A stretch of DNA of 64,000 bases from Vigna angularis (Eukaryota; Streptophyta; Magnoliopsida; Fabales; Fabaceae): contig NC_068975.1 of the NCBI RefSeq assembly GCF_016808095.1, forward strand, positions 24,311,501 through 24,375,500, read 5' to 3'. The translations under genes and the position numbers were made by a program. Every line of letters starts with the position of its first letter. Position 1 is the first letter of the stretch. This document shows, one piece after another, positions 1 through 64,000 of the stretch. The notes beneath the pieces are model-generated. The model was not told where the DNA came from. It saw only the letters and a list, made by a program, of their open reading frames with translations, and did not search any database.

Positions 1-272
1 TCTAGGTTCACCGATTGTCTATTCTCTATGCTTTTACCTTTTTGAAATTTGGATCTTAATAAATATTGTCAGTAGTAGTACAAGATTCTTGCTATCTTAC
101 TTTTGAATTACATGTTTTGTTTTGAGCTTGACATCTCTCGTATTATGCCTGAAAACATGTTCTACATTAGGTCATTTCGAACTTAATATTTTTCCTTTCT
201 ATTTAGTACTTAATAATTTTCCTTTCTCCAACTATCAGCTTTTCTTTTCATTCTTGTTTTGATTTTTGGTAG
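1..272 (+). other. Intron of the helicase gene
   Basis: This stretch is AT-rich and ends in a TTTTGGTAG acceptor just before the first visible helicase exon. Nothing else is seen in it. Confidence 0.7.
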
Positions 273-6390
<6,118 letters not shown>

Positions 6391-7973
6391 TGTGTTGTCT
6401 GGTGCTTGCCACATTTGATTGATGACACCTGATAAAGCCCTTAAGGTTGGTGATATGACATTTATTTATTTTGGGGCGGGATTGTTTCCATCTTCTCAGC
6501 GGTCGGTCTCTGGTTTTTCTACAATTCTTTTCCTCTCCACCGTGCATATTGTTTGTGTTTTGCAGTGCTGGTGCATTATTGATATGATATGTTCTTCAGA
6601 CCAAGTGCATTTATAGGTCTGTTGCTGATGACGGTGATGGAGAAGTTTCTAGTTAAGATTCCAAGTCTACGCTACGTGTTCTTTTCGCATCGTTGTGGTA
6701 GGTAGCTAGCACACTAGTGACAAGTAGCTTGCTAGACGCTTAGGTGGTTTGTAGAGTAGTCATATAGGTAGTGCATCTTTTGTAATCGTAGAAATATTCA
6801 TGTTTTTTTTTTTAATTGTTTTGCGTCAAAAAATAACCCTCTATTCGCATAGATATTTCATCATCATCATGAAATGTATATATATCCTGCTTGCTGCATT
6901 TCGCAACTATGTTAGGACTTTTGAGCTTTCATAGACTACCCTCGAAATATATGTTGAATGAAACTTTCCAGTGTTGAGCATGCCACCCAAATAAACGTAG
7001 AGAGGTCTTGACGCAACGTTCTTTGGGCATAAATATTAGATGTTCTCCGCAAAATCTTATATTAAGAAATAAAATGATTCAAATGTTTGTGTGCACGAGA
7101 TTATCGAAGCAATTTTGAGAAAGTAGTGGTTTTGCAATGGAATAAATTTGATCCATAGTAGTGGTAAGGATTTATCTTTCACCTTTGATTGTTTATCACA
7201 ATCACCAAATCAAATGAGATTAATTATGTGACCAGTTAATTAATGAAACATTCGGGACATTGTATCTCTTTCTCGCTGCATACGAAACACCATGTCCTAT
7301 TCAAATCTCTGAACATCACAACACCACTGCGTAGTAGTTGATTGTGGGGGATTTTATTGTCCATGTACCGGAAAGAATTTGTATTATAAGTTTTAGTGTG
7401 TGATTTCAGTAACGAGTAGTTTCTATATAAAATCTATGAATGCAGACAAATTACATTGTTCTCCCTTTATATGAGGAAAGTGACAGAAAATAAATTATAA
7501 TTGTGAAATAAATTATAATTGTGAAATACATTATGAAATTATAAGAATAACAACTCTCATGATAATGAGATATGATCATATATTGTTCTGAACTGAACGG
7601 ATGACATAATTTCTCACTTATGCAGCACAACTAACTTCCAACTAAACAGAAAGATGGAGAGCATACAAACCTAAGCAGTTTTAGAGGAATCTTCTAACGG
7701 GCCTCCTCCTCCTCAAGAAGAGCTGGTCCTGCAGAGCTTCCTAACTGAACCTGATGACACTTGGAACAAATATATGCAAACAAGCCACATTATCACAAAC
7801 CATGAAACATGGCTAGGACTTCTAAGTTCTACATTATCGTAAACTTGGGTGATATACATCAGACACCACAAAGTATAAGAAAGACATGACAGACACAGAA
7901 ACATGAAGAGAATAAATATACAGCAGGAGGAAGGAAGGGTGGTATTGTACAAGTTCACATGCATGTTGACATA
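6391..7973. other. Helicase 3' UTR and spacer before NET gene
   Basis: The helicase 3' UTR probably runs to about 6800. The remainder is AT-rich spacer plus the 3' UTR of the minus-strand NET gene. Two tandem copies of an 18-bp AT-rich unit lie near 7490-7530. No other gene is supported. Confidence 0.5.
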
Positions 7974-9542
7974 TCAGGTGGCCGAAACAAGAAGCCTCTT
8001 GTTTCCTCTGAAAGCCTGCCTAAGTATATCATACTTATTTCTGTAATGCTCAAGTGAGAAGCATAGCTGCCTTATGGCCTCACGTTTCTCTTCAGCTCCA
8101 CCTAATATCTCAACCCTTTGCCTCTCAATCTCTTCCTCTAGGATCTTACCTCTTGATCTTAGTTCTTCCACTTCTTTATGAGCCTCTTCAATCTCATTAT
8201 CTCTTGATTCTATCACTTTCTTAAGTGAACCAACTTCTGCACTCAGGTTATCTCTCTCTAATTTCAAACACTCACCACTTTCAATATTTCCTTTTAGCCT
8301 CTCTCCCATCTCTATTTTTTCAGACTGGATTCTTTTTATCTCTGCTTCTAAACATTGGCATTGACATTCCCATTCTTTCATCTTCTGCTCTAAAAGAGTC
8401 TTTTCTCCCAGCAACTTGGCTATTTCAGACTTCAAACTTGATCTCTCAAAGAACATTTTCTGTTGTACATCAGACAGAAGAGCTTTTAAATCCCCGACCT
8501 CATGATCCCGGTCTGCTACATTGGTTCTCATCTTTGCATGCCTTTCTAGGAGTCTTGAGTTTTCTCTTTTCTGAGCGTTGAACTTCATTTTCCAAGAAGC
8601 AACGTCCTTCTCAGCCACCTCAAGCTGTTCCTGCAATTGCTGAATAGTTTCAAACGTTTTAGTAGCCCCAAATTTCAAAGAAACAATTTGCATTTCTGCA
8701 GACTCAAGTTTTTCATTGGTCATCCTTAGCTCCTCCCCAAGTTTCTTCAACTCCAAGGATTCCTCTCCCATCCTTACCCCTTCTACAGATGAAGATAATC
8801 CAACGTCACCCTTCAAATTCTCCTTTGATCTGTATATTTCAAGCTCATTCTTCAGCATACTAATCTCCCCTTCAGAAAGCCTCAACTTCTCATTCACATT
8901 CCGTAGTTCCTGTTCATATGCATTGATCCTGGCACGAAAATCCTCAGCATTTTTCACACGTTCCTCCTCATTGAACAGTTTTTCTTTCCCCTCAGATGGT
9001 ATCTCAATCTCCAATTCCATCACCCTTCTGCTCATACCATTCTGATCATTTCCATTCCCAAAGAATCCTGAAAAGCTGTTCATAGAAGAGCTATCATCAT
9101 AATAATCCTCATCAGATTCTGTCAAAGTAGAAGAACCATCTCCATCCTTTGGACATGCATCAAAACCATTCACGTTCCCACCAGAACCTAGAAAGACATC
9201 GAACCCCGCGGCACGGTTGGGGGATAAGCGACGCCCCATCTTCCTCGGAGAGGGAGAAGGCATGCTAGAAGGTGGCTCAGAACCACAATCTGAAACACCA
9301 GAAGCTTGTGATTGAAGATCACACGGTGTGGAACTGTGTTCATAACGTTCAACCAAAGATTTGTAGCCACGGTAGAACTCTTCAACAAGAGAGATCAACT
9401 CTGGCCTCTTCTTGTAATACATCTCAGCCTTTTGGGCAAAGGAATCTCCGCTATCTTCAATCAGCTTCTGCATTTGCCTCACGTTGCGTTCCATCTCTGT
9501 GGTTAAGGATCGTTTTGTCATGTTTTTCATGATCATTCGCAA
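7974..9542 (-). CDS. NET4B: NETWORKED 4-type (KIP1-like) coiled-coil protein with incomplete NAB domain
   Basis: NET proteins link actin filaments to membranes through an N-terminal NAB domain. This 522-residue frame retains the second half of NAB (residues about 17-70, with DSFAQKAEMYYKKRPEL and LVEEFYRGYKSLVERY). A Ser/Pro/acidic linker follows (about 70-170), then a long coiled coil (about 175-510). The C-terminus (KREAIRQLCFSLEHYR) is the NET4 signature. The usual N-terminal Trp-rich block (WWWDSH type) is absent: MTKRS, which in relatives precedes it, here joins almost directly to TEMERNV. A possible splice acceptor (AG at 9497-9498) precedes AGATGGAACGC, so exon 2 could start at 9496 with a distant exon 1. 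I found no Trp-triplet codons on the minus strand up to about 11 kb. The start used is the first in-frame Met cluster. Confidence 0.85.
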   Translation of the reverse strand: MRMIMKNMTKRSLTTEMERNVRQMQKLIEDSGDSFAQKAEMYYKKRPELISLVEEFYRGYKSLVERYEHSSTPCDLQSQASGVSDCGSEPPSSMPSPSPRKMGRRLSPNRAAGFDVFLGSGGNVNGFDACPKDGDGSSTLTESDEDYYDDSSSMNSFSGFFGNGNDQNGMSRRVMELEIEIPSEGKEKLFNEEERVKNAEDFRARINAYEQELRNVNEKLRLSEGEISMLKNELEIYRSKENLKGDVGLSSSVEGVRMGEESLELKKLGEELRMTNEKLESAEMQIVSLKFGATKTFETIQQLQEQLEVAEKDVASWKMKFNAQKRENSRLLERHAKMRTNVADRDHEVGDLKALLSDVQQKMFFERSSLKSEIAKLLGEKTLLEQKMKEWECQCQCLEAEIKRIQSEKIEMGERLKGNIESGECLKLERDNLSAEVGSLKKVIESRDNEIEEAHKEVEELRSRGKILEEEIERQRVEILGGAEEKREAIRQLCFSLEHYRNKYDILRQAFRGNKRLLVSAT

Positions 9543-11021
9543 GGAGGAAAGTATGTAATGTATAAACGATTATGGAATAAGATTATCTTGCTTTGAGATT
9601 TGGATGAGAAACCTATGACAAACGAATGGAAAAAACAAGATTCAAACAACCCTTCCCAACTTTTGCAGTGCAAACAAAAGTTGGGAATGGTGAACCCCTT
9701 TTATGTCCAGTATGTTTTTTGAGGAACAGTATTGAAAGAAGACGTTATAACATGACGCCAACGTTATTTTTTGTTTTCTTGTTTTATCTTTTCCTTGTTT
9801 AGAATGTGGTAGTGCCCTTAACCTTGTTAAAGCTAGCTACAAAATGTCTGTTTCGAAGAACAGAAGATATGATTATGTTGTTAACAATAACCTTTTGCTT
9901 CGTTAATTATCACACACACAGATAGATTTAATTAAGGAATTCCACTGCTACATTTCTAACAACCATTTCTTAATATTTGCTGTGAGCTTCATGGACTTCA
10001 ATACTAATAGTAAATGTAGCAAAATATTCCATTTTGTTAATTTTCTTGCTTATCATAAATGACATGTATTTTCAAAATAAAAGGTAAAATATATTTTTAG
10101 TTCGCATTTGAAACGAAATTAAAATTTATTTTTATTTCAAAATTTTATTACATTTTGTTCTCAAATTTAAAAAAAATAAATAAATATAATAATATTAATA
10201 TTTTTAACATGTCAAATATATTTTAAGCGTAAACATGTTTCTATTTTAATATCAGTCAAAAATATCATTTAACAAGTAAAAAAAATAGTTATTAAATTAA
10301 AATAACTATATCCATTTACTTTTAAAATTTAAATATTAAAATATATCATAATTTAAAACATTAAAGATAATTCCATAACAACTAATAACATATTTAATTA
10401 AATAATAATATAACATAACATGCAATTTTTATTTTGATTTAAGTAATTAAAGGTATTAAATGAATTTGTTCATTATTTTAACTATATTAATGTAGTAAAA
10501 AGTCACCAATCCTATCAAAAATTAATATGGGTGTGGTCAAGTTATTAAGTTGACAACTTTTTAATTACTTATATATAGAACATAATTAAGTGATATTTAA
10601 TAAAGTTGTAATTATATTTATTTTAAATATATTTAGCAAAAGATGAATAATTATTTACCCGACATTATATTTTTGCTTTTTTCTTTATTTTGCTTTTGAC
10701 GATGATAAAAAAAGCAGATGACAAGATTATTCCAATTGTAATTTGCATTACATACTTCTAAGATTTTCTGAATGCCACTTAGAAGTCTTGGACCTGATGA
10801 GTCTGCTCCACATCCAAGACTGCAACGTTTTTGATTCCATCTTTCACTTATTTCTTGGACTCAATCTGAAAATGAAAAACAAAAGATATGTTATTGTACT
10901 TTGTTTGAGAGATATCTTTTTTTTCTTTTTTAAAACATATTATATAATTGATATGACTTTCCTCGATGAATTGTGATGATAGATATTCGAGTCAATTATA
11001 TTTATTTAGTTTATTTTTAAT
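9543..11021. other. AT-rich intergenic DNA
   Basis: This probably includes the NET promoter and 5' leader next to 9543. No confident TATA box, ORF or RNA gene was seen. Patches near 10080-10160 resemble common dispersed AT-rich repeats of legumes, which is an impression and not a match. Confidence 0.5.
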
Positions 11022-11478
11022 TAGAGTTGTCAAAACGGGTTACCCAACTGCTCCGGTGTAATCCACCATGGATTGGTGGGTAAACGGGTTGATTCACTAA
11101 CTCACTTAGTTAAAATTTCTTTTAAATAAATTTTTTTATAAACTTTCTATAATTCAAATCTAAACAAATTTCACTCCCAAATTTCACTGCCAACATTTAA
11201 TTAATTATGAAAATAAAGAATTTAAATAATTTTTTCAAGCAAACAAAATAATAAATATTTTTTTTATAAAATTAAAATTAAATTTTATAAAATAAAATTA
11301 GGCAGGTGAGTTGGTGGACATTGGCCTATCACGGGTTCAACCCGCATGAACCAGGTTTAAATGAGCCGGGTTAAAATCTGACCCGCATAAAAAATTATAA
11401 TTTTTTCAAACTTAACCCGGTTCGAACCTGTGGTAGGCTAAATTAATCCGCGGATTGTGAGCCATTTTGACAGCTCTA
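11022..11478. mobile_element. hAT-type MITE (457 bp) with 8-bp TSD
   Basis: The terminal inverted repeats are TAGAGTTGTCAAAACGGG on the left and TAGAGCTGTCAAAATGGC read from the right end (three mismatches in 18). The element is flanked by perfect 8-bp direct repeats TTTTTAAT at 11014-11021 and 11479-11486, the target-site length of hAT transposons. It contains no ORF, so it is non-autonomous. Internal motifs rich in AACCCG/CGGGTT form further inverted repeats. Confidence 0.88.
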
Positions 11479-11486
11479 TTTTTAAT

Positions 11487-14400
11487 AGCTCTATTTTTAA
11501 TAAACACTATTGTGTGTTAGAGGCTTAAATTTTATGAAATTTAGCTTCATGATTAATTTTGAATGCTTGATGTTCTGACATTTGTAACTGTACTTTAATT
11601 TTAGTTAGACTTAAATATACTTTAGTTTTTTAATTTAAATTTGACATAAGCTTCTTTTTTTGTGTTCTTTAAACATAACATTATTTTTTTGGTTTGGGTA
11701 ATGTGAAAAATCAAAGAAAATTTTCATACAAGATTCGACTTAAGAGTATTTGACATTCTACAGGCAAAAATTAATAACATAGAGTATATATTTTGAAACA
11801 TTTTTTTTTAATCTGAAAATACAGAACTAGCCCCTAAAATTTGTATGATAAGTTGAAGAATTTTTTTTATGTGTGCAATTAAATTTAGGTGCTAAATATC
11901 CATACCAATGGTAGAATACATAAAACTTATTTATAATAAAAATGAAAGCAACCAAATTACACCTCCATGAGATGAATTTAACAGTAAAAATCAAATTGAC
12001 TGAAAATGAATGAAAATGAATTGAAATAGCATGAGATGAAGGCTAAGAATCCATCATATATACAAAAATAAATAAAATAAAAATAGAAGAAAATTAATAA
12101 AAACGATGAACAAAGAAGCAAAATTTTAAAATGAGAAAGAAATACCCGTTTGGTGTGTGTGAAACTTTTTTGATGAAAATGGAGAATGATATGAGTGTGT
12201 GTTTTGTGTTGCTTTCTCTTCAACCTCTATCCCTCTTTATTCTAATGCTTCTAATTGAATAATTAAGGAAAGTAAAAAGAATAAAAAAAAGGCACAAAAC
12301 AATTTATAAGTATTAAGTAGAAAAGTGCAAACAATTTATAATATGAACATATATATATTTATGTTTAGAGACTAAAACAGCGTCATCACATAAATAAACT
12401 TAAATAAAACAAAGGAAAACTTCATAGATTTTGGTTTTTGACTTTCTTAAATGTAAGTGTTTGATATACAAAAAATATATATTTTTTTTATTTCTAAGAA
12501 TTTTTTTTTTGGAAATGTCATGTTTGAAATGTTTAAAATATTAGACATAGGAAAAAAAATAGTGAAAGACTTAATAATAAAAAAAGATTTCTAAGAATTT
12601 TATACATATTCTTGATAATTATTTTGAAAATTGCCATAGATGAATGAATTTGATATTTTTATCGTAAGATTTTTGTAAAACTTAAAAGACTTCTCTCTAA
12701 TAAACACCCCTTAAGATCACCAAATAGCCTTTTTAGGAATTCAAACCATTTAGTCAAACTTATATTGAAAAATTATTAATGAATTTAGAAAAATATTTTT
12801 CTTTTTTTATGAAATTTAATGTTCTAAATGATACTTTAACTTTTTTTTTTACATAGATATGTAAAAAAAATATTAATCATGGATTAAAATATCAACTTTA
12901 ACGTAAACATAGTTAATTTTTTCTTGACTCAACTTTCAAACTTACCATTTGACAATTTTGAATGTTTTTCTCTATTAATGTATATTTTAATTAAGACAGG
13001 GGAAATTAATTATTCAAACTTTTTCATAATTATAAATATTTTTTATTTGAAATGTTTTATTCATTTAATTTGTTTACATTTGACTTGAATTTAGAGTATT
13101 ATGACATAGTGAAAGTTTTTTTAGTTATAAATGAATAGAATAAATAATTAATATTATTATTGAATGTTTTAAGGTCCTAGAAAATAGGTAAAGAGAATAA
13201 GTGGTTTAATGATTACATTCAATTATTTTATTTATAAAAGATTCAATTAAATAAATATTTATTAAATGAGTTTCATTTCATAAGAATCACTGTCTCTTTA
13301 AATTTTTTTTCTACACTCTTTTTCTTTCTTCTTATCCAATTAAAATCTTGAACATAGTAAGTTATTATTTATCATTCTTTTTGGCATTCTAAGAAATTTG
13401 TTGCAGTGGATTCTTTTGGGATTGCATGTAATGTTTAAAGGTTCAATATGAATCTTTGTTTGATTAGGATTATTAAGATGTGTTTTGATTGTTGATTAAA
13501 GTTTTTTATATGCAGGTAAAACAACCTATGTGAGGTAGAGTTTCTGTGGAGCACCTTAGTCTAAGAGTGTCTATCCAGGTAAGGGAAGCTAGTAGTAATT
13601 TTAAAAAACTAATATATGATGATTAAAAACTAATATATGATTATGATTTTGTTTGATTAAAAACTAATATATGATGAGCACGTGGAGTGTTTATAAATTC
13701 TATGGTATGAGTTGATTTGTCATATGTTATATCGATAAATTGTTTGAGCATAAGGATGAGATTTCATTGTGAGTTTATTGCTTGAACCATTGTTCTTAGG
13801 TTGTTCTAGTTTTATTGTCTGTGAGACTAAATTGATTTGGCTAGGATAATCAAATTTGATATATTTAATAATGGCTATTTTTTAACTAAAATAAGATATT
13901 TTAAACTAAGAAGGAACTAAATATGCATAAGTGGTCAAGTCAAATAGCTTAATTAAGTCAATTTCAGAACTAAAATTTTGATATAGCCCCAAGCGATACC
14001 ATATAACTATCAGGAACTATTCGTGGGAACATGGATAGTGAGCATTAGAGTTCCAAAGCGTTACCTTAGGACCACTAGGTGCTACTATGTTAGTGGTTAT
14101 AGTGGTTTATGGTGCCAGACTCCACTTTGGGACCATTGGTCGCTTACTTTACAACAAGCACCAGGTGTTGGGCGTTATCTTGTTTTAGTTCTAGGAAATC
14201 TTAGAAAAATTGGGATTCTTGCTTCTTTAACCATTAGATCGAACTAAAATTTTGATTGTTAGTTCCAGATATATGAATATTTATTTGAACCATTGGGATA
14301 TTTGATTAGGTGTCTGGGGTTAAACAAATGGTATTCAACATTTTGATGTACTTAATATAAACGTTGTATGTGAAATTTAGGCTAATGCAATAGAAAATAA

Positions 14401-15112
14401 ATGATGTATTATTAATGTTTCAATTGAATTAAATGATATGTGATGAATTTTGATGGAAGTAGGAAATATATGTATAACATGGTTTGATAATTTAAGATTT
14501 CATAAAGATGCGATCTATGAACCAAGTGTTAATGTTGTATGTGCTTGTAAGTTGTTGTATTTTTACTTTGGTTTGAAATGTATGATTTGGTATGAGAATG
14601 TAATAGTTCCAAAGGTGGAAAATCTTCTGTTGATTTGTTGTGTGAGGTGTACTGATGCTAGAATTAGAATGAGACTATCTTGACTCTAGTAAGCATTGGA
14701 TTTACATAGAGAAATATACTTAAGGTGAGAATTGAAGGAGATCCTTATAAGTATATTTGACTGTTGGAAGTTCTACATCAACTAGAGATAAAACCAATTT
14801 AGAGTATATATGTAGGTGCAAACCTCACCTTAGAAGTCAATTTTATGATGATGAGTTAGGATTAAAGTTCACTTCTTAATGTCGCACCCAAGACATAAGT
14901 TAGACCCTATCATAACAATATTTGCTTTTTGTTTGGCTTATTATTCCACATGTTATTCAACCGCCCATTAATAAATGTCGTATGAGATGTGACCACAGAA
15001 TCATAAGGACCCTTGAAAGATGATGGTGAATATAATAGAAACGAGGTCTTAGATTCTAATCAATACATGAAGTACTCAATAGTTCACGTCTATTTAATAA
15101 TGAGTATGAATA
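11487..15112. other. AT-rich intergenic DNA, no recognised gene
   Basis: An extra 15-bp copy of the MITE right junction (AGCTCTATTTTTAAT) follows at 11487-11501. Near 13517-13580 a short stretch bounded by TATATGCAG and CCAG|GTAAGG could be an exon of a non-coding transcript. Near 14800-14900 there is a patch I recognise as a common dispersed repeat style in legumes (GGTGCAAACCTCACCTTA). None of the open frames here resembles a known protein. Confidence 0.4.
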
Positions 15113-15115
15113 AAA

Positions 15116-15443
15116 TGAAAGAAAAAGAAGAGGAAGAAGAAAAAGAAGAAGAGAGAAAAGAAGAAGAAGAAGAGGAAGAAGAAGAAGAGGTGGAGGAGGA
15201 GGAAGAAGAGCAAGAAGAAGAAGACGAAGAAGAAGACAAAGAAGAAGAAGAAGAGGAAGAGGAAGAGGAAGAGGAAGAGGAAGAAGAAGAGGAAGAAGAG
15301 GAAGAAGAGGAAGAAGAAGAGGAAGAAGAGGAAGAAGAAGAGGAAGAAGAGGAAGAAGAAGAAGAAGAAGAGGAAGAAAGAAGAGGAAGAAGAGGAAGAA
15401 GAAGAGGAGGAGGAGGAGGAGGAGGAAGAAGAAGAAGAAGAAG
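15116..15443. repeat. GAA/GAG low-complexity purine tract
   Basis: This is a run of GAA/GAG triplets with rare interruptions. Positions 15238-15443 (206 bp) contain only A and G on the plus strand. It opens poly-Glu and poly-Ser frames on the two strands that are not credible proteins. Long homopurine mirror-like tracts can adopt triplex (H-DNA) structure, which is general knowledge and was not tested here. Confidence 0.95.
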
Positions 15444-15496
15444 TTTTGAGATATTATTTGAGACTATTAATTTATTTTTAAACAATAAAGTTATAG

Positions 15497-15755
15497 GATA
15501 AATATTTTATGAATGTAATGTGTAAAACATATATAAATGTATGTGTGATCGTTTATCATGATCATAATATACAACTGTTGATAAAAATTTTATAATTTTA
15601 ACTTATCCTTTTTATTATGAAATGATATAACAATACAATTATATGATAAATATTTTATGAATGTAATGTGTAAAACATATATAAATATATGTATGATAGT
15701 TTATCATGATTATAATATAGAACTGTTGGTAAATATTTAATAATTTTATCTTATC
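15497..15755. repeat. Direct duplication of an AT-rich unit of about 110 bp
   Basis: The unit starting GATAAATATTTTATGAATG at 15497 recurs at 15645 (offset 148 bp). It continues through matching GTGTAAAACATATATAAAT and TTTATCATGAT blocks with several substitutions. It lies immediately distal to the purine tract. Confidence 0.8.
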
Positions 15756-15988
15756 TTGTCTTTTGTGTTTGTTAGAATTTCACATAATGATAGTACATTA
15801 TATATGAGCATAAGATAATATGAGTAAAAACATCAATAGTGAAATAGTCATAGAGGAGTGTAGATAGTTGAAACTAGTTATGTTACATTTTTCGTATTTC
15901 ATAAAATACCTCTTTCAAATATTTTAGTTTTATGTTTTGAAAACTTTTCCATGTAAATTATTGAGAAATAATGTATACATGAAACTTT
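15756..15988. other. AT-rich spacer
   Basis: Nothing recognisable is seen between the duplicated unit and the telomere-like array. Confidence 0.5.
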
Positions 15989-16527
15989 CCTAAACCCTAA
16001 CTATAACCTTAATTCCAATCATAAATCCTAACCATAACCATAAACCCTAACCTAACCATACATGTAACCTTAACCTTAAACCATAACCCTAAACCCTAAC
16101 CCTAACCCTAAATGTTAGGCTGAACTAGTAACCCTAAACCCTAACCGTAACCATAAACCCTAAATCTAAACACTAAAGCATAAACCAAAAACCCTAAACC
16201 TAACCCTAACACTAACCATAATCGTAACCCAAACCTTAAACCCTAACCTCAACCCTAATCCATAACCCTAAACCTTAACCTTAAACACCAAATCCCAACC
16301 TTAACGTTAAACCACCTAACCCTAAACTCAAACCCTAACCTTAAATGTTATGCCTAAACCATAACCCTAAAACACTAACTCCAACCCTAAACCATAACCT
16401 TAACACCAAACCATAACCATAAACTCTAATCCTAAAACCTAAACATAAACCATAACCATAAACCCTAATCCTAACACTAATCCTAACCCTTAACCTTAGT
16501 CCTTAACCTTAGCCCTAACACTAAACT
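15989..16527. repeat. Degenerate telomere-like array, block 1
   Basis: The block is built of CCCTAAA/CCCTAAC/CCATAAC-type heptamers and hexamers related to the plant telomere repeat TTTAGGG (C-rich strand shown). A few exact CCCTAAACCCTAACCCTAA runs occur near 16080-16110. Most units are mutated, so it is an old interstitial array and not an active telomere. It continues at 17159 after a transposon insertion. Confidence 0.85.
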
Positions 16528-17158
16528 CATTAGTACAAAAATCGCGTATAACGTCAAATATTTTGGGCTTTTAATGATAAATTTGCGTACAACAAACAAG
16601 TTCAACCAAACAACAACAACAAACAAGTTCAACAAAAAAAAAGAAACAACAAACAAGTTCAACAAATAAGTTCTTCAAAATGAAAACGAAAATGAAAGGT
16701 AACCTTCAAAAGGTGGGTTCGTCGGAATAAAGTTTTGTCATAGTGAGAGAGAAAGCAGAATGCGTCTATGAAGGACAAGAGCACGAAAATAATCGGTTAA
16801 AACAAACAAAAATCATAAATAAAGTAATTAATTAACATGCATTTGTATCAATTGAAAGAAAGATTACATGTGATGCTCGTCAAACTTCGTTCAAGAAAAG
16901 TTTGAGAAGAGAAGAGGATATTACGCGCTAAGATAAAGTGAATGAATTTTCAATCTCCCGCTCAAATTTTTATTGAATTCACTAACCTTTTGACATCGAA
17001 TTTAAAAGTCATTCGACGTTTTATATCCTTTTACGTCGAATTACAATTCTAAACGACGTTTAATAATTGTATTTATTTACAAAAATGTCACCACTCATTT
17101 TTAACGTTGGTTATTCAGTGGTTGAACGTTGAATGCGTACACTGTTTTTGTACTAGTG
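16528..17158. mobile_element. Non-autonomous CACTA-like MITE (631 bp) in telomere-like DNA
   Basis: The right end reads inward as CACTAGTACAAAAA and the left end is CATTAGTACAAAAA, one mismatch from a perfect 14-bp terminal repeat. The 3-bp target duplication ACT occurs at 16525-16527 and 17159-17161, the CACTA length. Internal short repeats around ACGTCAAA/CGACGTT on both strands resemble subterminal transposase-binding repeats. No ORF is present. Telomere-like sequence resumes directly on each side. Confidence 0.85.
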
Positions 17159-17670
17159 ACTCTAAACCATAAACCTTAAACCTTAACCATAACCCTAACG
17201 ATAACACAAACATTAATTATAAACCTTAACCCCAACCCTAAGAACTAAACCCTAACCCTAAATATAAACACTAATTGTAACCCTAACCTTAAACATAAAC
17301 AATATCCCTAAGCCTAATCCTATCCGTAAACCTAAATCATAACCTAACCATAACACCAATCATAAACTCTTACCCAAAAAATAACATTAAATCATAAAAA
17401 CCCTAAACCCTAACCCTACACCATAGACCTTAATCATAAATCGTATCCCTAACCCTAAACCATATTCCTAATCCTAAACCATAAACCATAATCTTAACCC
17501 TAATATTAAACATTAACCATAACCCCAACCATAAGCTCTTAAACAGTAATCCTAACTATATACCCTAACTCTAAACCCTTACCATAAACTATAAAAATTC
17601 AAAACCCTAAATCTTAACTTCAACGGTAAACCATAACCCTAACTTTACCCAAACCTAATACCAATTTCTC
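17159..17670. repeat. Degenerate telomere-like array, block 2
   Basis: This is the same imperfect CCCTAAA-family repeat as block 1, and it was evidently continuous with it before the MITE inserted. It decays into ordinary AT-rich sequence after about 17660. Confidence 0.85.
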
Positions 17671-18397
17671 ATGTCAAAGTATTGAACCAACTAACATCAA
17701 AATCCAACCATACCCACTGTTCAATCAACATTGAACTTCAGAATTTCAAATATAATAATTTCTCTAACCCAAAAAAATATTACTATACAAAGATTAACTC
17801 CATACCTCAACTTCCACAAAATGGCCCATTAACTTTGCCAATTCAAATAATGAATAGGGATAATGAAAACAACACCTTCAACTACTGCACATTCAAGATT
17901 TAAAACGTAAAATTTTCTAACTAGAACTATCAGTGCACCATGTCTATTATCAAGTATCATCTTCCAAAACTTAAACATTTAACAACCATAACATAGACTG
18001 CACTTAAAAAGCAAAACGTGATCATTATTAAACTCAAAATTCTGCACCATAACCATTATCAAATTGTTCCTCCAAATCTACACCCATAATTTCATAATCA
18101 TATAATTTATATATATGTAGTCCAAGCAACAAAAAAAAAACCATAAAGTTAACCCCTTGCAATTTAACTTTCAATTCATCCATGAACACAATAGAAAACT
18201 TTGTTGAATCTATTATTTGCCAACCCATCAAATCCCATAATCACAATAATTTTTTTCAATCAAACATATATCAAAGTTACGATAACAATATAATCACATA
18301 TTCAAATGGACAAATTAGATCCCCTTACATATACCACAAAAAAATTTAATCCTAGCTGCAAATTTCTTACATATATGTATATAGAAACTAAATCCGC

Positions 18398-18459
<62 letters not shown>

Positions 18460-18812
18460 AATTCACACAGCAATTGCCAAATTCTTTTCGTAACCAGCAT
18501 CATTCACATATTCTATATATATAATCAACGTAAATGTAAAAATATCTTTCGTTACACCAATTCCAAAAACATCAAAAAAATCACAATTCCTTCTTAATAA
18601 AATAATTTTCAGTAAAAATATCTTCCCTTACACCAATTCGGAAAACATTAAAAGAAATCACAATACCTTAATAAAATAATTTTCAACATCACCAAAAATC
18701 ACATATTCACATTAAAGAAAAACCCAGTTGACTCTCCTTATAACATCATCACAAACAATTAATCAAGACAGTCAAAATCATACACCATAAATAATAAGGA
18801 TAGTTTTTCTTA
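17671..18812. other. AT-rich spacer with microsatellite and short tandem duplication
   Basis: It contains a pure (TA)27 microsatellite at 18401-18454. A tandem duplication of about 75 bp lies at about 18535-18683, each copy containing AAAATATCTT and TTACACCAATTC. No credible gene is seen. Confidence 0.6.
18401..18454. repeat. (TA)27 microsatellite
   Basis: This is an uninterrupted alternating TA run of 54 bp. Confidence 0.98.
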
Positions 18813-19015
18813 CACTACAAAAAAAAAATTATATTTTCTGAGATTATTTTTCGGAGGTTATAAAAACTTCCATAAAAACATGATTTAGGAAGTTCTCTCA
18901 AAACTTGTTAACTCAAAGCCAATAAAAACAGGCGTTTTAACTTTTTTTTTAAGAGGTTAATTAACTACACAAATTATAATACATTTTTTACTTTCTGACT
19001 TTTAGATTATAATAG

Positions 19016-19619
19016 GTCATCGAAGCTGATATTGAGATGTTTGGAGCAAACTATCGGGGATCTAAATCAGAAAAAAATGATTTGATTGACCTCTACAAGA
19101 AATACGAGTAAAATGAATAGGTAGAGACATTGTGATTAGCAAGAACGTTTTGTCAGATAAAGGATTCCAGCTTGATATCTGGTAAACTTCCCTCCCTTTG
19201 CGGGTTATTCTATTCAATGCTTTGTTCAGGTCCTAAACTTGATTCACACCAATTCAAGGATATTCTTGTTGAGACTACAGCTGCTGGTAAGAATATCACA
19301 ATCTATTTCTTGTCCAATTTTATACCAAACATCTGATGTAGACATGGGTTTCACTGATAAAAAGAACTGTATTGAATTTTGAATAGTTGGGATGGATCTT
19401 GAAGCTGATAACATAATGGGAGATTATGCAATCACCTTTATTTTAAGCAAAGATATTCATCATATTAATACATAGAAATATTTTACTTGGGTTGTTCAAT
19501 TTTCTTGACGCTTGTTCTCCTCTATTCATTCATTTTCTATATCAAAAGCCTACAAGAAATGGGCAAAGAAAATATCAAAAACCAAGCCACCTATCAATCC
19601 CACAAGAAGGCGGACAAAG
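19016..19619 (+). pseudogene. DnaJ homolog subfamily C member 9-like fragment
   Basis: Three exon-like blocks match the region after the J domain of DnaJC9-type proteins. The first is 19016-19110 (EADIEMFGANYRGS then DLIDLYKKYE). The second is about 19203-19286 (SMLCSGPKLDSHQFKDIL, followed by a GTAAG donor). The third is 19548-19619 (AYKKWAKKIS then KPP and RRR). Intron-like sequence is retained between blocks, so capture was from genomic DNA. The J domain itself is absent and stops occur after the first block. Family identification is from memory of the conserved region. Confidence 0.7.
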
Positions 19620-19648
19620 TAAGTTTATCAGCAGCGTTTGATTCAATC

Positions 19649-19837
19649 ACATCAGGATAACACTTCCTCTACAACTGCCTCCTTCAATTTCCCACTGTAA
19701 CACAAACTACGCAAAATGGTGTTATATGTAATAACATCCAAAGCAACACTCATTCTTTCCAAAACCTACAGGGCTTTATTTATATCTCCTGATTTGCGAT
19801 AACCACAAATCAAAACATTGTATGCTATGACATCAGG
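19649..19837 (-). pseudogene. Pentatricopeptide repeat (PPR) gene fragment
   Basis: On the minus strand, from 19837 downward, the frame gives PDVIAYNVLICGYRKSGDI, then a second repeat with LDVITYNTILRSLCYSGKLK, then a frameshifted third YPDV start. This is the P-class PPR spacing and consensus. About two motifs remain, with a stop between them. It is antisense to the DnaJC9-like piece and about 30 bp from it, showing independent capture of two loci. Confidence 0.75.
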
Positions 19838-20812
19838 AATGAATTTATTTGATGAGTTTCTGAATTTGATGGAGAAACAAGTTATATGTTTGTTAGGTCG
19901 TGAAGGAAATGGTAGTTGATTATTGAACTTCTTGTGAGGCTTTAGGTTTTATTACCTTTCCTTTATGTTAGAATTGGAATTTCTTTGGTCTCTCTTGTTA
20001 GTTGAATAGGAAGGTACGTATGACTGTTAATTTGTGGTGTTCATTCTTGATTATACAACGAATTGTCATTACATTCTTGATGCAATGAATAAAATAGTAT
20101 TTTACTTGGTGGCTTTGTTACATGCTTGCATTAGCATATGCTAACAATAAATATTGGTGAAGTTTACAATCATAGTTGGAAGTACCTATTAAATGTAGTA
20201 AATATTTGTTTAAAAGTTGAAACTGAAATAAGATGATGTTTTCTGGTGATTTTATTTAGGTCATTAACATTAGCTCATCTGTTTTCAATTGACCTCATTT
20301 TTTTTTACCATGCTAGAAGTTTTAGTCAATCTTACAATGTTCCTTAAATATGATGTATTTTTTTTTATATTTATATTGTAATTATCAATAAATGTACTTT
20401 ATCTTAAATTATCAATAAAATTAATTTTGATTCATTTTTGTGTACTTTACAATTTTATATATTTTATTTATTTGTTACTATAAAAACAAATTTCATTAAA
20501 TTAAGAAATTATAATTGTAGGTGAGTAATTATAAATAAAGGAGGTTTCAAATCTCTATAAAATAATAATTACTCATAAAAGAGGTTAAAATCATTCACAC
20601 AAAAAACCTTCCAATATATATCTAATACCCAAGAGTTATAAAAAATTTCCGCAAATTGATTCCACGACTCTAACTGGGAAAGTTTGAGAAACCCCGCAAA
20701 TTAATTTGTGAAGAATAGAAACTTTCGTAAATTAAAAAAAAAATCTCCACTAAATAACAGTTTTTTATAGTATTACTTGGGCTTCTCGCTAAACAATACT
20801 CTTTACTCAATC

Positions 20813-21205
20813 AAATCCTAAACCCTAACCATAAACTTAAATCTAGACCCTAATCCTAAACTTGACCCCAACCATAAATGGTAACTCTAACCATAATCTT
20901 AACCTAAACCCTAAACCTTAATTCTAACCCCTAAACACTAAACCATAAAACATAACCCTTAACCTAAACCCTAATTCTAAGCCATGAAGCCTAAAACCTA
21001 AACATAACCTTACTAAACTCTAATTCTAACTCTAACCATAACCCTAAACCATAAACTCTAAATGAAAAACCCTACCATTAACTTTAACACTAAACCCTAA
21101 CCATAACTCTAACTTTAACCTTACCCTTAATCCTTAATCCTTAACCCTTAACGTTAAATCATAAACCATAAGTCATAAATCATAGCTCTAACCCTAACAA
21201 AATAG
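20813..21205. repeat. Degenerate telomere-like array, block 3
   Basis: The block again consists of CCCTAAA-family units, heavily mutated, beginning about 40 bp after the end of the gene-carrying CACTA-like element. Confidence 0.82.
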
Positions 21206-21995
21206 TTGTAATTTATTTTATACTAAAAGATTTATTCACAGTTCATAAAATTCAATATATTTAACATACACATAGAATCATCTATATAAAACTATCATAA
21301 TGAAATAATAAAAAACTTATTAAGACAATTAAGTTTAGAAACCCTCTATAATATATATACTTTAGTAGGTGATTTTTTAGACTTTCACTAGTCAAATATA
21401 GATACTTTATTTAAATTTAACATTACTATAGTCGTTACTTAGTAGGTGTTTTTTACACTTTTCACTAGTCAAATATCATAAATATATAAATATAAAAAAA
21501 ATTATAAGAAAAAAAATTATAAATATATAAATAATATTAAAATTATTATCTCAAACATATAGGATATATATGATGTATCATAATACCTGAAATTTTTATT
21601 TATCATCGCTTAATATAAAGAATAAAAAACTTTGAAAAAAATAAAAAACTTTTAAGTGTGATGAAAATAAAAATAAATTAAAAAATGTATAGAATTGCGG
21701 ATGGATGTCCCCCCTTCCATCACACTTGGAGTTCGCAGCCTACTCCACAATATCGGTATTCAAAAGCTAAGATTCGTAAAAAAAAGTTATCACAAAATTC
21801 GATAAAAACAATTACTATTTAAATATATATAACTTCCCATAATTAATTATTAAATAAATAACGACTTTTAGGTTATATTCTAGGGTTACAATTTTATTAT
21901 ATATGTTTTTTTCATTCCATCGAAGATCAATTTGATAGTATAAACACTTATGACCTTTCTTTTTTATTATGTGATAATTATTCTTCTTGCATTAC
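21206..21995. other. AT-rich spacer
   Basis: No gene is seen. A phrase with TAGTAGGTGATTTTTTAGACTTT recurs imperfectly near 21364 and 21446, giving a short duplicated block. Confidence 0.5.
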
Positions 21996-24252
21996 TGTCA
22001 GAACTCATTAAAAACACATCCAAAAATTTCAAGTAGTGGGATCTATGTGTCAAGAAGTGAGTGAGCGTCTCAGTTAGTGGAGAACAGATGGTTGCAGGAG
22101 AGTGGTCGTTCGTTTTGGGCGACGGCAGTATTTAAGGCCAAATTTCAAATGTTGTGCTACTTCTCTGCATGACTTTCTTCTTCCCCATCCTGCTGAAACC
22201 ATTTTCTCCTTCTTCTCTCTAAAATCTCCTCCTTCTCTCTAAGAAAACCTCACCATTTCTTCTTTCGATCACCTCTCTGGCACCGTTGGAACACTCCCGA
22301 CGTCAAGAGCTTCCATTTAAACCGATCGGTTTATGATTCTGAGTCGATGAGTCTCTTTCTCTCTAGTGCGTTCGTTTAAGTCTTGCATGCAACCCTCTTT
22401 TTCTGGTTGCCTTAGTAGATAGTATAATTCTGAGCGTTTCTGATTTTCTGTTGGTCTAGTGCTCCAAAACGGGAGTGTCGAACGTTAGTTCTTTGGTAGA
22501 GGGGAGCTCTATTATGCTTCGTTGAGCGTTCGATTACGTATAGAGGAAAGGGAAACTTATATAATTTGATTTAAATTCTTGTTTGAACATTGGCATGTTT
22601 GCATGATACGTTGTTTGATTATTTGATGAATATGAGATATGTGTTCACTGCTTGTTTGGACATGTGGATGGATGAATGATGCATGTGGTGAATTAAGTTG
22701 AGATAGGAATTGATCGTCAACTGTAGTATTCTGAGTAAAGGTGGTAATCTGGTCGAGCGTCCGTCTATATTAGGTTCTCTTATACAAGGAATTATGGTAA
22801 TAACGAGCGTGTTATAATATTAGAATGTAAATATGAGTGATCAGCCTAAGTGTGGTTCTCCTTTAGACTTCCTGAACAGTTTAGTTAACGTGTCATATAC
22901 TACTCAAGGTCGTAGACGTTATCGTTCTTTTCATTCATAATAAGTGGTGGCTCAGCTGTATATATATTAATTCGTTTTCTGTGAGTTTATTAGCGATCAG
23001 TCTTGGACCAATCTTTCAGTCTCAGTAGCGCTTGTTCCTGATAAGCACTTGGTCTTGGACCAGCGCTCGTCCAATAGTGTTCGGTTTCTATAGGGCTCGG
23101 TCTTAAACCAAGCGCTGGGTCTTGTTTTCTTTAATATATTATTACTGTGCTTAAAATCAGAGTCTTCATTCAAACTAGATAGTGTTCGTTACTCCATAGT
23201 TTCTCATCAGTATTAGTATTTAGTGTAAATCAGTGTTGGTCTTTAAAAGGTGTTCGGCCTAGAGTCTTAGTACTCGACCTAGGCTTCGTGACGTCCGGTT
23301 GAACTTTTAGGAGTCTGTTTATTGAAGTAGCTGAGTAGCGCTCAGTCTTGTTAGTCTCTAAGAAGCGTTATTCCAGTCGTACTTGGACTATGATAAGAGC
23401 GTATGATCTTATTTTATTTGATTGTATGGATGATTAAGTATGAGGAAAATTGAGATGTGATGTGTATGAAATAGTGGATTATGAACGAGTATTCCGGGGA
23501 GGAATATCTCAGAAAGTGGTTATTGATTGGTAAAGTATGAGTGTGGGCAAAGCTTAGCGGGTGTTCATCCTGATATTCCATGATTACTCGTTCTCATGTA
23601 GAGAGGCATAAATCACGTGTGGGAATGGTAGGAGGTCCTAGTCCATAAGGTTAACTTGGACGGAACGGATCAACCTCGGGTGACAGCTGTTGAGGGTATC
23701 CCAGTTACTACATCACCCGGGTACACGAACGTCATAGCTACACAAGATTCATACAGTCCGGACAGTCAGAGTCATGTGGTCGTTTTTGCATGCCTTGAAT
23801 ATATGAATGATTGATTTGAGTGTCGTTGGTTTATTTATGAATGTTGTTTGTTGTTATGGAAGAAATTAAATTACATAAGTTTACCCTGTTTATCATTTTG
23901 TCTGTGTTGTCTGTCCTATCGTTGTGCTGTTGCAATGATCATTCATGTGGATGTGAGCAGAAGGAAAAGAACTACTGGAAGAAGTGTTGGAAGATGCAAC
24001 GGATGTGAAGGTCGAACCTTGAAAGCATTCGGTCTGGTGTTGGCATTATCTTTTGTAAAAACTGTGCGGTATTAATATATTTTTGGTAAACGTTCGGTCT
24101 GGTAGTAGCTAGCGTTAATTTTTAAATTCTTTGCTGTTATGTAAGGCCATTGGGCCGTAATGGTATATCGCCAAGCGTTGAACTGATCTGTAATATTGTT
24201 AACATGTAATTATTCTCTATATAGTTTTACACTGTATTCTTGGGATGTTACA
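21996..24252 (+). mobile_element. Possible solo LTR of about 2.26 kb
   Basis: The stretch is markedly less AT-rich than its surroundings and has no long ORF. It starts TGTCAGAACTC and ends GGGATGTTACA, the latter a frequent plant LTR terminus. Flanks are ATTAC (21991-21995) and ATTAT (24253-24257), four of five matching. It includes a TATTTAAGG promoter-like box at about 22129 followed by a CT-rich leader-like stretch, and many repeats of AGCGCT/CGGTCTTGGACCA-type words around 22980-23130. It could instead be a non-coding gene. The left border is uncertain. Confidence 0.4.
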
Positions 24253-27200
24253 ATTATGACTTTTACCATAATATTGTTTATAGATTAAATAATTTTGTAG
24301 ATCGGGTTTTACTTAATTTTCCACATGTTATATTCCGTGTGCTAATATTTACTACATTTAAATGTTAAATGTATGTCTAAAATTGTTTTTGTTTCCAAAC
24401 TATAAGAAAAAAACATTGAAAAAACTATTCCAACTGATAAAAAAGCTGTATATCGGATATTTAAAATAATGAAGTAATTATTTCTTAGAAAAATTGTTGA
24501 TTCGTGTAATAATCGCTCAATACAGGGGTAGTTGCATAATTCGAAACTATAAGTTAATAATGTAAATTTCAAAATGAATTAAGAAAATGAGAAAGAAAAA
24601 TGATTTGGGAACTAGATAACTTTACGTATAATAGATTAAATTGATAGCTCATTTAAGAAAAACTAAGAGATATCAAAATGATTGTTTTAGTAATGCCAAT
24701 TGAGCATTTGTTTTTTCTCTAAATGCTTAAATATTATACTTTTGGGAGCAATTAATGCCACCAATTTGAAGATGTCGTGTAGATACTTTGACTTTGTTCA
24801 TCGTGGGCTCATGTTTTATTCAATGTGATTTCAAATTTGTGTACTTTGTAATAAATAATCTACAATTTCTTTTATTTCAAATTATATATTTTTAAATATA
24901 AATAAAAAACATATTTTTGATTGTATAATTTAAAATATAAATATATTTTGGATTTTACAATCTTAAATATGTTTTTTATATTTTAGAATGTAAAGATTGA
25001 TATTATAAATTGTTGAAATATAAAATAAAAAATGAATTTTATATTTTATATTTGAAAATATAAAATTTACATCATTGATTGCATCATTTGAGATATAAGA
25101 ATTTATGGGAAAGTAGAAAGAAATATAAGAAAACCAATTCATTCGAACTAAGCTTAAAGGTAAAGATTTTTTTTTAATGAAGGTATTAAAAAGAATCGAT
25201 AGCATAAGTAAATTTATTTTCTGAATAGTCGTACTTGATAATTTTGATTTAAAAACAGTTTTTCTTTTTTCTTTTTAATTTTTAATCCTTGAAAACAATA
25301 ATCATACAACAATTTATAATACAATTGTGAACAAAAATATAATATTAGCTATTGTAAGAAACACAGGTTTTGTAAAACCATAGAACTTCATTCATAATAT
25401 TAAAAATCACGTTTAAAATTTAAAAGAGGTACGAGTTTAGAAACATATGATGTTTTGTATGTTTGATAAGATGACGATTTAAGAACTAAATCATCACACA
25501 AGAGTAAAACAGAAAGAGGTTGGGAATGTTTTGTTGTATGTACATTACAAAAATTAATGTTGCACATGTAATTATTTTCAATATCTGCCACCAATTCATA
25601 TACTATAATTGTTTACAATAAATACATGGTGCCTAAACTATACTTAAATGGTAGGGGCAAAAGTGTCCATCATTACTATCATCACACGGAAAGAATGAGG
25701 TCCCAACCACCAGAGAGAATTATATTTTTAGAATTTTATGTTTATAATAATAACAATTAAATTTAAATTTATTTTAGTTTATTTTATAAATTGCATTGTT
25801 TAATTTAATAAATATTAAAACACACAATTAAATATAATAAATAATAAATATATATAGGGAGAGTAAAAATTTGAAATCTTTTTTTATGTTTTTTCTTTAC
25901 CATCTCTTTATCTTTAAGTAGTAAAACATAAATTTATTATTGTCTCTCTTTATTTCTCATATTGATCAATTTCTGAAATGAAAAGTAATTCTTTACTGAC
26001 TCTTTGACAATAAAATATTAGTTTTATAGTATAGTAATTCTGATATGTAAATTTTTACTGTTTCTTATGTACTTTTTTTAATATGCAAAAAATATTAAGA
26101 ATTTAAATAGTTATATTTCAGCTTCTTTTAAAAAGCGATTTTTTTATAATTATATTAAAATATACATTATTTTTGCTTCATAAATAAAATTATATATTAT
26201 TTTAACTCTTAACCTTTATTTATTTATTAACATAAAAATGAGAGTTGAATATTAAAAAATACGATAAATTGTATATTGTAGATTCTAGAATCTAGGAGCA
26301 TTAGAGGGAAGTTGAAAGCAAATGTTAAAGTTTGTTGTTGAAATTTGAAAGAAAGAATTTAAAATTGGGATGAGAAAAAGTGTTGGGAGGTTTCTTGGAA
26401 GGTAGAGTTTTGGATTTTGGTTTTAATGAAACATTAATTTGGTTGTTTTTATGTACTTGTTTTCTTCCAAACTCCATTCATTTTGGCTCTTCTCCTAAAC
26501 ACTATTCTCAATCACTGTTCCTGAAATTTCCTCTTAAGTCCCACTTTTCAACATTTACTCTCTTTTTTTCTTTCACGTGTATCTCATGCTACTCCCTTCA
26601 TTCAAACCCACTTTTGTTTTCCACACGAACATTGCTCTAAATTTAATAAAATTTTCTTTCATAAATTCCATTAAAATTTAGTTAAATATAAATTATTTAT
26701 ACTTTTCACTTTTAATTTATATTTTGGTATGAGTTAAGATTAACTATTTGGCTTGTATTTTATGATCTAAAGTTCAAAAGTTGTTTAAAAGTATTATATT
26801 GAGCTGTTCGTTTGGAGGATATATTCAAAAAGTATTTTAATATCAAAGTTACTTCAACGTTTGATAATTGGTAATTAATGTAACAGTGAATAAATGTACC
26901 TTATCTCGTAATTTCAAACCTCTATTTATAGATTTAGAAGTGAGTTTTTGATTAACCTTTGCCTAATTGCAAGTAATTATACTTTATTTTTAAATTAATC
27001 AACATTATGGTTAATGTGTTTTGATTCATGACCGACTGATTTGTTTGGTAATCGGTCAAGTTCACTAATGACTCGCTAAATAATTTAATCAATAATTAAC
27101 CATCTGATCTATAACTGACCAAACAGTTATATGGTACAATTGATAATATACAAGTTATACCATACAATAAAACTGCATATTATTAAATAAAAAAATATTT

Positions 27201-30200
27201 TTTTACACCAATATTTAGAGGTATTTTGATTATAAAAAAATAACTTTTTATTTGTAAAGAACGAGGGAGATTGAAAAATAAAATAACGAAAATATAAATT
27301 GTGTGTAAAAATGTATTGAATATCAAAATAATAGTAATAGTTAAACAATGATAATTTGGGTTTGAGTCTTCAATTGTGGGACCACAAGAATGGTCTCTTC
27401 AAAATGAAGGAACAGTGAAAGTCGGCATCTTCCCCAATTTCCAATTATTTGATTTCATGTCCCAAAAATAAGCCTATCAGAAAGTCTAAATTTTAAATTA
27501 TTTTTACCATTATTTTTTATGAAAATAATAATATGTATTTTTCAATTAAATATAAATAATGTTTACAAAAGTTTGTTTAAGTGTGTATTACATATACTTG
27601 GCCTACCTGATCTGATGCAGAACACAACTACTCGCATTAAAAAAAGTTTGCTATTACCTTCGCAGAACCTTCCTTCCTTTATCCCCTTATGCACTTTTCA
27701 AAATTTATTATTCCTTTCAATTGCATTTAGTTTCTTTTTATTTATTACAAAGTTGCATATTTTGTTAGGTTAAATATTGATTTTATTTAAAAAAAAATTA
27801 TAATTATTGTTAATATAATGAGTTTTTATACGATTCAAATACAAACATTTCAGTAGATATGTTATTAAATATTTTATCACTGATCACGTTTTCTCAAATT
27901 GTTTTCAAAATGTATTTTGTTTTGTTTTTGTTGAATAATCTTTGAAAGTGTTGTCACCTTTAGGTATGTGGTTTGTCCCCTTGTACCTCTCACGTCATTC
28001 AAAGCCTAAAATAGCCTTTTTCTTAGTGGATCTATTTATTTACTAGAGCCGGCATAAACACTTCTAATTTATAGGTCAACTCATATTATTACAACTTGGG
28101 TTAGATTAAAACCTTTTTTAAAAAATATTTATAATGTGTAAAAATTTGAATCTCATCTATATGTGGTTGATTGAATGTTAAAAATTACACCCTAAACATT
28201 AACTAAAAATCTTAATTACAAAAGTAATTTGAATTAAAGCATGAATTCTTCAACTTATTATTTATGATGTGAAAATTTGGAGTAGACAGATAAACTAAAA
28301 TAATTTTACAACCTAAAATAAAAGTTTAAGTTTATAAAAATTGACAAATAAAGTTGGGTTGACATTTTTTTTTTATTTTTTAAATATGTAATATTAAAAT
28401 TTTAAGTTTTGATTGTGGAATCTTAAGTTTTACATATAACAAAAACTAAAAAATGGATTTTTTTTTATTTTAAAATTTATGTAAATCTATATTTTTAATA
28501 ATCTACTAATTCATGTGGGTCAATTTGAATTAATGTTTTTTTTAATTATATGTTAAGTGATACAAGGGAAATCCGGTATTTTATAAGATGGGTCAATCTA
28601 TTACTATTTTTTTAAGAAAAATAATGTAAAATGTGATAATTTATCTTCATTCGTAAAGAGAGCTTAAATTAACCTTTTTCACTAGTAAAACCACATTATG
28701 TCGAACCATATAAGTTAATCTAAGTCTATGGAATAAATAATGTTGTTCTTTAATCAATACTACTAATAGGAGTTTTAGCTGGATTAAATATTTAAAGAAA
28801 CCCTTATACTGTATATAATAATATTACCACTTTCTAAAAAAAATTGAAAAAACCAAACATTAATGTTATAACATTTATTTTATTTATATGACTGTTCAGT
28901 TAACCACAAATAAAACAATCAATCTTTATTCTTTATTCTTTATTCAGATTATTCAATGAGTTATCAATGAAAATATGTCATAAATAAACACATTTTGATA
29001 GGTGGTTACCTAAAATTGATCCTTCCTTAGTCTATTACTAATTAAAAACTTACTCTAAAACCTATAAGTAAATATTTGAAGTAAGGAAATAAGTGATCTT
29101 GTATTTATTGTGCCATTAATTTTTAATTATCAATATTAAATTGACTTTGACATCAGATTATCTTCTACAAATACTTTCTGAACCATTTAGACAAACCATT
29201 AAACTTAAAACATCAAACTTCAAAACAATTTTCACATTGAATAACATTATAATTTGGACTCTTAACATTAATTATACATCTCCAAACACTTATCTATTGA
29301 ATATATGATAGAACATACAAGAATTTGCATGTGGTGTGAATCATTGGAAGCTAAACGTTTGCATAATCACGCTTCTTTTGTTGAATCACATCCTAAATTT
29401 GGTTCAATGAAAAAAATCCTAATGAACAAATTTATGTTATAATGACAAAAGGAGATATTTATTAACCTTAAAAATCTCTTATCATTATCAGCCTAAATCA
29501 TTAAAGCTGACATTGTTCTACATAATCGATATCAGGTATCTAAATTGCATTACTAGCGAAGTTAAATATTAACTAAATATATAATAATAAGCGTAATCTC
29601 TAAAAGAAATAATATCATAATTATTACATTTATCATTTATTATTTTTTGTGATTCTGATATTGACACCAAAATTGGAAGTGAATGAAGTTGTCTGACATT
29701 GCGAATGTAACTTTGTGTATTACATGATGACTTTTCCATCAATATGTTGAGTGACAATGCAACACATACAGTCACATTGCTATATCTTAGGGTGGCCTAT
29801 GTACCCTATAAATAAACTCTTAGTTACTTTTTTTTGCTTGGTCTACCATAAACCAAACCATGAAAAACACAGAAACATGTAATTGAAATTGTAATTATGT
29901 CACATGTACATGTGGTAGATTATTCATTGAAGCAAAGTGATGAAGGGTAGAATAGGAAACACATGAAAATGGTTAGAATGAATAAGGTTTTATGGTGATT
30001 TTGTCTTGTAGTGGAGAATGGATCCAATGAGTGCAGTAAGAGACAAACAAAGGCACCCAATGAACCATTGCCTCTCTATTTCTTATGTCTCTCTATTCTT
30101 AATCTTATCTGCAACTGCAAGCTGCAAAAATCCTATCAATTTATCAATATTCAAATGGACCACTGTATCATATATTTAATGACACTAATTTCATTCTAAA

Positions 30201-31306
30201 CTCAACGAGATAAATAGTAGTTTTGAAAACAACATGTACTTTCGCAAATTTAAGAAAAACAAAACATGTCAAAATTTGGAAGTAATTTTGAAATTATTAA
30301 AATTATTTACAATTCGGTTTTATTAAAGACTGAAGCATATAGATGTTTAGGTTTCGATTGTATGAGAATTGGTGTCCAAAAATTTTCATTAAATTAGAAA
30401 ACATGGTATTTTTAAATTTAATTTTTATACAAAGGTTTAGGTTTAAGTTACTTTTATAATCGAAACATAAAAGTGTTTAGGCTTTGATTTTACGAATAAT
30501 AGAAACTTAAATATTTGCTTAGGGTTATTATTTTTGAAGTTTACTCTCATTCAAAAGCATTTCGTTTTTATTATTATCTTTCTAACTAATTGCTTGTATT
30601 ACAACTAATTGTGAAACAATAATAATAATATTAAATCAAATACTTTCTAACTTTATCTTTTTATATACTAATTGAAATATTATTATCTTTTGTACATAAA
30701 TTCAAGACTATTACACGAATTCCTAAAGTCCATACATTATGTAAGGGTAGCACATATATAAAATTGTCTTATAGTTTTATATATAGATTATGGCTATTCT
30801 GATTGTAGTTTATATAATGTATTGCTTTTAATTGTATAACTTTTCAGGTTTGATATGTAGACTGTGACAAAAACAAAAATAATATTTAAAAAGATGTCTA
30901 CATTAAACTTCAATTATTATTAAAATTAAAGCATAAATATGGTATTAGGTTTGGTTTGATATAATCAAAGCTTAATCACTTTTTAATTTTAAAAATTATT
31001 TAATTTTAAAGATATTAAGCTTTAGTTATTACGGAGCCTAATATATTTTTAAAATTAAATAATTTATTATATTAGAAATGTATTAGGCTTTAGTTATTAA
31101 AAAAAACAAATTCTAATATTTTTTATTTTTCATTATTTAATAATGGTTTCACTTTTAAGTTTCCTCCATAACTAAAACCTCATTGAAAGTAAAAAAAATC
31201 ACCTACATGTGGATATACTTCAAATATTTAACTGAAATACAAGATCAAAAATAGTCGGTATTAAATATTTTTCTTACACTAATAAAAAAATCTTATAAAC
31301 TTATTA
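24253..31306. other. Seven kilobases of AT-rich intergenic DNA
   Basis: I read this stretch on both strands and found no protein-coding region, tRNA or element with clear ends. The open frames here are short, of low complexity and unlike known proteins. It ends at the TTA target duplication of the CACTA element. Confidence 0.6.
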
Positions 31307-31329
31307 CACTAGTGCAGCGAGGGGCTTTT

Positions 31330-31640
31330 ACCGCGGTTCATTTTCACTATACGTCGCGGTTTAAGAACCGCGGCATATTCAGCCGCGGTAGTAAGTCAGA
31401 CACTTTAGGCCGCGGTTATAACCGCGGTATATCGGTTGCCGAATATGCCGCGGTTGTCGTGGGAACCGCTGCCTAAATCCCTTTTTAAAAAAAAAAAAAA
31501 AAATCCCCTATATGCCGCGGTTCAACCGCGGCAAAAGAGGGAACACGATATGCCGCGGTTGGTGTTAAAACCGCGGCCATATGTCTCGTTTTAAAAAAAA
31601 CGAAGAACTATATGCCGCGGTTGTGGTTAGAACCGCGGCA
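31330..31640. repeat. CACTA subterminal repeats, left (3') side
   Basis: Twelve CCGCGG cores occur, mostly as TATGCCGCGGTT facing AACCGCGGCATA to form short inverted pairs. Subterminal repeats of this kind are the binding sites of TNPA-type proteins in En/Spm. The block is strikingly GC- and CpG-rich in an AT-rich window. Confidence 0.9.
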
Positions 31641-31849
31641 TATTCCCCTGCAGTTTTTTAAAATTGCAGGTCTGTTTTTGTGATATCCACTACCACAAAA
31701 ACAGACCTGCATATAAAAACATGTACACAAATTCAATTTGAACATAACAAACACATGTTCAAATGTAGTTCAACATCAAATAAAGTACAAAGTCTAAGAA
31801 AATTCTATCTAATCAAATGCATTGTTTAAATCTAAGAGCTATTGTATAA

Positions 31850-34784
31850 TCTAACTATATACTTCGCAGCAGCGTTCCTTATGAATAATAGTGACTTCTC
31901 AGGAACTGGTGTAGTAGTCTTGAATCTCTGCAAAATACAATTCATTTTATTTAGTGTATATGAATTCAACATTTGTTAAAAAATCTAAATTTGTTAAAGT
32001 TAAATATTACCGTTTCCTAGCGACTTGTGATGTGAGAACGAACAATATGGGTCATCCAATACATTACATAGTATCCACACTCATATGACCCATTTTGTCT
32101 GTTACACTACAATATATCATCACAGTTGATAATAGTTAGTTAATAACATTTGTTATAAAACAATTATAACAAAGTATGACTTTAGCATATGTCAAACCTT
32201 GAGAGAAATCCAAGCAATCTTTCTACTGTTAACAATTGATGTCCCACCCATCATCATACTTGCTGGAATAGAACTGTATATAAAAAAAGGTTTTAGCATT
32301 CAGTTATATAACAAAGAAAGTCCAAACATTGAGGTTCTTACCAATCAATTGCTTGTTTGAGTTGTGTGGGAGGAGGCCTGTGCAATGAGCAGAACCACAA
32401 AGCATAATTGTCTTGCATAGACATAACAAGAAGTTGCCAATGGCGCCTGAAATTCATAATAACGTAACTATTAAATATTAAAATCACATATGGAACATTA
32501 TTATGTTAACAAAGTTGACTTACCCGGATATATAAGGCAAAAAGTATATTTTCTTGCCCCTTCCAAAACTTCTTATCAGACTCATGTTGATATGCTCAAA
32601 ATCATTTGATTCATGAATTGATTGGGGATCAATGAATCCATAATCATCAGAACGCCCCAACTTATTAGTGACCCCAGACATATACCTGAAATCAAAAATT
32701 AACTTTGATATAAGGATACTTGATATACAAATGAATTTTATATATAAATAATTGGTCATAGACTTACATCGTCCATAGTTGAATAATTGAAATATTCAAC
32801 TCTTGTGTTCCCGACGCAAGCTCACGGACATCTTGGCTATTAAGGTATATTGGGACCTCAGAGCCTGCCCCAAATACATTAGCATCATACTCAACCTCCA
32901 AAGGCTTATCATCAAGGATGTCAGCAAGTAGATGCAATGAAGAAAGAGGGTCATCCTCAGATAGCGGAATCTTCTCTTGTGCCTGCGTCTGTTGTTACAT
33001 GAAAAGATAAGATAAGTTTTGACATCAAAAACCTTTAAAATTGAGAAGTGTAAAGAGGAATTTCATACCGAGGGGTCAGAAACTGGTTTAACCAAAAATT
33101 TAGGCCAACTGATAAACGACTTATATGCTTGTTCCACAGTGAAAATCTCTTCCGTGGACAGAGGAACCGAGGCATCTGGTATGATCATTTCATCCACTGA
33201 GACCTTCACCTCATCCTCTAATAGTTGCATACCATGACATACAGTCGCTGACCTAAACTCTGTTCCACGAGCTACCAGCACCATCTCAGTATCCTCTAAA
33301 ATGTATAGCAAACATGGACTACCATCGTCCATGTCATCCTCTGGGATGGCTGATGCGGAACAACTTCCTTTTGCGCTTCTCCCTGTCAGAGTAAATGTTA
33401 GATTATACACAAGATAGAAATAATTGCACATAAATGTTTTTTAAGTTTACCTGTGGGAGGGGGAGGGATAACATGTTCCTCTATAGGAGACGACACCGGG
33501 CGCATGCTCTGAAACTGCTGCTGGTATAGCATCTGGAATTCAGCCCTCACCTCGGCCCTGATCTCCTCTCTAAGGTCTTGTCGGACCTTTTTTGTGATCT
33601 CTTCTGTCATCCTTTGTGTATCGCTGTATGAATATGAAGGCTGACGAGAAGAGCTCCCAAAATAATCTGTAATTCCTACTCCAGGACCTGCAGCACGTAC
33701 ACGTCCAGGGTGCTCAGGTCGTCCAATCACAGCAGCAAGAATATCCTGGCGACCCTCTGGAGTGAATTGGCCTTGGGAGCTCTGCTCAACCAAGGTGTCC
33801 TGTAACATTACAAAACACCACTATTCTTTAAATAGTTTAATGTAGTATGTATAATGACAATACTTATTATTTTAGGAACAGTGATAACTTACAATTCTTT
33901 CAGAAATCTCTCGTGCAGTGTCGGAAGAGTAGGTGCTCGATGGTCGCATACGGGCCAACTTCCATTTCTCATGTCTAGACGGTGGAGAAGGAGGCTGAGG
34001 AGGGCTACCACCCTGAGATGGTGGTGTAGCATCTGTCTTTTGCTTGAGGATTTTCTCCTCAAGCTTCCTATACCCACCACGAGATAATAGGTGGGGGTTT
34101 TTGTTGTGAGCACTTGTTCCTTGTGCTTTGCTTCTAATTGCCTGTCACATACACATTAATTAATTAGTTCATATGATATATATTTGTTAATGAGGAATTG
34201 AATAATATGAACTACACAAACCTGCCATTCCTCTGACATCCGACTCTCTTTAAAAAGCCGCCAAGTCTCCTCATCAATGAACTTATATGCACTACATGGA
34301 CTTTTATGTTTAAGGTGTCCAAAGATGTATCTTGATGTCAACTTGCTTTTAAAGTTTCTGAAATTTTCTGTAACAGTTGACAAACACTTATTTCTAAGTG
34401 ATGTGACATTTGGAATGTCAAATGTCATCTGAAAAAAACATAATAAAGTTGTATTAGTACAAAATTATCAATATAAACAAATTTTAATTCAAATGCTATT
34501 AACTAACTTACCAATATATCTTTCCAAATAATGTTCCGATCAACCTCGGACACATGATCAAAAGATGGAATGAGAATGCTAATCTTATCACGTGCCACTA
34601 CTCCAAGGTATGATCGGAAGTCATCTGCATAGGGGCCAGTTGCCACACCCGTGGTGACATTCACATTCACCGGAGTTCTTTCACCACTATTTTTCCTGAT
34701 CAATAGTTGTTTCATCCTAGTGGGTCCTCTAGTGATTTTGGTTGGGGGAGCCTCATCCCCTGAAGAATGTGGATGATCAGCCAT
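31850..34784 (-). pseudogene. CACTA second gene: TNPA-like protein with Ulp1-type protease domain
   Basis: I place exons (5' to 3') at 34784-34512, 34428-34222, 34141-33893, 33799-33451, 33382-33069, 32988-32768, 32685-32524, 32446-32342, 32273-32198 and from 32106. All have GT-AG borders and compatible phases. The N-terminal part matches the plant En/Spm transposase family (KSPCSAYKFIDEETWRLF). The centre is Pro-, Glu- and Arg-rich. The C-terminal part is a Ulp1/C48 cysteine protease-like domain with the His block RHWQLLV near 32440 and the Cys block ECGYYVMYWM near 32065. An in-frame TAG at 32018-32020 follows the Cys block, yet coding-like sequence (PVPEKSLLF) continues near 31900. I read this as a nonsense mutation or an alternative end. 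Confidence 0.82.
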
Positions 34785-34959
34785 ATATCTGTCAAAATAA
34801 ATAACAACATTAAATTTTATTTCAAGACTTATGTAATATCATATAAATTAACAAAACATGTAATAGTAATAATAGGAAATGTATAAAAGGAAAACTTATG
34901 TTATATTAATAAAATACTTATACAGAAATTGAAAATTCATACATAAAGATATGGATTCA

Positions 34960-37900
34960 TCATATGTATATTCCCTCATCATGATCTGACCGAATTGCAT
35001 GTAAATCATCGTCAACTAGAGATTGGTCATCCAAATTTGTTGTAGTTTGAAATGAATGGTTGTCAGCAATATAAATATTAATCAGATTGTCTTCGTTAAC
35101 TTCAATTTGTTTTTTGCCTTGAAGAGCAACATACCAATGGTCAGACGCAGTATCTTTGACATAAAAAACTTGAGATGCTTGATGAACCATGATAAACGGT
35201 TCGTCTCGGTAACCCACCTTGCGAAAATCAACCAGTGTCATACCCGAGTCATCTATTTTCACACCACTCTTATTGTCAAACCACTTACACTTGAACAATG
35301 GAACAAAAAACTTGGTGTAATCAACCTCCCATATCTCTTCTATTATACCATAATATCTAATTGATCCAAGTACAGGAGATTGATCTTTTGATGTGGAAAA
35401 TTGAAGTGACTCAGCTTCTAAACTGATTCCACTATTTTGTACTGTGCTTTTATCATCCAAAGTCTTCGTATAGAATGTGCAATTATTGACTTCATAACCT
35501 GTACAACACACGACATCAAACTTCAAACCATTTGCAAGCCACAATAAAGTTTCAGAAGAATGTGGCTCTTTGTCAATTTCAGATTTGAACCAAGACATAA
35601 ATGTTTTGTTATGCTCCATCAATTGCCATTTCTCTGATTGTCTTGGATTTTTATTCTTAACAATGGCTTTGTGTGCTTCCAAAAAAGGGATCACCTCATC
35701 TGTGTTGTTCAATATATAAAGATGCGCTTGCAACAATTCTTCGCGATCTTTTGTCACCACATTGACACCTCGGATGCTTTTACTTGTAGAAAATTTATTC
35801 AACCATGCTGTGCGAGGAACTCCTATTGGATTCGTTGATGTCATGTAATCTGAACAAAACTCGATACTTTCTTCAGCAATATACCTTTCAATCATCGAAC
35901 CTTCAGGACGATATGGATTTTTAACGTACCCTTTCAAAATCTTCATATAACGCTCAATAGGATACATCCATCTTAAGTATACCGGTCCGCACAACTTGAT
36001 TTCTCTAACCAAATGAACAAGTAAATGTACCATGATGTCAAAAAAAGATGGAGGGAAAAACATCTCTAGTTGACACAAGATGATAACTATCTCGCCTTGA
36101 AGTTCATCTAACTTTGTAGGATCGATGGCTTTACTACATATTGACGAAAACCATGAACACAACCTGTTTATGGTGTGCCTAACATTTTTGGGCAAAATTC
36201 CACGAATAGCCACCGGTAACAACTGTTGCATTAAGACGTGACAATCGTGAGACTTCATGCCAACAAGCTTTAAGTCCTGCATTGACACTAAACTCTTCAT
36301 ATTTGAAGAGTATCCTTGTGGTACTTTGATACTCTTTAAACATACACAAAAACTTATCTTCTCTTGTTTAGACATTGTGTAACATGCAGGGGGCAAATAA
36401 GTACGTTTACCAATCTCCTTGGGTGCCAACTCTTCTCGGATATTCATGTCAACCAAATCCAAACGAGCATTCACTCCATCTTTTGTCTTTCCCTGAATGT
36501 TGAGTAATGTACCAATCAAGCTATCACACACATTCTTTTCTACATGCATCACATCTATGCAATGTCGAACATCTAACTTTGACCAATATGGAAGATCAAA
36601 GAATATTGATTTCTTCTTCCAAGGGGTCGTTACAGATGACTTCTTCGATGTTTTCCCAAATACATGATGTATTTTATTAACTTTTTCAAGAACTTGAAGG
36701 CCAGTAAGTGGATTTGGTGCTTCGTCCCTCTCTTGATCTCCATTGAATGCTTTTTTTAACCTTCGATATGGATGATTACGTTCTAGAAATCTCCGATGAC
36801 GTAGATACACCGTCTTTCTTCCATGTTTCAATTGATGAGCTGCAGTGTTTTCTTCACATATAGGACACGCTTTATGACCCTTGACACTGTATCCTGACAA
36901 ATTACCATAAGCAGGAAAGTCATTAATGGTGCAAAATAACATTGCACGCATCATAAAAGTCTCTGAAGCGAATGCATCAAATATTTCAACCCCATCAACC
37001 CACAAAACCTTCAAGTCTTCAACTAGTGGGCTTAGATAAACATCTATGTCATTTCCAGGCTGCTTTGGACCAGATATCATCATAGACAACATCATGTACT
37101 TCCTCTTCATGCACAATGCAGGAGATAAGTTGTAAATTATCAATATAACTGGCCAACAACTGTGATTGGTACTCAGATTACCAAATGGGTTCATTCCATC
37201 AGTGGCTAAACCAAGCCTAAGATTTCTACACTCTTTACCAAATTCGGGGAATTGTCGATCAATATTTTTCCATTGCTTTGAATCAGCTGGATGACGAAGC
37301 AGCCCGTCAATTTTTCTCTCATCTGCTTGCCATCTAAGATTTTTAGCATCTTTGGGATTCGCAAACAAACGCTTAAGTCTGGGCACTATTGGAAGGTACC
37401 AAACTACTTTCAAAACAGATCCATTTTTTTCTATCTGACCATTATCTTCACTATTGTTTTTTGACTTGTATCGTGATAAGCCACATTTTGGACACTTTGT
37501 CAAAAATTCAAACTCTTTCCTATACAAAATGCAGTCATTGGGACAAGCATGTATCCTTTTATACTCCATACCCATTGGACAAAGAATTTTCTTCGCATCA
37601 TAATTACGAGTGGGCAGTGTATTTCCATCTGGCAACATTTCATTCAACAACGTCAACAGTTCTGTAAAACTCTTATCAGTACATCCATTGCTCGCCTTCA
37701 AATTCATCAGCCTTAACACCGCTGACAAACGTGTGAACTTAGTTGAACCGACATACAAAGGTGTTTCCGCATCAGTCGACATCGTCTCATACACATGAGC
37801 TTTGGCAAAATTTTCTGCTCCAACATCGCGGATCATGTCCTCCAATTTGTCTTCATCCGGTCGATCTTCTTCGATGGTGGAATCAGTAACATTTACACTT

Positions 37901-38160
37901 TAAGAGTCATTGGGAAAATGCATTTCTTCGCCGTGCCAGATCCATGTTGTATAGCATATTAGAAAACCATCACATATAAGATGTTCTCTAATTTGAGTTG
38001 CGTTCAACTTTCTCCCATTCAAACAGTTCACACAAGGACATCTAAACTTCACTTCATCATCACTTCTCCCCTCATTACGTTGCGCAAATTGTATAAATTC
38101 CTCTACACCTCTCTCGTACTCAGCACTAATACGTGGTAAACTAATCCAATTTCGATCCAT
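34960..38160 (-). pseudogene. Tnp2-type CACTA transposase, one in-frame stop
   Basis: The frame runs 1,066 codons from ATG at 38160 (MDRNWISLPR) to the stop at 34960, broken once by TAA at 37900-37902. Before the stop is the transposase-associated domain with the Cys motif RCPCVNCLNGRKL. After it come a zinc-ribbon-like block (CPNDCILYRKEF, CPKCGLSRYK), the Tnp2 core (ATDGMNPFGNLS and DVMHVEKNVCDSLIG), a DUF4218-like part (ERYMKILKGYVKNP) and a C-terminal DUF4216-like part (CKWFD). In-frame ATG codons lie downstream of the TAA, so a shortened protein lacking only the first domain is conceivable. The enzyme would catalyse CACTA excision and insertion. Confidence 0.9.
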
Positions 38161-38282
38161 ATTCCTAAATATTACATAAAAAGATAAGCTACTAAAAATC
38201 AAACTTGCAATTTCATACATATCATTGAAACTTAGTGAATAATATTTTAAGGTTTATAAATAATACAAGAACTACAACACAC

Positions 38283-38421
38283 ATTACCAAAACTATAGCA
38301 AAAACCATACCATACATTAACAAAACTATAACAATTTCATGCATTATCAAAATTAAAGCAAAAATTATACCATACATTACCAAAACTATAGAAACTTCAT
38401 ACATTACCAAAACTATAGCAT
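38283..38421. repeat. Imperfect tandem repeats upstream of the transposase
   Basis: The phrases ACCAAAACTATAGCAAAAA and CATACATTA recur four to five times with substitutions. The repeats lie in the probable 5' leader/promoter of the transposase gene. Confidence 0.7.
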
Positions 38422-38748
38422 TATGCAAAAACTAATGAAGAAATCACGTTAAGAATGCAAAAGGGCATAAATACCTGGAAGAGGAACCGCGAAAACGCTT
38501 GGTGCAAAAAAAACGAAATCGCAGCGGAGAGGGAATGACGCGTTTCAAACGATTTTGATCGGCTAAAACTGTTTTTTATCGTCACAAATGAGAAAGGACC
38601 GAACAATTTCAAGTTTAAACGGTGAAAAATGAGTAATCGGAGATGATCGGAGTCGGAGGGAGGGAGAAAAAACGCGAAACAGAGCTTGCGGGAAGAAGAC
38701 GATCACTGTTCCAAGTTTTAATTTTTAACTCTGAACGGGGGAATCTAC

Positions 38749-39437
38749 CGCGGTTCCCTACTTAACCGCGGTATAATATAGGTATATGTCGCGGTTCCCT
38801 ACTTAACCGCGGCATATACTGATTAAATAAATAATCCTAAATGGCATTTTTGAAATTATTTTCAAACTATATGCCGCGGTTCAGCGGGCAACCGCGGTAT
38901 ATACCTCGAAATATTTCAAATACATATTAAATTAATTTCAGATAGGCGAATATGTCGTGGTTGCTCCTAGAACCGCGGCATATACCCATGTAACGTGCTG
39001 AACACAACTGTCTGCCCAACTGCCTTATGGGGAATTTCAGTAGATGTGCAGGGGTATATGCCGCGGTTGCTCTGCGAAACCGCGGCATATACCCCTGTAA
39101 CTTCTGAAATTCTCTGACTGGCAGAGAAGTTGAGAAGTTACAGGGGTATATGTCGCGGTTCTCTGGACAACCGCGGCATATACCTCAGTAACGTTTGAAA
39201 TTCTCTGACCCAGTCAGCACCTGCAATTAATTGGCAGGGGAATATGCCGCGGTTCTCTGGACAACCGCGGCATATACCGCTGTTATTTAATTTTTTATTC
39301 ACACGTGGCGTCAAAGGTAATGGTTGACTGGAGTATATGCTGCGGTTCTGAGCCGAACCGTGGCATATAGTTTCGATTTATTTACAAAACTGCCACCGCG
39401 CACCATTATGCTGCGGTTTCCTTGTAACCGTGGCATA
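38749..39437. repeat. CACTA subterminal repeats, right (5') side
   Basis: Eleven exact CCGCGG cores and several one-base variants occur, paired as TATGCCGCGGTT/AACCGCGGCATA hairpins and interleaved with direct repeats such as AGGGGTATATG. This block is about twice as long as the left one, as expected of the promoter-side end of En/Spm-like elements. Confidence 0.88.
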
Positions 39438-39473
39438 ATGTGCGCTGTAAAAACCCAATTTTTACTAGTGTTA

Positions 39474-42049
39474 ATATCTTAATCCATTTGTATCTATGAC
39501 TTATCACTAAGATGAATAAACTATTTGGATGAATTTATTTTTAAGTATTTTCTAGAGAAAATAAAAAATATTTTCATAAATTAAAATTAGTACATATAAA
39601 TAAATAAATTGATAAAAAATTCTCATTGGTGGCTTGGATTTTTTTCACTTAAACCTTGTTTTCGTGACCAACCATACGACCACCAAATCAACCATTTTCA
39701 TGCACTTGCAATATCTTTGGCTAAAATTTCGAGTTTTATAAACCTTTTTACAATAGATACTATAATTACTTTCATCAACATATATTAACTTTTTGGCTTA
39801 AAATGAACTTTATTACTTTTCACAATAACTACTTTAATATTAACTATGATGCGTGATTTCATAATGTAAAGTTCCCTTTTAAATATATAACTATCAAACT
39901 CTAATAGTTCTATCTCGTTTAAATAAAATTGTTTATAAGATACATTTCTTAAATATATATTTAAGATTTAATTATATTTTCGTATTATCAATATTATTTT
40001 AATCTCTTCGTTCATTTATAATTTATTTATTGGTTGGTATATATAACGTCACAATTGGCATGTAGCATGACACGTGTATTAAAATGGTTATTTTTATTTT
40101 TGTCTCCCACATGTGTGATATTAAAAATAAAAAAACGTATTAAATAACATTATTATATGTTAAGCAACTCATGGATATTGATAGACATGTTATTGACACA
40201 TTATTATCTATTGACACATGCTAAGATTCGGTAAATATTTAATGAAAAGTTAAAATAGAAAAAAAAGAGAGAAGAAGAAGCATACAATTGAAATTTGAGG
40301 AACACAAATGGAAAAATCATATATTTATTTTGTTAAATTGGTTACAATACAAATATATTTCTTACTATTAAATTAATTTTTAAATTCGTAATCTAATCAT
40401 CAAGATGATTGAAGAAGGTAAAATATATTTTGTAAATATTTTATGAAGAAGAGTAAATTAATTGGTTTTAATAATCTTGATTGTATCAGCTGTCAGAATG
40501 AATAATCCGTAAACTCTGATTAATTAATGAATAAATAAAAATATAAAAAACTTTAATATTGTATTTATATATTTTATAATTTATGTACCATATAATAGGA
40601 AGATGATGATGTCTTTCTCATTGAAGAAAAATTTTATATCCATTTCATTTTCTGCATTCAATAAATATGAAATTTAGTTTTTGAGAAATTAGATACGTTT
40701 ATATCAATGTTGTACTCGTTTAAATATACATTTATATCCATGGTATACTTATTTTCGTTTCAATACCAATTTAAAAAATAAATTTTATCAACATTTATAA
40801 TTATGTCGAATAATTTAAATCTTTCTCAGCAGTATTGAAACTAACATGGAAAATAGTCATAAGGATTAAGTTTATAGACGCAATAGATATCTAAAATATG
40901 ATAACGTTGTACTTTCCATTTTAAATTAATGGCCTATGTCTCACTAAAGGAGATATCTCATCTCCCTAAATTATTGAAGCTGTGATTTTGTATAGATTTT
41001 CTATTAAGTACGAAAAAAGAGAGTACATAATTGATTGACTGTGAAAAAAAAATCTTTAGAAGTTTGTTTCTTAAAAATAAATAAGTCCAATTACGACTCA
41101 TAAATCTGGTTGAGAAAATATACCCAAAAGAATAGGAATTGTAATAATAAAATAAATAAAGATAAAACATTTATTTGAATTTTTGTCGTTTTATTTGGCA
41201 AGGAGGATAAAGTATTGGCAGATAAGAAAGTGAAAGGTCACCTCTGAGGAAGCAAACCCTCACTAAAGATGTTTTGTAAAAGGAAGATAAATGCTTCTAA
41301 AATGTTTTTAACATATTTTTTTTCTACAGTCTTTTTTCTTAAATAAAATTATGCAGTTTCATAAAATACACGAGTTTCAACATATATAAAAAAAATATTA
41401 TAGGTAAAAGAAAAAAGTGAGAGATTTTAAAATAGCAAGTTGAGGCGACTTATGCAAATAATTGTTCTTTACCTTACAATTAAAGAAACACTCATAAAAG
41501 AAAGTTTTCTCCATCTCAATTATTTATATTAATATATAAGTTGGTCTACTTATACTTTGAAGAAAAATTGTACATTGGAAATCTCCAACTAACTAAAGAA
41601 TCCCAAAATGCCAATCATAGGAGCAAAATCTTCCAAAGTAAAAGCAAATCATTATAATCATAGTTTTGCCCTCACCAAACAAGGAATTAGAATGACAAAA
41701 AAAGGTAATAATCTAATAAAAATTGTACTTTATAAATATATATAACAAACGACAATAGAGGCCTTCTCTAATATTTTCCATCATATACACTCACTCTCTA
41801 TCTTTTTCTTTTTCATGAGATTGGAATTAATTACACAAATTAGCATAGGACAAAATTCTCTAATTAGATTTACCAAAATGCTCACTTCTATAGCTCTAGC
41901 ACTCTTCACTCTTCACTCTTCTAAGCTGCACAAAAACTTAGTCCCGAGGGTACTTTCGGAATTCTACGAAATACAAAACCGAATACGACAAAAACTTAGT
42001 ACAATTACTAAACAGTCCCTGAGTTTTTCGCGAAAGGAGGAAATGACTC
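39474..42049. other. AT-rich spacer and ERF 3' region
   Basis: No gene is seen. The last few hundred bases next to 42049 are probably the 3' UTR of the minus-strand ERF gene. Confidence 0.5.
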
Positions 42050-42874
42050 TTAATTTGGCCACGTCAGGAACTCGTCCGGGTCAAACTCGCCGAACTCTTC
42101 CTTCGCGTAGCGCTGATTCAGCACGCCCATGTTAACATCCGTCAGACTAAACGGCGCATCGATGTCAAACCCGAATGCATCGACCTCGCCGTAACGGAAA
42201 CCGTCGAACGGCGAGGAGTCTCCGTCGCAGTATGTGAGGACAGACGTCGGCGACGCGAAACCGTCGCCGGAACAGGCCGCCTCCGGGGGTGAAACGTGGA
42301 GTTCTCTTTTTCCGTTAGCGGCGACGGGGAAGTTGGTGACGGCGTCAGGCCCCTTGAGCTTCACGGCGGCCTCGTCGTACACGGCGGCGGCTTCCTCCGC
42401 CGTGTCGAAGGTACCGAGCCAGACCCGTTTTCTTTGGGTCGGGTCGCGGATCTCGGCGGTCCATCGTCCCCATGGTCTCTGCCGGACACCTCGGAACTTG
42501 TTCCGGCGGCGAGGGGCGGCGGGCCGCTTCTCGGGTTGGGTAAAAGGGGTGGGGTTGGTGGAAAAAGAAGGGGTTATCGTTGGGGGTTCCGGGATAAAGG
42601 GAAAGTTTATAGTGATGTGGGTGATTTCTCTTTTCACTTTTTTGTGTTTAGATGGGCTTTTGGGGCCGTCGTCGTCGCCGGAGGATTCGGAGTCGGTGGC
42701 GTCGTGGTCGGTGAGGATGACCCGGAGGAGCTTCTTGTGCGGTGGTTGGGGGTTTTTGGGGGGTTTGCATGGTGGGTGGGTGTAAAAATTAGAGCTTGAG
42801 GTTGGTGGGTTGAAGGGGTGGGAGAGATTCATGGTTGGTTGGAGGGACATGAAAGGTTGGTTTGTGTCACTCAT
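42050..42874 (-). CDS. PTI6: ERF transcription factor of the Pti6/cytokinin-response-factor group
   Basis: This is a single-exon protein of 274 residues acting in the nucleus on GCC-box-type promoters. A CRF-type motif [18 protein letters not shown] lies at residues about 51-68, with a basic KHKKVKRE stretch after it. The AP2/ERF domain lies at about 124-182 ([20 protein letters not shown], then [14 protein letters not shown] and GPDAVTNFP), with the Ala/Asp positions of the ERF type substituted as in Pti6 (RWTAEIRD). The acidic tail [12 protein letters not shown] and [13 protein letters not shown] resembles Pti6. The domain is complete and unbroken. The coding region is GC-rich against an AT-rich background, as usual for intronless ERFs. 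The start chosen is the first Met, preceded by a plausible leader. Confidence 0.93.
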
Positions 42875-43171
42875 GTTAAGAAAGAGAATGAAGAAAGGGA
42901 AAAGGTGATGGTTTTAATTGCATGAAGGAAGAGTGAAAAAGGAAAGAGGGAGGTTTTGGGTGGTTATTCCAAAGGGTAAGGAAGAGAGAGAGAGAAGATG
43001 TTGTTAGAGAGGTTGGCGGGAAAGAGGCGAAGAGTGTGGAGAGAAGGAAGCAAGGTGAGTGAAGTAGGATTAAAGGGTATTTATGGTGCAGCACGGGGTG
43101 TGTCCCCATTGGAGGATGAACCAAATATTTTTCTCGTGAAGGTCAGGGATTTCATTTCGGTAACCAATTGA

Positions 43172-43176
<5 letters not shown>

Positions 43177-43209
<33 letters not shown>
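43177..43209. repeat. (AG)16 microsatellite in ERF 5' leader/promoter
   Basis: This is an uninterrupted AG run, i.e. CT on the ERF transcript strand, about 300 bp upstream of its start codon. CT-rich leaders are common in plant genes. A further purine-rich stretch (GAGTGAGTGAGTGAG) follows at about 43225. Confidence 0.9.
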
Positions 43210-43214
<5 letters not shown>

Positions 43215-44551
43215 CGAGGGAAAATGGAGTGAGTGAGTGAGTGAGGGTCTTAGTGGGGAGGGTCATGAATCACTCTGTGTGTGTACATTCATGTCGCTGT
43301 CGGCAACATAAAATCTTTTTGCCACCAAAATCTATTTTATGTGTCCATTTCTCTTAACTAAACTATAATCTCACTTTATTATCAAAAGCATTTTCAATTT
43401 TTGTCCCTTTAATTCAGGGAGCAATCTATTATTCAAAACGAGCTTAATAGTCTGCATTTTAATATTATGTTTACATGTTTCTTGAATGTTTACAATATAA
43501 TGTCTCTCTATTTTATATAAGGATTTGAAAAATGATTGTAGGAAAGCGATGTGCAAAGAAAGAACATGGCATCTTTCCACGTTGGTGAATCTGAAACCAC
43601 GCAATTCTTATGGTTCCATGGATGGTGGAATTTTGTAATTAGGTGATTAGAGATGAATGGGAGGTAGAAGGAGGCGAAGCAAAACCTTGAAACTGCGAAC
43701 TTGACGTGACTTTTTATAGTTTGTTTTTAAAGCGTGGCATGGCGTGAATAAAAGAAGAATAAAAGGAAAAGGAAGAAATGGGTGAGTGAATGAGTAGTGG
43801 AAAGTATGGTATACCGTTGAGCATTGGGCTAATCCAACCCATGATGACTTTGCAGATGGCAGTAATATCTTTCAGTACAATATTTTGCAGACTTTGTCTA
43901 TTCTCTGTCAGACACCGCTGAACGGGATTACTTAATTAACAGTACCTGATTGAGTTGGAATATATAATCAATCGTACAAATAAAAAGATAAAAAGGTCAA
44001 GGTTTCTTTAAATTTTTAATGTGCTATTTTACTTTTGGGTGACTACACGATAAAATATTGTCACGTAATTTAGAGACACAGTGTAATGCTACACATGCAA
44101 CTTTGATCCTATGACTTGAACCCACACTCTTTATTCAAATTGGCTTGAACTACTTGTCTAGCGCTCAAATCATACGAAAAATGGTAAACGAATAGGGGAA
44201 ATTGCCATGAGAGATTATAAATTTGCCCATAGACATTCCCAATAGATAAATCAACATCCTCGTGAGGAAAGAGGCGGATGAACAATAGCTATGAATGAAT
44301 TAAACAATAGAAAGAAAACGTTAACATCATAAGAAGGGTCCAAGTATTGTAGGGAGGAGGAATTTCCTCAAAAAGTTTAATTATGTTAGGTTTTGGCTTG
44401 AAAGGGAAGCAAAGACAAGTAAGCATGCTAGTTAGTCGAGGACGTGTCACATTATCAACGTTGAGTCCACAAGATGCATTGCATTTACAGATGAATCACC
44501 CCTCCTTTACTTTTGCTTGTTAATTAAGACATGACTCTTCGGATTAGTCTC

Positions 44552-44626
<75 letters not shown>

Positions 44627-45234
44627 TCTGATTAGTCCCCTCGCTGCTTTAATCAGCCACTGTTCTTATATTATATTATTTACCATTGACTTCAATCGAA
44701 GCTACTTGTGGTGACCTCACCTTGAACGTGTCTCTGTCGTGCAGCAGCATACCGAGTGGTTTCCAGCAGGCATATTTCTGCACTAGACATTAAATTCTGA
44801 GGTCAAACATAATATCGTACAACAGTGTTTCAGGATCTTTTCATTTCATTTGCATGACTTTGGAACAAAAATAGGAGTATTTTCCTGTGTAGGGGATCCT
44901 TTTAATTTACTTCCTCCATTCCTTTAGTTTTTCAGTTTGCTGCACGTCAGAGCACGTCCGCGACGAGAATCACGACAGCTCTCTCTCCAGAAGGACAACT
45001 CTTTTTTTTCACCAAATCGTGACAATTCTTTTGTTTCTACCAGAAAATGAAAAAGGTAAAAGTCGGCTTCAAGAGACAGTTGGTCCATTACATGTTCATA
45101 ACTATAGTTTCTTTAATTACCACTCATTTGGAATAGCATGTCTACATGCAGAAAGCTTGTGCGACATTATAATACAATTTCATCCCATGACCAATGTCTT
45201 CAAAGGAAATACTCACAAGTGATAATTAATTCAC
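43210..45234. other. Intergenic DNA with (AT) microsatellite
   Basis: It holds the ERF upstream region and unrecognised AT-rich sequence. An alternating AT run occupies 44558-44625. No gene is supported. Confidence 0.5.
44558..44625. repeat. (AT)34 microsatellite
   Basis: This is a pure alternating AT run of 68 bp. Confidence 0.97.
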
Positions 45235-45240
45235 TTACCA

Positions 45241-46433
<1,193 letters not shown>

Positions 46434-46984
46434 CTACAGTACTTAAAGACGTTAAATTCAGAATTTCTAAACTATTAACACTTGACAGATGTTAAAGATA
46501 TTAACAAACTTGACTAGCAGCCAGCATGGGTGCTTAAGATCATCAGTCCACATATCAAGAAAAATAATGCATACAAAAGACAGGAATGAAACAAGCAAAG
46601 AACAGGAAAATTCTTAACATGAGAAAACTCAAGACGATAATAACATCCAACAATTTAATTGCTACTAGGAATGCTTTCCAACACCAATCTTCACTAAATG
46701 TGCGAGAAAAGGCAATACAATTTGTATCAGAGGTGCTGCAAAAAAAAAAAACAAGAAAAAAACAACGAAAAAATAATTGGTAATGGAATAAGAACAATGC
46801 TCCCCAAAGTCACAGAAATATTCCCTTGTCTTCAATTTCTTTTTCCAAATCTGATATCATCCCCTCACAAACGATTCCCCAATCACCACATAAAACACAC
46901 AGCACTCCTCTCCTCTAGCTAACTCTCCACTAATAGATAATATTAGGCATCATACTGTTTGGACTTTCAGATGACATGTCTAAA
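46434..46984. other. Remnant of the E2 intron
   Basis: This is AT-rich sequence between E2 exon 3 and the gypsy relic. It contains a loosely exon-2-like phrase near 46650-46720 that I could not support. Confidence 0.5.
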
Positions 46985-47638
46985 ACGGCCTATCCCACTT
47001 AGAAGGTAGATTCCTACCAATACAACCGGGTATTAAAGTTTCCATGTCTTCAAGGCAAAAACTGGGATTTCCATAAATAGAAGTTGCCATTTCCCATGAG
47101 ACTTCCACAGGATCAGCCATTCCTGCACATTGTTGCCTGTCCTAGTGGCCAAAAAAGCTTCAAGACTAGGGGGCTCCAAATTAGTAACAACAAGCCCTGG
47201 AGGTAAAGTTGTAATAGCAGAACAACTCTTCACTGATCATTTGAACTGTGAAAAATGAAAAATCAGGTGAATACAATCAAAGTCTGAAATGAAAGCTCAA
47301 GTTTGTTGGCGTACTCTCCCCCACATGACAGCACCTGAAAGTATCCATAGTAACAAGGAGTCAGCTTGGAGGCTGACCACACAAGAGACAGATTGTTGTC
47401 TATGAGGAGAAAGCTTCACAATTATCCAATCTCCAAGAGGATAAGTAACATGTCTCCGGCGAGCATCAACATATTTCTTCATTGTTTGCTAAGCACGATA
47501 CAAATGAAATTTGAGTTGGCAAAAAGCCTCATCGCAGTCCATAGCTACATATACCATTGTGAATTTGCTCTGAAGCAAAGCAACAAGGAAGGTGACTACA
47601 ATGGATAGATAACCAAACAAAGGAAATTTTCTTTGCAA
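46985..47638 (-). mobile_element. Ty3/gypsy pol relic, left half (integrase C-terminus)
   Basis: On the minus strand a broken frame gives MKKYVDARRRHVTYPLGDW followed by KLSPHRQ. This is the integrase C-terminal block of chromovirus-like gypsy elements. It is followed by a frame with LPPGL and WLILWKS resembling the pol end. It joins in order with the right half at 62512-63070, showing one relic cut by a later insertion. It has multiple stops. Confidence 0.78.
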
Positions 47639-48477
47639 AGTAACACTCTCGAATCCAAGATATCTCAAGTTGGGGGTTAGTGTGTTGTATAAGACCAAAA
47701 TAATGTCGTCAACTCAAGATGACATTGCAACAGAGGCATCTCAGTCATGACAACAATATGCACCTCGACCCTAATAGCATCCCAAAACAAGATTAATATG
47801 GTTGATTGAGAATTAGACAACAAGTCAGGTTTGAAAAACCCTAAACAACCAAGGAAAGGCACTCACCTACATAATCTAGGCCTATCCCAGTAAAAGCCCA
47901 CAGAGGTACTATAAATAACATTGTTCACAAGGTAAGAATAACATATTCAATATAGCATTTATTGCTTTCATACACACATACAGTGTTGGAGTGTCTTTAC
48001 AGATAACCCGACCATTCGAACATTGGAAGGCATGAATAGAATGAACATTTCAACCTTTGCAGTAAGATAACTAGATATATCTCAGATTGAGAAGAAGATA
48101 GTTGAGTAGTGTTTCCTATGGACGTGTCTTATGAGTATATTTCGGCTCAATAAAAACATTTGACATCCACCATGAGATTGATATATATCTAGACTACATG
48201 GTGTTCACTAGAAATATGACAAACAAGCAATCCGTACCAAAACCATCTAGTAACAAGATAACTCTGATGTTAGAACTCCAAAAAGAGTTGTTAGAGTTGG
48301 TGAAGCACTACGTTGAAGAAATGGTCAACCTTGGAGAAGAAAATGCACGTATGCAGAGAAAGTGAGTAGAAGCCAGTCAACATAAAATAGAGACCAAAGT
48401 AGGCAGCACTCAACATACTAACCCGACAATGAGCACCATGATGACAGCCTCAAGTACACATTGGAATCCCTTTGTGG

Positions 48478-49800
48478 ATGGAATTGCAAAAACCCCGTTG
48501 TCAACCAACTAGAAGGCCTTCACTTTGGACCGATATGATCGAAGCACAAACCTTGACAAAGACATAGATGTTTATGTGACACAACACAAGTCAATCTTTA
48601 TACAATTGATGACACCATATTCTACCGGTTCTTCCCCACTTCGCTTAAAGGAGTATCTTTGAGTTGGTTTACTAGGTTCCTTCCTTTTTCCATTGACTGC
48701 TTCAACACCCTGGTAACTCGTTACACAATTTGCAGCTTAAAGGAGTATCTTTAAGTTGGTTTACTAGGTTCCTTCCTTTTTCCATTGACTGCTTCAACAC
48801 CCTGGTAACTCGTTACACAATTTGCAAGAAGTCGACCACACCAATTCACCTTAATAGCCTTAGTCAATATCTGGAAAAGGAGGAATCCTTGCAGATTTTC
48901 ATGGAGATGTTTGGAAAGATATCCCTCAATGTCCACAACTTGAACCCTAAAGTAGCTTTGCATCATATGGTAACTACATTGAGGTCGGGACCCTTTACAG
49001 ATAGTTTGTGCATGAAACCCGCAACTAATTGGATGAGTTAAGGCAGAAGGCAGCCAAACTTATACAGCTCAAGGAGCTGAAAAACTTTAGAAATAAGATA
49101 GGGGACGAAAGCAACTCATTTGAGAATAAGCTACACCCAAAGACAATACCAAAAAGGTAAGAGCTTGGATCAGGGAACCAAGAACACCCAAAATTTGCAT
49201 GGTACACACCATTGAATGTCACGAGGTCGTGTATCTTAAAGGAAGCCCTCAATACACACCTTTTAGTGACACCCAAGAAGATGCAAACCCCTCCCAACAC
49301 AGACCTCAGCCACCAATGCTGTTACCATCAAAATTTTGGATGTACCACTAATGAATGCTTAACCCTCAAGGATAAGATTGAGGAGTTGATTCCAACTAGA
49401 CATCTTAGACATTTTGTTAGAAGGAGGAAGTCAAAGGATCTAGAGGTAAGTCAAGGAGATATGAAAGTGATAACTAAAGGGAAAATCACTATGATCGTGA
49501 CTAGGACAATTACCACAACTGCCCTTAAGGGTGGAGTATTCAACACCATCTCTGAAGGATTTGCAAGAGATAGGTCCTCGACAGTGGCTCATAAAAGACA
49601 CTTGCATGTGGTATAATCAGTGAATGTTGTAACAATTCCACCAAGATACCCCCTTAATAACCTTACACATGTTGATTTCAATGTTATAGATCCCAAGAAG
49701 AACAACCCCATGGTAATACTGGTTGAAATTGAGAATTTCACGATCATGAAAACTCTAGTTAATTAGGACAATTACGTGGACATTCTACATGGGAAGATGT
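48478..49800 (+). pseudogene. Gag-protease remnant of the old LTR element
   Basis: The frames resemble plant Ty3/gypsy gag. They include SLSWFTRF and NTLVTRY, then FGKISLNVHNLNPKVALHH, then a zinc-knuckle-like CYHQNFGCTTNEC followed by LKDKIEEL near 49320-49400. A protease-like stretch with NNPMVILVEIENF follows near 49700. An out-of-frame 92-bp tandem duplication and stop codons break it. Confidence 0.75.
48643..48826. repeat. 92-bp tandem duplication in gag
   Basis: Positions 48643-48734 and 48735-48826 match except for a G-to-A change (TATCTTTGAG versus TATCTTTAAG). Since 92 is not a multiple of three, it shifts the gag frame. Confidence 0.93.
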
Positions 49801-49851
49801 TTAACAACAATCACCGTATAAGGTACAAATGCACACATCATATACGAGTAA

Positions 49852-51403
49852 TTAATGCAAACAATGTAAAAAAAAAAAAAAAACCTTTGAAGTGGATAGA
49901 AGAACTTCATTTATTAAGCAAAATCGATCATATGTCAGTATGATACAAACTTTTACAAAAAAAACTGGGGGCAAGATTGCCACTAGGAGTGTATGATTGT
50001 CATTGCCATTCTCTTTGGCTCGACCACCCTCTTCAGTCAGAGGAACAACGTCAACCTCAGGGATGTCATTGATTGATACCAATGACTTTTTATAGACATC
50101 ATTTTTTACATCAAATCGCTCGTTGGCTAGGATGTCAAATAGTAGGGCAGCTTGCCAGAACACTTTATGAAAACCTTCCTCATGCTCAACCAAGATGTAT
50201 TGTTGCAACTCCACAAGCTCCAAAGATGTTTTCTCCCAAGCATGTTTCTCTTCAACATGGGCAACACTCATATCCATTAGTTCATGCCTAACACTCCTCT
50301 CTTTCTCTTTAGCCTGGAAACAACGATTTTTCCAAGAATTCAAGCTAGATGACAATTCCTTTTCCAAATTTCCTTCATCGATAGACAAATCAAACATTTT
50401 GCTTTTTAATTCAAACAACTCGGCCTCCATCTTCTCCCTTTCATCAGTCTCTTTAACCAAGGTAGAACCAAAATACTGACCCAAAACTAAAGCGCAACAT
50501 TATAACTCCATGAAAGCATCCAAGACCACTATAGGTTCTAATCGATTAATAATACTAGCTTTAGCATCTGTCAATGAGATGTTGACACCTTTGCGGATAC
50601 GCATCTCGGTACCCAACAAAACTATCAATCCCTGTTAGGGCCTCCACTAACTCGCTCAGTAGATTCCTCAATAAGAGGTTGCTCAGTGGATGACATTTCC
50701 CTCTTCATTTTTCCAGGGAGACAAAGTTCCACCATAGTTGATTGGACATCGACAACGGCAGAAGATCCACCACTGCCAACAATCTTGCCCTCAACAATTT
50801 ACTTCCGCCTCAAGTCCCTAGCTTCAATCTTGCCCTCAGCAATCAGCTTTTGCCACAAGACCCTATATAGATTCTTCTTACTAAGGTTAGCTTCAACGTG
50901 GGCCATAATTAAATAAATAGAGGATACCATACAAATCTGTGCGAGGATGCGAGGAAACAAGAACATTAACAATTTTCTTAGTAGTGAGTTGTGGAGGAAG
51001 TTGGTCGAGGATCCCCACGATCCTCTTATCATCGTTAGTCATCATGTCTCTAGGCCAATCATGATACTTAACAGGATCTCAGGTCCAGTAGACAGGGAAC
51101 TTTGGCATGTACCCAACATATAAATGTTTGAACAATAGACGATCATTGGTACATAGAACAACAGAGGCATCTCAATCTCGGCCCACTCTATGGCTGAAGG
51201 GGACTCCTCACACTAATATTGTTGCTAAGAGAAAACGTAGTTGCCAAAGACTCTATCTTATCCTTAAATCTATCAACCCCCTCGAATTTACTCGAAGGCA
51301 TATCAGGATTAGTACATGAAACCATACTTGGAAAAGTAAGTAATACAATGCCCCACTTCAGATGAAGATCAGGCCTTTCGGTACAGGTGGTACCCAATTG
51401 CAA
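49852..51403 (-). pseudogene. Antisense coiled-coil ORFs inside the old LTR element
   Basis: A 210-codon frame at 50484-49852 is Glu/Lys-rich and helical (EREKMEAELFELKSKM). It contains EEGFHKVFWQAALLFDI, a pattern I associate with proteins annotated as putative gypsy-type transposon ORFs in plants. Further minus-strand frames at 51032-50799 and 51403-51188 may be its upstream exons. They run opposite to gag. Function unknown; broken or multi-exon. Confidence 0.5.
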
Positions 51404-51668
51404 AATGAACCCCTATTTTATAGACACTTGGACAAGCCCTCTCATTTACTCTGCACAATCCTGAACCATTAGATCCTTTCAAATCCAATGACTACAACAC
51501 ATGACCCTTGCCCTTTCCAAGCAAGGGTCATCTTTGACAACCCTTCACATCATTCATCAAGTCTTTTCGTCGCCACGTTCCTTGAGATTAGGGGATACTA
51601 TGTCTATAACAGCAGATAACCAATGTAACACTCTCAAATCCAACATATCTCAAGCTTAGGGGGCTTAG

Positions 51669-54027
51669 TGATACGACTGTCGCGGTCATACAAATTTGAT
51701 GTGCAAAAATTAATGCAGTATAACTAGGAAGTGACTCCTAGGTCGTCTCTCGAAGACCAAATTGGGTTCGGTTCAATCTCAGATCTAACATGAAGTGGGG
51801 GGGTTTTTGTAGATGTTTTGTGCGGTAAAATAAATTAAAATTAAAAACAACAGTGCAGAAAACGTAAATGACAGGAATGAAGAAAATACAGAAAAACGGT
51901 AAATTTGGGAAAACGGTAAAAATGGAATTTAACTTTATAAATTGGAAATGAAATTTTGACAGAATTAAAATGCAAAGCTAAAATTCAACAGAAAATGAAA
52001 GTAATTGCATCCAAAATATAAAATTAAAAACAGAATTGTAAATGAACTGTAATAGGTAGATGAAAATAGAATTCAACAACATCAATTGAGAAATGCAGAA
52101 TGAAAATTATGATTAACATTCAACTTGAAACTGGAAATTAAAGAAACACAACCTCCCCAAAGGGGAGGAGAAAACCAAAGCCAGAATGTAAATTGCTTCC
52201 TAATTCCTACTCCTAAAATCTAATGCATTTCTCCTTTGCTGCCCATTCCATTTTATAGCCAGAATTCTGAACGTGAATTGCTGGCCTCCCAAACCCGTGA
52301 GTTTCCAGTAAAAACCGTGACCTTCTTTTGATTCAATGTGGTCCCCTCCAAAATGCTGCTGCCCAAGCTGCTTGATTGTGCAGGCCGTGATTGTGGCTTC
52401 TTCATCCACCTCCATATTTGTTGCCAACTTCTCTGCAGATGGGGAACCCTTTCTCACTTCCATGTTGTCCATCACGTGCACATCCATTCTCTGAACATTC
52501 CAGTCATCACCACCTTTTTGCTGCTGGTCTGCTTCCGTGAAGACCACTGCTACTGGCTGGACAATGCATCTACATGTATGTGGCTCTTCATTTCTTGCTG
52601 ACAATCCTTCATGCTGGACTTTGGTTATCACGCTTCCAGCTCTGGAACGCTACCTACGTGATGCTGCTGTTGGACGAGCCAAGTGTGGCTGCTGCACGTT
52701 CTCTATTGTGAAGGCTACAGCTGCTGGACAAAGATCTCTTCTTTACTGGGTGCATGAATGAAGCGCTACTGCACCTTGGCTGGCCGTGAGCTTCTCAAAG
52801 CTTCATTGCTGGTCCGTAAATCTCCAAGAGAATTCTCCCGTGACAGTTACAGCCCATAATTCAGCATATCTTACATTTGAATATAATATGAAATGTGACT
52901 TTGGTCGTGTGGTTCTGGTCTCTCCTTCAATGGTGGTGGCCCTTCCTTCTTTTATGTTGTCTCCCACTAAGAGAAATAAGCCTCCCATATTGCCGAATTG
53001 GTTTACATGTGAAAATGAGTCACCAAGGCCACCCAATAAATTAGCATATGTTTCTCCCAACAAAAGTAAATGGCAGTGGCTTTCCATTGGATAACCATGT
53101 GTAGTATTTCTTCCTTCAAAATCATGGACCCATATTTATTTGGACAGCCGTGTGCTTCTTAACAAGTGTGGCCCCTCCATTATGTTTCATCAATTGGCAA
53201 AGAATGAATAGGCTTTTAGCATGAATTGGCCGTGTGATTTTTGGTTGCAGTAATGGCACTACAAAATCAACACCTCATTACAAAATATAATCTAAGGTAA
53301 AACTTTGCAAAATAGAATTTCCAATGGGTCCTAGGCCGTGTGGTGTATATGTGGGTTCCAAGTTTTGCTTCTAAATGATCAATTCCAACCATCACAATTG
53401 CTAAACAATAAGCAAACAATGCAAATATATTAGAGCACTCAAACAGTAATCACTGAACTGACATAGGATAGTAAAATAAATACTGGGAACAGCACACAAT
53501 GAATTTGAACAAAGTAAAAACTATACGTGAAAATAGACATCCAGACGAAACTATGAAAAAAAATTGCATGCAAAACGGATAAGAATTGAACTCAAACGAA
53601 GACACACAAGTTGACACAACATTCACGCAGCACTGGTAATCGTTTACAGCACTCCTGTAAACGATTACCCGAGAGGAATTGCTAATTTGTACAGAAAGTC
53701 CAACACAGGTACTCAGTCAGGTGAACACAGGTCACCATTGGCAAAAAAACTGACTTTTAGGCACTTCTGCCCCTGTAAACAATTACCCGAGAGGAATTGG
53801 GAATTTGTACAGAAAGTCTAAATGTCCAAAAATATTTTCCAAAATTTTTCATGCACTCAATAATGTAAATAATTCGTTTCAGATAATTCAAATTAATTAA
53901 AATAAGAATTTCTGATCGGATTAGGCTCAATTCAGTAAAATGGGAAAATACTGGACAATTAAGCACAATTCCCTGATTAATTCTAGCACAATAAACTAAA
54001 TGAAGTGAATAAAATAATGATTCATCA
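51669..54027 (-). repeat. 3' LTR of the WOX-carrying retrotransposon
   Basis: On the element strand it starts TGATGAATCATT and ends CGACAGTCGTATCA. A TATA box (GGCTATAAAATGG on the minus strand, about 52250-52257) predicts transcription start near 52220. The LTR therefore divides into a long U3 of about 1.8 kb and an R/U5 of about 0.55 kb. A 143-codon open frame at 52631-52200 is identical in both LTRs but resembles no known protein. Confidence 0.93.
53635..53669. repeat. Perfect 14-bp-stem inverted repeat in U3 (copy at 61503-61537)
   Basis: GGTAATCGTTTACA and TGTAAACGATTACC flank a 7-base loop. In the other LTR the stem is the same and the loop differs by one base. The neighbouring phrase TTACCCGAGAGGAATTG recurs about 118 bp away in each LTR. 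Confidence 0.93.
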
Positions 54028-55493
54028 AAATAGACCACACTTAGTCTTTTGCACTCCTGGGCAAAATTAAGACGCAAATCAGGGAATAATTCAAAGGACT
54101 TCAAAGGAGTGACACAAATGCAACATACAGAAAAATAAAGACTCACGAGAAAAATAAACAGGATTTACAAAGTTCTCAAGAAGTCTGGACAGAGAAAAGA
54201 AGTAGACAATATCCAACACATAGTCAAGAAAAGCACATACTTACAGAAATCATCCAAGCATTTCACAGTATGGCAAAATAATTAATCAGCTCAAGAGGTG
54301 ATTTAAAAGTAACATAACTTCACATATGCACTAATAGTGTTTCTCTCAAGTGTTTAAGGTAAATAATTTCAACTCAATGTACTCAAGAAAACAAACACAA
54401 GTAGACTTGGCAAGCTTCTAATATCAATACTTAAAACATATGCATGTTCATATCAAAAGGTCTTTACTGGGTTGTAATGGGGCCAAGGACAGGGGAGGAT
54501 AAATTTGGATAAGTAGCTATAGCTCAGAAGAAATAGAGGTGCACTAGGGAAAAAAAATGTAAACACAGTGAAATCTCACCCAAAAACCTCTAATTCAATG
54601 CTCTTCTCGACTCCATTATTCACAGAATTATTTTTCAATTTTTTTTTCTCTTTTTCTCATCAATTTTTTTTTTATCCTGTCTCTTTTTTTTTTCTCACAC
54701 AACAGGATATAAATTATCATTTCAAAACATGATGAGGAACCAACTAGCCAATTCATCAGAATTCCCAAGGAGACCACACTTATTCACAAAATACTTCTAT
54801 AGCTCTAGACTTTCCTAAGGTTAAGGTAATAATTTGTTTTTCACTTAGGATCAGTGTATGAGCTTCAACACAAAGAAATATATACAGTATAGGCTCAAAG
54901 GGCTTATCAAAGGATAATAACAAGGTAGGCTTATTTGGCTAAAGAGGCTCAAGAACAAAAATGCCTTTATCACGTCTGAACATGCATATCAATCAAGTAT
55001 ATCAAAAAGAATCAAGCCAAGGCATATGTGCAAGCATTCAAGATACATATCACACACAAGAAAGAAAATTAAGTGGCTCAAATCTCACACAGGGTATTCG
55101 TCACAATGAAATCAACCTCTCAAACGTATAATCATCTTTCCAGACAGAGAAAAGCAAGGATTACAAACTATAAGTAATAAGTAAGTGAAGGAAAAATCTA
55201 CAATTAAGACATCATCCAGAAATCAAGAGAAAAATGTAAAATTTATTGCACACAAAACTCGATAAAAATAACTTAAAATAGAAAAAAATAACACTCAAAA
55301 ACAAAAAAATTAACACACAAAATACATACTAACAAAAACTAACAGAAAAATCAGAATTTCCCCCCAGTAGACCACACTTAAATCACACAATGTCCTCAGT
55401 GTGTTACAATCATCAGATTATCAAATTCAAAGCAGTCAAATAATATAGACAAGTGCAATAAAAGGTAAGGAAAAAATGGGAAGAAATTTAGTA
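54028..55493 (-). other. 3' internal untranslated region of the retrotransposon
   Basis: No coding region is seen. The stretch next to the 3' LTR (complement of 54028-54046, GACTAAGTGTGGTCTATTT) occupies the polypurine-tract position. A near-copy of it, GTGTGGTCTACTGGGGGG on the minus strand, lies at about 55371-55388. Confidence 0.65.
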
Positions 55494-55572
55494 ACATCCA
55501 TCAGTAGATGTTATCAATGACATCCATCAGCAGATGTCTAAATCACCTAGTACCCATCAGTAGATGCTATTT
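55494..55572. repeat. Three short repeats of a CCATCAGTAGATG unit
   Basis: The phrases ACATCCATCAGTAGATGT, ACATCCATCAGCAGATGT and ACCCATCAGTAGATGC are spaced about 30 bp apart. Each is an imperfect palindrome (ACATC...GATGT). They lie just upstream of the WOX promoter. Confidence 0.8.
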
Positions 55573-55664
55573 TTTTTTTTTTTGAAAAAGGAGATGACCG
55601 GCACTGTGACAATAGTTTCGGTGGAAACGACCGGAACTGTTGCTACAGTGGCAGAAATTTTGGC

Positions 55665-55672
55665 TATAAAAG
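55665..55672 (+). promoter_or_regulatory. TATA box of the antisense WOX gene
   Basis: TATAAAAG lies within TTTGGCTATAAAAGGG, followed about 30 bp later by a CT-rich leader-like sequence typical of plant 5' UTRs. The strand is opposite to the retrotransposon gag. Confidence 0.75.
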
Positions 55673-55694
55673 GGTACCTCCTCAGCGTCGAGCA

Positions 55695-55863
55695 ACATTT
55701 CTGACTTCTCACTCTCTCTGCTCTTTTCTTCTCTCTATACTCCTCTCTCTATTCCTCTCTCTTCTCCTCTGAGCGTTTGGAGCCTGCGCAGAGCCTCTGC
55801 CACCGCGCCTTCTAAAGAGTCTGAGATCAGCGAGGAGCTCCTCTGCTAACCCTACTTCTCCAG
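55695..55863 (+). other. 5'-UTR exon of the WOX gene
   Basis: The exon is CT-rich and ends CTCCAG|GTAAGT, a consensus donor. It is separated from the coding exon by an intron (55864-56512) ending in TTTATGTTTTAG. The transcription start is estimated from the TATA box. Confidence 0.6.
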
Positions 55864-56515
55864 GTAAGTCCTCGACACCTTCCTTCTTTCCTTCATGTAA
55901 TTTCTTTCCATACTCCCCTTTAAGCTTTTCCTGCCTGTTCCCTTCCTTTATGCACTTCGTTCTTCTTTATTTTCTGCCTTTTTATTTTCCATTTCCTGCT
56001 TTCCTTTATTTGTTTTCTTTGTCCTGCTTCTTTCTTTCCTGCTCTCCCTCTCCCTTTTCCTGCTTCTATCTTCTCCTGTTCAATTTTTTTTTTCTGAAAC
56101 TGAAAACACTTAAACACATAAAACACAACTGTCTTAAAACTTAAGGGGTATATCGGCTGGAAACCAGACGTTAATCTCCCTTCGTTCGAAGGTATGACAG
56201 AGAGAATCGGGTAGAACAACGCCACGTACCCCACTTAAAACTAAATAAAACACAGAAACATAATATACAAGAACAATAAGGACAAGGACAATTGGACGTA
56301 GATCCGTTTAGGACCCTTTTGCAAGGACCGTGAAACAGATCTGAGACCAAATACAGAAACAATCAAAGATAGACAGGACAAATAAATCTAAAAGGAAACA
56401 AGAACAAATAAAGAAAACACTCAACTAAGAATCTAATATTTTTTTCTTTTATGCATTTTATTTTTCTGTTTATTTTATTTTTTATTTTTTATTGTTTTTT
56501 TTTATGTTTTAGAAT

Positions 56516-57055
56516 ATGATGAGCGAGATGGAAATCGAGAGATACACCAGTCAGCGGTGGCGTCCAACAGATGATCAGGTCAAGATGATGACCAACATCT
56601 TCAACTATGGGGTCACTCATCCAAGCCGAGCGCAAGTCGTCGAGATCACGTCTCGACTAAGGACCTACGGAGATGCCAGCGAATACAACGTGCACTGCTG
56701 GTTCAACAATCACGGCAATCGGGTCAGGCGCTGGCAAGCGGAGATAGACCCCACTGGCACTCAGTTTTCACAACTGCCGCTGTACATGTACGGTAAGAGC
56801 TCTCATCAGATCTCACTTTTTATTGAATTTTTTTTTTTTTTATTATTATTAACATGAAATTTTTTTTGTTTGAAAGAATATGGCTGGGTGGTAATGAGGG
56901 CACCGAGGCTGTTGGACCTCTTCCCCATTCCCATCATAATCGACCCAGAAACAGAGATTCCTCCGCCTCCGCTCGTGACTTTTCGTACCAGAGCTCCCTC
57001 AACGGAGCTCTCCCTTAGACCACCACAACCAGCTCGAGAATTCTTCCATTTTTAG
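56516..57055 (+). CDS. WUSCHEL-type (WOX) homeodomain protein carried by the retrotransposon
   Basis: Coding exons 56516-56792 and 56877-57055 join by GT-AG to give 151 residues. Residues about 12-74 form a WUS-type homeodomain: RWRPTDDQ in helix 1, then P-SRAQVVEITSRLRTYG, then NVHCWFNNHGNR in the recognition helix. The invariant Trp, Phe and Asn of helix 3 are present, but the usual WFQNHKAR is WFNNHGNR. Residues 104-111, LLDLFPIP, resemble the WUS box (TLDLFPxx), and STELSLRPP near the end recalls an EAR-like repressor motif. The protein is shorter than typical WUS-clade members. The coding region is GC-richer than its surroundings and has no stop or frameshift. WOX proteins regulate stem-cell transcription in the nucleus. 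The homology is clear to me by motif; the function of this copy is unknown. Confidence 0.85.
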
Positions 57056-57751
57056 TGTTTTATGTTTTTTTTTTTTTTTTTTTTTTTATTATTATTAAGT
57101 TTTTGCTGGCCGAGTGTGGCCAGAATAAAGGCTGTAATATGAACACTTATTTTTTTTATGTTTTTATGTTTTTATGTTTTTTTTTTTTTTTATTATATGG
57201 CTTGTAATATTAACGATCAGAAATGATCGACCCCCGAACATCTTTTTATTAAGTTTTTATGCATTTTATATTTATTATCAATGTAAGACAGAATGCTTTC
57301 GGTGTAAGGTTTTTTCAATAAATGCACTCAAATGAATATCTCTGCTCAAACTACACCTCTCTGCCATTACATGTTAATACTGCACTTGCGTTGTTTTTTT
57401 TTTTTTTTTTTTTTTTTAACAAAAACTAAATAAATAAATAAAACAGAACACAAATTAACAAAACAAAAGACCTAATATCGAACACAAAAAATCAAAGCAC
57501 ACAAAACGTAATGTCAAAAACAGCAGACAAAAAAAAAACATATTTACAATACATACATTAACAAAATAACACACCTGAAAGAGAACACACAAATTTTTTT
57601 ATTTTTTTATTTTATTTTATTTATTTATTATTTTTTTATTTTATTTTTTTTTTTTTTAAAAAAAAAAATCATAAACTAAGAAAATCAGAATTCTCCCCTA
57701 ATTCGCAAACCAAGAAAATTAAGGGAAGAATGAACAGGAAAACTCCCCTGG
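57056..57751. other. Homopolymer-rich spacer between WOX gene and gag
   Basis: The spacer contains T runs of about 23-28 near 57066-57090 and 57394-57417, and mixed T/A runs at 57595-57670. No protein is seen. It is the 3' flank of both convergent genes. Confidence 0.7.
57124..57129 (+). terminator. Polyadenylation signal of the WOX gene
   Basis: AATAAA lies 69 bp after the stop codon, with a second AATAAA near 57318. Long T runs lie between the stop and the signal. Confidence 0.55.
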
Positions 57752-59050
57752 TTATGGTGGCAGTTGCCAAACTTGGACAAGCAGGGAGATGTTCTTCGCC
57801 TCAGGATCCAGCAAAGAAAATTTGGGGAAGAACTGCTTCATCAATATTTTTCTCTTAGCAATTTGTTTCAGCAGTATCTCTCCTTCCACTAGCATTTGTT
57901 TAGTGTGTGACACCGGAATAGCTATCTCTGGCTCGCTCAAAGAAGTAGCAGTATACTCTTCTTCATCAATCATTAATTTCTTAATGTCAGCATCTGCATT
58001 TTCTTTTAACTCTGCATCCTTATCATCAAACTCACAATTAATATCACCTGTTATAAACTTAGAGTTTGGCTGTAATGCATAACCAATTTCAGCACAAATG
58101 GAGCAAGAACCAGATTCACAGTCACATTCAAAATTTTCAGAAAACTGTGTTAAATCAAAGTTTAGTCCTAACTCCATAAAGTCATTAGATTGCACAGTTT
58201 CTCTTTCAAAATCAATATTGACGCGACTTTTACCAATGGGTTCAATGGATGACACTGATTTAAAAATTTTAGATTGGTCAGTCGAATTTGTATCAATATC
58301 AGTCATAAACCCTATAGAATCAATGTGCGTCAAATCACATGCATTTGAATGTGTAGGCAAATCAGGTAAAATTGGAATCTCAGGTTCAGAATAAACCTGT
58401 TTTTGCTCACTGAGAAATTTCTTACCAAACTCCAAGTTATCAGCCGCATCCTCAGGGCTATCAGTGTCAGAATCCAGAACAAGCTGCTCAGGTTCTTCCT
58501 TTGCTACCTCAATTGGACTTTCACCAGCCAGCTTGCAAAGCAACTTCCTCGCTTCTGTTGGGGTTATATCCATCCAACATCCACCAATAGCTGCATCCAC
58601 AAGTATCCTTTGATTGTCCAGGAGCCCTTCATAAAAATAAGTCAAGAGCAAATGCTCTGGAATTTGGTGGTTTGGACAAGTTGTGCAGAGCCTGTTAAAC
58701 CTCTCCCAATAATCTGCCAGGCTTTCTTCTTGAAACTGCTCAATGGCAGTGATCTTCATCCTAATACTGGTCACCTTTGCTGCTGGAAAGAACTTGTCGA
58801 AGAATTTTTGTTGTGTTTCCTGCCAACTATTAAAAGGATACTGGTATATGAACCAGTCTCTTGCTTCATCTTGAAGGGACATGGGAAACATTTTTATCAA
58901 CACTGTTTCCTTTGAAACACCAGCAGGCCTCATAGACAAACACACCAAGCTAAACTCCTTGAGGTGCCTGTATGGATCTTCATGTGCCAACCCAAGGAAT
59001 TTGGGAAGACACTTGACTAAATCATACATCCAGTCTTGAGAATCTGTCAT
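57752..59050 (-). CDS. Retrotransposon Gag protein (intact ORF, 432 codons)
   Basis: This is the structural protein of retroelement virus-like particles. The Retrotrans_gag-type domain spans about residues 15-190, with FLGLAHEDPYRHLKEF, MFPMSLQDEARDWF, FFDKFFPAAKV, ESLADYWERFNRLC and FYEGL in the expected order. The C-terminal half is acidic and unlike a protease. No zinc knuckle or pol motifs follow. The reading frame is unbroken, consistent with a recent insertion. It resembles Athila-like gag in style, but I assign the lineage only tentatively. Confidence 0.88.
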   Translation of the reverse strand: MTDSQDWMYDLVKCLPKFLGLAHEDPYRHLKEFSLVCLSMRPAGVSKETVLIKMFPMSLQDEARDWFIYQYPFNSWQETQQKFFDKFFPAAKVTSIRMKITAIEQFQEESLADYWERFNRLCTTCPNHQIPEHLLLTYFYEGLLDNQRILVDAAIGGCWMDITPTEARKLLCKLAGESPIEVAKEEPEQLVLDSDTDSPEDAADNLEFGKKFLSEQKQVYSEPEIPILPDLPTHSNACDLTHIDSIGFMTDIDTNSTDQSKIFKSVSSIEPIGKSRVNIDFERETVQSNDFMELGLNFDLTQFSENFECDCESGSCSICAEIGYALQPNSKFITGDINCEFDDKDAELKENADADIKKLMIDEEEYTATSLSEPEIAIPVSHTKQMLVEGEILLKQIAKRKILMKQFFPKFSLLDPEAKNISLLVQVWQLPP

Positions 59051-59511
59051 TTTCTCTATTCTAGTTCAAAACCTATCTCAGACCTGGACTTTCACTTCAA
59101 GCAAGGATTATAAAAAATATACAGAAGCATAACATGGAGTAAAACAAGTATTTACATCAATTGAAACTTCCAAAAACAATCACTAAACAAAACACAACAC
59201 ATTTATACATGCTACAGGCACACACAAAACAGAACATAAATATTTTTTTTTTTAATTTTTTTTTAAATTAACATACATAATACAAAACACAACACAATAA
59301 AAATATAAAAGACAAAACATATATTACAACCACGTAATAAAACAAAAACAGTAAAAATCAAAAACAAGAACCTGGACTGAAGTGACAACGCCGCCAAAAT
59401 TTGCTGAAGGTGTCGTTGTCGCCTACAAAATATACAAGACAAAACACACAAAACAAACATATTAACAAAACAAAAATTTACACAACAAAAATCTAAAACC
59501 AAACCTCCATT

Positions 59512-59532
59512 GGTCCCCGGCAGCGGCGCCAA
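59512..59532 (-). other. Primer-binding site of the WOX-carrying retrotransposon
   Basis: On the minus strand, four bases inside the 5' LTR, the sequence TTGGCGCCGCTGCCGGGGAC begins with the TGG expected to pair with a tRNA 3' CCA. It fixes the element orientation as minus. The tRNA identity is not assigned. Confidence 0.85.
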
Positions 59533-59536
59533 AATT

Positions 59537-61895
59537 TGATACGACTGTCGCGGTCATACAAATTTGATGTGCAAAAATTAATGCAGTATAACTAGGAAGT
59601 GACTCCTAGGTCGTCTCTCGAAGACCAAATTGGGTTCGGTTCAATCTCAGATCTAACATGAAGTGGGGGGGGTTTTGTAGATGTTTTGTGCGGTAAAATA
59701 AATTAAAATTAAAAACAACAGTGCAGAAAACGTAAATGACAGGAATGAAGAAAATACAGAAAAACGGTAAATTTGGGAAAACGGTAAAAATGGAATTTAA
59801 CTTTATAAATTGGAAATGAAATTTTGACAGAATTAAAATGCAAAGCTAAAATTCAACAGAAAATGAAAGTAATTGCATCCAAAATATAAAATTAAAAACA
59901 GAATTGTAAATGAACTGTAATAGGTAGATGAAAATAGAATTCAACAACATCAATTGAGAAATGCAGAATGAAAATTATGATTAACATTCAACTTGAAACT
60001 GGAAATTAAAGAAACACAACCTCCCCAAAGGGGAGGAGAAAACCAAAGCCAGAATGTAAATTGCTTCCTAATTCCTACTCCTAAAATCTAATGCATTTCT
60101 CCTTTGCTGCCCATTCCATTTTATAGCCAGAATTCTGAACGTGAATTGCTGGCCTCCCAAACCCGTGAGTTTCCAGTAAAAACCGTGACCTTCTTTTGAT
60201 TCAATGTGGTCCCCTCCAAAATGCTGCTGCCCAAGCTGCTTGATTGTGCAGGCCGTGATTGTGGCTTCTTCATCCACCTCCATATTTGTTGCCAACTTCT
60301 CTGCAGATGGGGAACCCTTTCTCACTTCCATGTTGTCCATCACGTGCACATCCATTCTCTGAACATTCCAGTCATCACCACCTTTTTGCTGCTGGTCTGC
60401 TTCCGTGAAGACCACTGCTACTGGCTGGACAATGCATCTACATGTATGTGGCTCTTCATTTCTTGCTGACAATCCTTCATGCTGGACTTTGGTTATCACG
60501 CTTCCAGCTCTGGAACGCTACCTACGTGATGCTGCTGTTGGACGAGCCAAGTGTGGCTGCTGCACGTTCTCTATTGTGAAGGCTACAGCTGCTGGACAAA
60601 GATCTCTTCTTTACTGGGTGCATGAATGAAGCGCTACTGCACCTTGGCTGGCCGTGAGCTTCTCAAAGCTTCATTGCTGGTCCGTAAATCTCCAAGAGAA
60701 TTCTCCCGTGACAGTTACAGCCCATAATTCAGCATATCTTACATTTGAATATAATATGAAATGTGACTTTGGTCGTGTGGTTCTGGTCTCTCCTTCAATG
60801 GTGGTGGCCCTTCCTTCTTTTATGTTGTCTCCCACTAAGAGAAATAAGCCTCCCATATTGCCGAATTGGTTTACATGTGAAAATGAGTCACCAAGGCCAC
60901 CCAATAAATTAGCATATGTTTCTCCCAACAAAAGTAAATGGCAGTGGCTTTCCATTGGATAACCATGTGTAGTATTTCTTCCTTCAAAATCATGGACCCA
61001 TATTTATTTGGACAGCCGTGTGCTTCTTAACAAGTGTGGCCCCTCCATTATGTTTCATCAATTGGCAAAGAATGAATAGGCTTTTAGCATGAATTGGCCG
61101 TGTGATTTTTGGTTGCAGTAATGGCACTACAAAATCAACACCTCATTACAAAATATAATCTAAGGTAAAACTTTGCAAAATAGAATTTCCAATGGGTCCT
61201 AGGCCGTGTGGTGTATATGTGGGTTCCAAGTTTTGCTTCTAAATGATCAATTCCAACCATCACAATTGCTAAACAATAAGCAAACAATGCAAATATATTA
61301 GAGCACTCAAACAGTAATCACTGAACTGACATAGGATAGTAAAATAAATACTGGGAACAGCACACAATGAATTTGAACAAAGTAAAAACTATACGTGAAA
61401 ATAGACATCCAGACGAAACTATGAAAAAAAATTGCATGCAAAACGGATAAGAATTGAACTCAAACGAAGACACACAAGTTGACACAACATTCACGCAGCA
61501 CTGGTAATCGTTTACAACACTCCTGTAAACGATTACCCGAGAGGAATTGCTAATTTGTACAGAAAGTCCAACACAGGTACTCAGTCAGGTGAACACAGGT
61601 CACCATTGGCAAAAAAACTGACTTTTAGGCACTTCTGCCCCTGTAAACAATTACCCGAGAGGAATTGGGAATTTGTACAGAAAGTCTAAATGTCCAAAAA
61701 TATTTTCCAAAATTTTTCATGCACTCAATAATGTAAATAATTCGTTTCAGATAATTCAAATTAATTAAAATAAGAATTTCTGATCGGATTAGGCTCAATT
61801 CAGTAAAATGGGAAAATACTGGACAATTAAGCACAATTCCCTGATTAATTCTAGCACAATAAACTAAATGAAGTGAATAAAATAATGATTCATCA
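59537..61895 (-). repeat. 5' LTR of the WOX-carrying retrotransposon
   Basis: This is the same length as the 3' LTR and almost identical to it. It carries the promoter for gag, with a TATA box (TATAAAAT on the minus strand) at about 60118-60125. It abuts the CTTAG target duplication at 61896-61900. Confidence 0.94.
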
Positions 61896-62094
61896 CTTAG
61901 TGTGTTGTATGAGGCCGATACGATATCGTCAACCCAAGACTACATCACCTCAGCACAAATATCTCAATCATAATAACAATATGCACCTTGGCCCTGTCAA
62001 CATCCCAAAACAATATTAATGTGGTTAATCAAGGATTAGATAAACAAGCTAGGTTAAGAAAACTCCTAAACCACCTAGGAAAGGCCCTAACCTA

Positions 62095-62364
62095 CATAAT
62101 CTAGGCTTATCCAGGTAAAAGCTCACATAGGTAAGCATAAAGTATTTAAGATAGTATTTATTGCTTTCTTAGCACATACTTAACTTAGAATGTCTTTGCA
62201 GACATCCTAGACATTCAAACATTCGACAACATAATCTAGGCTCATCGCGGTAAAATCTCACATAGGTAAGCATAAAGTATTTAATATAGTATTTATTGCT
62301 TTCTTAGCACATACTTAACTTAAAGTGTCTTTGCAGACATCCTGGACGTTCAAACACTGGACAG
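62095..62364. repeat. 135-bp tandem duplication in LTR B of the old element
   Basis: Units 62095-62229 and 62230-62364 both begin CATAATCTAGGCT and share GGTAAGCATAAAGTATTTAA and TGTCTTTGCAGACATCCT. LTR A has a single diverged copy, so the duplication arose after insertion. Confidence 0.88.
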
Positions 62365-62511
62365 TATGAAGAGAGAAAACATTTTAGCCTTTGTAGTAAG
62401 ATGACTGGATACATCTCAAATTGAGAAGAACAAGAAGATAGTTGAGTAGTGTTTCCTGAAAACGTGTCTTATGAGTAAATTCCACCCGTAAGAACAGAAG
62501 GTTTCTGCAAA

Positions 62512-63070
62512 TCGATTAACCACCTCTATTAAGCCATTCTTTGAGGGTGGTATGTGGTGCTCATGTGCAAAACCATTCCCTAAACTCAGAATAACTCACT
62601 CCAGAATTCACTCAAAAACGAAGGTCCCTATCACTTATAATCAACTTTGGGAAATCATGAAGCGAGGCAACATTCTGGATAGAATAATATGCCACCATTA
62701 GTTAGGCAATTAACAACTACCAAAAATTACATTATAACACTGTGACGGTGGCATCACTTTGGCATTCCAGTAATGAAATCAAGGGAGATATCACCCCAAA
62801 CAATCTCCAGAATAAGAATGGGATGGGGCAAACCTGCTGGACTCATTGCTTGATACTAAGCTTGACGCACATCACATTTCATATGTACACCATGATTCAC
62901 GCCTTTATTCCCTTCCAAAATAAAGAGGAAGCCAACCTCGTTGGTATATCCAAGTGTCCGATTGAAATCCAAAGTTTTTATATGCCTTTTCTGTCGTTTT
63001 CCTCTACAAACCCTGCAGCATCCTAAGAGACGCCGCAACACCATCACAACTGTAATTGATATCACTTAAG
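62512..63070 (-). mobile_element. Ty3/gypsy pol relic, right half (integrase core)
   Basis: Minus-strand frames give the upstream zinc-binding to core region of gypsy integrase: SPAGLPHPILILEIVWGDIS running into LDFITGMPK, then ISDRDLRF and a downstream PHTTLKEWLN-type stretch. Several stops are present. It continues in the same order into 47638-46985 across the inserted elements. Confidence 0.78.
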
Positions 63071-63434
63071 CAGCATTTGTCTGTAATTTTCCTCGAAATC
63101 AACAATCGCGACACGACGGCAAGAACAATTTGAAACATGTCTCCTAATCATTCCCAAACCATTTTGGACAACAAATTCTTACAAGATCAGTATAAGCACA
63201 TCTGGCTAAGTTTAACAAAAAGCAGACACAAGAACCATACCATGCAACAGAAAACAACGATTTAGGTTTTGTTTTATTGAATCAGTCAAACATCACTGGT
63301 AGAATCAAAATACGAATGGTTCGAAACAAGGTGGGTCATGCATGCAGAGACAACAACATAAAGGGTTGAATAATTGAAAGTGGACTCGAAGCGTTAAAAT
63401 CAGAGTGTATGATGAAAGAGGAAAAGGTTCTCAC
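63071..63434. other. E2 intron 1 remnant between gypsy relic and exon 1
   Basis: No coding match, including to the missing E2 exon 2, was seen here. Confidence 0.55.
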
Positions 63435-63504
63435 CTGCACTGCAGCGCGTAGGAGGATCCTTCTGCAAATCCTTGAGCTCGTTGACGATGGGTTTCGATG
63501 CCAT
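63435..63504 (-). pseudogene. Exon 1 of the disrupted E2 gene
   Basis: It encodes a 23-residue start (MASKPIVNELKDLQKDPPT) and ends phase 1 at GCAG|GTGAG. The exon itself is undamaged. Confidence 0.88.
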
Positions 63505-63603
63505 AACCGAAACTTGGAGATGGAGAGAACCAAAAGAAAAGATAGGGTTGAAAATCAACGAGGATTGATTGACTGTGCATGGAGAAGAAAATGAACTGAC
63601 GGG

Positions 63604-63610
63604 ATATATA
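63604..63610 (-). promoter_or_regulatory. TATA box of the E2 gene
   Basis: CTATATATCCC on the minus strand lies about 100 bp upstream of the E2 start codon, with a CT-rich leader between. Confidence 0.6.
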
Positions 63611-64000
63611 GAAGAAGAGTTGGGTTCTAGAAGGTTTCATGTGTGCTCCTTCAAATTCGTTTAGAAATATACTAAAATCATTAAAAACACATTTAATGTA
63701 TTGCAATAAAAAAAGTTTTTTTTCTTTAACAAGTGTCCTTAAAAATAGTCTAAATGTTACTTTCCAATTGTGATGGTTTATCTGATCTAAGGAAATATTA
63801 AATTTAGAGAAAACTTATATTGAATTTTTTAGATGTTATTTTCTCGGTTATTTAATTTGAATTAAATCTCAATTTTAGTAATATATAAAAATAGTTTACA
63901 TTTATATTACAGAGTAAAACCTTGATTATAGCTAAGCAACATCAGTAAAACTTTACTATTCCTTTAATAGATTTGTATATGATTTGTTTACTTAGTATTA
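63611..64000. other. E2 upstream region, AT-rich
   Basis: Nothing further is recognised up to the end of the window. Confidence 0.5.

What the first reader, a model, noticed from the sequence alone, without database searches (positions are those of the whole stretch)
51669..61895. LTR retrotransposon that carries a WUSCHEL-type homeobox gene in place of pol
A structurally complete element (TSD, LTRs, PBS, gag) has no recognisable pol but holds an antisense, intact WOX-like gene. Retroelement capture of a WUS-clade regulator, with its promoter and introns kept, would make a developmental transcription factor mobile. Gene capture by LTR elements usually goes through spliced RNA in sense orientation, so retained introns in antisense fit the element being packaged as genomic RNA with the gene silent on that strand.
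Basis: partly seen in the sequence, partly recalled or inferred. Interest (0 to 1): 0.95.

Follow-up and report, generated by a model that had tools for sequence, protein, structure and literature searches.

The report
Retrotransposon carrying a WUSCHEL-like homeobox gene
A young jumping element in a bean genome has no copying enzyme of its own but carries, on its opposite strand, a complete gene for a DNA-binding protein related to WUSCHEL, the plant stem-cell regulator, and close relatives of that gene are annotated many times over in adzuki bean.

Summary
Window 51669-61895 is a complete LTR retrotransposon on the minus strand: 5-bp TSD, 2359-bp LTRs differing at 2 positions, PBS-like site and one 437-aa gag ORF, with no pol domain found. 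A related repeat lacking the insertion lies at 47636-47908. Antisense to gag sits a gene with a TATA box, a predicted 5'-UTR intron, two coding exons and an intact 151-aa frame: a homeodomain whose best PDB matches are WUSCHEL and STENOFOLIA, then WUS-box-like and EAR-like motifs. It is not a one-off: one search returned 65 protein clusters (270 member sequences), all named Vigna angularis; a profile search added deeper branches, V. radiata and V. umbellata included. In one annotation, 3 of 7 chromosomally placed gag-like genes lie within two gene numbers of a homologue. Kept base-reading residues and mostly conservative substitutions indicate protein-level constraint. Best reading: a non-autonomous, probably Athila-lineage family acquired a WOX-type gene as DNA and keeps it as an antisense accessory regulator. 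Not shown: transcription, function, the donor WOX, and LTR linkage in other copies (the genome server did not complete). Nine literature searches listed no report of it. New variant of a known kind: antisense extra genes in plant LTR elements.

The parts
51664..51668 (.). Target-site duplication, left copy (CTTAG)
   Evidence: empty related site
51669..54027 (-). 3' LTR of the element (2359 bp, TG...CA ends)
   Evidence: 2 mismatches to the other LTR
54028..55490 (-). Spacer between antisense gene promoter and 3' LTR, no recognisable coding domain; possible PPT next to the LTR not clear
55499..55566 (+). Three copies of CATCAG(T/C)AGATG (55499, 55525, 55555) upstream of the TATA box; possible regulatory sites
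   Evidence: 3 matches in the window, 0.01 expected; motif picked by eye beforehand
55660..55672 (+). TATA-box-like GGCTATAAAAGGG of the antisense gene
   Evidence: sequence; leader region matched by models P0050 and P0063 of other copies
55865..56513 (+). Predicted 5'-UTR intron (GTAAGT...TAG)
   Evidence: sequence; no RNA evidence
56516..56792 (+). Coding exon 1: WUS-type homeodomain
56793..56876 (+). Coding intron (GT-AG), kept in other copies
   Evidence: 9 of 77 family models read into it, 25 of 77 show a splice-like junction here
56877..57055 (+). Coding exon 2: LLDLFPIP (WUS-box-like) and STELSLR (EAR-like), stop TAG
57752..59065 (-). Gag ORF, 437 aa, with capsid-type Retrotrans_gag domain at residues 58-149
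59514..59531 (-). Primer-binding-site-like sequence, tRNA-Asp type (tRNA recalled)
59537..61895 (-). 5' LTR of the element (2359 bp)
61896..61900 (.). Target-site duplication, right copy (CTTAG)
47636..47908 (+). Related repeat without the insertion (empty site); not part of the element

Best explanation
This is one young copy of a non-autonomous Ty3/gypsy element, probably of the Athila lineage, that makes a Gag-type protein and borrows reverse transcriptase and integrase from an autonomous partner. Its ancestor acquired a WOX-type homeobox gene as DNA (promoter, 5'-UTR intron, coding intron) in antisense orientation. The introns survive transposition because the packaged RNA carries their complement, where splice sites are not read. 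The gene is transcribed from its own promoter towards gag and gives a small nuclear DNA-binding protein: a WUS-type homeodomain that keeps the base-reading residues, with WUS-box-like and EAR-like motifs for recruiting a co-repressor. It acts as an accessory regulator that favours the element, most likely by tuning transcription of element copies or of host genes in the cells where the element is active. Shown: structure, gene anatomy, homology, multiplicity, local linkage to gag-like genes, protein-level constraint. Inferred: acquisition as DNA, trans-mobilisation, expression, benefit to the element.
For: Element anatomy and intact TSD, empty site, gag, PBS (67), no pol in 27 of 27 internal ORFs. 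Homeodomain; AlphaFold model of the 97% identical P0001 has its 11 best PDB matches in WUS and STENOFOLIA homeodomains (49, 56; 3 matches with E up to 0.001). 65 clusters with 270 member sequences and at least 52 distinct LR48 locus tags of one annotation. Gag-like neighbours: P0095 next to P0027, P0091 two from P0036, P0090 two from P0059; 3 of 7 chromosomal gag-like tags, reached in 12 of 200000 permutations; P0059 belongs to the deep branch B, the other two to A. Of 68 family rows with a recognition helix, N90 is kept in 68, R94 in 66, R38-W39 in 64; these read bases in WUS (PMC7203112, passages). Substitutions against the window protein are more conservative than neutral simulations in 11 of 13 comparisons. 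Invariant STELSLR and LFP.P between branches A and B at about 51% identity. HD, WUS-box and EAR order is that of WUS (61).
Against: No RNA or protein evidence of expression. 2 of 13 comparisons look neutral (P0022 116 of 300, P0030 37 of 300 simulations reach the observed value), and all share one query. The LTR shows no convincing enrichment of WUS motifs (TGAATGA 1 vs 0.9, TTAATGG 0, TGAA 48 vs 40.6; TAAT 37 vs 28.4 and ACGTGA 4 vs 0.5 are nominal among 8 motifs tried); TGAA is depleted in the internal part. No homologous protein model matched LTR sequence, and the gag-like neighbours match only the C-terminal part of the gag ORF, not the capsid domain. The two-gene limit in the linkage test was set after seeing the tags. 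Many family models are broken: 9 of 77 lack the helix, and only 26 of 49 type A rows hold helix, FP[IV]P and S[TV]EL[ST]L together.
Confidence: 0.6

Rival explanations
1. Passenger: the WOX-type gene was captured and is only carried along; the copies multiply because the element does, and the protein has no role for the element.
For: No expression evidence; a share of copies is broken; 2 of 13 comparisons look neutral; no clear target motif in the LTR.
Against: Branches A, B and C keep homeodomain core, LFP.P and S[TV]EL across 37-54% identity, 11 of 13 comparisons are more conservative than neutral, and base-reading residues are kept in 64-68 of 68 rows.
Confidence: 0.22
2. Antisense RNA device: what matters is the antisense transcript, which pairs with element RNA and tunes silencing or translation; the protein is secondary.
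For: The transcript would run towards gag on the opposite strand; a dsRNA role for antisense genes of LTR elements is proposed in PMC7264820 (parts 1 and 2 of 3 read).
Against: An RNA role alone does not explain kept protein motifs and conservative substitutions; the coding part does not overlap gag.
Confidence: 0.1
3. Host gene family beside retroelements: the homologues are host WOX paralogues amplified by segmental or tandem duplication, and the window copy was enclosed by the element by chance.
For: Branch C models (P0071-P0076) have the more canonical TLDLFPIP box, and whether they lie in elements is unknown; only three loci show a gag-like neighbour, and those match only part of the ORF.
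Against: The window gene lies inside a TSD-bounded young element with an empty site; linkage recurs at three loci of two branches; locus tags are scattered over 10 of the numbered chromosomes plus scaffolds (tags).
Confidence: 0.06

Closest known systems
Antisense additional ORFs of plant Ty3/gypsy elements (Grande gene23, RIRE2, Retand TRP28, bean pvRetro ORF2); PMC7264820 parts 1-2 of 3, PMC11963269 and PMC4093653 passages
   Same: Extra gene antisense to gag-pol, towards the 3' LTR; own promoter in Grande; nuclear or DNA-binding protein suspected; family-wide rather than single-copy.
   Different: Those ORFs are described with TRP28, SMC-like or no known domain; here the cargo is a homeobox gene with introns, in an element without pol.
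Orchid Ty3/gypsy elements with an AlkB-type m6A demethylase, and the 121-genome screen in the same paper (PMC9289625; abstract, section 12 and term passages)
   Same: A host-type functional domain fixed in a plant LTR lineage of one genus; the screen also lists a B3 DNA-binding domain and a LONELY GUY-type domain.
   Different: The main text does not mention a homeobox or Vigna. The screen took reverse transcriptase as its marker, so elements without pol would be missed.
Athila-lineage elements with a LOGL4-like gene (Steinbauerova et al. 2011, abstract recalled; echoed in PMC9289625 section 12)
   Same: Athila-type element that took up a plant gene.
   Different: Different gene; no antisense intron-bearing transcription factor.
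WUSCHEL / WOX proteins (PMC7203112 passages)
   Same: Homeodomain fold, R38-W39, N90 and R94, then WUS-box-like and EAR-like motifs.
   Different: Helix WFNNHGNR instead of WFQNHKAR; Y86, Q89, K92 and A93 changed; very short protein; multicopy inside a mobile element.
HTLV-1 HBZ and other antisense retroviral regulators (named in PMC11963269 passages)
   Same: Antisense gene coding for a nuclear regulator.
   Different: Unrelated protein; here the gene derives from a host homeobox family and keeps introns.

Membership tests
LTR retrotransposon | Two near-identical LTRs with TG...CA ends and a short TSD | tested here: met
   empty site
LTR retrotransposon | PBS next to the 5' LTR | tested here: met
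   with a tRNA-Asp 3' end that I recalled; 5 bases from the LTR
LTR retrotransposon | Polypurine tract next to the 3' LTR | tested here: inconclusive
   The internal end reads ...AAGTGTGGTCTATTT, not a clean purine run
LTR retrotransposon, autonomous | Protease, reverse transcriptase, RNase H, integrase | tested here: not met
   27 of 27 internal ORFs of 60 aa or more without a pol domain; hence non-autonomous
Athila lineage | RT phylogeny | not testable with these tools
   No RT in the element. Lineage rests on gag relatives, tRNA-Asp-type PBS, and recalled Athila gag features; non-chromoviruses use tRNA-Asp among others and not tRNA-Met (PMC6317226 passages)
Athila lineage | Athila ORF-1 (PF03078) | tested here: not met
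   No such hit; only 16% of Athila elements have it (PMC6317226 passage), so it does not define the lineage
Antisense extra-ORF elements | Coding gene antisense to gag between the element's genes and the 3' LTR | tested here: met
Antisense extra-ORF elements of Retand/Ogre type | TRP28 or plant mobile domain | tested here: not met
   Only PF00046 in the antisense protein
WOX homeodomain proteins | WUS-type homeodomain by sequence and fold | tested here: met
   (the model is of P0001, 97% identical)
WOX homeodomain proteins | Base-reading R38, N90, R94 | tested here: met
   Present in the window protein; 64-68 of 68 family rows; roles from PMC7203112 passages
WOX homeodomain proteins | Canonical helix WFQNHKAR | tested here: inconclusive
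   Window has WFNNHGNR, branch B WFQNHGNR, branch C WFQNYGYR; usual among the WOX rows seen, not known to be strictly required
WUS / modern WOX clade | WUS-box followed by EAR motif | tested here: met
   LLDLFPIP (TLDLFPIP in branch C) and STELSLR; motif names from PMC7203112 and recall
WUS / modern WOX clade | Tree position inside a named WOX group | tested here: inconclusive
   The family forms its own clade (98/95) against 8 WOX references plus P0078 on long branches; pairwise scores do not single out a donor

The most novel reading that the evidence does not exclude
A plant retrotransposon family has made a stem-cell transcription factor its own: the antisense WUS-type protein is expressed in meristem or germline-precursor cells, where it changes the host or the element's own transcription so that new insertions reach the next generation, a plant counterpart of a retroviral regulator or oncogene taken from the host, with a recognition helix retuned through branches C, B and A.
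Probability: 0.25. Interest if true: 0.93.

Novelty: new variant of a known kind. Interest (0 to 1): 0.8.

Why it matters
Antisense extra genes of plant LTR elements have no settled origin or function. Here the cargo has a recognisable host ancestry, intact motifs with known biochemistry (DNA reading, co-repressor recruitment), many copies and a young insertion, so the question of what such genes do for an element becomes directly testable. It also shows a route by which an intron-bearing transcription-factor gene can be multiplied by reverse transcription, and warns that WOX gene lists for Vigna may contain element-borne copies: P0045, P0051, P0052, P0061, P0066, P0067, P0070, P0072 and P0073 carry WUSCHEL-related names in public records.

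Tried and rejected
Chance resemblance to a homeobox: rejected. Single accidental capture: rejected by multiplicity and linkage. LTRs as WUS targets: eight motifs tested against shuffles, nothing convincing. Donor WOX: not resolved. Relatives in viral contigs: one scan, 44 pattern matches, none confirmed. tRNA gene in the window to check the PBS: none found. LTR sequence inside homologous gene models: none in 100 proteins at E up to 1e-3. Whole-genome copies by the genome search 'own': the same request was sent 11 times, each time 'busy or cannot be reached'; so nothing is known of DNA copies. The second structure job, the pdb_via library and the genome-contig scan (prokaryotes) were not used.

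Limits of counts: member_sequences may count the same locus in several assemblies, so 270 is not a copy number; the 52 LR48 tags are cluster representatives of one annotation, a lower bound, and include branches A, B and C. Protein searches reach only relatives that share exact words, so the apparent restriction to Vigna is weak evidence. The helix-based types put P0068 and P0077 in B, while the tree joins them to A. The neutral simulation used 13 of 77 family rows, all against the window protein.
Full report
Observation. The element runs on the minus strand. Direct repeats of 2359 bp at 51669-54027 and 59537-61895 differ at two positions and are flanked by CTTAG on both sides. When the outer flanks are joined (TSD once), the result aligns across the junction to 47636-47908 at 78.6% over 281 columns, 48 of them left of the junction. 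So the element entered a repeat of which another copy stands empty. Two differences in 2359 sites mean a recent insertion: tens of thousands of years with commonly used plant rates, which I recall.

Internal part. Next to the 5' LTR is TGGCGCCGCTGCCGGGGA, one mismatch from the complement of a plant tRNA-Asp end (recalled). One long ORF, 57752-59065 minus, has Retrotrans_gag; its nearest full-length relative is P0085, 84% identical over 99%, named V. angularis. Its N-terminal part resembles gag proteins of Phaseolus, Sesamum and Abrus, and a short CDCESGSCSICAEI-type stretch also occurs in P0098 of Abrus, downstream of gag. I take the ORF to be gag fused to a remnant of the following region (inference). 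Of the 27 ORFs of 60 aa or more overlapping 54028-59536, none gave a pol domain.

The antisense gene. On the plus strand: GGCTATAAAAGGG at 55660, a CT-rich leader, a GTAAGT donor at 55865, an acceptor at 56513, then coding exons 56516-56792 and 56877-57055. The splice sites are predictions. Gene models of two other copies, P0063 and P0050, include translated pieces of the region 55648-56191. Nine of 77 family models read into an intron at the same place, including P0059, P0060 and P0066 of branch B, and 25 of 77 show a splice-like junction there. So intron and leader are present in other copies.

The protein. Pfam gives a homeodomain (E 2.6e-6), PDB sequence search WUSCHEL and STENOFOLIA (E 7.6e-11 and 1e-10). 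An AlphaFold model of P0001 (97% identical; mean pLDDT 65.8, about 85-94 per block over residues 21-70) has its 11 best Foldseek PDB matches in WUS or STENOFOLIA homeodomains, three with E up to 0.001. In WUS, R38, N90 and R94 (and partly Q89) read bases, and WUS-box and EAR motif follow at the C-terminus (PMC7203112, passages). The window protein keeps R38, W39, N90 and R94, changes Q89 to N, Y86 to C, K92 to G and A93 to N, and has LLDLFPIP and STELSLR. I expect a WUS-like core preference with altered flanks (inference).

The family. A search with the protein gave 65 clusters among 92 candidates, every row named Vigna angularis, 270 member sequences in all. A profile search gave 84 rows from 4430 candidates: besides V. 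angularis, P0067 of V. radiata, P0070 and P0073 of V. umbellata, the metagenomic P0078, and six WOX-type proteins of Lamiales, the named ones WOX2-like. The tree (42 rows) shows branch A with the window (18 rows, 100/98), branch B (9 rows, 95/87) and branch C (5 rows, 97/95), together set apart from the references (98/95); several rows have long branches. Of 77 family rows 68 have a recognition helix: N90 in 68, R94 in 66, R38-W39 in 64; position 89 is N in 48, Q in 19, other in 1. Nine rows lack the helix.

Linkage. Locus tags of the LR48 annotation give gene order. Nine gag-like hits have LR48 tags, seven on chromosomes; three of the seven lie one or two gene numbers from a homeobox tag (P0095 with P0027, P0091 with P0036, P0090 with P0059), a count reached in 12 of 200000 random placements. 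The two-gene limit was chosen after seeing the tags, chromosome lengths were taken from the largest tag seen, and the gag-like hits match only the C-terminal part of the gag ORF. P0095 also matches the leader between PBS and gag. No LTR match was found in 100 proteins. P0059 is a branch B protein, so linkage probably predates the A/B split.

Constraint. Against neutral simulations conditioned on an open frame, substitutions between the window protein and 13 chosen rows were more conservative in 11 (0-5 of 300 simulations reach the observed mean) and not in two (P0022 116, P0030 37 of 300). The comparisons share one query, and the four distant ones use local alignments that favour similar residues. 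LFP.P and STELSLR are invariant between A and B in the nine-row alignment.

Targets. Eight motifs were counted in LTR, internal part and the rest of the window. The LTR has no excess of TGAATGA or TTAATGG; TGAA is 48 against 40.6 (19 of 200 shuffles), TAAT 37 against 28.4 (6 of 200), ACGTGA 4 against 0.5 (1 of 200); TGAA is depleted in the internal part. I do not count this as support. Three CATCAG(T/C)AGATG copies stand 94-173 bp upstream of the TATA box and nowhere else in the window; I noticed the motif by eye first, so its statistics are post hoc. Autoregulation is one guess.

Mechanism. Mobilisation must come from a partner with pol. A small homeodomain protein with repressor-type motifs made from its own promoter would be an accessory regulator. 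Passenger status and an antisense-RNA role are rivals.

Literature. Nine searches (open PubMed Central papers only, at most 20 listed rows in most) listed no paper on a homeobox gene carried by an LTR element or on WOX multiplication in adzuki bean. The adzuki draft genome paper has no homeobox, WUSCHEL or WOX in its main text (PMC5389050, term search). Antisense extra ORFs are known (PMC7264820 parts 1-2 of 3, PMC11963269 and PMC4093653 passages). A screen of 121 angiosperm genomes for extra domains used reverse transcriptase as marker and does not mention a homeobox in the main text (PMC9289625, section 12 and term search). Hence new variant of a known kind.

Species. The window is probably V. 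angularis or a near relative: P0001 97% identical, and P0086 99% over 57% of gag, both named V. angularis. This is inference.

Noticed in passing
55499-55566: Three CATCAG(T/C)AGATG 12-mers upstream of the antisense TATA box, found nowhere else in the window; near-palindromic ends CATC...GATG.
   Followed up: partly
34960-37899: 979-aa open frame with Transposase_21, DUF4218 and DUF4216: a CACTA-type DNA transposon with a long intact transposase frame.
   Followed up: partly
42050-42913: Single-exon AP2/ERF gene, 287 aa, PF00847.
   Followed up: partly
7974-9569: 531-aa frame with KIP1-like (PF07765) and coiled coil, a NET-type actin-binding gene (name recalled).
   Followed up: partly
P0071-P0076 and P0078: A third branch with helix WFQNYGYR and a more canonical TLDLFPIP box, in V. 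angularis and V. umbellata; a metagenomic relative P0078 has WFQNYGFR. Whether these lie in elements or are host genes is unknown; they may show the donor.
   Followed up: partly
P0021, P0062: Models of other copies carry repeated glycine/tryptophan-rich N-terminal stretches, perhaps a minisatellite upstream of the gene in those copies.
   Followed up: no
62094-62363: 135-bp tandem duplication right of the element, part of the repeat into which it inserted.
   Followed up: no
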